Of a stretch of 64,000 bases of DNA, positions 1 through 64,000 are shown piece by piece (within the stretch, counting starts at the first letter, position 1; each line of letters opens with the position of its first letter). The stretch is from Spirochaetae bacterium HGW-Spirochaetae-1 (GTDB lineage Bacteria; Spirochaetota; UBA4802; UBA5550): NCBI GenBank assembly GCA_002839375.1, contig PGXY01000007.1:186001-250000 (forward strand), in the 5' to 3' direction. The position numbers and the translations under genes were made by a program. Under the pieces are notes generated by a model. The model saw only the letters and a list, made by a program, of their open reading frames with translations, had not been told where the DNA came from and ran no database searches.

Positions 1-499
1 CCCGGGCGAAATACCGGTTCAGCATATCGATATCGAACCTGGTGAGAATAAAAAAAAGCAGCATCTTGTCCCTGGAGATATGCGCCGAGTTCAGGACAAG
101 CTCAAGCAGCCGGTCCTGGGTCAGAAAACCCAGGATCTCATCTATTATGCGCTCCACGGAATGGCCGTGCAGCATGCAATAACCATAGACGAATATAACA
201 AGCCTTTCCAGTCCATTTTGCCCGAATTCATCGGAATTGATATAGTCCTGCAGGTGCTTCATCTCCCTGAAAAGGAGGAGAAAATAGAGAAACTGCTGGA
301 AGGTTTCATGATCGTTTTCATCGATCAGCTTACCCACCATGGCGATAAATTCATCTTTCGTGATATTTTGAAAAATGGGTTTGATCCTGCTGATCTGGGG
401 AAAGGACGAATCATGCAGGATGGCTTCCACGTAAAATACGTGGGAATAATCGATATGCGTATCACGGGGAAATCGGTTATCGTCTTTTTCATATTCCAT
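1..499 (-). CDS. Hypothetical protein, C-terminus cut by window edge
   Basis: About 166 residues are visible and the frame runs off the left edge. The protein is mostly helical and leucine/phenylalanine-rich, with no family I recognise. The only in-frame ATG is at 499, but it has no Shine-Dalgarno sequence. The same frame stays open upstream to a TGA near 559 and encodes a Cys-rich stretch (TCNVTACLCQRCH) that looks like real protein. An ATG at 546 lies in another frame; one extra base shortly after it would join it to this stretch. So the gene may start at 546 with a single-base deletion in this sequence, or at 499 as given. Function unknown. Confidence 0.55.
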   Translation of the reverse strand, partial: MEYEKDDNRFPRDTHIDYSHVFYVEAILHDSSFPQISRIKPIFQNITKDEFIAMVGKLIDENDHETFQQFLYFLLLFREMKHLQDYINSDEFGQNGLERLVIFVYGYCMLHGHSVERIIDEILGFLTQDRLLELVLNSAHISRDKMLLFFILTRFDIDMLNRYFAR

Positions 500-639
500 A
501 TGGCACCGCTGGCAGAGACAGGCTGTTACGTTACAGGTCCTATCATATACTAAACATCAAAAAGGTCAATGCTATTAATCCACTTTTTATCAGGAAAGCC
601 AAAACTGCATCGCGGACCGGGATGAATGGGGAAATTTTA

Positions 640-671
640 TTGCTCCCGACAGTCCCTCGGGCAATTTTTCA
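640..671 (+). terminator. Possible hairpin with T-run ahead of the AAA+ gene
   Basis: TTGC-t-CCCGA pairs with TCGGG-CAA and is followed by ATTTTT. The hairpin lies between the divergent genes at 499 and 741 and reads in the plus direction, so it could be an attenuator for the gene at 741 or a chance structure. Apart from this, 500-740 shows nothing recognisable. Confidence 0.3.
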
Positions 672-740
672 TTGTTGTTTTTTGCAGAATATGTATACTG
701 GTCATGAAATATCTTCAGCATCAGGCATGAGAAAAAAAAT

Positions 741-1901
741 ATGAAAAAGAAACCCGTTGAAGTCACCATACGAGAACTGGAGGATATCCTGGAGAGATAT
801 CTCGATACGGATAATTCCATTAACTATGCGGTGAAGATCCTGGGCCACCCCGGTGTTGGCAAATCAGCCATCGTAAAGGAAATCGCCCGCAGGAAGAACT
901 TCCATTTCATCGATACACGCCTGGCCTTCAAGGAAAACATCGACCTGGGCGGCTATCCCGTTCCTGACCACGACAGGAAGCAGATGATATATTACAGGCC
1001 CCGGTTCATACCGCCCGAGTCGGTGCCCGCGGGCCGCGACGGCATAGTCTGGTTTCTCGACGAGGCGAACCGTGCCCACCCCACGGTGATCCAGACGCTT
1101 TTCCAGATCATCACGGAAAAAACCTGCGGCGAGCACCCTCTTCCCGAAAAAACATCGATAATACTGGCCGGCAACCTGGGCGAGGGAGATAACACCACCG
1201 TCACTGAATTCGACGATTCAGCCCTGGACGGCAGACTGGCTATCTTCCATCTCAGGCCCACGACTTCGGACTGGCTGGAATGGGCCGCTCGCTCCGGAAT
1301 CCACGAATCCATACGGCAGTATATATCCCTCTTCCCGGACCGGCTCTGGGATGAGGCTAATATCAATCCCAATCCCCGTGGCTGGCACCAGGTATCCCAG
1401 GCGCTGACTCTTTCCTACGGACTGGACACCGGCGAGGCACTAACCCGTTATCTCGTGGATAACAGGGATAATTCACTGGAAAAAATGATTGTATCCCTCG
1501 TTGGAACCGTTGCCGGCAGTGATTTTATCATGCAGGTATCGACACCCCGGCTCATAACAACCCGGGACGTGATTTTCGGGGACGAGGACGCCCTGGGAAA
1601 AATGACCGGTGGGAACATGCCCGTGGAAGATGTCCTCTGGGCCCTTTCAGGAGCGGTATCGTATTTCAGGGATAAAAGCGTTGCCTGGCGGGGCAATCCC
1701 GGCCCCGGTGGTCACAGGGAACTGGGGAATTTTCTGCGTTTTCTCGGTAATGCCAGGGCCGATATGCGGGTTTCCTTTCTTTTTATGCTCATCAGGGAAT
1801 GCGGTCTGCTGACGCACATCCCCGACGCACTGGGAACAATCAACGATGTTGAAGAGCGAGGGTCACTCAGGGAAAAGCTCGACGCGGCTATCCCTTCTTA
1901 G
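741..1901 (+). CDS. MoxR-type AAA+ ATPase
   Basis: 386 residues. Walker A (GHPGVGKS) is at about residues 35-42, Walker B (WFLDEA) at 104-109, and a sensor-1 type Asn follows in ILAGN near 140. This is the AAA_5/MoxR pattern, a family whose members act as chaperone-like ATPases on VWA-domain partners. The VWA/metallopeptidase protein at 4430 is the likely partner; two antisense genes separate them. The last 14 bases overlap the end of the convergent thioredoxin-like gene. No strong Shine-Dalgarno precedes the ATG; it follows an A-rich run. ATPase assignment is firm, substrate unknown. Confidence 0.9.
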   Translation: MKKKPVEVTIRELEDILERYLDTDNSINYAVKILGHPGVGKSAIVKEIARRKNFHFIDTRLAFKENIDLGGYPVPDHDRKQMIYYRPRFIPPESVPAGRDGIVWFLDEANRAHPTVIQTLFQIITEKTCGEHPLPEKTSIILAGNLGEGDNTTVTEFDDSALDGRLAIFHLRPTTSDWLEWAARSGIHESIRQYISLFPDRLWDEANINPNPRGWHQVSQALTLSYGLDTGEALTRYLVDNRDNSLEKMIVSLVGTVAGSDFIMQVSTPRLITTRDVIFGDEDALGKMTGGNMPVEDVLWALSGAVSYFRDKSVAWRGNPGPGGHRELGNFLRFLGNARADMRVSFLFMLIRECGLLTHIPDALGTINDVEERGSLREKLDAAIPS

Positions 1902-2625
1902 GCCTCACGGCCTTTTTGACGGTTTTCTTTTTATCCTTCGCCTTCGCTTTTTCCTTTTCCGTCTTTTCTTTCGGCGGATTTATCCTGGGGAAAAGCTTTT
2001 CAATTCTCTGAAGAACCTCTTCGCCCCTGACGGCCCTCCCGTTCACCACCACGGCAGGAAGCTTCTTGAATCCATAATGCCGCTTCAGCGTATTAAGCAC
2101 GCCGCTCTCGCTGTTGTCGGGAATAATGAAGAGCCAGACATCCTCGCCGTATACCTTGTGCAGTTTTCCAAAGAGAGTCTTGTAGGATATACACTCGCCG
2201 CAATCGGGCGGATACAGGTAGAGGATGTAATCTTTTTTCTTATGCGCCACGCGGTTGTACTGGATGAGCTTTGCCAGGAGTTCAATATTAATATAGACCC
2301 ACTCCCTGCTGACCTTTTTAAAAAGTGCCTCACGGTCTTCGTCGGCCGAAAGCTGCTCTATATGAACCCCGGTTTGATACACCCGCTCGGCCAGGCCATC
2401 ATCGGTAATGGCATCGTCGACGGGATACATTTTTGTCTTCATGACATCGCGAAGAGTCAGAATGAGCTGCCCTTCCTTGATCGTGCTGCTCAGGTAGGAC
2501 ATCTCTTCTTCAAATTTATTGGCCTTTCTTTCATAGATGATCTCGGCGAAAAAAAGTGAAAGAAACATTATGGCGAAAGTGACGGCCAGCGCCTTGTAAA
2601 TAAGATTTTTTCTCTCGGCTTCCAT
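1888..2625 (-). CDS. Membrane-anchored thioredoxin-like protein
   Basis: 245 residues: a short N-terminus, one membrane segment at about 10-29, a charged helical region, then a thioredoxin-like part with PPDCGEC (Cys142 and Cys145), and a very Lys-rich tail. The CxxC pair followed by a strand-helix order with a KLPAVVV (cis-Pro type) segment supports a thioredoxin fold, probably periplasmic and redox active. The ATG at 2625 was chosen because it overlaps the TAA stop of the upstream glycosyltransferase (TAATG) with AGGTGG at the right distance; a GTG at 2634 is also in frame. The two genes are translationally coupled. Substrate unknown. Confidence 0.75.
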   Translation of the reverse strand: MEAERKNLIYKALAVTFAIMFLSLFFAEIIYERKANKFEEEMSYLSSTIKEGQLILTLRDVMKTKMYPVDDAITDDGLAERVYQTGVHIEQLSADEDREALFKKVSREWVYINIELLAKLIQYNRVAHKKKDYILYLYPPDCGECISYKTLFGKLHKVYGEDVWLFIIPDNSESGVLNTLKRHYGFKKLPAVVVNGRAVRGEEVLQRIEKLFPRINPPKEKTEKEKAKAKDKKKTVKKAVRPKKG

Positions 2626-3890
2626 TATCGCCACCTGACTCCGTTCTTCGTTGTCTGCAGTACCAGGGCCGACGCCCAGAAGAATATCATGATCGGGTTA
2701 TATACAAAGGGCGTCAGGGCAAGAAAAAAGATATACCGCAGGGAAAAACGCTCCTTGCTTTCACGGAAGCCGAAACCATTAACCAGCACAAAGGTGACCA
2801 GGACAGCCGCGAACAGAATGACATGTCCCGAAGAATTGTTGTACATGCCGCCCCTGACATAATCAGCAAGCTGGTACATGTCGGGATAATACCCGGTGCT
2901 GACGATCCAGTATATCTGTACGGCCTTTTCGAAGAAAAAGGAGCCGGTCACATAGACCATGTACATGATGATAAAACCCACCATGGCGATCATGAGCGAC
3001 GCAGTGGGAAGGACAAACATGCTGAACATGCCGAAACGCGAGTTGAAGAACATGTCCCTGTGCATCCAGAAGTTAATAAGAGTTCCCCTGTTCCACCTCA
3101 TCCTCTGCCAGAAAAGGTCTTTCCATGTCCGCATCACAGATGTGTAAACTTTTGCTTTTTTGGATCCGCGGATCTCATAGCCGGCCTTCCGGATGCGGAA
3201 GGTTATTTCCATATCCTCCGTGGGGGTCTGGTGAGCGGGCAGGAAACCGTTGATCTCTTCCATTACGTCCTTGCGGTACAGGCTCAAGGGACCCCGGGTT
3301 ATATAGACGGAATCCAGGGCGTCGAAGGCCATGAGGATAAAATTGGAGTATATATATTCAATGTGCTGGAACCACTCAACGATACGTTTGGGTCTCATAA
3401 CCACGAGTTTCGTTGTTACGGCCCCTACTTTCGGATCGGCAAATTCCTCGGCAATATAATTGAGAGAATCGGGATCAGGATAGGAATCGGCATCGACACA
3501 GCCTACCAGCTCATGACTGGCCACAGCGAATCCCTGGTTCAGACTCTCACTCTTCCCGCGACTCTTGTTTTTATCCTTATAGAAGCATCGAATGAAATCG
3601 TGCTTTTCTGCATATTCACTCATTATCTTAAAACTTTCATCAGTGGAATAATCATCAACCACTATTATTTCCAGTTTCCCCTTATAGTGCTCCTTCATGT
3701 TGATCATGGAATCAAGGGTGTGCGCTATGGTTTTTTCCTCGTTCCAGACCGGTACTACAATCGACATGCCCGGATATTTTTTGAGCGGCTCTTTTTTCAA
3801 AGGTCTTCGTTCACGGTAGGCAAGCAGATATACGAGAGAGCAGAATAATACTACAAAAGAGGAGAACAGAAAAAAATAATCGAAATCCAT
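2625..3890 (-). CDS. Membrane glycosyltransferase, family 2 (PgaC/BcsA-like)
   Basis: 421 residues. An N-terminal membrane segment (about 5-24) is followed by a GT-A domain with SIVVPVWNEE (43-52), VVDDYST, a metal-binding DAD at 133-135, TED at 224-226 and QRMRW at 262-266. The C-terminal third holds about three to four membrane segments. This set is typical of processive beta-glycosyltransferases such as the poly-N-acetylglucosamine and cellulose/hyaluronan synthases. The donor sugar cannot be read from the sequence. The gene is coupled to the thioredoxin-like gene downstream; no deacetylase or export porin lies nearby, so the classical pga set is absent here. Confidence 0.87.
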   Translation of the reverse strand: MDFDYFFLFSSFVVLFCSLVYLLAYRERRPLKKEPLKKYPGMSIVVPVWNEEKTIAHTLDSMINMKEHYKGKLEIIVVDDYSTDESFKIMSEYAEKHDFIRCFYKDKNKSRGKSESLNQGFAVASHELVGCVDADSYPDPDSLNYIAEEFADPKVGAVTTKLVVMRPKRIVEWFQHIEYIYSNFILMAFDALDSVYITRGPLSLYRKDVMEEINGFLPAHQTPTEDMEITFRIRKAGYEIRGSKKAKVYTSVMRTWKDLFWQRMRWNRGTLINFWMHRDMFFNSRFGMFSMFVLPTASLMIAMVGFIIMYMVYVTGSFFFEKAVQIYWIVSTGYYPDMYQLADYVRGGMYNNSSGHVILFAAVLVTFVLVNGFGFRESKERFSLRYIFFLALTPFVYNPIMIFFWASALVLQTTKNGVRWR

Positions 3891-4429
3891 ACATTTTATC
3901 CTGTTAATTAAATTTAATTCTTCCAGAGCGGTGACTGTTTTTTCGTTTCTTTTTATATAAGTATAAAAAACTCCGAAAACCCTTTCCGCCCATTGAAGTT
4001 GAATTTCATATCAATGTTACGATTTGTAAAAACATCCAGGATTTTAGCTTACTGCATAATCGCATCTTCAGGAAAATTGATACATAATTCAGTCAGAATC
4101 ACTGCTAATTAACAGCTTCGCCACTGAACTGTAAACAATTTTTTGATATTATCTTCACATCAGATACAAATTATAATAATATTATCTTTCCGGCAACCGT
4201 GAAACCTGCATCTTTTAAATTAAAAATACTGATATTCCCGTCATTGTCAGAAATCGGGAAAGAACCTGTTTACGGGAAATACCCTTGAAAAAACGTTCTT
4301 TCACCATTGCAAAGCCAAAAAACTGTTGTATAATATTGTATGAACAATCACGATGCAATAAGGATTTCCACTGTTTTCCCGTCAACCATAAATATGATTC
4401 ATTAGTATTTTTTTTCAGGGGGCTTTTTA
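3891..4429. other. 539-bp AT-rich divergent intergenic region
   Basis: Lies between the divergent glycosyltransferase (minus) and VWA/metallopeptidase (plus) genes, and must hold both promoters. It is AT-rich with several short A/T runs. I see no RNA gene, convincing palindrome or coding signal; the frame open at 4285-4518 has no Shine-Dalgarno and overlaps the downstream gene. Confidence 0.5.
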
Positions 4430-5833
4430 GTGCACAAAAAGTGGGACATGGTTTTAAAGCTACTCTGGGAGAGGAGCCGTTTTACCTCGTATTTTTATCA
4501 ATCGGTAAACCTGACTGAAGAACAGGCAATTCCTACCCTGGCTCTCACGGTTTACGCATCGCGGCTCGTTCTTCTGTACAACAACGAATTCATTGAAGCG
4601 ATTGATACGGAAGAACTCCTGGGCCTCCTCGTCCACGAAATGCTCCACATCATTCTCAGCCATGATCACCGTGGCGGCCCCGATGAAGATCCCCGGCTTC
4701 GGAACCTGGCCCAGGACATGGTGGTCAACACCTACTGTGAAGACAATTCCCATCTCTTTTTCTCCCGGAAGGGTCAATACCTCTGGGACGTACCGGAGCT
4801 GGTGCTCCCGCCGGGGCTTCCCCTGGTGCCACGGGCTTTTCATGGCGAAACGGGCATAAAGGACCCGGCATGGGAGGATGTGTACCGCTGGCTTAAAGGC
4901 CGTCCCGCGCCGGAACTGAAAGACTTCGATTTCTCCATCACATCCCCCCCCCCGGACGGATCGGACGCGGCGGCCCGTTCAGGCGAAGAGGGCGCTGCGA
5001 CGGCTGAGAAGGCACCGGACGCGGCAGTATCCTCCCCCGTCTTCATAAACGACAGGGGATTGCAATTCACCGACAGCGATGGCAGCGCCCTTTCCACGGG
5101 CGTCCACCTCTTTCAGAACCATGATTTCAGGGATGTCCTGGACGCGAAGAGACGGAGCATCATGGCCTTTGCCGAACGGGACATGGCCTGCCGTGAAGAG
5201 CGTATGTTCCAGGACATGAAAGGATACATTGAAAAGCTGCGCGACGTCGACATCACATCATGGAAAAATGAAATAAAGAGCATTGTGGATTACGCTTCAC
5301 AGTCCGACGAATGGACCTACACCTACGGCAGGTTCAACAGGAGGTTTTACGCCAACGGCATCTACGCGCCGGGCCGAATCTTCAAAAATCGCCAGCACAT
5401 CACCGTGGCCGTGGACGTATCGGCCTCCATGATCATGCATCCCGCCGATATCGAAGCCGCCTTCGGAGTTATAGAAACACTCATGGGCAAGTACATCATA
5501 CACCTGGTATGCATCGATGAAAATCTTTTCATTCCTGAAATATCCGACAGGGGAATTACGGTGTCTCAGGAGACTAAGCCCTACATCTACCGCAGGGGTG
5601 ACTGGAAACATATCAGGAGCGGCACGAGCGGCACAACCTTTTTCGCCCCCCTCTTCAACGACTACATGAAAAACCACCGCGAAATGCTCATTGTCATAAC
5701 CGACGGCTATATCTATGACCTGGACCGTCTGAAAAAATATTCACCGTCCCTGTGGGTGATATCGGCGGGAAGGAAGGAGGACTTCACTGCCCCCTTCGGC
5801 AAAGTCGTGAGGATAGCCGCGGGAGGGACATGA
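4430..5833 (+). CDS. Metallopeptidase-like / VWA-domain protein (COG3864 type)
   Basis: 467 residues. The N-terminal half has HEMLH at 69-73, the zinc-binding HExxH of the putative metallopeptidase domain of DUF2201/COG3864 proteins. A low-complexity linker rich in Ala/Asp/Pro follows near 170-200. The C-terminal part is VWA-like with DVSAS at 329-333 (MIDAS DxSxS) and a later TDGYIYD. The start is GTG at 4430, with CAGGGGG a few bases upstream. Such proteins are usually encoded with a MoxR-type ATPase, here at 741-1901. Role: probably an ATPase-controlled remodelling or activation factor; target unknown. Confidence 0.85.
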   Translation: MHKKWDMVLKLLWERSRFTSYFYQSVNLTEEQAIPTLALTVYASRLVLLYNNEFIEAIDTEELLGLLVHEMLHIILSHDHRGGPDEDPRLRNLAQDMVVNTYCEDNSHLFFSRKGQYLWDVPELVLPPGLPLVPRAFHGETGIKDPAWEDVYRWLKGRPAPELKDFDFSITSPPPDGSDAAARSGEEGAATAEKAPDAAVSSPVFINDRGLQFTDSDGSALSTGVHLFQNHDFRDVLDAKRRSIMAFAERDMACREERMFQDMKGYIEKLRDVDITSWKNEIKSIVDYASQSDEWTYTYGRFNRRFYANGIYAPGRIFKNRQHITVAVDVSASMIMHPADIEAAFGVIETLMGKYIIHLVCIDENLFIPEISDRGITVSQETKPYIYRRGDWKHIRSGTSGTTFFAPLFNDYMKNHREMLIVITDGYIYDLDRLKKYSPSLWVISAGRKEDFTAPFGKVVRIAAGGT

Positions 5834-5848
5834 TCTCTCCGGCGGCCT

Positions 5849-6835
5849 TTATTCGGTCTTTAGCGCCCATTCCAGATGCTTCCTGTCCAGGTTGGCGCCG
5901 GTCATGATGATAACGGTCTTTTTCCCCGCCAGTTCCTTCTTCATTTTCATGGCGCAGGCCAGGCCCGCAGCCCCGGCTCCCTCGGCCAGATTATGGGTAT
6001 GCAGCAGTGCCATTTTAACACCGCTTATGATTTCATCCTCGGACACGGTGCAGACCTCGATGCCTCCCCCCTTTATGATCTCATACGCAACTTCATAAAT
6101 GGAACGGGCCGCGAGACCATCGGCAAAGGTATCGGCGCTTGAGGCTATGACCCGTTCGCCCTTCTGAAGGGATTCAAGAAGGGCCGGCGCCTTTTCAGCG
6201 ATGACGCCTATTATCTTTACTTTCGGATTGATGGCCTTTACCACCTGTATGAGGGAAGCGCATCCGCTTCCGCCGCCCACGGGAATGATGATGACATCCA
6301 CATCGGGAAAATCCTCAAAGATCTCCAGTCCCATGGTGCCCAGCCCGTTGAGAATTTCCGGTTCATTGCCCTGTTCAATATAGTAATATCCCAGCTGGTA
6401 TGAAAGATCCTCGCAGTACTGCTGGGTCTCGTAAAAATCCTTTCCGTGAGACATGAGCTGGGCACCAAGGCCCGTTATGGCATTGTTGATCTCGGGATTG
6501 TTGTTCATGGGCACCACCACGTTGCAAAGTATGTCCTCTTCGCGGGCTGCCCAGGCCGTGGCAAGTCCGTGATTTCCCCTGGTAGCCACTATTATGCCAT
6601 TTTCCTTGATCTCATCAGTGGCATGAGCCATGAAGTTCACGGTCCCCCTGATCTTGAAGGAGCCCGTGGGATTATGATTCTCATGCTTGACACAGACCTC
6701 ACCGCCGATGAGCTCCGACAGGCTCGCGTAATGAATGAGGTGCGTTTTTTTCAGCTTATGGTAAACCGTCTTTCGCGCTTTATAAATATTGTTAAAATTG
6801 ACCTCTTTTGACAGATCCATATATTTTTCTTTCAT
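5849..6835 (-). CDS. Threonine/serine dehydratase-type PLP enzyme
   Basis: 328 residues, the length of catabolic (unregulated) threonine dehydratases. The PLP lysine is K61 in GSFKIRG, the phosphate-binding loop is GGGSG near 188, and the fold-type II pattern ATRGNHGLATAWAA follows the lysine. There is no C-terminal ACT domain, so allosteric isoleucine control is unlikely. The reaction would be deamination of L-threonine to 2-oxobutyrate or L-serine to pyruvate, but serine racemase or a related lyase cannot be excluded. The gene is convergent with the VWA gene and stands alone. Confidence 0.85.
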   Translation of the reverse strand: MKEKYMDLSKEVNFNNIYKARKTVYHKLKKTHLIHYASLSELIGGEVCVKHENHNPTGSFKIRGTVNFMAHATDEIKENGIIVATRGNHGLATAWAAREEDILCNVVVPMNNNPEINNAITGLGAQLMSHGKDFYETQQYCEDLSYQLGYYYIEQGNEPEILNGLGTMGLEIFEDFPDVDVIIIPVGGGSGCASLIQVVKAINPKVKIIGVIAEKAPALLESLQKGERVIASSADTFADGLAARSIYEVAYEIIKGGGIEVCTVSEDEIISGVKMALLHTHNLAEGAGAAGLACAMKMKKELAGKKTVIIMTGANLDRKHLEWALKTE

Positions 6836-7270
6836 TGTTCCGGCCCCGTTTTATATTTTGTTTGTGCAAGGATTATTTATTGACAGCCATCAATAAAAAA
6901 TCAACCAAAAAACACATAAAAAAGCTCATTTCGTATTGTTGGGATTTTGCCTCAATACCTGTAATCAGGTAAATATCAAAGAGTGTAATCACGCAAAGGC
7001 GCTAAGACGCAAAGCGTTATGCTGGAAACAATGTAAGTATATCACTTACTGATTTAAAGGTTAACGGCGAGATTAAAATAAAAACATTAAAAGACTTTGC
7101 GCCTCTGCGACTTTGCGTGAATTATTATTAACTTCTTTATCCGGAAATAGTCAATGCAAAGCGGTACAGATTCCGGGGTACTGTTTTTGCCTTGACAGGT
7201 CCCCTGCATCAATCGAAAATCAGAAAGCAAAACATGACCTGAGGCACATTATTCATGGAAGGCGGTTATT
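6836..7270. other. 435-bp intergenic region holding an inverted repeat
   Basis: No gene is recognisable between the dehydratase (minus) and the repeat protein (plus). The main structure is the 26-base inverted repeat pair at 6989-7120, described separately. Confidence 0.5.
6989..7120. repeat. Imperfect terminal inverted repeats (cgcaaaggcgc type)
   Basis: A 26-base arm at 6989-7014 (TCACGCAAAGGCGC...) and its complement at 7095-7120 match at 22 of 26 positions. They enclose 80 AT-rich bases with no coding potential. The arms themselves are built from repeats of ACGCAAAG. This looks like a small non-autonomous element or a palindromic intergenic repeat; no second copy is in the window. Confidence 0.7.
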
Positions 7271-8002
7271 TTGGCAGCACGACCGGACACAGAAAAACCA
7301 CCTCTTACCGCAGACCCGGACCGCATCTATAACGCGGGACTTGCAGAAGAGCATTTTGACTTCATCGACGGGACCGTCAGGCTATTAGCCTGTTCCAGTC
7401 CGCGGCACATCTTTCTTGCCGGCCGCGACTGGGCGCTTTTTGATCATGCCGCGGGACTCCAGGCACTCATAAAACTGCGCAGCACCGAGTTTCTGTACCA
7501 GGCCGGCATATACTGGAAAACCTTTGACGCCGCAATTGCGCTGACAGGGCTTATCGACGTATCGGGGAATGATCCCGAATACCTGTACCGGGCCGGCCGC
7601 TTCTGGCACACCTTCGATTACAAAAAGGGGCTCCATGCCCTGGCCTCACTTAAGATACCGCGCTTCATCTATTATGCCGGCAAGGAATGGAAGACCTTCG
7701 GTTACAGGGAGGGATCCTCGGCCCTCATTGCCATGGGGGACCCGGAATTCATTTTTTATGCCGGAGCCCACTGGAAAGATTTTGATTATGACGCCGGGTT
7801 TGAAAAACTCCTGGAGTCGGGTAACTGCGAATATATATTCAAGGCCGGTACCCTGTGGCGGCGTTTTGATTACACCCGGGCCTGGCTGAAACTGGAAGCC
7901 GCTGCCGTGGATGGCATCGAGTGGCGCGGCAGGGCCCTGGAGCAGGACCGGTGGCGGCGCGCCATCAGGCAAATCTGGGACGGGATGAAGATAATCCCGT
8001 AA
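7271..8002 (+). CDS. Protein of 28-residue AGxxWxxFDY repeats
   Basis: 243 residues, no family recognised. Six tandem units cover about residues 40-215, each reading roughly (F/Y)(I/L)(F/Y)xAGxxWxxFDYxxGLxALI; the AG-to-AG distance is 28 residues four times and 30 once. The invariant AG, W and F and the helical spacing suggest a solenoid of helical hairpins, as in other alpha-repeat proteins, so a protein-binding role is a guess. There is no signal peptide and the product is probably cytoplasmic. The start is TTG at 7271, with GGAAGGCGG just upstream; an ATG at 7255 is out of frame. Confidence 0.75.
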   Translation: MAARPDTEKPPLTADPDRIYNAGLAEEHFDFIDGTVRLLACSSPRHIFLAGRDWALFDHAAGLQALIKLRSTEFLYQAGIYWKTFDAAIALTGLIDVSGNDPEYLYRAGRFWHTFDYKKGLHALASLKIPRFIYYAGKEWKTFGYREGSSALIAMGDPEFIFYAGAHWKDFDYDAGFEKLLESGNCEYIFKAGTLWRRFDYTRAWLKLEAAAVDGIEWRGRALEQDRWRRAIRQIWDGMKIIP

Positions 8003-8043
8003 GGGCGTTTTATGCGCTGCCCGTACGGGATCACCGACAGGCA

Positions 8044-9387
8044 TCAGGCAATCCTGTTGCTCCGCACCCATATCTTCATCTCATCGGCCTTTTTGATGAG
8101 CTCATCCCTGAAATCGGGATGGGCGATGCTGATGAGGAGCTCGGCACGCTCCCAGGTGCTTTTTGACTTCAGCTGCACCATGCCGTATTCCGTACACACA
8201 TACTGGACGATGCTGCGGGGTACGGTCACGATAGAACCGGGCTGCAAAGTGGGAACTATGCGTGAATGCAGGTTTCCCAGCTTATCCTTGTAGGTGGAAC
8301 TCAGGCTGATAATCCCCTTCCCTTCTTTTGAGTGAAAAGCTCCAAATATGAAATCGAGTTGGCCGCCCGTGCCCGATTTGTGATGTATTCCCGACGATTC
8401 GGAACAGACCTGGCTGAAGAGGTCAATCTCAATGGCGCTGTTCACGGCCACGACCCGGTTGTTCAGGGCAATGATCCGGGGATCGTTCACGTAATTGACG
8501 GGATACGAGGCGCACGTGGGATTGTGGTTAAGAAAATCATAGAGCTTGTTCGTTCCCATGGCAAAGGTATAGGTCATTTTATATTTATCGATCAGCTTTT
8601 TGGCCCCGGTGACCCTTCCGGCATTATAAAGATCAACGCATGAATCGACGAGCATCTCGGTGTGAATCCCTATATCTTTCAGGTCGCTTTCGGCAATAAG
8701 CTGCCCGATCATGTTGGGAAGCCCGCCGATCCCGAGCTGGAGTGTAGCGCCATCGTGTATCTCCTTGAGAATATATTTTGCGATTTGACCGTTCAGCTCC
8801 GACGGCTCCTGGGGCGGGACCTGGACCAGGGGACGGTTCTTCCCCTCGACGATATGATCGACCCTGGATATGTGTATGGACTCCTGGTTGCCTCCCAGGC
8901 AGTACGGTACGTTCTCATTTATCTCCACGACGACCTTTTTCGCCTTGCTTATAGCAGCACCCGTAACGGAATTGGCCAGGCCGTAATTGAAGTATCCCCT
9001 CGGGTCCATGGATCCCGTGGTTATAAACACCACGTCAAAATCAGTATACTTGCGTATGAAACGCGGCCCCTGGTGATAGGCCGTGGGAATATAGTTACAG
9101 AGATTCTCATCGTGAAGCCGGCGCGAAACCGTTCCGAAATGATAATCATTCAGGATAAAATGTTTTCTCTCGGGATCGGCTTCCACCACCTTCGGCACCT
9201 GGGTAAAACAGACGCTTCGCACATCGACATCCGAGAGCTCCCCGGCCCGTGCCGCCAGGGCCTCATCACAGGCCTGGGGGAAAAGAACGAATTCGCCGTA
9301 AAACACCTTGTTGCCGGGCTGTACCAGGGCTGCAGCCTTATCGGCGCTTATGAGCTTATTTTCATACTCCATTTTCTGGACAATCAT
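8044..9387 (-). CDS. Acetyl-CoA hydrolase/transferase family CoA-transferase
   Basis: 447 residues, matching the family that includes 4-hydroxybutyrate and butyryl-CoA:acetate CoA-transferases. Visible family signatures are GIGGLPN (219-225) and GIHTEM (240-245), whose Glu244 is the expected nucleophile, and [19 protein letters not shown] near the C-terminal third. It would move CoA between an acyl-CoA and a carboxylate such as acetate. The start at 9387 is preferred over the GTG at 9417 because GGGAGGA lies just before this ATG. It stands alone; the acyl-CoA dehydrogenase at 19867 could belong to the same pathway, but that is inference. Confidence 0.87.
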
Positions 9388-9558
9388 ATATATTTCCTCC
9401 CGTGACACAGACGACACTTTTTGACAACAGATACACTGTTTTCATTTGTATAGAATATACTGACAAAGCTGGCTATATTCCAATGGGTCAATGGCGAGGA
9501 TGTCGGTGGTTGAAACCCTAAAAGTTAAGTAGTGGTTTTCCCCATGGCACAACAAGTA

Positions 9559-9927
9559 TCATTCGATATACCGTATGACCTTGCCTTTAATATGAAAGAT
9601 GGTGACGGTCCCCAATATCCAGTACTGTTTTTCCCGCCACATGCGGACATCGATGAGGTCATCGCCGCCCTTTTCGCTGATCATTTCATTCATGGCGCGG
9701 TTGTAGTCAGGCCGCGGTGTCACGGTCCATACCCAGAGAAAGGTATAATTGCTCACCATGGATTCGGCCTCACCCAGGACCTCGTAGGACTGCGCCTTCA
9801 GGGGACGCACCGAGGGTTCAATTCCCGTGCAGTGAACGCGGGAAAAACGTATGCATCCCGTGAGACCCGCCACCGCGAGGAACAGAACCAGGGCCGGTAA
9901 TATCCTGCTGATTTTTATTGTTTTCAT
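9559..9927 (-). CDS. Small lipoprotein, paralogue of the upstream gene
   Basis: 122 residues with a lipoprotein signal ending LTGC (Cys25). The mature part shares a pattern with the product of 9942-10307: PL..K..E.LG.AE, then D...A....I...GG..LI.VR, then Y.ILG.V....G.VIR..E. The two genes are 14 bp apart and evidently arose by tandem duplication. Likely periplasm-facing and membrane-anchored. Function unknown. Confidence 0.72.
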   Translation of the reverse strand: MKTIKISRILPALVLFLAVAGLTGCIRFSRVHCTGIEPSVRPLKAQSYEVLGEAESMVSNYTFLWVWTVTPRPDYNRAMNEMISEKGGDDLIDVRMWREKQYWILGTVTIFHIKGKVIRYIE

Positions 9928-9941
9928 GACGATATAATTCC

Positions 9942-10307
9942 TTATTTTTTACCGGCGGGTTTCGGCTCAACGAACCTCACCACGTCGCCGGTAACCGTGA
10001 GCTTATCCACGCTGCCCAGGATAAAATAATAGGTCGTTTCGTACCAGCGCACATTGATGAGCGCATGGCCGCCCTTTTGCGCAACAGCCCGTTCAATGGC
10101 CTTATCGATATCGACACGCCTCACGGGAAAAACTCCCAATACGGACCAGACAGTATCACTACCCTCGGCCTTGCCCAGCATCTCCATCTCTTTGCCCTGC
10201 AGGGGCGTTGTGGAGGCCGTCATTCCCATGGGAGTAACGCATCCCGTGAGAACCGTCAGGGATAAGGACAGAATTGTCAGCATCAACTTGAATCGTGTAT
10301 ATTTCAT
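9942..10307 (-). CDS. Small lipoprotein, paralogue of the downstream gene
   Basis: 121 residues from the ATG at 10307, chosen over an ATG at 10349 because TGGAGGATATACG lies directly before it and because it gives a clean lipoprotein signal (LTGC, Cys23). The mature domain resembles that of 9559-9927. The genes form a pair read in the same direction as the TonB operon but separated from it by a long inverted repeat. Function unknown. Confidence 0.72.
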   Translation of the reverse strand: MKYTRFKLMLTILSLSLTVLTGCVTPMGMTASTTPLQGKEMEMLGKAEGSDTVWSVLGVFPVRRVDIDKAIERAVAQKGGHALINVRWYETTYYFILGSVDKLTVTGDVVRFVEPKPAGKK

Positions 10308-10366
10308 CGTATATCCTCCAGGTAAATTGTTTCTAAAAGTTAAAATCAATCAAACCAGAAACCCTT

Positions 10367-10482
10367 TGACCTCACCCCGCCTCTGGCGCGCCCTCTCCCA
10401 CGGGGAGATGGCTTTTCAACAATAACTTTTCGGTCAAACCTCCCCCTCTCCCCCTGGGAGAGGGGGCCGGGGGGTGAGGTCA
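10367..10482. repeat. Long imperfect inverted repeat (gacctcacccc...ggggtgaggtc)
   Basis: TGACCTCACCCCGCC... from 10367 to about 10408 pairs imperfectly with ...CCGGGGGGTGAGGTCA at 10443-10482; the inner parts are CCCTCTCCCACGGGGAGA and CTCCCCCTGGGAGAGGGGG. It ends one base before the receptor stop codon and could fold as a strong stem in RNA. It may separate transcription of the TonB operon from the two lipoprotein genes, or simply be a dispersed palindromic element. Confidence 0.7.
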
Positions 10483-10483
10483 A

Positions 10484-12895
10484 TCAGAACTTCACTTCCA
10501 CTCCAAAGTTCGGAATAATCGACAGCCCGCCGCTGGGCTTCTGCAGGCTCGGATTGCTTCCTTCGCTGTAGGGCTCATCATAATGCCATACATTCTCCTT
10601 CTGCACAAAATTATAGGCATTGATAACCTCGATATACCAGCTCACATGCCCCCACTCGTAATTGGTGCGGTATGTATAACGCAGGTCCAGCTGGTGGCTC
10701 AGGGGATAGTGTTTTGAGTTGATATCGGTACTGTACTCCGGTATATATCGACCGGATGTGACAGGCTCCTCATTGCCGCCAGTAATTTCCGTATACGGAA
10801 AAGATGAATAGAGCTGGAACTTGGCGCTGAAGGTGTGCCTTCCCCGGGTATATCCCGCCACGACTTTCACGGCATGTTCCTGCTCCCAGTCGGAACTGAT
10901 GAATGTGTCTCCTGTGGGATCACTCGTTGTCGGCAGGCCGGTTTTTATCTTCGACTGCGTCAGGGTGTAATTGATCCAGCCGAAAAAAGCGCTGCTTCCT
11001 TCGCGGCGATCCAGGCGCACCATGGCCTCGCCGCCGTAGGCCTTGAGTTTTCCGTTTGAGTAAAGAATATCGTTTTCATCTTTAATAAAAAAAGACCTGT
11101 CAAAAAAGTAATTATAAAACCCCTCGATCTTCACCGTCACTAGGTCGATCTTCTGTTCTATGCCGCCCGATCCGTGAAGTGCCCGTTCGGGAACAAGACG
11201 TCCCTTTTCACTGGCAAAGGATGGAGCCTGGTCAAAGAGGTAGGGATTTACCTGCTGGAAAGCCGAATAAGTTCCTCCCGCGACAGACAGGGTCGTGTCC
11301 GTGGGAAAATCATAGCTGAGAAGCCCCCGGTAATCAACAGTAAGTTTATTGGAGCGCATCAGGTAGTCGGTGCGTATACCGGGAACAAAAGTGAGTCCCG
11401 CGAAGAAAAACTTGTTTTCCAAGTAGGAACCCACGGTTACATTATGTGTTTTCTCTTTCAGATCAATGAGAATGAATTCATCCGGATTGTTAAAATTCGG
11501 CGGACCGGGCGGTACATAATCACCCCATAAAAAATCTTTTCCATTCTGTATGAAGTAATAATACTGGACATCAACCCCTCCCCGAAGGTCGGCGTGGTCC
11601 TTCCACCACTCAAAGTGAGCTTTATCCTTAAAACCGAAAATGTAAGGCCTGGAATTCAGGTGGTAATTCGTCAACCAGGGAACGGATGCTTCCACATTGA
11701 GGTAGCTGTACGTCTTGGCAAGGGAGGCGAAAACCAGGGCCCTGTTGCTGAACTTGCCCGATGGCTCATAGGTATAGTAAAGCCCCTGGGAATGGAACAT
11801 GGTGTCGCTTTCGAACTCCAGGTCCTCCAGGGCCGGGTCAATGGTATCGGGTGGCTTATGGTCCTGAAGGTATTTAATGTAGTCCCTGCTGCCGAAGAAA
11901 AGCAGGGTCAGGGAATGGTTGGCCGCCAAATAATATTTGAACTTGGCCTGGTAATCCCAGTATTCCGGCACCGAATCGAGCTTTTTACCCGTGATAAGCC
12001 AGTATACGGCAGGGACGAACAAAGAAAGATATGAAACCCTTCCCGACACGATGGCATATCCCTTTCCCGTGCCGTCCTGCGGCTTTTCGATCTCCATGCC
12101 GGGAATCTCGATACCCTTTTCATACCATGGAGCCGCGAAAAAGGCGTTGGCCGAGATGAGACCGATATCGCTGTAGCCGCTGAATTCCTCAACGGAATCA
12201 ATGGTATTGATCTGGATCACGGCGGCATCGGCGTTCCCGTATTGTGACGGTGATGACGAGGCATACAAGTCTATTTCCCTGATAAGGTTGCTGTTTATAA
12301 CGGAATGAATACCGCCGAAATGCTGAGGACTGAATAGGGGTATATCGTCAAGATAATAGCGGTTGGACAATGAACTGGCGCCCCTTATCACCAGGGGCCC
12401 GAAAATACCGCCATAACTCTTTATAACGCCGGGAAGGGCCGTGAGTGCCGTAACTGAATCGCCGAAACTGGCCGGGACGTCCTTTATCTCATCGCGCGTC
12501 ATGGTATACCGCGAAACCTTCTGGATATTCCGGTCGCCGAAGACCGTGAGGGTCCCGCCGGAAACGCGCACGGGCTTCAGCCAGAAATCCCTGGTCATTT
12601 TTCTGTCGATCTTCATGGTCAATTTCAGGTTTTGCAGCCCGTCGGAACTGACGACAACCGTGTATGTCCCGGCCGCGGGAACCACGGCCCGGAACAAGCC
12701 CTTTTGCGCGGTCCGGGCCCGCACACGCGCCTCAATGATGGTGATGCTGCCGAAATCAACGGGCCGGCGCGTCGTACTGTTATAGATTGTCCCCTCCACA
12801 ACAATCGCGCCCGCCTCCTGCGCCCTCATGGTTCCGGGCAGCAGTATGGCCCCTATCATCGCCGTTATAATCAGTATTCTATTCATGGTATCCAT
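10484..12895 (-). CDS. TonB-dependent outer membrane receptor
   Basis: 803 residues: signal peptide (about 1-25), a carboxypeptidase-regulatory-like Ig domain (about 30-110), a plug domain (about 125-240) with RDEIKDVPASFGDSV, VIRGASS and YYLDDIPLFSP, then a long beta-barrel ending in Phe as outer membrane barrels often do. It is the last gene of an exbB-exbD-exbD-tonB operon, 3 bp after tonB, so it is probably the dedicated client of that energiser. The ligand is not evident; the N-terminal Ig domain is typical of Bacteroidetes- and spirochaete-type receptors for organic ligands rather than classical siderophore receptors. Confidence 0.9.
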   Translation of the reverse strand: MDTMNRILIITAMIGAILLPGTMRAQEAGAIVVEGTIYNSTTRRPVDFGSITIIEARVRARTAQKGLFRAVVPAAGTYTVVVSSDGLQNLKLTMKIDRKMTRDFWLKPVRVSGGTLTVFGDRNIQKVSRYTMTRDEIKDVPASFGDSVTALTALPGVIKSYGGIFGPLVIRGASSLSNRYYLDDIPLFSPQHFGGIHSVINSNLIREIDLYASSSPSQYGNADAAVIQINTIDSVEEFSGYSDIGLISANAFFAAPWYEKGIEIPGMEIEKPQDGTGKGYAIVSGRVSYLSLFVPAVYWLITGKKLDSVPEYWDYQAKFKYYLAANHSLTLLFFGSRDYIKYLQDHKPPDTIDPALEDLEFESDTMFHSQGLYYTYEPSGKFSNRALVFASLAKTYSYLNVEASVPWLTNYHLNSRPYIFGFKDKAHFEWWKDHADLRGGVDVQYYYFIQNGKDFLWGDYVPPGPPNFNNPDEFILIDLKEKTHNVTVGSYLENKFFFAGLTFVPGIRTDYLMRSNKLTVDYRGLLSYDFPTDTTLSVAGGTYSAFQQVNPYLFDQAPSFASEKGRLVPERALHGSGGIEQKIDLVTVKIEGFYNYFFDRSFFIKDENDILYSNGKLKAYGGEAMVRLDRREGSSAFFGWINYTLTQSKIKTGLPTTSDPTGDTFISSDWEQEHAVKVVAGYTRGRHTFSAKFQLYSSFPYTEITGGNEEPVTSGRYIPEYSTDINSKHYPLSHQLDLRYTYRTNYEWGHVSWYIEVINAYNFVQKENVWHYDEPYSEGSNPSLQKPSGGLSIIPNFGVEVKF

Positions 12896-12898
12896 TGC

Positions 12899-13540
12899 CT
12901 ATCGGAGTACAAATTTATAGGTAAAATCGGCCTTTACGGGAATCTGTTTCCCCTGGTACACGGCGGGAGTGAACTGCTGGCCTACAAGGTTCCTTCTTGC
13001 CGCAGCCGCAAAGTCCTTCACTATGCGGGCATACTGTTCCGGCGGCAGCTCCTTGGTAAGTTTTATTCCCAGAATATTCACGCTCATCACTTTTCCCCCC
13101 GTAGAGATAAGAATCTGAAGGTTTGCCACGGCCTCGATATTCAGCTCACGGGCGCTGGAGGGGAAATAGTCCTTCAGCCTTCCCACGGGACGCGGCGGGG
13201 CAATGCTGGGATAAAAGGCGATGTCAACGGCCGTTTCCTCGTCAGCAACCCCGACGGCCCGGTCTACATTGCTGGTGTCATCGGCCGAAGCGTCGTTCTC
13301 CGTGGTTATCTCCCTGCTCACCTTCCGTACCGGTGCATAAGCCATATCGAGATCAACAAAGGTCAGCGTATCCACGGGCGACATGTCATTCTCCCTGAAA
13401 TCGAGGCTCGGTGTATAGAAAAGCGCATAGGAAACGAAAACAAGCGACAGCAAAAAGGAAAAGGCATAGGGATGCCGCCGCTCCCATTGGATAAAAGAAT
13501 CTACAAATGCCGTGTCGTCTCTTTTAAATACCTTTATCAC
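12899..13540 (-). CDS. tonB: TonB-like energy transducer
   Basis: 213 residues: a short cytoplasmic start, one membrane segment near 26-45 (FSFLLSLVFVSYALF), a periplasmic linker of only about 80 residues, and a C-terminal TonB-type domain (about 125-213) with NLQILISTGGKVMSV and QFTPAVYQGKQIPV. The linker is acidic and lacks the usual Pro-Glu/Pro-Lys repeats. The start is a GTG at 13540 directly after the exbD stop with GGGGAG upstream; a longer reading from 13579 would overlap exbD and has no better signal. It would carry proton-motive energy from ExbB/ExbD to the receptor encoded next. Confidence 0.83.
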   Translation of the reverse strand: MIKVFKRDDTAFVDSFIQWERRHPYAFSFLLSLVFVSYALFYTPSLDFRENDMSPVDTLTFVDLDMAYAPVRKVSREITTENDASADDTSNVDRAVGVADEETAVDIAFYPSIAPPRPVGRLKDYFPSSARELNIEAVANLQILISTGGKVMSVNILGIKLTKELPPEQYARIVKDFAAAARRNLVGQQFTPAVYQGKQIPVKADFTYKFVLR

Positions 13541-13541
13541 G

Positions 13542-13946
13542 TTACTTCTCCCCCTTCCGGGGCTGGGCCATAAATACAATATTGAGAAAATCCTGGGCCT
13601 TCAGGACTTCCAGTACCGGCGAGACAATGGTATAGTCAAGATCCCGGTCGGCGGTGATGGCCACGGCCCTGTCCTTTTCACCCTGCCGGTTTGCCAGGGC
13701 ATCGCCGAGCTGCTGCAGGGACATGCGTTTCCCGTCGAAAAAATATTCTCCCGACCTTGATATGGTTACATACAGCGAGTCCTGTTCCGTGGCCGCGGTC
13801 TTGCCCACGGGGAGATCAACCTCAACGCCCTTGGGAGGTTCCGTCGTTGTCGTGGCCATAAAAAATATCAGGAGGAGCATGGCCATATCGGCCATGGCCG
13901 ATCCGAAAGAAACAAATTTCAGTTTTTTCAGAAAGCTGCCCGACAT
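13542..13946 (-). CDS. exbD: ExbD/TolR-type protein (second copy)
   Basis: 134 residues. One membrane segment near 20-33 carries the conserved Asp (MADMAMLLLIFF), followed by a periplasmic TolR-like domain (about 45-130). It forms proton channels with ExbB. It directly follows the first exbD copy with a 1-bp gap, so it may form a heteromeric ExbD1/ExbD2 complex, as described for other systems with paired exbD genes. Confidence 0.88.
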   Translation of the reverse strand: MSGSFLKKLKFVSFGSAMADMAMLLLIFFMATTTTEPPKGVEVDLPVGKTAATEQDSLYVTISRSGEYFFDGKRMSLQQLGDALANRQGEKDRAVAITADRDLDYTIVSPVLEVLKAQDFLNIVFMAQPRKGEK

Positions 13947-13947
13947 G

Positions 13948-14394
13948 TCACTTCCCTCCCTTATCTTCCTTCAATGAAAAGCGCTGCAGTCCCGATTCCC
14001 TGGCAACGCTCAGGGTGTCCACGAGACGATGATATTTTACGGAATCCCCCATCCGCACTACCATGACGCCGTCGGGATAGGCCCGGCGGTGTTTCATGAT
14101 CAATGCCTTAAAATTTTTCCTGTCCAAAACTGCGTTATCGACCAGGAACCCGTTGTTCTCAGGCCGCACCTCCACTATCTTCGCCGCATCCATCTTCACC
14201 GATCCCGCGTTTTTCGCCGGCAGCGTCATGAATATGCCCTGCCTGATGACGAATGAACCGGTGACGATGAAAAAAATCAAGAGAAGAAAAGACATATCGG
14301 CGATGGAGGTGGAATCAAAGCTCCTTTCCTCAGGCCGGGGCCTCCTGACCTCCCGTCTTCTCAGTATCTTGTAAATTATTGCATTGTCGTTCAT
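13948..14394 (-). CDS. exbD: ExbD/TolR-type protein (first copy)
   Basis: 148 residues from the ATG at 14394, which lies one base after the exbB stop codon; a longer frame from 14442 would overlap exbB heavily. A basic N-terminus (KILRRREVRRPRP) is followed by a membrane segment with the channel Asp (IADMSFLLLIFF) near 33-50 and a periplasmic domain. The lack of a separate ribosome site points to translational coupling with exbB. Confidence 0.88.
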   Translation of the reverse strand: MNDNAIIYKILRRREVRRPRPEERSFDSTSIADMSFLLLIFFIVTGSFVIRQGIFMTLPAKNAGSVKMDAAKIVEVRPENNGFLVDNAVLDRKNFKALIMKHRRAYPDGVMVVRMGDSVKYHRLVDTLSVARESGLQRFSLKEDKGGK

Positions 14395-14395
14395 G

Positions 14396-15178
14396 CTATA
14401 TGTCCCGGCATATCCTGTCGGAAAGGCGCGGCAGCTTTTCACATGCGGCGCCGATGATTTCCTCGGCCCTGGCCGTTCTGTTCTGCAGTATGTGCATAAA
14501 CAGATAATAAAAGCCCAGGGTCGGAGCCGCCACGATAAGGCCTCCCGCCGTGGTGATCAGGGCCACCTGTATACCCACGGCAACAACCTTGGCATTGACT
14601 GTGGCAGCAGCGGCTATGGATGCGAAGGCCTGGATCATGCCGATAACTGTTCCGAGAAAGCCAAATATGGGGGCAAGGTTCCCGATACCGGAAAGAAGGG
14701 CCAGGCCCTTTTCAACGCCGTGAGTATATATCTGAAAATACGACCGGAGATCGTCCTCCAGGTCCTCGCGATATTGCGCTTTCGAATCCTTCGCGGCTTC
14801 GGCCAGAACGCTGTCGAGCTGATCGTATTTCCACACACGGTTTCTGGTAAAAAAAATCAGGCGCTCGATGATGATGGTGAGGGAGCCGATTCCCAGGAGT
14901 ACCAGCAATATCATGAGGGGGCCGCCCTGCTTCACCGTGGTAAAAAGACTATTTCCCTGCACGAGGGCCGATTCATCATTATTCAATTCAGCCCCATTCA
15001 TTGAATTGTCTTCATTTACTACCGTATCAACCGTGTCTCCCGTTTCTATTGCCGCAGCAACGGGCGTTTTAGCCGGATCAGATACCTGTGCCATAACCGG
15101 TTTTCCCAATCCCATAATCGTGGAAAAAAGTAGTACTGAAGAAAAAATAATCCTGGAAAGCGATAATCGCATATTCAT
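14396..15178 (-). CDS. exbB: ExbB/TolQ/MotA-family proton channel protein
   Basis: 260 residues. A signal-like N-terminus (about 1-30) leads to a polar periplasmic extension, then the MotA/TolQ/ExbB domain with membrane segments near 78-97, 165-190 and 205-235, including GFLGTVIGMIQAF and TTAGGLIVAAPTL. First gene of the five-gene TonB operon; AGAGG precedes the ATG at a good distance. The periplasmic extension is found in ExbB forms of several Gram-negative groups. The promoter should lie in the AT-rich 15179-15300. Confidence 0.9.
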   Translation of the reverse strand: MNMRLSLSRIIFSSVLLFSTIMGLGKPVMAQVSDPAKTPVAAAIETGDTVDTVVNEDNSMNGAELNNDESALVQGNSLFTTVKQGGPLMILLVLLGIGSLTIIIERLIFFTRNRVWKYDQLDSVLAEAAKDSKAQYREDLEDDLRSYFQIYTHGVEKGLALLSGIGNLAPIFGFLGTVIGMIQAFASIAAAATVNAKVVAVGIQVALITTAGGLIVAAPTLGFYYLFMHILQNRTARAEEIIGAACEKLPRLSDRICRDI

Positions 15179-15370
15179 GAAACAACCTCTTTTTTTACAA
15201 TAAATATCAATAATGAAAATATTAAAAAGATATATTGCATTATTAAAAATTATTACTATATATTCAACTTATTTTATACATGCGCATTTAAAATCCGTAA
15301 CAACTTTTCACTGCCCCTCACAGGTTCTTCGTTGATCCCGGCATTACCACGGGGTCAGAGCCCCTCTCAA

Positions 15371-15409
15371 TTAAAAAAAAGAGGCTGGCCGGATTGTTCC
15401 GGCAGCCTC
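15371..15409 (-). terminator. Rho-independent terminator of the beta-barrel gene
   Basis: On the minus strand GAGGCTGCCGGA pairs with TCCGGCCAGCCTC (one bulge) and is followed by a run of T. It lies 26 bp after the stop codon of the gene at 15435-16730. Confidence 0.85.
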
Positions 15410-15434
15410 CCTGTTTTCCATTCCCGCATGGATA

Positions 15435-16730
15435 TTACTGAATGGCGTGCATGAAGTCCACGGATATGGCAGTGGTTTCCTTGCTCGCGCCAAAATAAAA
15501 GTGCACCAGCGTTGCCTGGTTCCAGGCGATAACAAGACCGCCACCACCGCAATGCTGATAATCACCGAAGCGTGGCTTATATATTGGATGGAACGGATCG
15601 TCATAGGCATTACCGGCGTCATAGAAGGCCACAACTTTAAACTCGAAGCGCTCCGAACCGGGAGTCCATTCCCAGAAGCTGTATCGCACCTCGAGGTTAC
15701 CCATGGTCATGGTCTTGGCCACGAAACGGTTTGACGGGAAACCCCGGAGAGTTCTGTTGCCGCCCAGGCCCTGCTGCCGCGCATAGGGGAAAGCGAACCA
15801 GTTCATTTCATAGAAGGGCATGTCAAGCTGTGACGATGTGTATCCCAGTCTGATGGCGAAGGTGAGCGGTTTCCACGGCGTATAATAATACCGGGCACCC
15901 ACGGTATTTCTGAAATAATAGCTTTCCGAGCCCAGCCATTTCTGACTCGTTTCCAGGCTATAGTCTATGTTGAAGCCGGCCCGGGGGTCCGGTTCGTAGT
16001 CCAGGGTGTTCCAGGCGATACCCATACGAAGGGTGTTGTAAAGAGCGCCATCCTTGCCGTAAGGAGTTTCAAGATCGAGGCGCGTCGGATCCTGTATGTC
16101 GCCATCAAACTTTTTACCATCCCATGACGAAAGGTCCCAGTAGGCAATACGGAATCCGGCAACCCAGGTGAACTCTTTTGTGATATCGCCGTATACATCA
16201 GCGAAGTAGTTGGGTTTTATGTACTGGTACTTGTCAAATTTGGAGTGTATTCCATTGAGAAATGCATCCTCATAATCTTTCATAGTATCATAAGAGTTGC
16301 CCAGATTGTCGGTGAGACCCCGACTGGTTGTCTTGGCCCCCACACCGTAAAAGTTGGCATTCTTGTTCATGTCCAGGACAAGGGCCGATTTGAGGCGCAG
16401 ATTAGTGCCGAACATGTTGTAATAATCCAGGTTGATTTCATCATAGTGATATCCCAGGAGTGTCATGTAGAACTGGCCGTAGAGTTGAATGGAATAGGGC
16501 TCATTGGCAAAATTTTCTCCGTCCTTAGGACCATTATCATAGAAATAGACCCGGGCGCCGAAGCCGAATCCGTCATCGGTGGTGTAATTAACCAGGGGAA
16601 GACCGGTGAAGTACCAGCCCTCTTTTTTCTTTTCAACAACATCGGCAGGCAGTTGCTGTGCAGCAAAAACACTGGCGGTGTAAAGCAGGCACAGTAAAAA
16701 AGCGATAGACAACTTCAGAATTTTACTCAT
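15435..16730 (-). CDS. Outer membrane beta-barrel protein, bacterial surface antigen (Omp85-like barrel)
   Basis: 431 residues with a clear signal peptide (about 1-23, ending VFAAQ). The rest alternates aromatic and polar residues as in a beta-barrel and contains GGNRTLRGFPSNRF near 335-350, matching the RGF motif of the Omp85/surface antigen superfamily barrel, and DAGNAYDDPF close to the end. There are no POTRA domains, so it is not BamA itself; it resembles single-barrel patatin-less relatives annotated as Bac_surface_Ag. A strong GGAGG precedes the ATG. Monocistronic, with its own terminator. Transported or bound substrate unknown. Confidence 0.8.
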   Translation of the reverse strand: MSKILKLSIAFLLCLLYTASVFAAQQLPADVVEKKKEGWYFTGLPLVNYTTDDGFGFGARVYFYDNGPKDGENFANEPYSIQLYGQFYMTLLGYHYDEINLDYYNMFGTNLRLKSALVLDMNKNANFYGVGAKTTSRGLTDNLGNSYDTMKDYEDAFLNGIHSKFDKYQYIKPNYFADVYGDITKEFTWVAGFRIAYWDLSSWDGKKFDGDIQDPTRLDLETPYGKDGALYNTLRMGIAWNTLDYEPDPRAGFNIDYSLETSQKWLGSESYYFRNTVGARYYYTPWKPLTFAIRLGYTSSQLDMPFYEMNWFAFPYARQQGLGGNRTLRGFPSNRFVAKTMTMGNLEVRYSFWEWTPGSERFEFKVVAFYDAGNAYDDPFHPIYKPRFGDYQHCGGGGLVIAWNQATLVHFYFGASKETTAISVDFMHAIQ

Positions 16731-16949
16731 ACAGTATCCTCCATATTTTAATGAACTAACACGGTAGCCAAGAGACGGGAAAAATGTATTCAGGATATTT
16801 GATTACATTTTTACTTTTTTTGTATATATTTAATGCACTTGACTGAGAAACATCTTAAGACAGCCGATTTTAAAAAGCAATGAAAAAAATATTGAGTGAC
16901 ACTTCAATCATTCATAAATCGGCAAAAATCAAAAATTGACATGGATATT

Positions 16950-18500
16950 TCACCGGGCAGACATGGCCTCCCGGATGAACCGGAGCAGGTCCGTGGCCTT
17001 CATAATATCGCCCCTGCTCATTTCCCCATGAATATCCCCTGCCCTGCCGTGAATCCAGGCCCCCAGGGCTGCCGCCTCATAAAGAGGCATATCCCTGAGC
17101 ATGAGTGCCCCTGTAATGCCGGAAAGCACATCACCGGACCCGGCCGTGGCCAGGGACGCGTTTCCCGTGGTATTAATGAGCGTGCCTCCGTCGTGGCTGA
17201 TGATTGAACGGGGCCCCTTCAGCACTGACACGCACCCCGTGGTGCGCAAAAGTTCTCCCGCGGCCTTAAACCGGTTTCCGGCGACGCTCTCCACGTCGCT
17301 CTTCAGGATACGTGCCGCTTCCATGAAATGGGGCGTGATGATACACTGAAGCCCCGCCGGTACAGGCCTGTTCCGGATATATTCCGCGAAGTGATAGAGC
17401 CCGTCGCCGTCGATGAGGATACGCACCATGCCGGCCCCGACGGCATTCTCCATAACCTGTATAAAAACGTCCCGGGCCGTATCGCTTCGCCCCATGCCGG
17501 GACCTATTACCAGGGCATCGTAGCGCCGCGCCGAGAACAGTGCCCTGAGATCGCCTGCTGCGGGTATGGCATCGTTTCCGGCCGCGGTGGGCAAAGCGCC
17601 GGTAATGAGCTCCGGGATGGATCCGGCGATTATCTCCCTGGCGCGCGGCGTGGTCACGAGGGATATGAGTCCCACGCCCGTTTCCAGGGCAGCCATGGCC
17701 GTCATCATGATGGCCCCCTCCATACCGTCAAAACCGCCGATCAGAAGCAGGTGTCCATTATTGCTCTTGTTGATGTCCCTGTTCCGCTTCAGTGGGGCCA
17801 GGCGCGCATTTGCATATTCTTCATCTACCAGGGACACGGATATATCATTGCTCCCCGTAAGCACGGCGGGAAAACCGATATCTGCCACCGTCACTTTCCC
17901 GGCAAACTCCATGCCAGGCCAGGTCGCCACGGAAATCTTGGGCAGACCGATAGTCACGGTGAGATGGGCCCGCACTACGGGGCTGCCGGGCGCTTCGCCG
18001 TCCGAGGGCAGACCGCTGGGGAGATCGACGGAGATCACGGGCGCGGCACTGGCGTTCATGAGCTCGATAAGTGATGCTGCGGCGCCTTTTACCGGTCCGG
18101 TAAATCCCGTTCCAAAAAGGGCATCGACAATGATATCACAGGAATCCAGGTCGGCCTGTTTTTCCACCATGTCAGTGACGGGGATCACGGGGATGCCCGC
18201 TATGCCGCAGAGGTTGTAGTAGATACGGGCCGTTTCGGACATCTTTTTCACGCTTCCCGTGAAATAGACGGTCACAGCCGTTCCTTTATTATGGAGAAGA
18301 TAGGCGATGATGAATCCGTCGCCGCCGTTATTGCCGGCCCCGGCGCACACCGCAGCCCGGGCGACATGGCCGTATTCACGGTTAATTTCGTCCGCCACGG
18401 CCCTGCCGGCACAGGCCATGAGCACTTCGCCGGGGATGCCGTATCCTTCGATGGTATCCCTGTCTATTTTACGCATCTGTTCGGCTGTGACGACTTTCAT
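16950..18500 (-). CDS. nnr: Bifunctional NAD(P)HX epimerase / ADP-dependent dehydratase
   Basis: 516 residues, full length for the fused repair enzyme. The N-terminal YjeF epimerase domain (about 1-215) has GAGNNGGDGF at 54-63; the C-terminal carbohydrate-kinase-like dehydratase domain (about 235-516) has GHLLLIGG, VIGPGMGRS and TAGSGDVLSG. Together they epimerise and dehydrate hydrated NADH/NADPH back to the normal cofactors in the cytoplasm. It starts 4 bp after the stop of the propeller lipoprotein gene, so the two are co-transcribed; GGGAG precedes the ATG. Confidence 0.94.
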   Translation of the reverse strand: MKVVTAEQMRKIDRDTIEGYGIPGEVLMACAGRAVADEINREYGHVARAAVCAGAGNNGGDGFIIAYLLHNKGTAVTVYFTGSVKKMSETARIYYNLCGIAGIPVIPVTDMVEKQADLDSCDIIVDALFGTGFTGPVKGAAASLIELMNASAAPVISVDLPSGLPSDGEAPGSPVVRAHLTVTIGLPKISVATWPGMEFAGKVTVADIGFPAVLTGSNDISVSLVDEEYANARLAPLKRNRDINKSNNGHLLLIGGFDGMEGAIMMTAMAALETGVGLISLVTTPRAREIIAGSIPELITGALPTAAGNDAIPAAGDLRALFSARRYDALVIGPGMGRSDTARDVFIQVMENAVGAGMVRILIDGDGLYHFAEYIRNRPVPAGLQCIITPHFMEAARILKSDVESVAGNRFKAAGELLRTTGCVSVLKGPRSIISHDGGTLINTTGNASLATAGSGDVLSGITGALMLRDMPLYEAAALGAWIHGRAGDIHGEMSRGDIMKATDLLRFIREAMSAR

Positions 18501-18504
18501 CGCA

Positions 18505-19593
18505 TCACTCCCATTCCAGGACCGTTATTCCCTTCTTGGAAAGGTGGTAGGAATATATCCTGCCCGATTCATCCCCTATTATTTTCGAGTAAAGATACGT
18601 GACATCGTTAAAATTGAGCTGGATATTATTGATGATATGCCCTTCCATGTTGCAGATCATGAAACGGTAGTTGCTACCTTCAATATTCCAGAAATAGAGA
18701 TGCTTGTCATCCACTATATTAAACAGGACATTTTTAGGATCGGGGATATTGATAATCTCCCTCCCGATTTTGGCGTTCTTAATGGAATAGTCATAGACCT
18801 TGTGATATTTCAACCGCTTGTTATGATAGTAGGCCACGCTGATGAGAATGGTCTCACCGTTCTGATACACCTTGGCGTTCTCGATCTTTCCTTCGAAAAT
18901 ATCATCGCCTTCTTTTTCACTGAAATTAATGGTTTCCAGGTTCATGAAAAAGTCCCTCTTCTTTCCGGAAAAGCGGTATACGCTCCAGGAGTCGAAGGAA
19001 CGGGAGATGACAAAAAGCCTTTCCCGCTCATCAACATACAGGCTGTCGACATAATAAAAGGGAAGATCAGGTGTTCCCCTCTGGCCCAGGGTGTGCTGCA
19101 GCTTCCCCTTCTTATCGAAGACCAGTATGTAGGAGGGAGAAAAATCCATCTCCTCGCTCTGCCCTGTCCTGGGCACTCCTCCAGTCCCGGGGAGACGGTT
19201 CTGAACGTAAATTCTTCCATCGCGGTCCATTGTAAAGGAGCCGATGGCGCTGAAGGTAAAGGGAACCGCCGTCACCTTCGACGTGTCCACGTTTTTTGCG
19301 TCGCCGATGACAAGATCAACCTCACCGTCGGGATCTATGATCTGCACCCTTTTAAGGATATTATCCGTCGTGATTACCTTGCCGTTGTACACGCCAACAC
19401 CGAAGGAAAAATCATTAAGGGCGTAGTCGTCAAAATTGACGGCAATTTTTCCGGCCGCAGTGCCGTTTTCTATAAATGCAAACTGTTTCGATTTAAGATT
19501 GCTCACCTTCCACTGCATGCAGGAATGCAGAAACATGGCTGAAAATATAAAGAGCAAAACAAAGACTTTTCTCATGGTGGACGTTAACCTCAT
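18505..19593 (-). CDS. Lipoprotein with beta-propeller-like repeats (LIC_12708-like)
   Basis: 362 residues with a lipoprotein signal ending LHSC (Cys25). The mature part carries repeated strand patterns ending in phrases such as GRIYVQNR, ERLFVISR and GRIYSYHL, as in six-bladed NHL/TolB-type propellers. From memory it resembles a spirochaete lipoprotein family named after Leptospira LIC_12708; this could not be verified here. An internal ATG at residue 7 is an alternative start. It is encoded directly upstream of nnr, but no functional link is evident. Function unknown. Confidence 0.72.
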   Translation of the reverse strand: MRLTSTMRKVFVLLFIFSAMFLHSCMQWKVSNLKSKQFAFIENGTAAGKIAVNFDDYALNDFSFGVGVYNGKVITTDNILKRVQIIDPDGEVDLVIGDAKNVDTSKVTAVPFTFSAIGSFTMDRDGRIYVQNRLPGTGGVPRTGQSEEMDFSPSYILVFDKKGKLQHTLGQRGTPDLPFYYVDSLYVDERERLFVISRSFDSWSVYRFSGKKRDFFMNLETINFSEKEGDDIFEGKIENAKVYQNGETILISVAYYHNKRLKYHKVYDYSIKNAKIGREIINIPDPKNVLFNIVDDKHLYFWNIEGSNYRFMICNMEGHIINNIQLNFNDVTYLYSKIIGDESGRIYSYHLSKKGITVLEWE

Positions 19594-19866
19594 AATCTTT
19601 ATCGTTAATTTTTGAAGGAAAATACCATTTACGATTTGAAATCGTAATGATCATTATAGCAAGCGAAATTAGGCTTAGATAAGGAAAAAATCAGTACCCC
19701 AGCCTGCCTTATTGTCGTGGAACTCCATTTATTATCTTGACAAATATAAAATCATAAAAAATCTGTTTAATAAAGAAAACGTATCGTCGGTGCCTGAAAT
19801 CAATAATCAGGACTGACCGTTCATTCACCTATAAAAACACAATATTTACACAAAAGGGGTAAAAAG

Positions 19867-21024
19867 ATGAATTTTAATTTAACAGAAGAACAACAAATGG
19901 TTAAAGATATGTGCCGCCAGTTCGCCGAGAATGAGCTTAAACCCAAAGCCGAGCATTACGACAAGACCCATGAATTTCCCTGGGACCATGTAAAGAAACT
20001 GAAAGAAATGGGCATGTTCGGCGTTGTGTATCCCGATAAGTACAACGGTGCCGGCATGGATTATCTCTGCTATGCCATAGCAGTGGAGGAGCTCTCCCGG
20101 GGCTGCGCATCCACGGGCGTTATTATTTCGGCCCACAATTCCCTGTGCCTCTCCCCCATCTATTATTTCGGAACCGAGGAGCACAAGCAGAAATATGTAT
20201 CGAAGCTCACAACGGGCGAGTGGATCGGCTGTTTCGGCATAACCGAACCGGAAGCAGGTTCCGACGCAGCCGGAACCAAGACGACAGCTGAACTGAAAAA
20301 CGGCAAATGGGTCCTCAACGGAACAAAAAACTTTATCACTAACGGCGGAGTGGCCGATGTGGCCGTTGTCACGGCCGTAACTGATAAGGGTATCGGCCAC
20401 AAGGGCCTGAGCTTCTTCATCATTGAGAAAGGAACTCCCGGATTCAGCGTTGGGAAAACCGAGGACAAGCTGGGAATATGCGCCTCCTCCACGACAGAAC
20501 TGGTTTTTGACAACTGCGAGATTCCCGAGAGCAACATGCTGGGAAAAAGGGGCGACGGCTTCAAGATAGCCATGCACACCCTGGACGGCGGCCGCGTGGG
20601 GATCGCAGCCCAGGCCCTGGGAATAGCCCAGGCCGCACTGGACGACGCCGCAGCCTATGCCAAGGAAAGAAAGCAGTTCGGTAAATCCATCTCCAACTTC
20701 CAGGCCATCCAGTGGATGCTGGCCGACATGGCCACGGAGATCGAGGCATCCCGTCTGCTGGTATACCAGGCAGCCAACTACATGCAGATATGCGAAGGAA
20801 AGCGCCAGACCTACTCTAAGTACTGCGCCATGGCGAAACTATACGCTTCCGAAACGTCGCACCGCGTGACCCACAAGGCCATTCAGATCTTCGGGGGATA
20901 CGGTTACACCAAGGACTATCCTGCCGAGCGATACTACCGCGACGCCAGAATCACGGAGATCTATGAGGGAACATCGGAAATCCAGCGGATGGTTATCGCC
21001 AACAATGTATTGAACGAATACTAG
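19867..21024 (+). CDS. Short-chain (butyryl-type) acyl-CoA dehydrogenase
   Basis: 385 residues, the usual length. The FAD-binding signatures GCFGITEPEAGSDAAG and FITNGG are present, and Glu367 in YEGTSE is at the position of the catalytic base of butyryl-CoA dehydrogenases. The helical C-terminal part has RKQFGKSISNFQAIQWMLADM and IQIFGGYGYTKDYP. It oxidises a short-chain acyl-CoA to the enoyl-CoA, or works in reverse with an electron-transfer flavoprotein; no etf genes are in the window. A TetR regulator gene follows, after a terminator. Confidence 0.93.
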   Translation: MNFNLTEEQQMVKDMCRQFAENELKPKAEHYDKTHEFPWDHVKKLKEMGMFGVVYPDKYNGAGMDYLCYAIAVEELSRGCASTGVIISAHNSLCLSPIYYFGTEEHKQKYVSKLTTGEWIGCFGITEPEAGSDAAGTKTTAELKNGKWVLNGTKNFITNGGVADVAVVTAVTDKGIGHKGLSFFIIEKGTPGFSVGKTEDKLGICASSTTELVFDNCEIPESNMLGKRGDGFKIAMHTLDGGRVGIAAQALGIAQAALDDAAAYAKERKQFGKSISNFQAIQWMLADMATEIEASRLLVYQAANYMQICEGKRQTYSKYCAMAKLYASETSHRVTHKAIQIFGGYGYTKDYPAERYYRDARITEIYEGTSEIQRMVIANNVLNEY

Positions 21025-21046
21025 AATTCATTGATGCGATAAAAAC

Positions 21047-21080
21047 AAAAGGGCTCCCGCGAAGGGGGCCCTTTTATTTT
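21047..21080 (+). terminator. Rho-independent terminator after acyl-CoA dehydrogenase
   Basis: AAAAGGGCTCC pairs with GGGGGCCCTTTT around a short loop, followed by a T-rich stretch, 22 bp after the stop codon. The T-runs on both sides could make it bidirectional. Confidence 0.85.
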
Positions 21081-21197
21081 TCACCTTGGAATAAATACTG
21101 TTATTTATTTGACAAATCAGTCCGCAGCCATGCCTTTTGATTCTTATCAGTTTCCTGGTTGTAAGGACACTGTTGAATCTATTTACAGGATATTATC

Positions 21198-21842
21198 ATG
21201 ACAAAACCGGCGCGGAATGAACAGGAAGTAGAGGTTATAAAAAACCTGATCCTCGACAATGCTCTTTATATTCTCATACATGACGGGTTTGACATGCTCA
21301 CCATGAGAAAAATCGCCTCGCGGAGCGGCATGTCCGCCACCAATATATATAACTATTTTTCCAACAAGGATGAAATCTATCTTTCCATTGTCATCAGGGG
21401 ATTTGAGAAACTCCATTCCCGGTTCCAGTCCATCTGTGAAACATACACCGATCCCCTGGAGCGCGGCAGGGAACTGGCCAGGGCTTATTTTAATTTCGGT
21501 TTCGACGAACGTCATTATTACGAAATCATGTTCACGCGCTCCACGCCTAAATACAACGATTACCTGGGTACGCCCATGGAGAAGCTGGCTGCTGTGGAAA
21601 TGGATTATTCCATGAAAATCGTGGAGATGGCGGGAAAGACCATCGAAGAGGTAACCTCATCGCAGCAGGAGCCCGATACAAACAGCGATAATACGGGTAT
21701 GAAGGTTATGCAGGTCTGGGGTCTCCTTCACGGCATAATTTCACTGTATCACAGTAATATCGCGCAATACATCGTCAGTGATTCTTCGCAGGTCGTGGAG
21801 AAAATAATGAGTGATATTACCGCCCTGCTCAAACCCATATAA
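21198..21842 (+). CDS. TetR-family transcriptional regulator
   Basis: 214 residues. The N-terminal helix-turn-helix reads TMRKIASRSGMSATNIYNYFSNKDEIY (about 35-61), the standard TetR pattern, followed by a helical ligand-binding domain. It follows the acyl-CoA dehydrogenase gene but is separated from it by a terminator; it may control that gene, as TetR proteins of fatty-acid metabolism do. I see no clear TetR operator immediately upstream of either gene. Confidence 0.9.
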   Translation: MTKPARNEQEVEVIKNLILDNALYILIHDGFDMLTMRKIASRSGMSATNIYNYFSNKDEIYLSIVIRGFEKLHSRFQSICETYTDPLERGRELARAYFNFGFDERHYYEIMFTRSTPKYNDYLGTPMEKLAAVEMDYSMKIVEMAGKTIEEVTSSQQEPDTNSDNTGMKVMQVWGLLHGIISLYHSNIAQYIVSDSSQVVEKIMSDITALLKPI

Positions 21843-21917
21843 GCCCTTTCAGAACAATGTAGCACCACTGCGTCTTTCACACGTACCTTGCGGCAGGTCC
21901 CCCGTGTCCGGAGCCCT

Positions 21918-23879
21918 CTATATTGTGTCCTTACCACCGAAATAATGGACAACACTGATCCTGTTCTTTCCGCAGGCCTTTGATTTATAGAGGGCAATAT
22001 CAGCAAGGGCCACCAGGTCCTTGATCTCGGGACACGTCCTTTCAGGAGACAGAACGGCGATGCCGAAACTGCCCCTCACCTGCACCCCGGGAAAATCGTC
22101 GAAATGGATCTCTTCGAAACATACCCGGAGCCGGTTGGCAATCGATACGGCCTTTTCCTCGTCACAGTACGGCAGGCCCAGGATAAACTCATCACCGCCG
22201 TAGCGCCCTGCGACATCATAAGCCCTGATGACGCTTTCCTGAATTTCGAGCCGCCCCTCATCTCCCGGCGCGTTTCCTCCCGTGAGCTCACCCTTCATTA
22301 TATGAGCCACCTTCACGAGGATCATATCTCCCAGCTGATGCCCGTATCGGTCGTTCAATCCCTTGAAATTGTCCAGGTCCAGCATGGCGACGCACATGGA
22401 AAACCCGATGCGCTGTGATTCGTTCATGACGGCGGCAAGACGGTCATGGATGGCCGCATGGTTAAACAGGCCCGTGAGTCCGTCACGCAGCGCCATTTCG
22501 GAAAGCAGCATGTTTTTGCTCTCCAGTTCTTTCAGGGCGTCCTTGAGCTGTCCGGTCCTTTCCTCCACACTGGCTTCCAGATTCACGTTCAGTTCCTCGA
22601 TCCTTTTTGTCATATCGATGGATCTGGAAACCAGCACCAGTGCTATCCCCGTATAGAGCGCCATGGCCGAATAAGGGAAATACATATCGTTAAAGTGATA
22701 TCCGCCTATATGGAAATCAGCATTGAAGCCCTTTCCCAGGTACACCACGCCGTCATGGAGAGCACCCAGGATTACGGCTATGCCGAAAAAACTGAACATC
22801 CCCGAATAGGGCCTCTTTTTGTACAGTGCGGAAATATGACATGAAATATTGTACAGGCCGATATTCATCGTAAGGGACGTCACAAGTAAAAAATAGAAAT
22901 CGGCATTGGATCTATGGACCAGAAAAACGGCAATGAATCCGGCACAGGCCAGGTACGTCCAGAGAAATCGTTCCGTCCATATGCGCTTTAAATCATAAAA
23001 CCGGTGCAGAAAAATGGGATGCGCCACATTGAGGGCTATCCAGGAAAGAGCAAGCACCTTGAATCGCAGCAGTGTCGTGGGAAATATCCTCCAGTTGATG
23101 CACAGCTCAAAGACTACGAAAAAACCAACCACGAGTTGAAGGGCGTAGTAAAAATACACTGTTTCATCGGGCTGCCTGATATAGAAAATGGCGAAGATAA
23201 TGAAGAGTGTTGTGCCCATGGCGATGATAAAAAAACTCATGGTTATGCGGAGAAAGTGGGCCATATCGGCGTCAAATTTCCATTCCGCGTAGGGAAGAAA
23301 TTCCGGATTCCCCAGCAATTCTCCAAAGATATAGTAGGATATTCGCACGGCCACGACATTCTCTTCTCCATATTTTATGAGCTTCGCCGGTACCATGTAA
23401 TGCCGGGGAAAATTCCACATGGAATGCTCCCGGGGAGGAAAACTGCCCGTGCTTCCCACTTTTTCTCCATTAAAAAATGTTTCGTCGGCATTTCCTATTC
23501 TACCCAGGCTGAGCCCCATGGGTTCACCGGATAATTCTTTATCTACGTGTATTCTTTTACGTATCCACAGCACTCCGTCAACGCCCTTGCCTTTACTTTT
23601 AGAATACCTTATTAGATTTCCCGGAAGATTAATTTCATCCCAGGAATCAACGTTCAGACCGGGATCGGCATAGCGCCGGTCATCGCCGAGAATGATCTTC
23701 CAGGGGCCCGAGAGGGAGATGTTCGTTGCCGGGGGGGAGCTTTCAGTGTTCGTGTCCGCCGCTGCCGGAAAAGGGGCGGTCTGCAGTGCGATAAAAAACG
23801 CAAAAGTGCTGAATATACATTTCGTTATGCGAAAGTCCATTATTGCATATAATAATACGGATATAAAATTTTCAAGCAT
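21918..23879 (-). CDS. Membrane diguanylate cyclase with 7TMR-DISM sensor
   Basis: 653 residues: signal peptide (about 14-40), a periplasmic jelly-roll sensor (about 50-190) with GPWKIILGDDRRYADPG, seven membrane segments (about 205-400), a short coiled coil (about 415-465) and a GGDEF domain. The active-site GGDEF is intact at 561-565 and the inhibitory I-site RAYD lies five residues upstream (552-555), so both c-di-GMP synthesis and feedback inhibition are expected. The ligand may be a carbohydrate, judging from the family. An alternative start is the ATG at 23840. No Shine-Dalgarno is evident at either start. Confidence 0.9.
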   Translation of the reverse strand: MLENFISVLLYAIMDFRITKCIFSTFAFFIALQTAPFPAAADTNTESSPPATNISLSGPWKIILGDDRRYADPGLNVDSWDEINLPGNLIRYSKSKGKGVDGVLWIRKRIHVDKELSGEPMGLSLGRIGNADETFFNGEKVGSTGSFPPREHSMWNFPRHYMVPAKLIKYGEENVVAVRISYYIFGELLGNPEFLPYAEWKFDADMAHFLRITMSFFIIAMGTTLFIIFAIFYIRQPDETVYFYYALQLVVGFFVVFELCINWRIFPTTLLRFKVLALSWIALNVAHPIFLHRFYDLKRIWTERFLWTYLACAGFIAVFLVHRSNADFYFLLVTSLTMNIGLYNISCHISALYKKRPYSGMFSFFGIAVILGALHDGVVYLGKGFNADFHIGGYHFNDMYFPYSAMALYTGIALVLVSRSIDMTKRIEELNVNLEASVEERTGQLKDALKELESKNMLLSEMALRDGLTGLFNHAAIHDRLAAVMNESQRIGFSMCVAMLDLDNFKGLNDRYGHQLGDMILVKVAHIMKGELTGGNAPGDEGRLEIQESVIRAYDVAGRYGGDEFILGLPYCDEEKAVSIANRLRVCFEEIHFDDFPGVQVRGSFGIAVLSPERTCPEIKDLVALADIALYKSKACGKNRISVVHYFGGKDTI

Positions 23880-23916
23880 GTTTTCGCCGTTATGTCCGTA
23901 AACGGCAAAATAGAAA

Positions 23917-24336
23917 TCACCGGTCCTTCATGAATATTTCACGGATTATATTAAAAAGTGCATCTTCATCGGAAGCATTTTTTTCTATACTGAAGAAACC
24001 CACACGCAGCGATATTTTACTGTTGTCTCTCCAGGGCCACCATGCGCCAAAAAGAGTAACCTCCCCTTCACCGGCGGTGAACAGGAGCTGTCCCTTTTCC
24101 AGTCCCGCAAAGGACTTCACCAGCTTGATCTCCTGCTTGGAGGCTTTCTTCACCGTGGAAGAATCATAGCAATTATTATACATGTCCATCAGGGCCTTTT
24201 TTACCGTTTCACCCTTTGTACCGTCGAAGGTCAAGAGGCAGGCATGAAATCGTTCATCGGGCTGCCAGGCCGTATCAGTGGCTGCCCCTGAAAAATAATC
24301 TCTTATTTTAAAACAGCACTCTTTTAATGATTCCAT
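23917..24336 (-). CDS. Hypothetical protein
   Basis: 139 residues, acidic-basic mixed, no signal peptide or membrane segment, no family recognised. The middle has short strands (QLLFTAGEGEVTLFGAWWPW) and the C-terminus is helical. It lies 37 bp upstream of the diguanylate cyclase gene on the same strand and may share its transcript. Confidence 0.6.
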   Translation of the reverse strand: MESLKECCFKIRDYFSGAATDTAWQPDERFHACLLTFDGTKGETVKKALMDMYNNCYDSSTVKKASKQEIKLVKSFAGLEKGQLLFTAGEGEVTLFGAWWPWRDNSKISLRVGFFSIEKNASDEDALFNIIREIFMKDR

Positions 24337-24447
24337 AATGATTTATTCTCTAATATTAATTTTAGTTTTAATGCCAGTTAATTGTATTTTGTTTCTCCTA
24401 TTAATTCAATAAAACAAATTGGGATGGCAAAAAAAAGCAAATAGCAC

Positions 24448-24485
24448 TTGACAATTGCATTTAAAGTTAACATTGTTAACTTTAA
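24448..24485 (+). promoter_or_regulatory. Putative promoter with perfect 25-bp palindromic operator
   Basis: A consensus -35 box TTGACA at 24448-24453 is followed by the palindrome TTAAAGTTAACA-T-TGTTAACTTTAA (24461-24485, 12-bp arms, no mismatch), which covers the expected -10 region. It contains GTTAAC twice. It lies 26 bp before the start codon of the aminotransferase operon. A dimeric repressor site is the simplest reading; the regulator is unknown and not obviously encoded next door. Confidence 0.72.
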
Positions 24486-24511
24486 CATAGTTTCACATGG
24501 GGGAAAACATA

Positions 24512-25918
24512 ATGATCATCAGGGAAAAAGAAACCGGTTCCATTAGTCATGGAGAAAAAAACCGCATCGTCCAGACCTTTTCGCGGCATATTAACAGCGG
24601 ACAGGTCAAATACCTGAAGGCGGGACATCTCGATGTGCTCGAAACGGAACGACGGTCCGTGCGCTTCGTTGATCCCGTCAGCGGGAAAGTCATGATAGAC
24701 TGCTTCACATCGGCAGGATGTTTCAATGTGGGGAGAAGCAATCCCGTCATAATCAGGGCCATGGAAGAAGCGCTGGAAACCCTGGACATGGGAACATCAA
24801 CACTTATCTCAACTCACAAGGTGGCCCTGGCAGAGCGGCTCGCGGCCCTTGGTCCCGGCGACCTGAACAATGTTCTGTTTGCTTCGGGCGGCGGTGATGC
24901 CATAGATTGCGCCTTAAAGCTGGCCCGGGGCTCAACGGGACGCTCCCACATAATTTCAACGGTAAAGGCCTATCACGGGCACACAGGCTTCGCCCTTTCG
25001 GCAAACGGCAAGGAGCATTACCGGAAATATTTCGAGCCCCTCATGCCCCGGTTTTCCTTTGTCCCATTCAACGACCTGGAGGCGGTACGGGACGCAATAA
25101 CCAATGACACGGCAGCCATAATTGTTGAGCCCGTACAGGGGGAGGCGGGCATTTTCGTAGCCGGCAATGAATACCTCAGGGGCCTCCGCCGTGTCTGCGA
25201 CGAAAAGAATATCATCCTCATCTTCGACGAAGTCCAGACCGGTTTCGGCAGGACCGGCAAATTTTTCGCCTGCGAACATTCCGGCGTGGTCCCTGATATA
25301 CTGGCCATGGCAAAATCCATCGGCGGGGGTATGTTTCCCAACGGTGCCGTCCTGTATCGTGATAACGGCCTCCTTACGGGCTTTGTCTGCCACAATCCCG
25401 GTTTCCACCCTACCTATACGGGAGGCTCCGACCTGGGCTGCCATATTTCGCTCAGGGTCATTGATTACATCATGGAAAACAATCTCCTTGAAAGGGCAAG
25501 CCGTAACGGCAAGAAACTGAAAGAAGCTCTGGAGCAACTGCGCCGCGAGAATCCAAAAATCATCCGGGAGGTACGCGGTATCGGCATGATGGTTGGGATC
25601 GAATACATCCACGAGTTCCTGGGACCCATGATGTCCGATGCCCTGGCAAAGAACGGCGTTTTTGCGGCATACTCGGGCAATGCCCCGCAGGTAATGCGCT
25701 TCATGCTCCCCATCGCCGCCGCCGATGAGGATGTGGACGAGGTAATCGGGGCCATAGGCAAGGCAGTGGAGTCAATGAAAACACTGCTGCCCATTGCCCT
25801 CCCGGCGGCAAAGATTCCGGGAGTTCTGAAGCTACTCAACAATGAAAGAGTCCAGACCGTTGTATTCAACTGGATACGGTCACTGGAGGATTTTTTCAGC
25901 GGTGTTAACAGGAAATAA
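24512..25918 (+). CDS. Class III aminotransferase, PLP lysine present
   Basis: 468 residues. PLP-binding features of fold type I subgroup II are present: GGGDAID, KAYHGHTGF, FDEVQTGFGRTG and the Schiff-base Lys268 in MAKSIGGG. A roughly 45-residue C-terminal extension follows the usual domain. The start at 24512 is preferred over 24497 because GGGGGAAA lies just before it. It is the first gene of a three-gene operon with a lysine-less paralogue and a zinc-type dehydrogenase. The substrate (an amine, amino acid or omega-amino acid) cannot be told from the sequence. Confidence 0.88.
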   Translation: MIIREKETGSISHGEKNRIVQTFSRHINSGQVKYLKAGHLDVLETERRSVRFVDPVSGKVMIDCFTSAGCFNVGRSNPVIIRAMEEALETLDMGTSTLISTHKVALAERLAALGPGDLNNVLFASGGGDAIDCALKLARGSTGRSHIISTVKAYHGHTGFALSANGKEHYRKYFEPLMPRFSFVPFNDLEAVRDAITNDTAAIIVEPVQGEAGIFVAGNEYLRGLRRVCDEKNIILIFDEVQTGFGRTGKFFACEHSGVVPDILAMAKSIGGGMFPNGAVLYRDNGLLTGFVCHNPGFHPTYTGGSDLGCHISLRVIDYIMENNLLERASRNGKKLKEALEQLRRENPKIIREVRGIGMMVGIEYIHEFLGPMMSDALAKNGVFAAYSGNAPQVMRFMLPIAAADEDVDEVIGAIGKAVESMKTLLPIALPAAKIPGVLKLLNNERVQTVVFNWIRSLEDFFSGVNRK

Positions 25919-25929
25919 AGGAGACTGTC

Positions 25930-27159
25930 ATGAACCTGAACCACGATACAGAGCAAATTCTTAATAAATATGAAACATACTTTTCTTCTTCGCAGCGCGC
26001 GGTACTGGAAAGCCGCGGACATGCCATTGTTGAAGACCGCCGCGAAGGGGATTACATTTACGACCTCAACGGTAAAAAATATATCGATTGCATATCATCC
26101 CTATCCATCCACAACCTGGGAAGGCGGCCGTCGGCAGTCGTTGATGAACTGCGGAAAGCCATACACGATACGGACCAGGGAAATTTTCCCATGATATCAA
26201 AGGAAAAGGCCGCCCTGGCGGAAAAAATATCCCGCTTCGTACCGGGAAAACTGGAATGCACCGTGTTTAGCGTAATCCGCGGCGAGAGCATTGATTTCGC
26301 CTGCAAGCTGGCACGGGGATTCACAGGCAGACAGGAATTTCTCACCGTGGACGGATCATGGTTCGGCCAGACCGGTTTCGCCCTGAGCCTTTCGGACAGG
26401 AAGGACAGGGAATTCTACGGTCCACTCATTCCCGGAATCAGGCAGTTGCCTTTCGGGGACATTGAATCAGCCCGGAAAATGATCACGCGAAAAACAGCGG
26501 CGGTATTCATCGAGCCGGTCCAGGCCGAAAACAACTGCCGACAGGCCGGCAAAGAATATCTTCAGGTCCTGAGGAGCCTGTGCACAAAGAAGGGAGCCGT
26601 ACTGGTATTCGATGAAACACAGAGCGGCATGGGACGCACGGGAAATAAATTCGCCTTTGAGGAAAGCGGCGTCATACCCGACGTGCTGGTCATCGGTGAA
26701 TCCCTGGGCGCCGGCGTATTTCCCATAGCGGCCACGGTATTCACGCAGCGGCTGAACAAATTCATGAACGCCCATCCCATGATCCACCTCTCAACATTCG
26801 GAGGATCGGATATAGGCTGCCGTGTCGCCTCGAAAGCACTGGACGAATATGACCGGCTGAAGCCCTGGGACAATGCCGCCGGTAACGGAAAGATGCTAAG
26901 GGACGGCCTTGAATCTTTGAAAAATTCATTTCCCGGCAAGATAAAGTCCCTCGATGGAAGGGGTCTCCTCCTGTCCATGGATTTCGGCACGTCCGAAAAA
27001 GCCCTGGCGTTCTGCAGGGCCGCCGCTGACAGGGGTCTCCTGGTTTGCCCCGGTGACGTGGCCCGCAGTTCCATTATTTTCAGGCCGGGGCTGCTTATCG
27101 GCAATACAACTATTACGGAAATACTCCAGGCCGTCTCGGACGCACTGAAGTCCATATAA
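25930..27159 (+). CDS. Class III aminotransferase paralogue lacking the PLP lysine
   Basis: 409 residues, clearly homologous to the preceding gene product over its whole length. The Schiff-base lysine is replaced by Glu257 (VIGESLGAGVFP against MAKSIGGGMFP; codon GAA at 26698). The PLP-stacking AYHG is changed to SWFG and the phosphate-loop GGGDAID to RGESID, while FDETQSGMGRTG keeps the Asp and Gln. Normal transamination should be impossible. It may be a non-catalytic partner of the first aminotransferase, comparable to the LCB1/LCB2 arrangement of serine palmitoyltransferase, or catalyse something else. The frame is intact with AAGGAG at its start, so it is not a decayed gene. Confidence 0.85.
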   Translation: MNLNHDTEQILNKYETYFSSSQRAVLESRGHAIVEDRREGDYIYDLNGKKYIDCISSLSIHNLGRRPSAVVDELRKAIHDTDQGNFPMISKEKAALAEKISRFVPGKLECTVFSVIRGESIDFACKLARGFTGRQEFLTVDGSWFGQTGFALSLSDRKDREFYGPLIPGIRQLPFGDIESARKMITRKTAAVFIEPVQAENNCRQAGKEYLQVLRSLCTKKGAVLVFDETQSGMGRTGNKFAFEESGVIPDVLVIGESLGAGVFPIAATVFTQRLNKFMNAHPMIHLSTFGGSDIGCRVASKALDEYDRLKPWDNAAGNGKMLRDGLESLKNSFPGKIKSLDGRGLLLSMDFGTSEKALAFCRAAADRGLLVCPGDVARSSIIFRPGLLIGNTTITEILQAVSDALKSI

Positions 27160-27169
27160 GAGGTGTGTG

Positions 27170-28372
27170 ATGAAAGGACTCTATTTTGAAGGAACGGTCC
27201 CCCGCGTTCTGGCATATCTTATCGCTTCACGGTTCAGCCGTTATGCCGGCATATCACCCTTTTCGCCAACTACATATGGCGAAGTGCCGGAACCGGAGAT
27301 ACCCGACGACAACTGGCTCAAAATAAAAAACGAGAGCTGCGGACTCTGCGGCACCGACATGCATTTCATGTTTTTTGATCTCAACACAAAGTCCTTCTCG
27401 GCAGCCACGCCGGGAATCAAAAGAAAATTCCTTGGGCACGAACTGCTGGGACGTGTCGTAGAAACGGGAAACAATGTCTCGAATCTGAAAAAAGGCGATC
27501 GTGTAACCATGCGCATTGACTGGCCCTCATGTTTCCAGATGGAGATTGATCCCCCTTGCCTGCAATGCAGAAAAGGGAGCTACATGCTCTGCGAAAACCT
27601 GGGTAAAAAGGAAATGCCCGTAAGGGATATGGGTGGCGGTTTTTCACCATACATGATCATGCATAAAACACAGCCGTACCGCATTCCCGACTCCTTCACT
27701 GATGATGAGGCGCTGCTCCTGGAGCCCACGGCCTGCGCCGTCCACGGCGTTCACAAACACATTCCGGAAAAAGGCGACCGGGTGCTGGTCATCGGCTGCG
27801 GCACCATCGGCCTCCTTACCATCGCCGTGGCCAAAGCCCTGCAGCCCCGGGCCGAGATAATCGCCCTTGACCGCCTGTCCCACCAGCTGGAAATGGCCGT
27901 AAAGATGGGGGCGCACGGGACTGTTACGGCGGGAAAGGAGACCTGCCATGACCTGGCCCGCCTTTCCGGCGCGAAATACCACAGCGGACCCTTCGGCAAT
28001 GAAATCATGCTGGGAGGATTTGATGTAATCTATGACTGCGTGGGAAGCAACAATACTCTGCAGAACGCCCTCCGATGGGTCAGGGGAAACGGCCATGTGG
28101 TGCTCATCGGCATCAATTTCAATCCCGGCAGCATCGACTACAGTCCGGTATGGAACCAGGAAATCAGGCTCACGGGTATCAACTGCCACGCCGGGGAAAC
28201 TGGCAGCCTGACATCCTTTGACATTGCCGCTGATCTCATCACAAAAAAGAAAATCAGACTCGACGGTATGATCACGCACCGCTTCCCCATGGAAAACTAC
28301 CGTGAAGCGGCCCGTGCCTTCCTGGACAAAGGAAAATCCAGGGCCATAAAGATTGTACTGGATCATACGTGA
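27170..28372 (+). CDS. Zinc-type medium-chain dehydrogenase
   Basis: 400 residues. Catalytic-zinc ligands are visible in CGLCGTD (about 50-56), GHE (about 89-91) and the LEPTACA segment (about 184-190). The nucleotide-binding GCGTIG follows near 210. The structural-zinc lobe is odd: CLQCRKGSYMLC has three Cys, with a fourth possible only further upstream in WPSCF. Start ATG at 27170 is preceded by AGAGGTG; a GTG at 27167 is also in frame. Third gene of the aminotransferase operon, 10 bp after the second, so it probably oxidises or reduces an alcohol/aldehyde in the same pathway. Confidence 0.87.
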   Translation: MKGLYFEGTVPRVLAYLIASRFSRYAGISPFSPTTYGEVPEPEIPDDNWLKIKNESCGLCGTDMHFMFFDLNTKSFSAATPGIKRKFLGHELLGRVVETGNNVSNLKKGDRVTMRIDWPSCFQMEIDPPCLQCRKGSYMLCENLGKKEMPVRDMGGGFSPYMIMHKTQPYRIPDSFTDDEALLLEPTACAVHGVHKHIPEKGDRVLVIGCGTIGLLTIAVAKALQPRAEIIALDRLSHQLEMAVKMGAHGTVTAGKETCHDLARLSGAKYHSGPFGNEIMLGGFDVIYDCVGSNNTLQNALRWVRGNGHVVLIGINFNPGSIDYSPVWNQEIRLTGINCHAGETGSLTSFDIAADLITKKKIRLDGMITHRFPMENYREAARAFLDKGKSRAIKIVLDHT

Positions 28373-28397
28373 TCCGGCATAATCTTTAAGTAAAGAA

Positions 28398-29429
28398 TCA
28401 GTAAGCCGTTTCCGCCAGCCTCAGGACCAGGCGCTCCGACGCATCCCATCCCAGGCAGGGATCGGTGATGGACTTACCGAATTCATTCCCGTTGGGCCCC
28501 TGTGATCCCTCTAACAGATAACTCTCGATCATGAGGCCCTTCACCATTCCCTTCAGCATGTCACAGTGTTTCCTGCTCTGCATGATTTCAATGGATATCC
28601 TGGGCTGCTCAGCATAGAGCTTACCGGAATTAGAGTGATTGGTATCAACGACAATCGTAGGATTTGCAAGTTCCCGCTCCTGGTACATCTCCGCAACCTT
28701 GACGAGATCCTCGTAATGATAGTTGGGGATATGACGACCGTCCCTGTCCACGGCACCGCGGAGGACGGCATGGGCCAGGGGATTTCCCGAAGTGGCCACT
28801 TCCCAGCTGTTATAGACGAAGGTGTGGGATATCTGAGCTGCATAGATGGAATCGAGCATGGTCTTCACATCACCTGCCGTGGGATTTTTCATTCCCGCCG
28901 GTATATCAAGGCCGCTCACGGTAAGCCGGTGGGACTGGTTTTCCACAGACCGGGCGCCTATGGCCACATAGGAAAGAACATCGGCGAGATACGGATAGTT
29001 ACCGGGATAAAGCATTTCATCAGCCGCAGGCAGATGGGATTCCGAGAGGGCACGGATATGCATGCGGCGTATGGCCTTCAGCCCCTTTATTATATCGGTC
29101 TCCTTCTGGTGGTCGGGCTGATGAAACATCCCCTTGTAACCCTGGCCCGTGGTCCTGGGCTTATTCGTATATATCCGGGGTATGATCACCACTCTTTCGC
29201 GGACCCTTTCCTGCAGCTTCGACAGCCTGTTGACATATTCGCAGACGGCATCCTCATTATGCGCCGAACAGGGTCCTATTATCACCATGAGACGAGGATC
29301 GCGGCCGACAAAGATGTTCCGTATCTCAGCATCGCGCTGCTCTTTGACCGCCGCCAGTTCGGGCGAGAGGGGAATATCCCTAAGAATATCCTCCACCGTG
29401 GGAAGTTTTCTCTTATATTGAAAGCTCAT
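28398..29429 (-). CDS. aroG: 3-deoxy-7-phosphoheptulonate synthase (class I)
   Basis: 343 residues, the length of the AroF/G/H type I-alpha enzymes. Family signatures include VIIGPCSAHN, RIYTNKPRTTGQGYKG, VENQSHR and DTNHSNSGK. It condenses phosphoenolpyruvate and erythrose 4-phosphate, the first step of aromatic amino acid synthesis. The AroF/AroG/AroH distinction by feedback amino acid cannot be made safely. It lies 73 bp after purQ on the same strand, with a GC-rich hairpin between (29466-29493) that lacks a T-run. GAGGTGG precedes the ATG. Confidence 0.92.
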   Translation of the reverse strand: MSFQYKRKLPTVEDILRDIPLSPELAAVKEQRDAEIRNIFVGRDPRLMVIIGPCSAHNEDAVCEYVNRLSKLQERVRERVVIIPRIYTNKPRTTGQGYKGMFHQPDHQKETDIIKGLKAIRRMHIRALSESHLPAADEMLYPGNYPYLADVLSYVAIGARSVENQSHRLTVSGLDIPAGMKNPTAGDVKTMLDSIYAAQISHTFVYNSWEVATSGNPLAHAVLRGAVDRDGRHIPNYHYEDLVKVAEMYQERELANPTIVVDTNHSNSGKLYAEQPRISIEIMQSRKHCDMLKGMVKGLMIESYLLEGSQGPNGNEFGKSITDPCLGWDASERLVLRLAETAY

Positions 29430-29502
29430 GCTACCACCTCGTATTGTTTTTATTCACAATCCCCACGCCCCGCATACAGGGGCAGCGGGGCGGGAGGAGG
29501 TA

Positions 29503-30315
29503 TTAATTGCTAAAATAATTTACAGCGTTTTTAAAAATAAATATGCCGTCGCTCTCGACGGGAATTTCTCGCTCTTCACGTGTATATTTTTCCTTCAGAT
29601 ATGTCCAGTCATCGCGCTGGTTGAAAAACATGCCCCTTTCCGGATGGGGCATCATGCCCATTATACGCCCTGTCGTGTCGCACAGTGCTGCAATATCATT
29701 GAGTGAACCATTGGGATTGAAGGGAAATTGTCCCTGCGCTGGGGCGCCCCCGGGCATGACATACCGCATGGTGATCAGCCCCGTATCTTCAATAACCTTT
29801 AATGTATCGGCCGGGGCGAAAAAATTTCCCTCGCCGTGGGCCACGGGTATATGCAGTGTATCCATGCCGCGGGTGAAGACACAGTTTGCATTCTTCTCCA
29901 CGCGCAAATCAACCCAGCGGCACTGGTAACGGTGCGTGCGGTTGTGCTCCAGGGCCACTTCGGGCTCACCCATGGGCTGCTTCAGCGCAGGCACCAGGCC
30001 AAGGCTCACCATGACCTGGAATCCATTGCAAATGCCCAACACAAGGGTATCGCGGCTTATGAAATCTGCCAGTTCCTGGGATAGGTTGTTTTTTATCCGG
30101 TTGGACAGGGCCTTACCGCTCCCCGTATCGTCGCCATAGGAGAAACCGCCGGGGAAAACAAGTACCTGAAAGTCCTTCATTCTTGCCGGAGAAGCTATAA
30201 GATCATTTACATGGACAATTTCCGCCACGGCGCCTGCGCGTTCGAAGGCGTACCTGGTCTCATCATCACAGTTGATGCCGTAGCCGGTAATCAGAAGTGT
30301 TCGCGGTTTTGCCAT
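29503..30315 (-). CDS. purQ: Phosphoribosylformylglycinamidine synthase, glutaminase part
   Basis: 270 residues. Class I glutamine amidotransferase: nucleophile Cys96 in GICNGFQ, and the His-Glu pair in MPHPERG near 230. It supplies ammonia to PurL in step 4 of purine synthesis. At 270 residues it is longer than the usual PurQ (about 225) and matches the C-terminal glutaminase domain of large single-chain enzymes. It follows purL by 36 bp. Confidence 0.92.
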   Translation of the reverse strand: MAKPRTLLITGYGINCDDETRYAFERAGAVAEIVHVNDLIASPARMKDFQVLVFPGGFSYGDDTGSGKALSNRIKNNLSQELADFISRDTLVLGICNGFQVMVSLGLVPALKQPMGEPEVALEHNRTHRYQCRWVDLRVEKNANCVFTRGMDTLHIPVAHGEGNFFAPADTLKVIEDTGLITMRYVMPGGAPAQGQFPFNPNGSLNDIAALCDTTGRIMGMMPHPERGMFFNQRDDWTYLKEKYTREEREIPVESDGIFIFKNAVNYFSN

Positions 30316-30351
30316 GTCTTTACCTGTTCACGTAATAATATCACAACGATT

Positions 30352-33336
30352 TTAATATCCCCGGAATACACTCTTGTACCGATCCGTAAGCATATCCAGT
30401 TCAGCGTTTACAATATCGCCGCCACCGAAACCCTTCACCCGTATCCTGCCCGTATTCTGCACCGTACCGAGAAAAGCAAAGGGCAGTCCCTGGAAGGCTG
30501 CTTCCACTTCCGTACGCCTTGCGGGATTGACACTCATGAGCAACCTGCCCTGTGATTCGGAATAAAGAATGACATCTTCCCTGAGTTTCCCGGCACAGGG
30601 AACGGCTGAAAGGTCCACAGTGCAGCCCAGCAAGCCGGCCATGGAGGACTTGGCCAGGGCCACTCCCAGGCCTCCCCGTTCGATACTGACTCCCGACGAG
30701 ACAAGGCCACTGGACAGGGCCTCGGTATAAGCCCGATAAATCTTCGAAAAAGCCATGGCGTCAACGCGGGGTATATTGTTGCCGATATATTTTTTCCCGC
30801 TGAGCTTCTCACCCATGTAAGCCAGGTATTCGCTGCCGCCCGTTTCATCGGCCGTTGCTCCCAGCAGGCATATGAGATCACCGTCAAACTTGAAATCCAT
30901 GGTCTGGCAGGAATTCTTGTCATAAACCACGCCGAAGGAGGATATAAGCAGGGTCGGTGGAATTGAAATCTGCACTTCATTGAAATCCCCGTCATAGCCG
31001 CGAAAGTCATTGAACATGCTGTCTTTGCCGGAGATGAAGGGAGTACCGTAGGCCACGGAAAAATCATAGCATCCCCTGGCGGCTTCCTTCAACTGACCCA
31101 GTCTCTCGGGATTATTGGAATCACACCAGCAGAAATTGTCAAGCAGGGCCAGGTGATCCAGGGTTCCCCCGGCTGAAACGGCGTTCCTGATGGCAGTGTC
31201 GATGGAGCAGGCCGCCATCCAGTATGTGTCGATGTCGCTGTATGATGGATAGAGCCCCTGGGAAAGAACCACGGCACGGGGAGAATCGAAGACGGGCTGA
31301 ATCACTGTAACATTTCCATTGACGCGCCCCTTCCCCTGCAGGGGCTTGATGAGCGAATTGCCCTGCACTTCATGGTCATACTGATAGGAGATAAAATCGA
31401 AGCTGGCCGTGTTGAGCCGCGATATCATATCGGCGAAGATCTCATTCATGTCTGCCGGCTGCGGGAACTCCGGGTATGCGCTATCATGCCTGGTATAAAC
31501 TGTTTTCAGCGCCTTTTTCGGCAGGCCGTCATGGAGAAATTCCATATCAAGATCAAATATTTTATCGCCGTGATAATATACGATACCCCTCCTGCCGTCG
31601 TTAAAACGGCCTATTACCGAGGCCTCGACGCCGCGGTGCTCCATGAGGGAGAGAAATGCCTCCAGGCTATTGTCGGGCACCGAGAGAGTCATGCGCTCCT
31701 GCGATTCACTGACCCATATCTGCCACGGTGCCAGGCCCGGGTATTTCAGCGGAATTTTTTCTAGGTGCACCTCAAACCCTCCGGACTCGCGGGCCATTTC
31801 AGCCACGGAGCACGAAAGACCTCCCGCGCCGTTATCGGTTATGGAATTGTACAAACCCATATCCCGGGCCTCCTTTACCACGGCATCGGAGAGTTTTTTC
31901 TGCGTAATGGGGTCTCCTATCTGCACTGCCGTGGCCGGGCTTCCGGAGTTAAGCGCCTCCGATGAAAAGGTGGCTCCGTGAATGCCGTCCCTACCGACCC
32001 TTCCGCCGATCATGACAATATTGTCACCCGGCATGGCCTTTTTCTGCACAGCGGAACTTCCCCGCACAACACGAGGAAGGATTCCAACGGTCCCGACAAA
32101 AACCAGGGGCTTTCCTTTGTATCGCTCATCAAAATAGACAAAACCCTGCGGTGTAGGAATGCCCGAGGTATTGCCTCCGGCATTGACGCCATGGATGACA
32201 CCCTCCATTATCCTGCGTGGGGGAAGCAGGCGTGATTCCTCATTTTTATCCCTGTACAGAGGCCGTTCGTCATGTGGATCGGCGAAACAGAAGCCGTATC
32301 GGTTGGCTATGGGACGGGAAGCCATACCGAAACCGATGGCGTCACGGTTCACTCCCACTATTCCCGTGATGGAACCACCGAAGGGATCAAGTGCGCTGGG
32401 GCTGTTATGCGTCTCCACCTTGTCCGCCACGATGTAGTTTTCATCAAAAATTATTCCGCCGGCATTATCAGTAAAAACGGACACACAGAAATCCTTCGGG
32501 CCTTTCTCCCGCCGTATCCGTATGGTTGCTTCTTTAATATACCGTTTATATATGCCTTCCTGAATATCATCCAGTTCCGCGGCAAAAATCGTGTGTTTAC
32601 AGTGCTCGCTCCAGGTCTGGGCAATAGATTCCAGCTCTATGTCCGTGGGATTCCTCTTTTCATCACCGTGAAAATAATTTTTAATCACATTAAGTGAAAG
32701 CATATCCAGAGCCAGGGGACCGCGCCGTGTTCCATCACCGTCTTTGATGCCCTCCTTCCCTATTCTGGCCAGTTCTTCCTCGCCCACATACAGATCAACC
32801 TCATCGGCGGCGGCCCGGCTTGAAATTTTCACCAGGGGAAGCGTATTTCCCATCCCCTTCCCGGATCGGTACTCTTCCGCCGTGAGAATACGGATTCTCT
32901 CAATGAGAGGATTGTACAGTTCTCTGGTCAACTGGCCGATTATACCGGGATCAGGCAATTTGAAGAAATAGGTGACGCAGGAAAAAACGGATTTTTCATG
33001 GTCCAGCTTCATTTTAAGCAAATCCTCGATGGATTCTCTGACAGTGTGGGCCACATTATCGGTTACGCCGGGAAGGAAACCGATCTGAACGGCAAAGTTG
33101 AATTCTTCCGGCATATAAGGTTCGTTGATGAGATAGCTCTGTGTCACGGGCTGCGTCAGGGAGCGGGCCACGAGTCCGGCCTGTTCAGAGGTGATGGGGG
33201 CATTGACCAGGTAATTATCGGACATGTATATGCGGTCAACGGCATAGCCGAGACGATTCAGTTTATTTTTTATGACATCACTACGATAGTCCGTGGTTGT
33301 ATAAAAAATCTCAATTCTGAACAGTGCCTCTTCCAT
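30352..33336 (-). CDS. purL: Phosphoribosylformylglycinamidine synthase, large synthetase part with PurS-like N-terminus
   Basis: 994 residues, between the small PurL (about 740) and the single-chain enzyme (about 1300). The N-terminal 200 residues resemble PurS-like units (RIEIFYTTTDYRSDVI..., FAVQIGFLPGVTDNVAHTV), followed by the linker and two AIRS-type ATP-binding halves with TWSEHCKHT, GVNRDAIGFG and SDITDNGAGG-like signatures. It converts FGAR to FGAM using ATP and ammonia from PurQ encoded next. AGGAGA precedes the ATG. No separate purS is seen nearby. Confidence 0.93.
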   Translation of the reverse strand: MEEALFRIEIFYTTTDYRSDVIKNKLNRLGYAVDRIYMSDNYLVNAPITSEQAGLVARSLTQPVTQSYLINEPYMPEEFNFAVQIGFLPGVTDNVAHTVRESIEDLLKMKLDHEKSVFSCVTYFFKLPDPGIIGQLTRELYNPLIERIRILTAEEYRSGKGMGNTLPLVKISSRAAADEVDLYVGEEELARIGKEGIKDGDGTRRGPLALDMLSLNVIKNYFHGDEKRNPTDIELESIAQTWSEHCKHTIFAAELDDIQEGIYKRYIKEATIRIRREKGPKDFCVSVFTDNAGGIIFDENYIVADKVETHNSPSALDPFGGSITGIVGVNRDAIGFGMASRPIANRYGFCFADPHDERPLYRDKNEESRLLPPRRIMEGVIHGVNAGGNTSGIPTPQGFVYFDERYKGKPLVFVGTVGILPRVVRGSSAVQKKAMPGDNIVMIGGRVGRDGIHGATFSSEALNSGSPATAVQIGDPITQKKLSDAVVKEARDMGLYNSITDNGAGGLSCSVAEMARESGGFEVHLEKIPLKYPGLAPWQIWVSESQERMTLSVPDNSLEAFLSLMEHRGVEASVIGRFNDGRRGIVYYHGDKIFDLDMEFLHDGLPKKALKTVYTRHDSAYPEFPQPADMNEIFADMISRLNTASFDFISYQYDHEVQGNSLIKPLQGKGRVNGNVTVIQPVFDSPRAVVLSQGLYPSYSDIDTYWMAACSIDTAIRNAVSAGGTLDHLALLDNFCWCDSNNPERLGQLKEAARGCYDFSVAYGTPFISGKDSMFNDFRGYDGDFNEVQISIPPTLLISSFGVVYDKNSCQTMDFKFDGDLICLLGATADETGGSEYLAYMGEKLSGKKYIGNNIPRVDAMAFSKIYRAYTEALSSGLVSSGVSIERGGLGVALAKSSMAGLLGCTVDLSAVPCAGKLREDVILYSESQGRLLMSVNPARRTEVEAAFQGLPFAFLGTVQNTGRIRVKGFGGGDIVNAELDMLTDRYKSVFRGY

Positions 33337-33506
33337 TCTTTCTCTCCTGAAACTGACTGAAGCTCTCGTGCTAAAAAAACGACGCCAAATTGTCCACTAT
33401 TTTTCCTAAAGGGGGTGATTTTTTAACAATGACGAAACAACCGCTATTCCACCGGGAAGCGGTATTACGGTTTTTGTCCCGGTTTACTTGAGGATGGGGA
33501 TACTTT

Positions 33507-34013
33507 TCAGGGCGTCACGGGTAGGCGCTTGCTTTCACTCTGTTCAACCAGGATAACGCCGTCTTCTTTATATGTTTTCAGATGGAAATGAGATACGGTA
33601 GATTGAACTCCCTTTATCGTGGCCAGTTTTTCCGATACGAACTGAGCCACTTCCCGCAGGCTATCACCCTCAACCTGCACCAGGAGGTCATATCCTCCCG
33701 AGAGAAGCGTCAGGGAGGATACTTCAGGGAATCTGTATATTGTTTCCGCCACGGAATCGAATCCCACCTTGCGTTCCGGAGAAACCTTCACTTCGATGAG
33801 CGCCTTGACGACATTCTGGCGGACTCTCTGCCAGTTGATATAGGCTTTATATCCCAGAATGATGTTATCCTTTTCCAGTTTCTTTATTTGCTTTTCCACT
33901 TCCTTTTCCGGGATGTTGAGCTGACGGGCAATATCAGCTGCCGTGGTTTTGGCATCGCCATTAAGAATTTCAAGGATCATTTCACCGGTTTTATCGATTT
34001 GATAAGGCTTCAT
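33507..34013 (-). CDS. Lrp/AsnC-family transcriptional regulator
   Basis: 168 residues from the ATG at 34013, chosen because GGAG lies six bases before it (an in-frame ATG at 34025 contains that GGAG). The N-terminal helix-turn-helix (ADIARQLNIPEKEVEKQIKKLEKDNII) is followed by a RAM effector domain (ALIEVKVSPERK..., SGGYDLLVQVEG). The C-terminal tail of about 20 residues extends beyond the usual family end. The effector is probably an amino acid. It lies 55 bp after fdhE on the same strand. Confidence 0.9.
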   Translation of the reverse strand: MKPYQIDKTGEMILEILNGDAKTTAADIARQLNIPEKEVEKQIKKLEKDNIILGYKAYINWQRVRQNVVKALIEVKVSPERKVGFDSVAETIYRFPEVSSLTLLSGGYDLLVQVEGDSLREVAQFVSEKLATIKGVQSTVSHFHLKTYKEDGVILVEQSESKRLPVTP

Positions 34014-34068
34014 GAGTAACTCCATTTAATGAATATGGTTGGTCAGCAGATTTTCTCCGTGAGGACGT

Positions 34069-34926
34069 CTATGGCCTGTTATAACCCTTGTCAATGGCCG
34101 AGGCATCCAGATGTCCCGTTATGATATTCTCCACGGTCAGGTCATATCGCGATTCGTCATATTTCTTCGGAATGCGCAGCGTTTTTATGTACCCGCGGCA
34201 GGTGTCACAGTAGTCGATGCGGTGAATGGCTTCATCCGATTCCGTGAAATAGCCCTGAGCCTGTGCATCCTCATTGGCGCACACGGCGCAGGTCAGACGC
34301 GTGAACTTCCACTCATTATCGCAGAACCCGCAATGGAGCAGCCTGACATTGTCGCGTCCTTCTACGATTTTCCCCATATCGGCATGGAACCCGCAAAAAG
34401 GGCATTGCGGCTGGAGCCATTCCGTCGTATCGACGTCATGAAAAAAGTGTTCTCTCATGGCGGCAAAAAGCGGCTTGAGCCAGTTCAGTGTAATAAAAAT
34501 GAATTCGTCGGTGCCGATCTTTGCCTCATCGGCGATTTCTTTCAGTTTCGACAGGTCGCCCTTTAAAGCAAGCCGTGCCGTGTCATTGATGAGAAGATGA
34601 TTCCGGGAAAAAAGCTCCGACAGGGAATCGAGCTTTACCCCTTCATAGGTGTTTTTAATAATAACAAGCAGCTCATCAAGGGAACCGATGAGCTGCTTTA
34701 ATATTGCTTCCGGAAAGCTGATTTTATCTACATCTATAAAGGGAAATGTCTCTTTTCTGAAAAAAGTCGCGACACTTTCATTCATATCCGCAATGAAGGT
34801 TTCTCCGGTTTTTTCCTGGAAGAGAAACAGGGAATGATAGAATTCCGCCACCTCTGCCGTCAGGCTCCCGGCCTGAACGACATCTTTCATTACTTTTTCC
34901 AGGTACTGACTGTGTTTTACCTTCAT
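34069..34926 (-). CDS. fdhE: FdhE-like formate dehydrogenase accessory protein
   Basis: 285 residues. The C-terminal two-thirds contain the FdhE pattern of paired cysteines: CPFCG, then LHCGFCDNEW, CAVCAN and IDYCDTCRGYIKTL (about 170-255). FdhE binds iron through these and is needed for activity of respiratory, Tat-exported formate dehydrogenases. The gene begins 9 bp after tatA, which fits a shared role in Tat-dependent redox enzyme export. No formate dehydrogenase gene is in the window. Confidence 0.88.
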   Translation of the reverse strand: MKVKHSQYLEKVMKDVVQAGSLTAEVAEFYHSLFLFQEKTGETFIADMNESVATFFRKETFPFIDVDKISFPEAILKQLIGSLDELLVIIKNTYEGVKLDSLSELFSRNHLLINDTARLALKGDLSKLKEIADEAKIGTDEFIFITLNWLKPLFAAMREHFFHDVDTTEWLQPQCPFCGFHADMGKIVEGRDNVRLLHCGFCDNEWKFTRLTCAVCANEDAQAQGYFTESDEAIHRIDYCDTCRGYIKTLRIPKKYDESRYDLTVENIITGHLDASAIDKGYNRP

Positions 34927-34935
34927 TATCAGTTA

Positions 34936-35106
34936 TCAGCTTTTGTCTTTTTTATCGTCGTCATTTTCACCGGATATGGATTTTTTAAATTCCCTGATTC
35001 CGCCACCCAGGTCTTTTGCTATCTTCGGTATCTTATTCGCCCCGAAAAGAACGAGGATGATCAGGAAAATTATAATCAGTTCCGGAACCCCAAGGCCACC
35101 TATCAT
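34936..35106 (-). CDS. tatA: Sec-independent translocase TatA/E
   Basis: 56 residues from the ATG at 35106, set by TTGGAGG just upstream; a longer frame from 35187 has no ribosome site. One membrane helix (VPELIIIFLIILVLFG), the FG hinge, the amphipathic helix (NKIPKIAKDLGGGIREFKK) and an acidic/basic tail are the standard TatA order. Encoded directly ahead of fdhE. No tatC is in the window. Confidence 0.93.
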   Translation of the reverse strand: MIGGLGVPELIIIFLIILVLFGANKIPKIAKDLGGGIREFKKSISGENDDDKKDKS

Positions 35107-35342
35107 ACTAAAACCTCCAATTTTGTGATTAAATGCACTGTATGATGTGAAAAATATACTCTTTGTTACAACCATAATCAAATACATGGGAATATAGACA
35201 AGAAAGTTCTAAATAACTACAATCACCCATACTCTTTTGTCAGGGGATTTCACTCTGATTATTTTGTCAAATTAAATTTGCGTAATGAACCGATGCAAAA
35301 AGGCGGGAAGAAGGGATGGTGGTGGGGGCCAAAAATTGTCCG

Positions 35343-37067
35343 TTAAACCGCCGAGGTAAAGCGGATATCCCTGGTCTCAAGATCTTCTATAAATTTAGCG
35401 TTTTCATATTCACGGTCTATCTTGCGGATTCTCTTTTTTATGTTAAGAGTTGTGCCCGGGTATACCCGGTCATACACAACGATGGAGGGTTCCTTATCCA
35501 GCTTGAGCTTCTCGGCTACCAGTTGACTCTTTTCGGTGAGAGCCTTCAACTCCTTGTTGCCACTGTTCAGCTCCTTCAATAATTCAAGACAGGCTTTCTG
35601 CCGTAAAGGCGGAAGTATGGCAATGAACTTTTTCGGGTCCTCAAAAACGCTCTCACCGAAGCTCGTGCGCAGCTTCCGGATCACTTCCTGGACTGATTCC
35701 CTCAAGACATTCATTTCCTTACGTACCAGCTCCAGTTCCTTTTCAATATAAAGGTTTCTTCCCACGGAAAGAATCGTGGGAGTTTCATTGGGGGCCCCGG
35801 CAACCTTTACTAAAATGTCGTAGAGCGCGGTGATATCACCCCCTATGATCTTGCCGGTCTTTGCCGTCACATTCACCGTCTTGTTGGAAAAGACAATGGA
35901 GTTGATTATGGAATCCTCGACGATGACATCGCCGCCGGCCTCAATCGTGGCGTTGAGCAGATACTTGGATTTGAAGGTTCCCCCGCAGATTACCTTCACC
36001 AATTCCTTTCCCACGCAGCCGGTGCCGACCGTAACATTTCCGTCAGCCTCTATCAACGCATCTTCCACGCTGTTTTTAATTTCTATGTCTCCCTTTGCCT
36101 TTATATGAAAACCGGCAAGCACCGAACCGGTGACCTGGACAGATCCCTTGAAATCGATATTCCCCGTATTATAATCGACGTCTCCGTTGATGATAACGGT
36201 TTCCAGAACCGAAACCTTTTTCTGGACCACTTTCAGGACACCGTCGATGCCGGCGAGAAAAATATTTTCATCCTGACCGGACTGTACTATGTTTTCTCCA
36301 CGACGGAATCCATCCATCTGTTCCATAACGGCGGGAGTGATATTGCCGAAAATATCCATGCCGTCCACGGGCTTCACCGGCGGAATTCTCTGGAGTATTT
36401 CCTGTCCCTTGAAAACCTGTACAACAGAGCCCACTTCCTTGAAGTCAATGCTCCCGTCGGATTTTATTTCCCCGGCCTTTTTTTCGAAATCCACCATGGC
36501 CTGGAAAGTCTCCTCGATTCCATTCACGGGAGTTTTACCCTGAGCCACCAGTATTCTCGTAACCTTCCTCTCACCTGTATCAATGGCGGCCAACTGCGCC
36601 TCGATCTTCTTCTGGCCCACGCCGGCCAGGATCTTTTGCTCCTGCATATATTCCATTATTTCATTTACCGTGGGAATCTTGCCGAAATTCGTAGGATGGA
36701 TAATGAACACGGCCTTCAGCTTATCCCGGGACACGTTAAGGGCCGAAATCAGTTTGAGGACCCCGGCTGCCAGAACGACAAAACCGTACGTGGAAGCCTT
36801 ATAAGCCTGCACAGCCTCGTCATAATAAATACCCGCATCTATTTTAAACTGGGCAAAATCAACAACATTATAGTATTTATATCCGGAATCGATCCTGGCC
36901 TGTATCTGGTCATCATTATCAATATTGATGACGCGGGCGACAATTTGTGCACGTGAAACAAAATTATGAGGTGACGAAAGAACGGCCTTTTTTTCGCCCG
37001 TATCGGAATCAACAGTATTAAACATCCTGGAGGCTTTGGGGTCAAAGTATAATACAAGTTTTTTCAT
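35343..37067 (-). CDS. FapA/DUF342-type polymer domain protein
   Basis: 574 residues. The central part is a right-handed beta-helix-like stretch typical of the flagellar assembly protein A (FapA) family, with repeats such as VIINGDVDYNTGNIDFKGSV, GFHIKAKGDIEIKNSVEDA and IEAGGDVIVEDSI (about 290-420). A coiled coil follows (about 440-540). DUF342 proteins are common in spirochaetes; their role is not settled, with polymer or cell-envelope scaffold functions proposed. It stands alone, and no Shine-Dalgarno is evident. Confidence 0.85.
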   Translation of the reverse strand: MKKLVLYFDPKASRMFNTVDSDTGEKKAVLSSPHNFVSRAQIVARVINIDNDDQIQARIDSGYKYYNVVDFAQFKIDAGIYYDEAVQAYKASTYGFVVLAAGVLKLISALNVSRDKLKAVFIIHPTNFGKIPTVNEIMEYMQEQKILAGVGQKKIEAQLAAIDTGERKVTRILVAQGKTPVNGIEETFQAMVDFEKKAGEIKSDGSIDFKEVGSVVQVFKGQEILQRIPPVKPVDGMDIFGNITPAVMEQMDGFRRGENIVQSGQDENIFLAGIDGVLKVVQKKVSVLETVIINGDVDYNTGNIDFKGSVQVTGSVLAGFHIKAKGDIEIKNSVEDALIEADGNVTVGTGCVGKELVKVICGGTFKSKYLLNATIEAGGDVIVEDSIINSIVFSNKTVNVTAKTGKIIGGDITALYDILVKVAGAPNETPTILSVGRNLYIEKELELVRKEMNVLRESVQEVIRKLRTSFGESVFEDPKKFIAILPPLRQKACLELLKELNSGNKELKALTEKSQLVAEKLKLDKEPSIVVYDRVYPGTTLNIKKRIRKIDREYENAKFIEDLETRDIRFTSAV

Positions 37068-37186
37068 TATTGGAATATATCACCCGTTTTAAATTTTTTA
37101 GACAGAACTATCCTCATATAGTTTCTTTTCGTAAAAAAAAGACGATTTATTGATACTTTTATTGTCTGCTATGAAAAAAACCGCCT

Positions 37187-37471
37187 TTACAAATCTCCCT
37201 CATCCTCCCCTTCACGATAGAAAATGGCCATATTGCCGATAATATCCACGAGCTCACACTTCGTTGCCTTGGCAATTTCTGCTGCAATATCCCTTTTATC
37301 ATCCTTAAAATCGATGAATTTAACCTTTATAAGCTCATGATCCTCCAATGCCTTGTCAACGGCGCTGACAAGGCTCGGTGTCAGGCCCTTCTGACCCACC
37401 ATGACTACGGGCTTCAAATGGTGCGCCCTGGCCTTGAGTTCTCTTTTCTGCGCTCCCGATAATGATGACAT
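37187..37471 (-). CDS. yhbY: YhbY/CRM-domain RNA-binding protein
   Basis: 94 residues covering one CRM domain: LKARAHHLKPVVMVGQKGLT at the start and the GxxG-type loop in VMVGQKG, then DHELIKVKF. Members bind pre-50S ribosomes. GAGGGAACT precedes the ATG. Confidence 0.9.
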   Translation of the reverse strand: MSSLSGAQKRELKARAHHLKPVVMVGQKGLTPSLVSAVDKALEDHELIKVKFIDFKDDKRDIAAEIAKATKCELVDIIGNMAIFYREGEDEGDL

Positions 37472-37656
37472 AGTTCCCTCACAATTGCAATATTATTATT
37501 TTAAGAATTTAACAATGCATGACAAATTCGTTTTGACAATTACTAAATTCCGAAACAGCCAGAATTATTCAATATGGTTCCCGATGCAAATATATTCTTG
37601 ACCCGGTGAAATAATTATGCCTGTTTTATCCATATCTGGCGTGTCCTGGAAAAGCC

Positions 37657-38619
37657 ATGAAAATAATTATTTCCTGTATATCCCTTCTTGCCGTGGCGGT
37701 ACATTTTACCTGCTCCCCTGCCGCCTCCCGGCCTCCCCTGGAGCAGTGGGGATATGTACTCCATTCTGCGCCGCAGGACAAGGCCTGTCTTGATCGGGCG
37801 CTCCGGCGCTTTTCCGTACTGGCCGTCACGGGATTCTCCCTGGACCGGAAAGGGGCTCTCATGCGAAGCGGCGGCTCCGTTGTAAAAAAGATACTGAATG
37901 ATTCCGGCGTATCAGCGGTGACCGTGTATCCCCTGATCACCTTCGCGTCCCCTGCCGACGGTGTGGCATTCCTCGATTCTCCGCCGACACAGGCCGCCGG
38001 TATAACCGCCATTAAAAACATGACAAATACACTGCATGTCCCGGGAATACATCTCGATTTTGAATATCTTTCCGGCGCCCATGCCCTGAAATTGAAGGCT
38101 TTCATACAACATCTTCGACTGTCCCTGCAGGGCAAAACCGTCACCATGGCTGTCTTTCCTTCCGTTGAATTCCCGGAAAAATGGTCTTCCTTTCACGACC
38201 TTTCCCTGCTGGATCCCGTCCTGGATGAAATTGTTCTCATGTGTTATGATTATCACAGGCCCGGAACGAAGCCGGGACCCGTGACCGACCTTGACTGGGT
38301 GGAAAAAAATATCATCAGCGCCCTGAAGCATGTCGGACCGGGGAAGGTCTGGCTCGGCGTACCTGCCTACGGCTACAGCTGGCCTCCCGCGGGAAAACCC
38401 CGGGTGATCACTGAAAAGGAAGGACTCCGTCTCGGGCGTCAATACGGGTCCAGCCGTGATCCTTCGGGAACCCTGTTCGTACAATATGTCCGGAACGGCG
38501 TTACCCGCAGGGCATGGTTCGCCGACATAAAGACCCGGGAAAGACTGGCCGGTCTGGCTGAAAAATATCACCTCCGGGGAACGGCCCTCTGGCGCATCGG
38601 CTTCGAAGAGACCCCCTGA
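37657..38619 (+). CDS. Glycoside hydrolase family 18-type lipoprotein
   Basis: 320 residues with a lipoprotein-type signal ending HFTC (Cys19). The GH18 barrel signature is GIHLDFEY with Asp134 and catalytic Glu136; MCYDYH, VWLGVPAYGYSW and ALWRIGFE follow, as in YaaH/SleL-like enzymes. It probably acts on N-acetylglucosamine-containing polymers in the periplasm or at the surface, such as peptidoglycan or chitin-like chains. Substrate not determinable. Nearby genes give no further hint. Confidence 0.85.
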   Translation: MKIIISCISLLAVAVHFTCSPAASRPPLEQWGYVLHSAPQDKACLDRALRRFSVLAVTGFSLDRKGALMRSGGSVVKKILNDSGVSAVTVYPLITFASPADGVAFLDSPPTQAAGITAIKNMTNTLHVPGIHLDFEYLSGAHALKLKAFIQHLRLSLQGKTVTMAVFPSVEFPEKWSSFHDLSLLDPVLDEIVLMCYDYHRPGTKPGPVTDLDWVEKNIISALKHVGPGKVWLGVPAYGYSWPPAGKPRVITEKEGLRLGRQYGSSRDPSGTLFVQYVRNGVTRRAWFADIKTRERLAGLAEKYHLRGTALWRIGFEETP

Positions 38620-38701
38620 AAAAAAAACTAATGTAATTCCCGCGTTAACCGATATAAATAATGAGACATAACGGTCGATCCAACGCAAACGAGAGGTGCT
38701 C

Positions 38702-38926
38702 ATGAAACAGGCTAAGAGAAACAACCGCGACTTCAGGGAAATGCTGCAGAAATATCTCGATATCAAGGGACTTGATATCATCGTCGTCCTTGATGACGGA
38801 AGTGAAGTCGAGCTCTACAAGAACAGATCCCTCATCGATGACATGCTGGTGTCTCTGGAAAAGGGAAAGGGGGAGATGCGGATACCGCTTTCACAGATTA
38901 AATCGGTTGACCTTTTCGCCGCATAA
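38702..38926 (+). CDS. Small conserved-looking protein, possibly LSm-like
   Basis: 74 residues. Start ATG at 38702 with GAGAGG six bases upstream. A helical N-terminus (DFREMLQKYLDIKG) is followed by strands: LDIIVVLDDGSEVELYKN, then a basic loop and MRIPLSQIKSVDLF. This order recalls small Sm/Hfq-like beta-barrels, but the match is only by eye. A terminator follows 28 bp later, so it is expressed alone. Confidence 0.65.
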   Translation: MKQAKRNNRDFREMLQKYLDIKGLDIIVVLDDGSEVELYKNRSLIDDMLVSLEKGKGEMRIPLSQIKSVDLFAA

Positions 38927-38953
38927 CATACTACGGATGTACAGCCTGAACAG

Positions 38954-39001
38954 AGCACCGTCCCGCGGGCCGATATCCCGCTCCGGAATGGTGCTTTTTT
39001 G
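38954..39001 (+). terminator. Rho-independent terminator
   Basis: AGCACC pairs with GGTGCT, with an inner GCGGG/CCCGC stem, followed by six T. It ends the transcript of the small gene at 38702 and lies just beyond the end of the convergent flavodoxin-ferredoxin gene. Confidence 0.8.
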
Positions 39002-39019
39002 TTTCCGCACCGGCCGCCA

Positions 39020-39973
39020 TCAGCTTTTTTTAAGCTCGTCGGGTTCCACTATGGTAATATCCTGCCGTTTCAAAAACTCCCGGAAGCCGTAGACCTTTTT
39101 ACCCATGAACACCATGTCATGGGCCTGCACGGGACAGATATTAACACACCCCACGCAGAAGATGCACGCCTCATTATCTATACTGAACTTCGATATATTG
39201 ATCGCGCCCACGGGACACTTTTCTTCACAGGCGCCGCACTGGATGCAGAGATTTTTATCGATAACATGTTTGTCCAGGGCGACCTTTTTCGTCCACCATG
39301 CGGTCCCCATATGTTTCAGCGGAGTAAAAATCGTACATTCAAAATCAATTTCCCGTTCTTTTCCTTCCTTGACATTTGCCAATACGGTCCCGGCGAATTT
39401 CCTTGCCTTTTCATAGGTGTTCACATCGGGAAGATGGCGGTAACGAACAATGCGCTCGATCCTTCCCGTAGACCACGTGGGCGCAAAGGTGGACATGTTG
39501 CCGAAGGTCTCACAGCCCATGGGCACTCCTCCCTTTTCGGCAAGAAGTTCCGACAGGGAGCATGCCGTGTTGTGTTGATTATGGCCCGGACCGCCAAATG
39601 TTGAATACGAGGCCACGGCCGTTCCCTTTATTTCCGGTATGCCCTCCAGCCATTGTTTGAAGGTCACGGGAACATCGTAATAGTATACGGGTGAACCGGC
39701 TACGATGATATCAAATCCGGGAAGAATATTTTTATCCACATCGCGATGATCCGCCGTCGTAACCTGGAGTCCCTCTCTGGAAAGCCTGTGCCCGATGATC
39801 CTGCCGATACGCTCCGTATGTCCGGTCTGGCTGAACCATACAACCAGGGCTTTTGCAGGTTTTGTCGTCTTCACCGGTATCTTCCCGGCAAAAATCCTCC
39901 TCATGCCTCCCATGAAATAAAAAGAAACAAGGGCCAGGACGCTTTTTAATAAAAATGAGCGGCGATTTTCCAT
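39020..39973 (-). CDS. Flavodoxin-ferredoxin fusion (EFR1-type) with Tat-like signal
   Basis: 317 residues from the ATG at 39973, set by GGGGAGG upstream. The N-terminus has NRRSFLLKSVLAL, a twin-arginine-like signal. A flavodoxin-type domain (about 40-215) has VVWFSQTGHTERIG as FMN phosphate loop. Two 4Fe-4S clusters follow: CIQCGACEEKCPVG and CIFCVGCVNICPVQ (about 245-290). This is the EFR1 ferrodoxin layout with an added export signal, so it may be a periplasmic or membrane-bound electron carrier. tatA is 4 kb away. Electron partner unknown. Confidence 0.85.
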   Translation of the reverse strand: MENRRSFLLKSVLALVSFYFMGGMRRIFAGKIPVKTTKPAKALVVWFSQTGHTERIGRIIGHRLSREGLQVTTADHRDVDKNILPGFDIIVAGSPVYYYDVPVTFKQWLEGIPEIKGTAVASYSTFGGPGHNQHNTACSLSELLAEKGGVPMGCETFGNMSTFAPTWSTGRIERIVRYRHLPDVNTYEKARKFAGTVLANVKEGKEREIDFECTIFTPLKHMGTAWWTKKVALDKHVIDKNLCIQCGACEEKCPVGAINISKFSIDNEACIFCVGCVNICPVQAHDMVFMGKKVYGFREFLKRQDITIVEPDELKKS

Positions 39974-40070
39974 ATTATACCTCCCCTGTGATAAAATCAG
40001 CCTTATATCCATTTGCGGTGTAAATCACGACTTTGCAAGTATTATTATTTACAATTTGCAAATATTTTTT

Positions 40071-40146
40071 TCTCTCCCCCTGAATCCCCCGGAGGGGGAC
40101 TTCTATGATGGATAAAAAACCAACAAACCCCTTTCAGGGTTGGCGA
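40071..40146 (-). repeat. Palindromic intergenic repeat, copy 1 (agtccccctccggggg)
   Basis: Read on the minus strand: CGCCAACCCTGAAAGGGGTTT, about 20 spacer bases, then AGAAGTCCCCCTCCGGGGGATTCAGGGGG. The copy at 45248-45317 matches it closely in the opposite orientation. Each copy carries two hairpins (CCCTGAAAGGGG and CCCCCTCCGGGGG). Confidence 0.8.
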
Positions 40147-40413
40147 AGCTCGGTTTATGTATTGCGCAGGTATTTTCGCCGGGGTCCCTCCTTTCCTCCT
40201 GTTCAAATTAAATTCTTGAAATGTTCCCCGGACAATGGTACAATTTATATGTGGGGTTCACCGGCTTCGCTTGCGCGTGATGTGCGGGACGCCGGTAATG
40301 CACAAATCATGATGATATCGGGAATCCATAAAAATTATTTCCTGCCGGCACTGATAATGAGCCTGTTTGCGATAGAAAATAACGCCTCGTGCGCTCAAAA
40401 AGGAGAAATCTCT

Positions 40414-41034
40414 ATGGAAAAACTGCGGGGAAAAATGGTCACGGAACAGATCGAATCGCGCGGTGTAACCGATCAGAGAGTACTCAGCGCCATGAGAAAA
40501 GTTGAGCGCCATGTATTCGTCCCCGACCAGTACCGGTCCGAGGCATATGCCGACCATCCACTGCCCATCGGTCATGGACAGACTATATCACAGCCGTATA
40601 TTGTTGCGCTCATGACCGAATTATGTGAACTGCAGGGTGACGAAAAGGTACTGGAAATCGGTACAGGCTCAGGCTACCAGGCCGCTGTCCTCGCCCTCAC
40701 TGCCAAAGAAGTATACAGCATAGAAATAGTTGAATTCCTGGGGAAAAAAGCCCGGGAAAAATTATCGGGAGCGGGATATGATAATGTCTTCGTAAAAATC
40801 GGCGACGGCTATCTCGGGTGGCCGGAAAAGGCCCCCTTCGACGTCATCATCCTCACTGCCTCGCCTCCACAGATTCCACAATTACTTATTGATCAGTTGA
40901 AAGAGGGGGGCATTCTCATTGCTCCCGAAGGGGAATACATCCAGCAGTTGGTCAGGCTGGAAAAAAGAAACGGTATAATACATCGCCGAAACATAACCTA
41001 TGTCCGCTTTGTACCCATGATACGCGGCCGATAG
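40414..41034 (+). CDS. pcm: Protein-L-isoaspartate O-methyltransferase
   Basis: 206 residues from the ATG at 40414, which is preceded by AAAGGAG and gives the standard length of about 208. Family motifs are present: RHVFVPDQYRSEAYAD, GQTISQPYIVA, and the SAM-binding VLEIGTGSGYQAAVLA. It repairs isoaspartyl residues using S-adenosylmethionine. The frame is open further upstream: an ATG at 40312 would add a signal-peptide-like segment (FLPALIMSLFAIENNASCAQ) and give a periplasmic form; extension to 40105 runs into a dispersed repeat and is rejected. Confidence 0.9.
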   Translation: MEKLRGKMVTEQIESRGVTDQRVLSAMRKVERHVFVPDQYRSEAYADHPLPIGHGQTISQPYIVALMTELCELQGDEKVLEIGTGSGYQAAVLALTAKEVYSIEIVEFLGKKAREKLSGAGYDNVFVKIGDGYLGWPEKAPFDVIILTASPPQIPQLLIDQLKEGGILIAPEGEYIQQLVRLEKRNGIIHRRNITYVRFVPMIRGR

Positions 41035-41197
41035 GCTTTCTGTTCCCGCTGATGTCCAAATTCAGTTTACCATTTTTTAGAAAACGCTTTGTTCGCATAA
41101 AATTATTGTCATTAAGGAATAAATCGGACTACCGATAATAAATTATAGAGACCGCACGTATACTGCGATTGTTTACCAGACAAAGAGGGGGTATTTA

Positions 41198-41581
41198 ATG
41201 AAAGGTCGCATCCTGATCATCGAAGATGATGATACCCTGCGGGAACTGATAAAAGACCTCTTCGAACACAACGATTTTCAGGTAGACACAGCTGTAAACG
41301 GTAAGGACGGGGCATCGCACTTTGTCCATAAAAAATATGATCTTATTATAACTGATATTATTATGCCTGAGAAGGAAGGACTGGAAACCATAATGGAAAT
41401 CCGGTCCAGCGATCCCGATGTTAAAATAATTGCCATATCCGGCGGTGGAAGCATGATACCGAAGGATTATCTCAACATAGCCCGGATACTGGGGGCTGTC
41501 AGGACGCTGGAAAAACCCTTTCTCATGGAAACCCTTCTCGATACAGTATATGAGTTAATTCCGGTAAAAAAAGCCATCTGA
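41198..41581 (+). CDS. Single-domain response regulator (CheY-like)
   Basis: 127 residues, only a receiver domain. The acidic pair is at D10-D11, phospho-acceptor Asp53 in IITDIIMP, Ser in IAISGGG and Lys in LEKPF. GAGGGGG precedes the ATG. No histidine kinase lies next to it. The large unknown gene 113 bp downstream on the same strand may be co-expressed. Confidence 0.9.
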   Translation: MKGRILIIEDDDTLRELIKDLFEHNDFQVDTAVNGKDGASHFVHKKYDLIITDIIMPEKEGLETIMEIRSSDPDVKIIAISGGGSMIPKDYLNIARILGAVRTLEKPFLMETLLDTVYELIPVKKAI

Positions 41582-41694
41582 ATTCGCCGTAATTGTCAGT
41601 ACTCATAAAAATTATTGACAAATAGACTTTTACCGGCACACTGTTAAGATTTCCCTTAAAAAGGTAGCTCATCTTGTTGCACGTGGAATAAAAA

Positions 41695-43551
41695 ATGGAT
41701 ACTCCTTCAAAAAATACATCGGAAAAATTTAACTTCCTCAATTCGCATATAGAAAAAGAGGCACATATCTATGAGGTCCTGAATGAAATACATCGCCTTC
41801 AGGAACAATATCTGAAAAACGGACAGGGGCAGCTGGCTACTATTGACGATCTGACCAAATCACGCAATATCAAGATTCCCCTGACTCCGTCGCGCAATAA
41901 GAATATCCAGTTCCTGGTAGATCAGCTGCTGAAAAACTATCCCGACAATGTTAGATCAATCAGCTCCCTTCAATTTAATGTCGATCCAAGCACGAAAAAG
42001 CTGTCCATAAACGAGATGTCGGAATATGCGGTAAATTTAAAAAACGAAGATCTCAACCGCATTGAAAAAGAAAGGGATGACCGTTCCCTCGAGGGCCTCC
42101 TGGATCTCCTCACGAAATTCCGTCTCTTCAATCTGACCAAGCTTATAAAAAACGCCCAGAACAAGGCCCATATTTCACGCATAGTGAAGATGGAACTGGG
42201 CACGAGCATTTTCACTTTCAAGCATTTTTCCCTGGACAAAAACCAGTTCGAGCATACCGAAGATTACTGCTTTCACCAGCATAACTACGAACAGGTCAGG
42301 AGCAAGCTGAATATGGATGAACTGAAGAACATCATTTCCGTTCATTCCACCCTTATAAATAGACGATTAAAAAAATTTGGCATACTGAACACGGATTTCG
42401 CTGATTACCGTGACAACAAACTGGACTACCTGCTGAATATAATCATCGAGGACCTCAACACGTCCGTAGACAAGAAGGATCTCATGGAAGTCAAGAATTT
42501 CGCTTCACTGCGATCCTGTCTGCTGAAAGTCGATAAAATCATCGACCCCCTTATCGCCATCAACGACGATATGGTTAAATTCGTCCGTGAAAACAGCATC
42601 TGCAGGGATACGGATCTTCTCGGCATCTTCAACATGCTCACGCCGGAAATGCTGCAACGCTGGGCGAAAAAGGATATGGAAAAAAAGAAAATAATTACAT
42701 ATACTGATCCCCATAAAAATTTATATTTTTTAGACGGTGCATCCTTCCAGACAAAAATGACCGGCCTGCATCAGGTTATAATCAAGGACAATGACCGGTT
42801 TAACCAGCTCACACATATCGAAAAAAACGAATATATATCGCTCATGGATTTGTTATGCGATGTTGGCAGCGAAATGCTTCTCTCTGGACAGCTTGCCCGG
42901 ACAATGCTCGGAAACGAAAACGGGACACAGCGGATAAGGCAGATGATCCGGGAATATGAGGATTTCAAGAACAGGGAAAAAGAGGAAGCCGCCGCCGAAC
43001 AGGAGATAGAGGAAGAACATGAATCGGTTATCAAAAAAATTGTAAGTTTCTTTACATCACTCTTCAGTCGCAGGGAGAGTCACGAGGAGGCGATGAGCGT
43101 TCCGGGAACCAGGGCTTCCGGTAAACGTAAAAAATCAGCCATGTCACGGGCCACGAAGGATCTCTATGGACAGATTAAAACCAGGAATGCCCCCATCATA
43201 GCCCTGTCCGATTACCTGGAACTGGCGCCTGATAATGAGACCAAGGTGGACACCATCATAAACGAGATCCGTCAGAATAATTTAAAAATAGTGATCCCCA
43301 TATATAATGCCAGGACAGTCCTCTACCCGGTGAAAAGCCAGGATTACCTGATATCGGATATCGATTATCTCATGGTGGATCCTGATATTATCCAGACACC
43401 GGAATTGATACGGGAGTTCACCGACTCCCTGGCAGGTTATAAGATAAAGGATGAGGCTATCCCCGGCAGGGCCATTCTGAATATCGAAAACTACCTGCTT
43501 ACCCTCTACCGGCAGAAAAGAGCTCAGAAACTGAGGAAAAAAAGGCAGTAA
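41695..43551 (+). CDS. Large protein of unknown function
   Basis: 618 residues, cytoplasmic by appearance, no family recognised. The first 420 residues are helical and charged; a Glu/Ala-rich coiled segment (about 420-445) leads to a hydrophobic patch (IKKIVSFFTSLFSRR) and a basic region, then a C-terminal domain (about 495-618) with alternating strands and helices (DNETKVDTIINEIRQN, KIVIPIYNARTVLYPV) and a Lys/Arg-rich tail. It follows a lone receiver gene. Possibly spirochaete-specific. Confidence 0.75.
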   Translation: MDTPSKNTSEKFNFLNSHIEKEAHIYEVLNEIHRLQEQYLKNGQGQLATIDDLTKSRNIKIPLTPSRNKNIQFLVDQLLKNYPDNVRSISSLQFNVDPSTKKLSINEMSEYAVNLKNEDLNRIEKERDDRSLEGLLDLLTKFRLFNLTKLIKNAQNKAHISRIVKMELGTSIFTFKHFSLDKNQFEHTEDYCFHQHNYEQVRSKLNMDELKNIISVHSTLINRRLKKFGILNTDFADYRDNKLDYLLNIIIEDLNTSVDKKDLMEVKNFASLRSCLLKVDKIIDPLIAINDDMVKFVRENSICRDTDLLGIFNMLTPEMLQRWAKKDMEKKKIITYTDPHKNLYFLDGASFQTKMTGLHQVIIKDNDRFNQLTHIEKNEYISLMDLLCDVGSEMLLSGQLARTMLGNENGTQRIRQMIREYEDFKNREKEEAAAEQEIEEEHESVIKKIVSFFTSLFSRRESHEEAMSVPGTRASGKRKKSAMSRATKDLYGQIKTRNAPIIALSDYLELAPDNETKVDTIINEIRQNNLKIVIPIYNARTVLYPVKSQDYLISDIDYLMVDPDIIQTPELIREFTDSLAGYKIKDEAIPGRAILNIENYLLTLYRQKRAQKLRKKRQ

Positions 43552-43584
43552 GCACAATTCCTTTCGGGAGAAGGAATAGGCCGG

Positions 43585-43851
43585 TTACTGGTCTGATACG
43601 CTGCAGGAATCACAGGATCCACTGCATGCAGGAGCGCTTTCAGATTTTGATGAAGAAGCAGAAGAACTTCCATTTTTTTTGTAATCATTGACATAGAAAC
43701 CTGGACCCTTGAATATAATTCCCGCTGTACCAAAAAGTTTCCTCACCTCACCGCCGCATTTCTCGCACGTTTTAATGGGATCATCGCTCATGGATTGGAA
43801 AACATCAAAGGTGTGATCGCACACGGTACATTTATACTCATAAGTTGGCAT
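43585..43851 (-). CDS. FmdB-family zinc-ribbon protein
   Basis: 88 residues. MPTYEYKCTVCDHTF and TCEKCGGEV give the CxxC...CxxC zinc ribbon of the FmdB family; a Ser-rich linker and a Cys-rich tail (CSGSCDSC) follow. FmdB proteins were proposed as regulators, but most are of unknown role. GAGG precedes the ATG. A hairpin (ATTCCTT/AAGGAAT, 43557-43577) lies between it and the convergent 618-residue gene. Confidence 0.88.
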   Translation of the reverse strand: MPTYEYKCTVCDHTFDVFQSMSDDPIKTCEKCGGEVRKLFGTAGIIFKGPGFYVNDYKKNGSSSASSSKSESAPACSGSCDSCSVSDQ

Positions 43852-44160
43852 AGAAAAGACCTCATTGTGTTAATATTTGCATATGTATTATTTTACATAT
43901 TAATAAAACAAAGTTCCAAGTGTATCCAGTTCACTTCACTACCGGTATTCGTCAATAATAATTTTATTTTGTTACACGCCTTCTCTGAGAGAGAATAAAA
44001 TTCCGGAATGCATCACAAGCAACAATATCCCAAAAATTTGCCGTTCATTCACTCCTCTTCAATTTTATTTTCATAAAAATATTGACTCTCCCACCATTTT
44101 GTCACGCATGATATTCTTAACAGACTGCACATAATCCACTAATAATGAAATGAACTGAAT
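43852..44160. other. 309-bp AT-rich divergent intergenic region
   Basis: Separates the FmdB-type gene (minus) from the radical SAM gene (plus) and should hold both promoters. I see no RNA gene, strong hairpin or repeat in it. Confidence 0.45.
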
Positions 44161-45183
44161 ATGGCGAAAAAGCAGATAACTATACCGGTATTTGTCCCGC
44201 ACATGGGATGCCCCCACCGCTGCGCTTTCTGCAACCAGTGGAAAACCAGCGGTGCGGAACGGATACCCCATGGCCGGCTAATTCAGGAACAGGTGGAACG
44301 ATATGCTTCCTCAATAAAAAGAAGTGTCACCAGGATTGAACTGGCTTTCTTCGGTGGAAGCTTCACGGGAATCAATGAAGAAAAACAGACGGAGCTTCTC
44401 GAGGCAGTCCTGCCCTTCAGGAAAAGCGGTTTTGTCCATGCGATCCGTATCTCCACGCGACCCGACTACATAGATGAAAATAAACTTTCCCTGCTGGCGC
44501 GGTTCGGTGTGACCACTATTGAATTGGGCGCCCAGTCCTTTTCCGACGATGTTCTCACTGCGTCTTTCCGGGGACACAGCGCCGAAGATACGGTCAGGGC
44601 AGCCCGTCTCATCAGGGAAAAGGGATTTGACCTGGTAATTCAGCTCATGCCGGGACTGCCCCTGGACACACGGGAACTGTCGGTATTCTCGGCCCTGAAA
44701 GCCGTTGAACTCAATCCATCATCAGTGCGGATATATCCCACCGTAGTCATGGCCGGGACCGAACTGGCACGTCTCTTTTCCTCGGGAAATTATTCTCCCC
44801 TGTCGCTGGAAGAAGCCATCGGAACCTGTAAAGAGATGTACCTGATTTTTAAAAATAGCGGTATCCCCGTCATACGCATGGGTCTCCATCCCCTTGGTCC
44901 CGAGGAACAGACTGACATTCTTGCCGGGCCCTATCATCCTGCCTTCGGCTTCCTTGTAAAATCCAGGGTAAAGCGCGATGAACTTGCCAATCTCATCGGG
45001 GAACATTTGCGGCACACAACACCGACGGGAATTCACCTGTCCCTTCCGGCCAGGGACAGCGAAGAATATATCGGCCATCGTAAAAGCAATATCCTGTACC
45101 TGAAGGAGCATTTCGGCCTGGAAAGACTGGAGTATCGTATCGAAAAGACAGCTGCCCCTGCTATTCATGCATTGGAAGGTTAG
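44161..45183 (+). CDS. Elp3-like radical SAM protein
   Basis: 340 residues. The radical SAM cluster motif CPHRCAFC gives Cys17, Cys21 and Cys24. FFGGSFTGI, STRPDYID and TIELGAQSFSDDVL follow in the order found in COG1243/Elp3-like radical SAM domains. There is no GNAT acetyltransferase domain, so it is not a full Elp3 tRNA modifier. Function of these shorter forms is unknown. No clear Shine-Dalgarno before the ATG. Confidence 0.87.
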   Translation: MAKKQITIPVFVPHMGCPHRCAFCNQWKTSGAERIPHGRLIQEQVERYASSIKRSVTRIELAFFGGSFTGINEEKQTELLEAVLPFRKSGFVHAIRISTRPDYIDENKLSLLARFGVTTIELGAQSFSDDVLTASFRGHSAEDTVRAARLIREKGFDLVIQLMPGLPLDTRELSVFSALKAVELNPSSVRIYPTVVMAGTELARLFSSGNYSPLSLEEAIGTCKEMYLIFKNSGIPVIRMGLHPLGPEEQTDILAGPYHPAFGFLVKSRVKRDELANLIGEHLRHTTPTGIHLSLPARDSEEYIGHRKSNILYLKEHFGLERLEYRIEKTAAPAIHALEG

Positions 45184-45247
45184 TAAATATAAAAAGCTAT
45201 AGAGGATATCCCGGCGAATAGAATTCAGACATATATAAACTAACGGC

Positions 45248-45317
45248 CGCCACCCCTGAGAGGGGTTTAATATTTTTCATCGTTAGAAGTCCCCCTCCGG
45301 GGGATTTAGGGGGCTCT
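45248..45317 (+). repeat. Palindromic intergenic repeat, copy 2 (agtccccctccggggg)
   Basis: CGCCACCCCTGAGAGGGGTTT, a short spacer, then AGAAGTCCCCCTCCGGGGGATTTAGGGGG. Same element as the copy at 40071-40146, here on the plus strand. It lies between two convergent genes and its hairpins could stop or stabilise transcripts. Confidence 0.8.
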
Positions 45318-45329
45318 GATTATGGTTTA

Positions 45330-46205
45330 CTACAGACCGACGGTCCGTCCGATGGGGAGTGTTCTCACTTTGAATCCATAGTCATTTCCATCCATGTGTT
45401 TCCAGAACTTTTTCGTGGCGCCGTTCTGTATGAACGTGATTTTCCCCTCCTCCAGGGGTTTAAAAAAATTATCGAAATGAATGGGGATAAGCATTTTCAC
45501 TCCCAGTGATACGGGCACTTCTTCCATATATGCGGACAGGTCCTTGGCACCGGTTATGCCGAGAAATATCACATCGGCCCTGATCCCGTCATACATGCCG
45601 GGAAGAAAGCCGGCACTGCCGTGATGAACCAAGGTTCCGGAAGGATGCCCGATGACCAGGGAATAGGTCTTCCCCAGCCGGTAATTTCCGGCCGGTGAAG
45701 GTATAGTAATTGGACCGTCAATGACGCCCGGGAAGGGAATCCGACCAAGAAAGGCCGGGCCGTGCCGGCTCTCCAGGACCGTGATGGTAAAATTTCCCAG
45801 TATAATTTTCTCCCCGCCGGGGCACAGCAGCTGCCCCCCGGGCAGACCGTGACTTCTTCCAACCCAGGCCGTGCTTTCTGACCCGATGAGCCTGGCCCCG
45901 GTTTTTCCTGCAAAAGCCGGCGCATCGAGAACATGATCAAAATGTGAATGGCTGACAAAGACTGCTTTCGCATCACGTCCCTGTGTTTTTTCAATCCATG
46001 CATCTACCTGTTCCGGGCGTGACAGCAGGGGCGTTCCTGCAAAAATATTGAAAAGGCCTGAGCGTGAGACATAGGGATCAATGTAGAAACCGCAGGTTTC
46101 ATCGGCAATATACAGGCCTGCCGTGCCCAGCCAGTTGACGGAAATATGCCCTTTTTCAGGGCGGTTGGTTATCAATAGATTTTCATATTGGGCCCGATCA
46201 TTCAT
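45330..46205 (-). CDS. Metallo-beta-lactamase-fold hydrolase
   Basis: 291 residues. The metal-binding HSHFDH motif is at 86-91, and later His/Asp residues (ESRHGPAF, LVIGHPSGTLVHHG, LIPIHFDNFF) fit the fold. The product appears cytoplasmic. It resembles UlaG-like members with a non-nucleic-acid substrate, but the reaction is unknown. The other beta-lactamase-fold gene at 53499 is only distantly similar. Confidence 0.82.
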   Translation of the reverse strand: MNDRAQYENLLITNRPEKGHISVNWLGTAGLYIADETCGFYIDPYVSRSGLFNIFAGTPLLSRPEQVDAWIEKTQGRDAKAVFVSHSHFDHVLDAPAFAGKTGARLIGSESTAWVGRSHGLPGGQLLCPGGEKIILGNFTITVLESRHGPAFLGRIPFPGVIDGPITIPSPAGNYRLGKTYSLVIGHPSGTLVHHGSAGFLPGMYDGIRADVIFLGITGAKDLSAYMEEVPVSLGVKMLIPIHFDNFFKPLEEGKITFIQNGATKKFWKHMDGNDYGFKVRTLPIGRTVGL

Positions 46206-46354
46206 ATGGTGCCGGTATCTCCTCTTTTATTTCTCTCAATAATACCTATTGCTTTTATCTGACAGCGTCAATACTATTTTAAAAAGAGTTGATCTGGCCG
46301 ATATAATCGTTTATGCTAAATCAGCCTTTCATACCGCCCCGGGGGATAATCGTC

Positions 46355-46759
46355 ATGACTAAAAAAGCCATTACAAAACGAATACTTTTATACGAACTAT
46401 TTGGTTTTACTCTCATTGTAGTCTTCCTCTGGCTCAGTGAAACAGCCGATCTTCCTCATACCTTTTTCGGCGCTCCGGCCACACCGGTGAATATTGTCGA
46501 ATCGGCTTACGAATCGGGTATGGTTTTAGCCATGGCGATATTTGTCTTATCTTTCACATGGCGGCAGCTCAGTCACGTGAAATACCTGGAAGGTTTTCTT
46601 CCCGTCTGTTCCTTCTGTAAAAAAATACGGGTTCAGGACTCATGGATCCCCATTGATGAGTTTATTCAGAATAACACCGCAGCAGAGATTTCACACAGTC
46701 TCTGCGATGATTGCATGAAAGCACAATATAATATCACCCAAAAATCAAAGGATAAGTAA
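46355..46759 (+). CDS. Small two-helix membrane protein with paired CxxC motifs
   Basis: 134 residues from the ATG at 46355, set by GGGGGA upstream; a frame from 46313 has no ribosome site. Two membrane segments (about 10-28 and 52-70) precede a cytoplasmic tail with CSFCKKIR, DSWIPIDEFI and SLCDDC (about 85-125). This tail matches a short Cys motif often found beside PAS or receiver domains in bacterial signalling proteins, which may bind a metal. Function unknown. Confidence 0.75.
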   Translation: MTKKAITKRILLYELFGFTLIVVFLWLSETADLPHTFFGAPATPVNIVESAYESGMVLAMAIFVLSFTWRQLSHVKYLEGFLPVCSFCKKIRVQDSWIPIDEFIQNNTAAEISHSLCDDCMKAQYNITQKSKDK

Positions 46760-46797
46760 TTCCTGTACATTGCCATTGGTTTACTGTGCCGCAGAGA

Positions 46798-48195
46798 CTA
46801 TTTCTCCAGAGGATACTTTTTAAACACATAATAGGCAGCCAGAAGAAAAACGGCGCAGATGAGAAGCACGACCTGGACCCCTCCGGGGTTCTCTATAGTG
46901 CCACCGAAAAACATGAGGGACAGGGGTCCGATTATCGAGGCAATCCCCGCAGCGACTTTTATCACCAGGCCCTGCATCCCATCATACATGGCCTCCCGCC
47001 GGAATCCCGTCATTTCTTCATCGATATCGATGATGTCAGCGAATATGGGCCTGATGAGTACAAAAAATGCAGCCAGGGGAAACACCAGGAATACAAGAAA
47101 AATACATACGTGGATCAGGCTGATGATCTCCATACTCATGGGCCGATATCCCATCAGAATTCCAATCCTGTTCACGGCCAGCCCGGCAAAGGGAAAAACC
47201 TTCATGAGAGCTATAAAGGGCAGCGTACAGGCGAACATGACCAGCCCGGATCCAAATACCCTTTTCTTTCCCACTTTTGCCGCCACCCTGTAGATGATAA
47301 ATATGACGGGCAGTGTCAGGACGACCAGCCCTCCCTGAATGTACCCGGCCATGTGCGGTCCCTCTTTCATCACCAGCGTCACCATGAAGGGAATCATGGC
47401 GATAAGCGTATCGATAGCGGCGCTGAAAAAGGTCACGGTGACCATGAAGTAAATGAAGGCCCTGTTTTTCATGCATTGTTTCATGGATTCAATGAATCCA
47501 TAGGGTACTTCCTTTGCCCTGGACGGGGGTTTCTCCTGCACAAAGGCTATGGAAATCCAGAAAAATACAAGTGAGAGGAATCCGAAAATGATAATGGCCA
47601 GTTTATATCCGTCCCGCACCGGCCCCGTTCCCCCACCGATACCGTGTGGAAATTCCTGTATGAAAAATCCCACGGCAATAGTGGCAAGCAGGGTGCCCGC
47701 CACCTCGAAAACACCCATGTAGGTGGATATCTCGATCCGCTCCTCATCATGCACCGTAATCTCGGGAAGGAGGGCAATATAGGGAGCCACGGCCACGGTA
47801 TAAAAAAACCATAAACCGGAAAGCCCCATGGTAAGCCAGATAACATTCACTGCCGATCCGGGAACGCCGGGGGGATAAAAAAGCATTACGGCAAAGACAG
47901 TCATAAAGGGAGCCCCAATGATAATCCATGGCATACGCCTCCCCCATCGCGTATTTATTTTATCGGAGAGATATCCTACAAAAGGCGCAGCAAGGGCGTC
48001 AAATACACGACAGATGAGATTAATGACGGCAAAGGCTGTATAGCTGACGATCATTATTTTATTTCCGTCCGCATCATAACGCCCGGTATAAAAATAAAGA
48101 AGCCATCCGATGGTTATCATGGGCATGAGCGAAGCGCCTATCTGCCCCGATGAGTAGGTTACCTTCCGCCATACAGGTAGTTCTTTTCCAGCCAT
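46798..48195 (-). CDS. GPH-family cation symporter (sugar/glycoside type, MFS)
   Basis: 465 residues with about 12 membrane segments. WRKVTYSSGQIGASL at the start and YLSDKINTRWGRRMPWIIIG between segments 2 and 3 are typical of the glycoside-pentoside-hexuronide:cation family, which includes MelB. Substrate unknown; some relatives are not sugar carriers. The start is placed at 48195 (MAGKELPVWRK); an ATG at 48231 is in frame but lies inside a palindrome and has no better ribosome site. Confidence 0.85.
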   Translation of the reverse strand: MAGKELPVWRKVTYSSGQIGASLMPMITIGWLLYFYTGRYDADGNKIMIVSYTAFAVINLICRVFDALAAPFVGYLSDKINTRWGRRMPWIIIGAPFMTVFAVMLFYPPGVPGSAVNVIWLTMGLSGLWFFYTVAVAPYIALLPEITVHDEERIEISTYMGVFEVAGTLLATIAVGFFIQEFPHGIGGGTGPVRDGYKLAIIIFGFLSLVFFWISIAFVQEKPPSRAKEVPYGFIESMKQCMKNRAFIYFMVTVTFFSAAIDTLIAMIPFMVTLVMKEGPHMAGYIQGGLVVLTLPVIFIIYRVAAKVGKKRVFGSGLVMFACTLPFIALMKVFPFAGLAVNRIGILMGYRPMSMEIISLIHVCIFLVFLVFPLAAFFVLIRPIFADIIDIDEEMTGFRREAMYDGMQGLVIKVAAGIASIIGPLSLMFFGGTIENPGGVQVVLLICAVFLLAAYYVFKKYPLEK

Positions 48196-48217
48196 GATGG
48201 AATAAGTAAATAATACG

Positions 48218-48233
48218 GATTGACATGTCAATC
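48218..48233. promoter_or_regulatory. Perfect 16-bp palindrome, putative operator
   Basis: GATTGACATGTCAATC is its own reverse complement. It sits 23 bp before the transporter start (48195) and 71 bp before the divergent hslO start (48304), in the shared promoter region. TTGACA within it could also be a -35 box in either direction. Confidence 0.55.
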
Positions 48234-48303
48234 ACTGCATTACATATGGTGTTAAAAAAACAGCAATCCCGTGAATTCCTCACGGCGGAGAAGACAGGAT
48301 ACC

Positions 48304-49191
48304 ATGCGCCAGGACACCATTACCAGAATTATATGCGATGAGCTCAACCTCCGGGCCTGTGCGGTCACATCACTGGATACGGTCAGAAATATCATATCTA
48401 CACACGGAACCTCACCAAACGCCACGGTGGCGCTGGGAAGAACAATCAACGCCACAGCCCTTATGAGCGCCACATTGAAACCGGGGTCCAACCAGAGCAT
48501 AGCCCTGAAATTTGCCGGGGACGGCCCCGTCAAGGAGATACATGTCCAGGCCGATGCCCGTGGAAACCTGCGGGGATATGTGGCAAACCCCCACGTTGAT
48601 CAGACCGAAGATATCGGTAAAATCAGCTTTTCCAGAACTATCGGCGCGGGATTTCTCTATGTCATAAAGGATCTGGGCATGAAGGAGCCTTACAGCAGCA
48701 TTATGCCCCTCATGTACGGAGATGTGGCAGGAGACCTCTCGTACTACCTTGCCTCTTCGGAACAGATACCATCGGCGGTGATACTGGCCCTGGACCTGGA
48801 CCGGGAGGGAACCATCATCGCTTCAGGGGGAATCCTGATACAGACGTTCCCGGAAACCCCCGAGGAATCGATAGGCCTGGTTGAATCCAATATACGTTCC
48901 ATGAAAATATCCCTGGGTGAACTTTTACTTAAGGGCATGGATATCACCGCCATCGTCGCGGAGCTCTTTGGCAACCGGGCCATGACCGTGCTGGAAAGCA
49001 ATCCCCTCAGATCGCAATGCCGCTGTGAAAGGGGTGTTCTCCTGAAAACCCTGGAGGGATTGGATAGGGAGGAACTGCTCGACATGCTTCAACAGGACCG
49101 GGGAGTCGAAATGACCTGCACTTTCTGCAAAAAAACCTATTATTTCAGCGAAGATGACCTGGCGGCCATCATATCTCAAAAATCCGGCTAG
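48304..49191 (+). CDS. hslO: Hsp33 redox-regulated chaperone
   Basis: 295 residues from the ATG at 48304, with AGGA seven bases upstream. The C-terminal zinc-binding cysteines are in QCRCERG and MTCTFCKK (about 248-284), the CxC...CxxC redox switch. NHPL-free N-terminal domain with YVANPHVDQ and GYLSYYLASSEQIPSAV-type segments matches Hsp33. It holds unfolded proteins during oxidative stress. Its TAG stop shares the bases CTAG with the stop of convergent ymdB. Confidence 0.93.
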   Translation: MRQDTITRIICDELNLRACAVTSLDTVRNIISTHGTSPNATVALGRTINATALMSATLKPGSNQSIALKFAGDGPVKEIHVQADARGNLRGYVANPHVDQTEDIGKISFSRTIGAGFLYVIKDLGMKEPYSSIMPLMYGDVAGDLSYYLASSEQIPSAVILALDLDREGTIIASGGILIQTFPETPEESIGLVESNIRSMKISLGELLLKGMDITAIVAELFGNRAMTVLESNPLRSQCRCERGVLLKTLEGLDREELLDMLQQDRGVEMTCTFCKKTYYFSEDDLAAIISQKSG

Positions 49192-49967
49192 ATATTCACC
49201 CTGCAAATACTCTCGGTTTTCCCATCGGTGTTGATCGTGAACATTATACCGTTCAGCCTGGGATTTCCCGTGGCCACCTCGAAGCGCACCCTGGTCCGAT
49301 AGAGAAATCGCCGGATGGACTGCTCCTTGTTCATGCCGATGACCGAGTCAAAAGCCCCGGTCATACCAATGTCGGTGATATACCCGGTGCCGCCGGGAAA
49401 TATTTCCTCATCAGCCGTCTGAACATGGGTATGCGTTCCATAAACAGCTGAAGCGCGGCCATCGGTATACCATCCGAATGCCCTCTTCTCCGATGTAGTC
49501 TCGGCATGAAGATCAACGATGATGATATCGGAACCGTCCTTTACGGAGTTATATAATTCATCAAAAGCCCGGAATGGACAGTCCACAGGGTCCATCTGGG
49601 ACCTTCCCATGAAATTCATAACCGTTATTCGGACACCTTTTTTGTCGATATGGCAGAAACCCTTCCCTACTACTCCCGGCGGAAAATTAGCCGGCCGCAG
49701 AAGTCGGTCTTCGTTGTCTATGATACTCAGTACATCATTGTTGTCCCAGATATGATTTCCCGTGGTTACGACATCGACGCCCATATTAATAAAATCCCTG
49801 AAGATCTCCGGTGTTATGGAGCGGCCTCCCGCTGCGTTTTCGCCGTTCACTATCACCAGGTCGATCCGGTACTGATCCACGAGCCCCTGGAGCCGGTTCG
49901 CCAGCATATCCCTGCCCGGGCGGCCTATCACGTCACCGACGGCCAGTATATTCATTGTTTTAGACAT
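49188..49967 (-). CDS. ymdB: YmdB-family metallophosphoesterase
   Basis: 259 residues. Metal-binding motifs are ILAVGDVIGRPGR, NGENAAGG, TTGNHIWDN and a later GTHTHVQTADE, all in the expected order for the TIGR00282 family (cyclic nucleotide phosphodiesterases such as YmdB of Bacillus). It follows rny on the same strand, 180 bp downstream with a terminator between; the rny-ymdB order is common in bacteria. AAAGGTG precedes the ATG. Confidence 0.92.
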   Translation of the reverse strand: MSKTMNILAVGDVIGRPGRDMLANRLQGLVDQYRIDLVIVNGENAAGGRSITPEIFRDFINMGVDVVTTGNHIWDNNDVLSIIDNEDRLLRPANFPPGVVGKGFCHIDKKGVRITVMNFMGRSQMDPVDCPFRAFDELYNSVKDGSDIIIVDLHAETTSEKRAFGWYTDGRASAVYGTHTHVQTADEEIFPGGTGYITDIGMTGAFDSVIGMNKEQSIRRFLYRTRVRFEVATGNPRLNGIMFTINTDGKTESICRVNI

Positions 49968-49992
49968 GTGTCACCTTTTCATTCAATAGTAT

Positions 49993-50036
49993 TTTATGGG
50001 CACCTGTAAGAATCAGGTTTTCATAGGTTCCCTTAT
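49993..50036 (+). repeat. Short palindromic repeat, gggcacct family (copy 1)
   Basis: TTTATGGGCACCTGTAAGAATCAGG and, after a few bases, TCATAGGTTCCCTTAT in inverse sense. It matches the ends of the larger copy at 59159-59278. This is the shortest version of the element. Confidence 0.65.
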
Positions 50037-50088
50037 ATGATGAAGGGGAAAACGTCATTTCATCAAGCAGATTTCACGACGGACCCAT

Positions 50089-50123
50089 AAAAAAAAACAG
50101 GGGCGTGCAACAACACGCCCCTG
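50089..50123 (-). terminator. Rho-independent terminator of rny
   Basis: CAGGGGCGTG and CACGCCCCTG form a perfect 10-bp stem around a 6-base loop; on the minus strand a run of T follows. It is 25 bp after the rny stop codon. Confidence 0.92.
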
Positions 50124-50147
50124 CAATAGGAAATATGTCATGCAAGA

Positions 50148-51677
50148 TTATTTCGCATAATCTATAATTCGCGTTTCACGGATCAGGGTAACCCTGACAA
50201 TTCCGGGATACTTCAGCTCCGATTCAATTTTCAAAGCGATCTCCCTGGCCATCTGTTCGGCCCGGTCATCGGTGACAAGAGTATTATCGACGAGAACGCG
50301 GAGTTCGCGGCCCGCCTGAATGGCGAAACATTTATCGACTCCCTTGAATCCCGATGCTATGGCCTCAAGATTCTCCAGCCGCTTGAGGTATGTCTCCAGC
50401 GATTCGCGACGGGCCCCCGGCCTTGATGCAGAAATGGCATCGGCAACCTGTACGAGGACAGCCTCAAATGTTTCCTGTTCCCTGTCGTTATGGTGGGAAG
50501 CGATGACATTGACGCACTTGTCCGATTCACCGAACTTCTTTGCCATTTCAGCACCCACGAGAGCGTGGGCCCCTTCTCCTTCAACGACGCTTCCCTTTCC
50601 TATATCATGCAGGAGACCGGCTCTTTTGGCCAGCTGCACATCCAGGCCCAGCTCTCCAGCCATGATGCCGGCAAGATTTGCCACGTCCTTGCTGTGCTGC
50701 AGAACGTTCTGTCCGTAACTGGTACGGTATTTCAGTTTGCCAATGTGATACATGGCTTCCCTGCTCATCCCGGGTATGCCCAGTTCATAAGAGGCCTTTT
50801 CCCCTTCCTCGAGCATGGACTCTTCTATCTCGTTGGTTACTTTATTAACCACCTCTTCTATCCGCGCCGGATGAATTCTTCCATTCTGAATCAGGCGTTC
50901 AAGAGAGATGCGGGCGATTTCCCTTCGAACAGGATCAAAGCCCGATATAACAACCACTTCAGGCGTGTCATCAATAATCATATCCACACCGGTGAGGTTC
51001 TCCAGGGTTCTGATATTGCGGCCTTCCCTGCCTATGATCCGTCCTTTCATCTCGTCGGACGGGAGAGAAACCGTTGTCACCGTGCACTCAGAAGTATGCT
51101 CCGAGGCATTCCTCTGTATGGCCGACACAATGATCTCTTTTGCCTTTTTCTCCGCAGTTCTTTTCGCTTCTTCTTCTATCTTGTTAATGAGTTTTGTGGC
51201 CTCAAATTTTACTTCGTTCTCCAGGTTTTTCAGAAGAAGATTCTTGGCCTCGTCGGCAGTCATGCCGGAAATTCTTTCAAGTTCCCTGTTATATCTTTCG
51301 AATTCCTTCCGGAGTTCTGTTTCCTTTTCAGTATTTTCCTGTTCTTTGATCTGTACTTGCTTTTCCTGTTTTTCCAGCTGTTCAATCCGCTTATCAATCG
51401 ACTCTTCCTTCTGCACCAGGCGCTTCTCGGAGTTAGTCAATTCCTGACGACGCTCCCTTATTTCCTTCTCGAGAAGGTTTTTTTCCTTCAACAGTTGGTC
51501 TTTTGCCTCAATAAGCAGTTCTTTACGCTTATTCTCAGCCTCTTTCAGCGCGTCCTGAATAATCCTGCGAGACTTGGCTTCAGAAGAATTGAGTTTTATC
51601 TTTCCAATATATGCACGAGCGGCATATCCCAATACACCAGCTACAGGGAGAGCACAAATCAGAATTATTGTCACCAT
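50148..51677 (-). CDS. rny: Ribonuclease Y
   Basis: 509 residues in the standard order: N-terminal membrane anchor (about 3-22), long coiled coil (about 30-190), KH domain (GREGRNIRTLENLTGVDMIID near 215), HD domain (LLHDIGK, and HS in QHSKDVANLAG) and the conserved C-terminal part. It starts mRNA decay at the membrane. GGGGG precedes the ATG. Followed by its terminator and then ymdB. Confidence 0.96.
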   Translation of the reverse strand: MVTIILICALPVAGVLGYAARAYIGKIKLNSSEAKSRRIIQDALKEAENKRKELLIEAKDQLLKEKNLLEKEIRERRQELTNSEKRLVQKEESIDKRIEQLEKQEKQVQIKEQENTEKETELRKEFERYNRELERISGMTADEAKNLLLKNLENEVKFEATKLINKIEEEAKRTAEKKAKEIIVSAIQRNASEHTSECTVTTVSLPSDEMKGRIIGREGRNIRTLENLTGVDMIIDDTPEVVVISGFDPVRREIARISLERLIQNGRIHPARIEEVVNKVTNEIEESMLEEGEKASYELGIPGMSREAMYHIGKLKYRTSYGQNVLQHSKDVANLAGIMAGELGLDVQLAKRAGLLHDIGKGSVVEGEGAHALVGAEMAKKFGESDKCVNVIASHHNDREQETFEAVLVQVADAISASRPGARRESLETYLKRLENLEAIASGFKGVDKCFAIQAGRELRVLVDNTLVTDDRAEQMAREIALKIESELKYPGIVRVTLIRETRIIDYAK

Positions 51678-51833
51678 AGCAAACCCCCTTTAACGGAAAT
51701 CATCCCTGACATTTCTGTCCAAACCTGGCAGCGGACAGAAGCCTCATGTTGTTTCCGGCTTTCGATTTAAATCTTAAAAATCGTTCATTGAATACACCGA
51801 CTCCACAGACAGGAGGCAGTTACTCAACCAGGA

Positions 51834-52316
51834 TTAGTTTGAAAATTTTTGTTGAATTCTGTCTGATACGAATTGGGGGACCAGGGCAGATGTATCACCG
51901 TGATAACTGGCAACTTCCTTTACTAAGCGCGATGATATGATAGAGGTTTCTTCTCTTGATATCATAAAAATAGTATCGAGTTCCGGGGCCAGCTTTCTGT
52001 TAACCGCAGCAATAGGATTTTCGTATTCAAAATCGCTCACTGAACGCAATCCCCTTATAATAAAGGAGACATTCCTTTCCCTGCAATAATCAACTACGAG
52101 CCCGTTAAAGGATACTATTTCGATAAAATCACTCTCATCCTTGCAACAGTATTCAATCATCTCTATCCTTTCTTTTACAGAAAACAGAGAGTGTTTTTCA
52201 CTGTTCTTAGCAATCGCGATTATCAGTTTATCACATATATTCTTCGATCTCTTAATAATATCGAGATGCCCATAAGTCAAAGGATCAAAAGATCCCGGAT
52301 AAATTCCAATCCGCAT
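51834..52316 (-). CDS. coaD: Phosphopantetheine adenylyltransferase
   Basis: 160 residues, normal length. The nucleotidyltransferase motif is PGSFDPLTYGHLDI, and the second conserved block is SIISSRLVKEV (about 129-139). It adds AMP to 4'-phosphopantetheine in CoA synthesis. It lies 156 bp upstream of rny on the same strand. Confidence 0.95.
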   Translation of the reverse strand: MRIGIYPGSFDPLTYGHLDIIKRSKNICDKLIIAIAKNSEKHSLFSVKERIEMIEYCCKDESDFIEIVSFNGLVVDYCRERNVSFIIRGLRSVSDFEYENPIAAVNRKLAPELDTIFMISREETSIISSRLVKEVASYHGDTSALVPQFVSDRIQQKFSN

Positions 52317-52573
52317 ATATTCAAAACTACTCCTAAATCGGTTATTATAATTAATTAAGATTTAATGTCAAGTAGATTACCGCATAATATAGAATTTACA
52401 AAGACAAATTTAGTGTTGCAAGTGGCGCTTACAGCTTTATATTAGCGTTTTTATGTAAATTTTAAAAATCCGCGATTCATGGTTGCCAATAAAGAGAATT
52501 ATATGTATATTCAGTTCGATATTTATAAAATTGATAAATTATCAAATTACAAACAATTTACCAGGAGAAAACC

Positions 52574-53443
52574 ATGGAATTCTCAAGACCCATAACAGAA
52601 ATCATACAGGAGAGGACCTCCTGCAGGACCTACGAACCATGCCAACTGGACCCCGCATCCCTGGCGGCAATACAGTCACGGTGCGCCGGCCCTGTCACGG
52701 TGCCCTGGGGCAGCGCAGTCCGCTTTCAACTGCAAGCAGCCACCGATGAAGACAGCAGATCTCTGAAGGGCCTTGGAACTTATGGCATCATAAAAGACCC
52801 GGCCGGTTATATTATCGGTGCCGTCGGCCCCGGTGCGGGAAACCTTGAAGATTACGGGTATGCCATGGAACACCTCATCCTCCACGCAACGGACAGGGGA
52901 CTTGGCACCTGCTGGCTTGGCGGTACCTTTTCACGGAGCGGTTTTGCCCGCAAAATATCCGCAGATAAAAATGAAGTCGTCCCTGCCGTGGCTGCCATAG
53001 GAGTAAAAATGGACAGGCGCACCATGAGGGACAATCTCTCACGCGGCGCCGCCGGTTCGGACCGCCGCATGCCCTGGCACGAACTTTTTTTCTCAGACGA
53101 TTTCTCCACTCCCCTTTCTCCCGACAAAGCCGACGCTTACACTCAGGTCCTGGAAATGGTACGCCGCGCCCCGTCGGCGTCCAACAAGCAGCCCTGGCGC
53201 ATCGTGAAAGACGGCAACAGCGATATATACCATCTGTACCTGAAAAGAACAAAGAGCTACGGACGAACCCTGAAAATACTCTCCCTGGCCGATCTGCAGC
53301 GCGTCGACATGGGTATTGCCATGTGCCACTTTCAGTTGACGGCCGCCGAAGCAGGGCTGGACGGTACATGGACCAAAGAGAACCCGTCCCTGTCCATTCC
53401 CGATGCTACATACAGCTACTCGACAACCTGGTCGGGAAAATAA
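52574..53443 (+). CDS. Nitroreductase-like flavoprotein (TM1586 type)
   Basis: 289 residues made of two nitroreductase-like halves. The first half starts IIQERTSCRTYEP, and the second has VRRAPSASNKQPWRIVK, the FMN-binding pattern. GLGTCWLGGTF lies in between. This matches the putative nitroreductase TM1586 family (PF14512). Substrate unknown. AGGAG precedes the ATG. Confidence 0.83.
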   Translation: MEFSRPITEIIQERTSCRTYEPCQLDPASLAAIQSRCAGPVTVPWGSAVRFQLQAATDEDSRSLKGLGTYGIIKDPAGYIIGAVGPGAGNLEDYGYAMEHLILHATDRGLGTCWLGGTFSRSGFARKISADKNEVVPAVAAIGVKMDRRTMRDNLSRGAAGSDRRMPWHELFFSDDFSTPLSPDKADAYTQVLEMVRRAPSASNKQPWRIVKDGNSDIYHLYLKRTKSYGRTLKILSLADLQRVDMGIAMCHFQLTAAEAGLDGTWTKENPSLSIPDATYSYSTTWSGK

Positions 53444-53498
53444 AACTGCCGGGAGCGGGCGGCGGTCCATATAGCACTTGACTTCACCGGATAATTGC

Positions 53499-54605
53499 AT
53501 GAAAAATGTTTCCATGATTCGAATGCATATCCTCGTATTGATACCGATCCTGGCCATGGCCTGTTCATCATACAGCAGGCAGTTCAGCGAAGAGGAATGG
53601 AAGAAAAAGGTTCAGGATACGGATACAGAAAAGCTTTACGAAAACAATTACCGGGACGGCCATTACGAAAATCCCTGGCTTCCCTGGCAGGATAAAAGCG
53701 TCGGTGAATTCCTGGAATGGGTAACGGCGAAAAAACCCCGTTTCACCGAACATGAAAAAAACTATCTTCCCGCCGTGATCCCTCATGCGCTGTCAAGAAT
53801 CATGTCGCTGCCGGAGCAGACCAATTTCATTATGTGGATCGGCCACAATTCTTTTCTCATCAGGATCAACGGGGTGTACTGGCTCATCGACCCCATCCTG
53901 AGCGGGCGTTCCTTCTGGACAAAACGGAAAACCCCGCCGGCCGTCACGGCTGCTGAACTGCGCAGACTACCGGGCTCCCTTAACATCATCATCACCCACA
54001 ACCACTATGATCACCTGGACAGGGAAACCATCAAAGAACTGCCCGCATCGGTGAGGATATTCGCCCCCCTGGGACTCCGGCCCTTTTTTGAAGACCTGGG
54101 CAGGCAGGATATCACCGAAATGAACTGGTGGCAATCCCATGACTGCGGCGGCGGCATCGGGCTCCACTGCCTCCCCGCCCAGCACTGGTCGCGCCGCGTC
54201 ACCACGGGAACCAACAGGACGCTCTGGGCAAGCTTCATCCTGGAAAGCCCTGAATGCACCGTGTACATCGCCGGCGACAGCGGATATTTCAAAGGATTTG
54301 AAGTAATCGGAAAAAATTTCCCGAACATAGATTACGCCCTCATGCCCGTCACAGCATACCAGCCCCGATGGTTCATGCACTACGCCCACATGGATATTGA
54401 CGAAACACTCAGGGCCTTTGATGAACTGGGCGCACGTAACTTCATCCCCGCCCACTGGGGAACCTTCAGTTTCGGCTATGAACCGGCGGGTTACCCCGTC
54501 CTGGAATTGAAGGAAAAAATCACGGCGCGTAAGCTCGACCGATCACGCTTCCTCATCATAAGCATCGGTGAAATTATCACCCTTCCCGGCAAAAACGCCC
54601 CTTGA
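53499..54605 (+). CDS. Beta-lactamase-fold lipoprotein (NAPE-PLD/UlaG-like)
   Basis: 368 residues from the ATG at 53499; a TTG at 53478 is also in frame. A lipoprotein-like signal ends AMAC (Cys22). The metallo-beta-lactamase motif HNHYDHLD begins at 167. TNFIMWIGHNSFLIRINGVYWLIDP, LPAQHWSRR and FIPAHWGTF are typical of N-acylphosphatidylethanolamine phospholipase D-like hydrolases. It may act on phospholipids from the periplasmic side, but that is inference. Confidence 0.85.
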   Translation: MKNVSMIRMHILVLIPILAMACSSYSRQFSEEEWKKKVQDTDTEKLYENNYRDGHYENPWLPWQDKSVGEFLEWVTAKKPRFTEHEKNYLPAVIPHALSRIMSLPEQTNFIMWIGHNSFLIRINGVYWLIDPILSGRSFWTKRKTPPAVTAAELRRLPGSLNIIITHNHYDHLDRETIKELPASVRIFAPLGLRPFFEDLGRQDITEMNWWQSHDCGGGIGLHCLPAQHWSRRVTTGTNRTLWASFILESPECTVYIAGDSGYFKGFEVIGKNFPNIDYALMPVTAYQPRWFMHYAHMDIDETLRAFDELGARNFIPAHWGTFSFGYEPAGYPVLELKEKITARKLDRSRFLIISIGEIITLPGKNAP

Positions 54606-54842
54606 TTATTAATCTTGACGATGCCTGCCCATTATTCCCGCCATTGTGGCAATATTTTACTTTCTGAACAGAAAACCTGTCTTCAGCATTCTGCCTTATG
54701 AAAATATTTACGGGCCCGTTAATGTTTTACTTGCTTTTTTTCATATAATCAATAATAAACACAGTATTATTAAAACTACACCCTAAAATGAATATCGCCT
54801 TTTCTATCACAGACAACGACAGTATCGTTACAGGAGAAAAAG

Positions 54843-55778
54843 ATGCAGATCAACACTACTGATACCGGCAGTCCCCTGCTGCTTAAAAATTTCAGGGACA
54901 GCTTCTATCTCACCTGGCTCTTCGTGGGAATCGGGCTTCTGGCCCTGTTTCTCTTTATCCTGCTGGCGCAGGTGATGCCAAAAAAAAGTTACTTTTTCTA
55001 TTTTTTCCAGAATGTAGGAATATTTCTTTCCTTCACATCGCTGCTTCTCGCCTTTGCCGGCGTTTACATGATAACCACGTCACCGGAAAATGCGGCATCA
55101 ATACGAAAAAACGCCACCAGGGCCACATTCCGTAAAAGCCCGTATATCCTGGGCATCTCGCTGGCCATGGTTTTCACGATAATGCTGGTGCTCTTTATTG
55201 AAGTGGGAATATCCTCTGTTGGCCATATCCCCTATGCGGGCCCGGTGATAATGACGCTCCTCACAGTGCCCATCTTCGCTGTTAACTTTTTTCTCATGCT
55301 TACCAGCATATGCGTCTTTGCCGTATTCCCTCCACTGGTGAGCGAAGCAGAGAGCCTGAAGGGTATCCTGTTGGAACTGAAGATTTCCATAAAAGAGCGA
55401 TGGCTCAATGTCCTGGTTTACCTGATTATCTCGCTCTCACTGCTCTTCCTCAGTCTCCTTATAATCTATTACCTGGTGAGATATGCCGGCGGACTTACCA
55501 AATCGGTGCAGTGGAAAGTGGAAATGGCCTATCCGAAAGTCATCAAGTTTTTTACCATGGAATCCCTCTTCACCGACATCATCAACAGCATAACACCCAG
55601 GTCCGATTCGGCTGCGGCCCTTAAAACATACGGCCCGGAAATATTCGACTATCTCAGTATACTGCGCTATCTCATCAGCGCCTCGTATCTTGTCATTTTT
55701 TCATTCATCATATCATTCCCCCTGGCCGTTTACTTCAATATATCATCCATGTTTTTTGGAAAAGTAAAAGGGCGATAG
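54843..55778 (+). CDS. Polytopic membrane protein of unknown function
   Basis: 311 residues with about six membrane segments (roughly 17-36, 50-76, 100-126, 130-165, 185-215 and 275-305). No family recognised. ACAGGAG precedes the ATG. First of four closely spaced plus-strand genes (yjbQ, tatD and tcdA follow). Confidence 0.75.
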   Translation: MQINTTDTGSPLLLKNFRDSFYLTWLFVGIGLLALFLFILLAQVMPKKSYFFYFFQNVGIFLSFTSLLLAFAGVYMITTSPENAASIRKNATRATFRKSPYILGISLAMVFTIMLVLFIEVGISSVGHIPYAGPVIMTLLTVPIFAVNFFLMLTSICVFAVFPPLVSEAESLKGILLELKISIKERWLNVLVYLIISLSLLFLSLLIIYYLVRYAGGLTKSVQWKVEMAYPKVIKFFTMESLFTDIINSITPRSDSAAALKTYGPEIFDYLSILRYLISASYLVIFSFIISFPLAVYFNISSMFFGKVKGR

Positions 55779-55787
55779 GAGGGCTTG

Positions 55788-56207
55788 ATGAAATCGATTC
55801 GCGAATACCTGACCTTTAACACGAAATCAAGGCGGGAATTCATCAATATCACACGTGAGGTGGAAGGCGTTCTGCAAAAGAGCGGGATCCAGGAAGGACT
55901 GTGCCTGGTAAACGCCATGCACATTACAGCATCGGTATACGTTAATGATGCTGAAAGCGGACTCATCCAGGATTTTGATGATTTTCTCGAGGGCCTTGCC
56001 CCCCATGAACCCATCAGCCGTTACCGTCATAACCGGACCGGGGAGGACAACGGCGACGCCCACATCAAGCGAACCATCATGGGACGCGAGGTGGTGGTAG
56101 CCGTGACTGATGGAAAACTCGATTTCGGTCCCTGGGAGCAGATCTTTTACGCCGAATTCGACGGCCGGCGTCCCAAAAGGGTGATGGTCAAGATAATCGG
56201 CGAATGA
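55788..56207 (+). CDS. yjbQ: YjbQ-family protein (UPF0047)
   Basis: 139 residues. The family pattern is clear: [67 protein letters not shown] and the C-terminal [22 protein letters not shown]. YjbQ of Escherichia coli shows thiamine phosphate synthase activity, but its natural role is uncertain. Start ATG at 55788 with AGGAGG; its stop overlaps the tatD start (ATGA). Confidence 0.93.
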
Positions 56208-56992
56208 CAATTATGAGACTCGTTGACGCGCACTGCCATCTGGAGAGCGACTTTTTCATTCACGATCTGGACGGCATCATCGCCGGTGCGCGGAAAGCCG
56301 GCATTGTCCGCCTCATCACCGCATCCATAACGCCCGACCAGTGGTCCGTCTCAACCGCCATTGCACGGCGCTTCACCGAGGTTGAGTGCGCCCTGGGAGT
56401 CCATCCCTGGTACGTCCGTGCAGAACATCTACGGCGGCTCCATGAGCTGACCACGGCCCGCGAACAGGGTGCCGTGGCTATCGGGGAAATCGGCCTGGAC
56501 AGCAAAACCAATTCCGACAACTTCGCCCTCCAGGTCGAGGCCTTTGAAAGACAACTTGCCATAGCCTGCGCCATAGACCTTCCCGTGGTCATACACTGCC
56601 GCGGGGCCTTTCAGGAGCTCCACGGTTTATTAAAAACAATCGGGGTTCCCCCTGCCGGGGCCCTCATCCACTCCTTCAACGGAAGTGCGGAACTGGCCGG
56701 GCAATTCATGAAGCTGGGAGTGAGCTTTTCCCTGGGCGGCATCCTTACCTACCGGGACAGCAAAAAAAGGGAAAAACTCATGAAAACCATATATCCCCGG
56801 CATTTTCTCCTGGAGACTGACAGCCCGGACATACCCCCCATTGAGGCCAGGAACGATCCAGGGGCGCCTAACGTTCCGGAAAATATACTATACAATCTCA
56901 GAGCCGCGGCAGAAATTCTCGGCGAATCAGAGGAAGATGTAGCGGAAAATACCACGAAAAATGCCGTCCGTATTTTCGGACTGAAATTATAA
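56204..56992 (+). CDS. tatD: TatD-family metal-dependent deoxyribonuclease
   Basis: 262 residues. The metal-binding motif DAHCHLE is near the N-terminus, followed by [25 protein letters not shown] and [11 protein letters not shown]. The ATG at 56204 overlaps the yjbQ stop; a second ATG at 56213 is possible. TatD enzymes act as 3'-5' DNases; the name comes from the tat operon of E. coli. Confidence 0.92.
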
Positions 56993-57002
56993 GGAAACTC
57001 AC

Positions 57003-57695
57003 ATGGACCAGTCAAGAACAGCCATCATAACCGGTGAAGAAGGAGTGCAGAAACTGCATAATGCCACGGTTGCCATTTTCGGCGTCGGCGGCGTGGGCGG
57101 ATACGCCCTGGAGGCTATTGCGCGCTCAGGGGTGGGTACTATTCATATTTTTGATTATGACACGGTCACGCCGTCCAACATCAACCGACAGATCATTGCC
57201 ATGGAATCATCCATGGGCAGAACTAAATGCAGCGTGGCCCGGGAACGGATGCTGGATATCAATCCCCGGCTTTCCCTCTTCACCCATGAAACACGCCTCA
57301 CCCCGGAAAACATGGAAGAACTGGTGGCGGGCCGGTTTCCCTTTGCCATCGATGCCATTGACGACGTACCGGCAAAAATAGCTCTGCTGGAAACACTTCT
57401 GCACGACGGCAGCCGATTTATTTCCTCCATGGGAGCCGGTAACCGTCTTGATCCGGCAAGAATCAGGGTAACCGATATCGGTAAAACATCAAACTGTCCG
57501 CTGGCTCGTTCAATCAGGAAAAAACTGAGGGAGAGAGGCATTACGGAAGGGATTCGCTGCATATATTCCGATGAAACTCCAGTGAAACACGATACACGAA
57601 GCACTGATACAACCGTGGGAAGCATCTCGTATCTGCCGGGCCTCTTCGGCCTCACCGCGGCAGGCGTCATCATCAATGACATCCTTAAGGGATGA
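57003..57695 (+). CDS. tcdA: tRNA threonylcarbamoyladenosine dehydratase
   Basis: 230 residues of E1-like type. The nucleotide-binding loop is FGVGGVGGYALEAIARSGVG, followed by DYDTVTPSNINRQI, AIDAIDDVPAKIALL, and the C-terminal STDTTVGSISYLPGLFGL. It cyclises t6A37 in tRNA to ct6A. Shortest form of the family at 230 residues. AAGGA precedes the ATG. Confidence 0.93.
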   Translation: MDQSRTAIITGEEGVQKLHNATVAIFGVGGVGGYALEAIARSGVGTIHIFDYDTVTPSNINRQIIAMESSMGRTKCSVARERMLDINPRLSLFTHETRLTPENMEELVAGRFPFAIDAIDDVPAKIALLETLLHDGSRFISSMGAGNRLDPARIRVTDIGKTSNCPLARSIRKKLRERGITEGIRCIYSDETPVKHDTRSTDTTVGSISYLPGLFGLTAAGVIINDILKG

Positions 57696-57713
57696 GGCCC
57701 CTGCCGACCCCGC

Positions 57714-59090
57714 TCATATACCCAGCATTAGCTTCGCCGCGGTAAAATATATGATAACACCGCCCATATCCACGACCGTGGCGAGCAATGGACTGGAGAC
57801 CAGGGCCGGGTCGACTTTCAGTCTCGTGGCTATTATGGGGATGATGCCGCCGAATATTGTGGACCATACCACCTGCAGGGATAGAGCAACGGCTATGACC
57901 ATGGCTATATCAACAAGCGTGAAGCGGGGATCAATTCCCGTGTGCGAGAAGAGATATACCCGCGCGAAGGTCATAAGTCCCAGGCACAGGGCCAGCATGG
58001 AGCTGATCAGAAATTCCTTTTTTATCACTTTTACGAGATCCCTGGGATGGAGCTCATTTAATGTAAGTGAACGAAGCACCACTGTTGCAGACTGGGACCC
58101 CGTATTTCCCCCTGCCGCGTTGAGCAGCGGCATGTAAAAGGTCAGGATGAGCAGCGTCTTCAACGTATCCTGGAAAGACTCGATGATGAGCCCGGTAAAA
58201 AGGCCGAACACGGCCAGGATGACAACCCAGAAAGCTCTCTTGCGGAAATGGACATACGAGGGAACCTCCAGGTAGGGTTTCTCCTCGACACCGCCGCTGA
58301 TGGCCATGAGTTTTTCCATGTCCTCCGTGTGCTCCTCACGGATAATATCAATGGCGTCGTCGTAGGTTATAATTCCCACAAGCCTCTCACTGCGGTCTAT
58401 GATTGGAAGCGCAATAAGGTCATATTCCTCGATAAGGTTTGCCGTGTTCTCCTGGTCATCATCGGTGAAGGCGTAAATAATGTCCTTTTTCATGATGTTT
58501 TTAATCTTCTGCCGGGGCTGAGACAGAATTATCTTTTCCAGCGAAACGAAGCCTATGAGTTTGCCTACATCGTCGATTACATAGATATAATAGATGGTTT
58601 CCCTTGAGGGGGCCGTTTTTCTTATCTTCCTGACAGCCGCCTCAACGGTATCACTTTCAGTGAGCGTGGCATAGTCCGTGGTCATGATCGAACCGGCCGT
58701 CTCCTCGCGGTACGAGGTGAGTTTCAGGATATCGGCCCTGTCAGGAATGGGCAGGTAAAGCATGAGCCTGTCCGCAACGTCTTTTTCCAGGTGCTGAAAG
58801 AGGTCTGCACGTTTATCCGACGAGAGTTCCTGCAGCAGTTCGGTTACATTTTTCCGCATACTGCTCGTTACAAGTTTAACCTGGACATCAATGTCGAGAT
58901 ATACAAAGATATCAACCCGATGAAAAATATCCACCAGTTTCAGCAGCCGCCAGATTTCATCGGGATTCATGAGAGCGAGATATTCGGCGCTTTCCTTCGG
59001 ATGGCTCTCCTCCATGAAGGATTTCAATACCTTGAATTTTTTCTTTTTGAGCAGATCTCTTAATTCCGGGATGAGAATGGGATTTTTCAT
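57714..59090 (-). CDS. mgtE: Magnesium transporter MgtE
   Basis: 458 residues: the N domain (about 1-130) with superhelical repeats, two CBS domains (about 135-255; MTTDYATLTESDTVEAAV and ALPIIDRSERLVGIITYDD), and five membrane segments (about 285-455) with NTGSQSATVV, the conserved pore motif, at the second segment. It carries Mg2+ inward with gating by the cytoplasmic domains. No M-box riboswitch is apparent upstream. Confidence 0.94.
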   Translation of the reverse strand: MKNPILIPELRDLLKKKKFKVLKSFMEESHPKESAEYLALMNPDEIWRLLKLVDIFHRVDIFVYLDIDVQVKLVTSSMRKNVTELLQELSSDKRADLFQHLEKDVADRLMLYLPIPDRADILKLTSYREETAGSIMTTDYATLTESDTVEAAVRKIRKTAPSRETIYYIYVIDDVGKLIGFVSLEKIILSQPRQKIKNIMKKDIIYAFTDDDQENTANLIEEYDLIALPIIDRSERLVGIITYDDAIDIIREEHTEDMEKLMAISGGVEEKPYLEVPSYVHFRKRAFWVVILAVFGLFTGLIIESFQDTLKTLLILTFYMPLLNAAGGNTGSQSATVVLRSLTLNELHPRDLVKVIKKEFLISSMLALCLGLMTFARVYLFSHTGIDPRFTLVDIAMVIAVALSLQVVWSTIFGGIIPIIATRLKVDPALVSSPLLATVVDMGGVIIYFTAAKLMLGI

Positions 59091-59158
59091 AATGGATTCC
59101 CGATTTCCTGAAGTGTTGTCTGTTAATGAATTGAACCGGCCGACTGCCGAAAAGTTCG

Positions 59159-59278
59159 TTTATGGGCACCTCTAAAAATAAGGTTTTTCATTAACAATAA
59201 AATGGAAAAACTTTCTTTTTCCATCGTTTGTGCCCACGAGGGAACATCCAAATAATGATTTATAGAGGTTCCCTTATG
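59159..59278 (+). repeat. Palindromic repeat, gggcacct family (copy 2, longest)
   Basis: TTTATGGGCACCTCTAAAAAT at the left end and ATTTATAGAGGTTCCCTTATG at the right end are imperfect inverted repeats. Inside is a hairpin (TGGAAAAAC/TTTTTCCA) and the phrase CGTTTGTGCCCACGAGGGAACATCC, also found in copy 3. The layout suggests a small non-autonomous mobile element (MITE-like). Confidence 0.7.
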
Positions 59279-59369
59279 TTTGCGAAGCCGTTGATCCATG
59301 TCAACCATTTTATAATCATACCGGCGATTCCTGCAGATGGGGGAAGGAATTAATACCGGGATAAAGCGG

Positions 59370-59389
59370 TATATATATATATATATATT
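59370..59389. repeat. TA dinucleotide run
   Basis: An uninterrupted run of about ten TA units. It directly borders the hairpin that follows the gene at 59448. Confidence 0.85.
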
Positions 59390-59390
59390 G

Positions 59391-59432
59391 CGTGCTGAAC
59401 AAGGACCGCAGCAGCGGCCACTGTTCAGCACG
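59391..59432 (-). terminator. Strong hairpin after the gene at 59448
   Basis: CGTGCTGAAC and GTTCAGCACG form a perfect 10-bp stem, with an inner CCGC/GCGG stem. On the minus strand it is followed by ATs, not a T-run, so a terminator role is plausible but not classical. Confidence 0.55.
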
Positions 59433-59447
59433 TATAAGTAAATTTCT

Positions 59448-60161
59448 TTATTTCACAGCGGATTTCAAAAAATCGGACATGTTCTCCTCGGCATCTTTAA
59501 GAGATTTAAAGTATGCTTCAGCGATAAACATGATTGAATTGTAGAAATTTTCAAGGTTCGGCACGAGGAATTCCCTCTTCAGTTCGCTTCTCACGGGAAA
59601 TGCCGTGGTGTTCTTGACATCTCCCAGTTTTTTGTTTTCCATCAGGACCTTTCCCTTGAAGCGGTGGGTGAAAAGTATATCATCGGTGCCTTCCGTCGTG
59701 GGCGATGGATCCACGATTATAACCTCGTTCATCTCATCGGTATTGAAATATTTTTCATATATCCTCGATTCGATTTTGGAAATCGTCTGACCATTGGTAT
59801 AAATTTTGATCCCTTTGACACGCGTACCCACGATGTCGGGAGAACTGGCTATATTCCCCTTGTAGATATTGCTCCTGATGAAGACATGCGTTTCAATGTC
59901 AATGGAATCCTTGTCGAGATGATATTCCGTCTGGTAGGGAAGTATACGAATATCTTTAGTGTTTAAAAGATTGTATTTTTTTATGGCGTTTTCAATCTTC
60001 TTGTTCAATTCAACGATCTCCCTGTCCAGTTCCTTTTCCTGGTTGTCCAGGTTATCCGATGACAGTTTATACTGTTTATCCTGATTCTCCTGTGCGGCCA
60101 GATGATATCCCACCGAAACAACCATAATGGCAATAACAGTCATTGACAGAAGCCTTTTCAT
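59448..60161 (-). CDS. Exported protein of unknown function
   Basis: 237 residues from the ATG at 60161, the second of two adjacent ATGs and the one with GGAGG at the better distance. A signal peptide (about 1-25, ending HLAAQ) is followed by a coiled coil (about 40-70; LDNQEKELDREIVELNKKIENAIKK) and a beta-rich domain. No family recognised. Probably periplasmic. Confidence 0.72.
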   Translation of the reverse strand: MKRLLSMTVIAIMVVSVGYHLAAQENQDKQYKLSSDNLDNQEKELDREIVELNKKIENAIKKYNLLNTKDIRILPYQTEYHLDKDSIDIETHVFIRSNIYKGNIASSPDIVGTRVKGIKIYTNGQTISKIESRIYEKYFNTDEMNEVIIVDPSPTTEGTDDILFTHRFKGKVLMENKKLGDVKNTTAFPVRSELKREFLVPNLENFYNSIMFIAEAYFKSLKDAEENMSDFLKSAVK

Positions 60162-60285
60162 CATTTCCTCCAAACACGCTTTCATTAATTTTCAACAGAT
60201 ATGCGGGGATTCCTGAAAATTTTCAGAGTGATGTCCCCTTACAGGCCCAGGATTTAATAAAACCGGTATTGAATTTTTCCAAATT

Positions 60286-60311
60286 CCGATTTTTTAAAGT
60301 GCCCATAAAAA
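60286..60311 (-). repeat. Palindromic repeat, gggcacct family (copy 4, end fragment)
   Basis: On the minus strand it reads TTTTATGGGCACTTTAAAAAATCGG, matching the left end of copies 1-3. Only the end is recognisable. Confidence 0.55.
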
Positions 60312-60369
60312 CATTACAATATAAAATAAAATTTATTATAAATCAATTCTTTTTCGGAAATACAATCTA

Positions 60370-60440
60370 TTTATAGGCACCTTTTAAAATCAGGTTTTTC
60401 CAACGCTTGTGCCCACAAGGCAACATCCAAAATCTAATTT
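60370..60440 (+). repeat. Palindromic repeat, gggcacct family (copy 3)
   Basis: TTTATAGGCACCTTTTAAAATCAGG, then CTTGTGCCCACAAGGCAACATCC as in copy 2. The middle hairpin of copy 2 is missing, so this is a shortened version. Confidence 0.65.
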
Positions 60441-60604
60441 TAATATGTCTCCATTATATTTTAACTCATTGTATAGTTTTTGCATATAATCATCTCAAAA
60501 ATGTCATACCCTGAAAAAAATCATAGGCACATGGACAAAAAGTATTTGAAATGCTGTTGACATCAATACATGTGCACAACATACTCAATGCAAGGATCAA
60601 TGAT

Positions 60605-61561
60605 ATGTATAATGTGCTGGTAGTGGATTTTTCTCCATACAGGGACGACATCACCTCTCTTTTCAGAAACAATGGCTACGAGGTTGCCGTATGCGAAAAT
60701 GCCTTTGAAGCCATGTCAAAGCTGAGGGCCTATGATTTTGATCTGGTGGTCTCCGAGGTCGAGCTACCCGGAGATAACGCTTTTGACCTGTATAACTATC
60801 TGAATAAAAACTACCCCTATATCCCGGCCATCATGACTACGGATAAAAGTATTGACGCCTTCTTTGATAAAATCTTCAACGAGGGTATCGGCAATGTCTT
60901 AAAAAAACCCCTGAAGGAATCAGAGGTTCTTAATCTCTCGCAGAAACTTATCACCAAGAACAACATATTCAATATCACCAATTACCTGAAAGACGCCGTG
61001 GATACAAAAAGAATCCGGATACAGGGATCACGGCAGATTCAGAAGGCCATAGCTGCCGTGATACGACAGATAAACGAATGGGGTTTTCCCATTGCCAATA
61101 AAATGGCTCTTACCCTGGTACTCAATGAACTGGCGATTAATGCCGTATATCACTCCCACGGACTGACCCTTGAAAAGGAGGAGCGGCGGCCCGTCCAGCT
61201 CGGAGAAAACGAATATGTGGATATCCATTTTTCACACAATAACGGGGAATATGCCATTTCCATCACCGATTATAAGGGCTGCCTGTCGAAGATGAAGATA
61301 CTTGACAGCATAAACAGGGTTATTGTTCAGGAGAATCTCATCACCAAGGCCTCTGAGACCGGCGAGGATATCAGCGATTTTGTTACCGAGACAGGACGGG
61401 GCATTGACCTGGTGAGAAAGCTTTCCGGTGAATATTATTTCATCATCAAAAAAGACGTTAAGACCGAAATCATCCTTATCTTTTCCAGGGAGGGGGCCGC
61501 GGCGCCAAAAATGCAGAATAACTCCTCACTGAAAATAATCGAGGACAACAGCGAGACGTGA
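60605..61561 (+). CDS. Degenerate receiver fused to RsbW-type ATPase domain
   Basis: 318 residues from the ATG at 60605 (AAGGA upstream). The receiver-like part (about 1-115) begins YNVLVVDFSPYRDD. Its phospho-acceptor position is Glu51 in VVSEVELPG, where Asp is expected, while Thr in IMTTD and Lys in VLKKPL remain. The C-terminal part (about 150-300) is a HATPase_c_2 domain with NELAINAVYHS (N-box) and TGRGIDLVRKL (G-box), as in anti-sigma factor kinases. It may therefore be a partner-switching regulator that is phosphorylation-independent at its receiver. Confidence 0.85.
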   Translation: MYNVLVVDFSPYRDDITSLFRNNGYEVAVCENAFEAMSKLRAYDFDLVVSEVELPGDNAFDLYNYLNKNYPYIPAIMTTDKSIDAFFDKIFNEGIGNVLKKPLKESEVLNLSQKLITKNNIFNITNYLKDAVDTKRIRIQGSRQIQKAIAAVIRQINEWGFPIANKMALTLVLNELAINAVYHSHGLTLEKEERRPVQLGENEYVDIHFSHNNGEYAISITDYKGCLSKMKILDSINRVIVQENLITKASETGEDISDFVTETGRGIDLVRKLSGEYYFIIKKDVKTEIILIFSREGAAAPKMQNNSSLKIIEDNSET

Positions 61562-61636
61562 CCGCCGCACAAATTATGAGCGATCATTCAGATCAACGGG
61601 CATTCCTCATACGACCGTTTCCACAAAATGCCATGC

Positions 61637-63865
61637 TTACACATTTGTAAAGCCCTTCATCCTGTGCTTCATATCCTCCGCCGAGACTGACAGTTTCTCC
61701 GACACCTCCGACACCTCAATGGCTCCCGAGGCGATCGTTTGCGTCAGATGATTGATATTGGAAATGGAATGCGCTACCTCGGCTATAGCACGCATCTGCT
61801 CAGTGGTTGACGTTCTGATTTCCTCGGATTTATGTTTCAGATCCGAGGCTTTTTCATCAACAGTCAGGTTGATGGATACCTGTTGACGCATAATCTCTTC
61901 TATTTCCGCCATCCGGGCCAGGATCGCTTTAATATTATTCATATTCTCGCCGATGACGGAGACCGTCTCGCCGACATTAGTCATACCGGTGCCCACGTCC
62001 CTTTCAGTAGCATTTATAAGCTGAAAAATCTCCTTGAGGCTTTCCCCCGTCCTGTCTGAAAGCTTCGATATCTCGTCGGCAACAACAGCGAAACCTCTCC
62101 CGGCTTCTCCCGCCCGTGCAGCCTCAATGGCAGCGTTAAGCGAGAGGAGGCGTATCTTGTCTGAAATGTCATCAATTACATCAACAATCTGAGTCATTTT
62201 TTTTGAACTTTCACTGATGGCGCCCATGGTCTCGTTCATCCTGGAAAGCGATTCCTCACCGGACTTCGACTTGTTCCGCGTCTCCTCGGAGAGACGAGTC
62301 GTATCCTCAATACGCTTCTTCATGGCGTCAATGGACTCGGACAACTGTGCGATACTCTGTATAAACACTGTGACGCTGTCGAACTGCATTTCGACGTTTT
62401 TATCGACCAGCTCCATGCTCGCCGTTACCTCCTCTATCGATGATGTGATCTCCTCCACGGCTGCCGCCTGGCTCTGCGTGTTTTCCGAAAAGAGATCCAT
62501 CATGTCTGCCAGCCTGACCGAGGTCTGTGCCAGGCCGTCCGACACATCGGTTGTCGACGACATGAGGTCCCTGATTGTAAAATACTGCCTGCCGGTTTTT
62601 TCAGAAAGCTGTTCGGCTGTTTTCAGTGCACGGGCGTTCCAGCGGGCAATTATGACAGACTGGCTGAATACAAAAGCAGCAAGCCCGTAATGTGCGAGTA
62701 TTGGTGTGGAAATGATTCGCTGGTTAGCAAGAATGTCGTTTGCGACTGTAAGAAAGAAGATGAAGCCGCCGGCAAGGGCAATCCACGGGGATGTTCTCTT
62801 TTCCTTCAGCCCTATCGCAGCCAGACGCACTACAAGGTAGATAAAGGCGATGGGGGTAATAAGGTTAAAATAGGTCATGCCCTGCGTAAAATAGAATTCG
62901 GGAATGAACACCGTCAGGGAAAAAATAGTACTAATGGCGATAATTGCAAAAAATACAACCCGATGAAAAAGCCCTGGGAACAGGCGATCAAAAAACAGAG
63001 CGAAGGAGGCAACACCGGAAAAATAGGTGAGATATTCGAGCCTGATCAGCACACCGTAGCTGTGAAGGCCGGGGAGCATGCTTTCAAAGTACCTGCCGGT
63101 GATTATCGTTCGCATTGTTATAGTGATACAGAAAACAGCAAACCACAGTGGAGCCTTTTCCGCAGGACGAAGCAGGAACAAAAAAATGTGATACAGAGCG
63201 AAAATGAATATGATCCCAACGATGAAAAAGTCCGCCACGGTGCTTTTCAGCGTATGGCTTTCAATTGAATGCGCCATACCCAGAAGCGGAGCATGGGAAG
63301 GCCCGCCACGGCTGTGAGAGTAATTACTTACCTGAAAATAGAGGTCTGCTTCGTCCGACGGAGGCAGCATGCCTCGCGAGGATAGATACTGAGGCACAGA
63401 GGTTTCATCCGTTTCCCCGACCGTACCTCCCGAAATGATTTTTTCCAATACACCGGACTTTCTGTCATGGTAGTATACAGCATATGATGTCTTGGCCTCT
63501 TTAAGAAAGATCACAAGCGGTTCTTTCTGCGCAGCTGTCCCGGGAGGCAACAATAACCTGAGACGGAAGGTCACGTAACCGCGGCTCTCGAGTTTCAAGC
63601 CGTTTTTAATGACATACCCCTTCCATTTTCCCGGTATATGGAAATAACCGTCGGGTACTATGCTTGTACCAATGCCTTCTTCCGCACCGGTGAGAAGCTT
63701 CCCCCAGTACATCTCCCACGGTCCTTCAAGACTGACGGTCCCGTTCTTTTCAAAATCCCAACCTCGCAGATTGAGAATGCCATCGCGGATATCCGGCTGT
63801 CGGGAAACGGCATACGCCGCAGGAGAGATCAGCAGACAGAACACAATGACGATCGATTTTTTCAT
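61637..63865 (-). CDS. Methyl-accepting chemotaxis protein with 7TMR-DISM sensor
   Basis: 742 residues from the ATG at 63865, set by GAGAGG upstream (a longer frame from 63886 contains that site). Signal peptide (about 1-20), a periplasmic jelly-roll domain with GWDFEKNGTVSLEGPWEMYW (about 35-180), seven membrane segments (about 205-405), then a long cytoplasmic helical domain with the conserved MCP tip IRLLSLNAAIEAARAGEAGRGFAVVADEI (about 585-615). There is no HAMP domain. It would report an extracellular ligand to CheA. No che genes are nearby. Confidence 0.92.
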   Translation of the reverse strand: MKKSIVIVFCLLISPAAYAVSRQPDIRDGILNLRGWDFEKNGTVSLEGPWEMYWGKLLTGAEEGIGTSIVPDGYFHIPGKWKGYVIKNGLKLESRGYVTFRLRLLLPPGTAAQKEPLVIFLKEAKTSYAVYYHDRKSGVLEKIISGGTVGETDETSVPQYLSSRGMLPPSDEADLYFQVSNYSHSRGGPSHAPLLGMAHSIESHTLKSTVADFFIVGIIFIFALYHIFLFLLRPAEKAPLWFAVFCITITMRTIITGRYFESMLPGLHSYGVLIRLEYLTYFSGVASFALFFDRLFPGLFHRVVFFAIIAISTIFSLTVFIPEFYFTQGMTYFNLITPIAFIYLVVRLAAIGLKEKRTSPWIALAGGFIFFLTVANDILANQRIISTPILAHYGLAAFVFSQSVIIARWNARALKTAEQLSEKTGRQYFTIRDLMSSTTDVSDGLAQTSVRLADMMDLFSENTQSQAAAVEEITSSIEEVTASMELVDKNVEMQFDSVTVFIQSIAQLSESIDAMKKRIEDTTRLSEETRNKSKSGEESLSRMNETMGAISESSKKMTQIVDVIDDISDKIRLLSLNAAIEAARAGEAGRGFAVVADEISKLSDRTGESLKEIFQLINATERDVGTGMTNVGETVSVIGENMNNIKAILARMAEIEEIMRQQVSINLTVDEKASDLKHKSEEIRTSTTEQMRAIAEVAHSISNINHLTQTIASGAIEVSEVSEKLSVSAEDMKHRMKGFTNV

Positions 63866-64000
63866 ATGGATGCCTCTCATACTCACCTGCTATTTATTGC
63901 AGTCTTACTGCTCCTTCGGAATGTGCCCTTAGATACTGCTTATATTATGTATCGGTATACAGGAAGTATAATATAAACGGTATCAAATTAAAGCATTTTT

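Follow-up and report, generated by a model that had tools for sequence, protein, structure and literature searches.

Why should a bacterium keep, directly behind a gene for a class III aminotransferase, a second gene of the same fold that lacks the lysine on which pyridoxal phosphate (PLP) chemistry depends? We met this situation in a stretch of 64,000 nucleotides of the genome of Spirochaetae bacterium HGW-Spirochaetae-1, referred to here as the window. Genes A and B follow each other on the forward strand at a distance of 11 bp. Both frames are open, an AGGAG motif precedes the ATG of gene B, and a zinc dehydrogenase (gene C) begins about 10 bp after gene B. The features used in the following are:

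24497 to 25918, + strand: gene A, class III aminotransferase-fold subunit bearing the PLP lysine (open reading frame, translation, PF00202)
24497 or, more likely, 24512, + strand: start codon ATG of gene A, with a G-rich site just upstream of 24512
25313 to 25315, + strand: codon AAA of the PLP lysine of gene A (Lys273 counted from 24497, Lys268 from 24512), Lys in 28 of 28 A proteins
25415 to 25417, + strand: Tyr307 codon of gene A, where YgjG has Thr332* (contact to the PLP phosphate in trans), Thr in 0 of 28 A proteins
25930 to 27159, + strand: gene B, lysine-less class III aminotransferase-fold subunit of 409 amino acids, from ATG 25930 to TAA 27159
26278 to 26280, + strand: Arg117 codon of gene B, in place of the phosphate-loop Gly (YgjG Gly150), Arg in 29 of 29 B proteins
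26698 to 26700, + strand: Glu257 codon GAA of gene B, at the position of the PLP lysine (YgjG Lys300), Glu in 29 of 29 B proteins
26794 to 26796, + strand: Thr289 codon of gene B, equivalent of YgjG Thr332*, Thr in 29 of 29 B proteins
27170 to 28372, + strand: gene C, zinc-dependent dehydrogenase (threonine-3-dehydrogenase type), adjoining 4 of 29 loci as an optional neighbour

An initial annotation, made from the nucleotide sequence, had described two class III aminotransferases back to back, the first with its PLP lysine (Lys268) and the second with Glu257, codon GAA at 26698, in an intact frame behind a good ribosome site. Coordinates, frames and PF00202 matches agree with this description, as do the lysine motifs, ILAMAKSIGGG in gene A and VLVIGESLGAG in gene B. 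The number Lys268 fits the likelier of the two gene A starts, the one preceded by the G-rich site. Two further changes reported for gene B are also correct, namely AYHG to SWFG and GGGDAID to RGESID.

Both proteins clearly exceed the cut-off of the Pfam family PF00202 (286.9 bits for gene A and 220.1 bits for gene B against 30.5). No named NCBIfam aminotransferase was reached above its equivalog or subfamily cut-off; the best match, PRK11522, scores 335 bits with A and 244 bits with B where 612 bits are demanded. Neither protein belongs to the alpha-oxoamine synthases, the family of serine palmitoyltransferase (SPT), as their best NCBIfam and Pfam matches are class III aminotransferases. A daptide-like pathway, which combines an alcohol dehydrogenase of the threonine dehydrogenase type with an aminotransferase, was considered and set aside: gene B scores 145 bits against the daptide aminotransferase cut-off of 450. 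The AlphaFold2 monomer of gene B (pLDDT 91.2, pTM 0.91) has the E. coli putrescine aminotransferase YgjG (4uox) as its closest solved structure in Foldseek, with a TM-score of 0.95 at 28% identity. According to this model, gene B keeps the full class III aminotransferase fold; by its residues, it appears to be a homologue in fold and not a functional aminotransferase by itself.

A scan of species genomes yielded eight relatives of gene B in Spirochaetes, deltaproteobacterial, proteobacterial and Myxococcota assemblies, and searches of whole genomes added further ones from the order of the window, from Desulfobacterota and from Myxococcota. The final set comprises 29 B proteins from Spirochaetota, Desulfobacterota and Myxococcota. 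Many of them are only 45–63% identical to the B protein of the window, and all carry Glu in the lysine column. The 46 genomes of the window's order contain 15 A and 15 B genes, each adjacent to its mate, while weaker matches of the A profile in this order are solo paralogues. Within 395 Desulfobacterota genomes, we found 13 A and 13 B genes, one each in the same 13 genomes. The only B gene without a visible A gene (locus L007) starts about 200 bases from the end of its contig. The expectation that B relatives always lie beside the intact paralogue thus held at every testable locus, and this strict pairing supports the earlier proposal of a lysine-less subunit kept beside an active one in the manner of LCB1/LCB2. 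One genome (G042) harbours two separate A-B pairs, on its contigs C16 and C17 (L039 and L040).

In the tree, the A and the B proteins form one clade each (support 100/100). The distance matrices of A and B mirror each other with a correlation of 0.86, compared to at most 0.20 in 2000 permutations, which together with the fully supported clades implies that A and B have travelled together. Gene B is under purifying selection: seven pairs of B genes have dS below 1, and dN/dS amounts to 0.12–0.16 in six of them and to 0.28 in the seventh.

The active site of class III aminotransferases is located at the subunit interface, so that each site draws on residues of two chains. We compared 28 A proteins, 29 B proteins and 16 close solo paralogues column by column, and mapped the positions of YgjG onto gene B by pairwise alignment. 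In YgjG, Gly150 and Thr151 from one chain hold the PLP phosphate together with Thr332* from the other. Lys300 is the Schiff-base residue, Asp271 the ligand of the pyridine nitrogen and Phe180 the aromatic residue stacked on the ring; the substrate pair Glu235-Arg413 of ornithine aminotransferase has its counterparts in Glu243 and Arg426 (PMC4244111). The alignment places Glu257 of gene B at Lys300, Thr289 at Thr332, Arg117 at Gly150 and Gly118 at Thr151.

The A proteins and the solo paralogues share an intact set of cis residues: Lys at the Schiff-base position, Tyr as the stacking aromatic and Gly in the phosphate loop are found in 28 of 28 and in 16 of 16 sequences, respectively. The substrate Arg and the pyridine-binding Asp are likewise invariant in all 28 A proteins. 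In the B proteins, Glu replaces the lysine and Arg the phosphate-loop Gly (each 29 of 29), the stacking position is taken by Trp, Cys, Tyr, Ser or Leu, and the substrate Arg occurs in none. The reverse holds for the Thr that acts in trans, which is present in every B protein (29/29) and every solo paralogue (16/16) and in no A protein (0/28). There, the column holds His (9), Tyr (5), Phe (4), Ser (4), Ile (2), Leu (2), Cys (1) or Val (1). Among the 33 columns that are invariant and identical in solo paralogues and B proteins, the trans Thr is the one most degraded in A, with an entropy of 2.66 bits. Conversely, among the 44 columns invariant and identical in solo paralogues and A proteins, B shows fixed replacements at PLP contacts (Glu for Lys, Arg for Gly) and Cys instead of Ile at position 203, and the stacking Tyr is lost. 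The pocket of B is not wholly ruined, since the pyridine-binding Asp228 and Glu200 are retained. The counts should not be read as so many separate events, since the members of a clade probably inherited its loss from a single change on the stem.

The genome of the window itself encodes a solo paralogue (G000:C4:433393-434604, L031) with both the lysine and the trans Thr. It carries ETIPATMGI in place of EPVQGEGGI and shares its clade with several relatives. An intact contrast to the A-B pairs is provided by a different tandem of two solo-type class III aminotransferases in Desulfobacterota (L112-L115): both genes have the lysine, and at the trans position one has Thr, the other Ser.

The distribution of the trans Thr, present in B and solo proteins and absent from A, suggests that one site is divided between the two proteins, with its cis half on A and its trans half on B. 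Each protein has lost what its own homodimer would need and kept what its partner needs. Such a complementary loss is to be expected of an obligate heterodimer with one composite site, and not of a merely regulatory partner. Our main reading, to which we assign a probability of roughly 0.8, is therefore an obligate A-B heterodimer or some multiple of it, in which each pair has a single composite active site in the fashion of LCB2/LCB1. A would contribute the Schiff-base lysine, the PLP-stacking Tyr, the pyridine-binding Asp and the Arg for the substrate carboxylate. B would contribute the trans loop, H-L-S/C-T-F-G-G, whose Thr (Thr289 in the window) is expected to reach into the partner's site and hold the PLP phosphate there. 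The pocket of B itself would be dead as an aminotransferase site, with its lysine changed to Glu, its phosphate-loop Gly to Arg, and the stacking Tyr and the substrate Arg lost; A, in return, would have dropped the loop that serves this pocket. Our observations cover the residues, the strict pairing and joint inheritance of A and B, and the purifying selection on B; we infer the complex as such, its single site and a continued transamination by A-B. An A homodimer might still bind PLP, because the phosphate has several contacts, of which the trans Thr is only one, and the Ser found at this position in 4 of 28 A proteins could partly substitute for Thr.

The monomer model of gene B has its lowest confidence at residues 85-87 and at about 281-290. 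These stretches include the trans loop, which should touch the partner. Residues 82-90 (window 26173-26199) comprise a DQGNF segment and Ser90, which are invariant in 15 aligned B sequences; together with the poor order of residues 85-87, this suggests a loop in need of a partner or ligand. A fused-chain AlphaFold2 prediction of the A-B pair of locus L101, with the in-frame TAA read as Gly, reached only pLDDT 77 and pTM 0.67 on a shallow alignment. Gene A ends in a conserved, hydrophobic extension of about 45 residues (window 25775-25915; MKTLLPIALPAAKIPGVLKLLNNERVQTVVFNWIRSLEDFF...), which is present in all A proteins and absent from the solo paralogues. It is possibly a membrane or partner contact.

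Several other explanations for a lysine-less B gene have to be weighed. That B is a decaying duplicate, or its missing lysine a sequencing or assembly error, is hardly conceivable: the missing lysine is all that speaks for it, and it is refuted by Glu in 29 of 29 sequences from many separate assemblies, by open frames, by dN/dS values well below 1 and by the strict pairing. As the Glu persists despite the divergence of the B proteins and under low dN/dS, gene B is neither error nor relic; a pseudogene was accordingly dismissed, and so was a sequencing error at the Glu257 codon, a possibility raised along with the initial annotation. Strict linkage and purifying selection would fit any partner role, among them that of a regulatory or chaperone-like pseudoenzyme, which binds A or a working A homodimer and does not complete its site. 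The changes in the B pocket (Arg117, Glu257, Cys203) are fixed rather than random, as they might be in an effector site. This role would, however, leave unexplained why A has lost exactly the homodimer-site residue that is invariant in B, and we consider it unlikely.

Very unlikely, in our judgement, is a B protein that is itself catalytic in a new way, with pyridoxamine phosphate (PMP) bound without a lysine. There is precedent for lysine-less enzymes of the aminotransferase fold in the sugar 3-dehydratases ColD/E1, which carry His for Lys and are catalytic (PMC8987622). B shares with them the fold and the absence of the PLP lysine, it keeps Asp228, and its Glu257, Arg117 and Cys203 are invariant. 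However, ColD/E1 are catalytic dimers that bind PMP and have His, whereas B has Glu throughout (29/29) and its other PLP contacts are gone: the stacking aromatic and the phosphate-loop Gly are lost in B, and A offers no Thr in trans. With these contacts missing, phosphate binding in the B pocket is doubtful. A related idea is compatible with the composite site: besides completing the site of A, the vacated pocket of B may have been rebuilt around Glu257, Arg117 and Cys203 for another ligand or a second reaction. We see a small chance for this; if true, the A-B pair would be an aminotransferase with a second, non-PLP site.

The arrangement favoured here, a heterodimer with one composite site, has its closest known counterpart in serine palmitoyltransferase. 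SPT1/SPT2 (LCB1/LCB2) are paralogues of which one lacks the lysine; both are needed, and they form one site at their interface (PMC6148460). Like them, A and B are fold type I proteins; one subunit has the PLP lysine, its dedicated paralogue lacks it, and the two always occur together. Unlike them, A and B are bacterial class III aminotransferase homologues encoded by adjacent genes, whereas SPT is an alpha-oxoamine synthase whose heterodimer is eukaryotic, the bacterial SPT described in the same paper being a homodimer (PMC6148460). Since SPT belongs to another family, A and B would work like SPT but are not SPT, and the arrangement would have been reached independently in class III aminotransferases. 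In YgjG, a class III enzyme, one chain contains both half-sites, whereas A and B would have one half each.

As to the reaction, we surveyed the neighbourhoods of the 29 A/B loci. A TetR regulator adjoins 16 of them (in one case only 25% identical to the reference), an alanine dehydrogenase 10, an Amidohydro_3 protein 5 and an Amidohydro_2 protein 3. Three of the alanine dehydrogenases were scanned with TIGR00518 and score 520-524 bits at a cut-off of 392. The zinc dehydrogenase adjoins just four loci, those of the window, L003, L007 and L008, and has close homologues in genomes without A/B. The initial annotation had proposed a heteromeric aminotransferase with a dedicated dehydrogenase. Its first half is strengthened by the loss in A of the trans Thr that B has kept; the second half, a zinc dehydrogenase dedicated to the pair, had to be given up as a general feature. 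At this minority of loci, the reaction is probably coupled to an alcohol or carbonyl dehydrogenase.

In Bilophila wadsworthia, the gene of a taurine:pyruvate aminotransferase (Tpa) lies in a cluster with those of an alanine dehydrogenase, by which the amino-group acceptor is regenerated, and of a reductase for the aldehyde product (PMC6386719). The alanine dehydrogenase beside 10 of 29 A-B pairs recalls this module, although Tpa is one ordinary aminotransferase and not a two-gene system. By analogy, this suggests an alanine/pyruvate-coupled conversion of an amine or carbonyl compound. It need not hold for the window, in whose genome no alanine dehydrogenase scored above the family cut-off. At locus L095, a run of metabolic genes follows directly after A-B (10149-15033). 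It encodes an Amidohydro_2-like protein, a saccharopine-dehydrogenase-like protein, an Amidohydro_3 protein and a probable short-chain dehydrogenase, which was assigned from the start of its sequence only, and may hint at a pathway.

Aminotransferases are commonly regarded as homodimers or homo-oligomers. A review of their evolution from 2022 presents fold type I enzymes as homodimers and homotetramers, and states that little is known as to whether different aminotransferases assemble into heteromultimers (PMC9309667). In the literature searched, which was restricted to open-licence papers, we found no heterodimeric or lysine-less class III aminotransferase. A mixed pair with a single working site, known from serine palmitoyltransferase, is not described for an aminotransferase in these papers. 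For genome annotation, the B genes carry a warning, as any profile search would label them functional aminotransferases. From a biological point of view, the A/B family would give a clear bacterial case of a heteromultimer, in which the half-sites are cleanly split between paralogues while intact solo relatives are present. The proteins should be easy to express, and with split half-sites and intact solo relatives at hand, it would become directly testable whether two duplicates can be locked into an obligate heterodimer by losses that complement each other.
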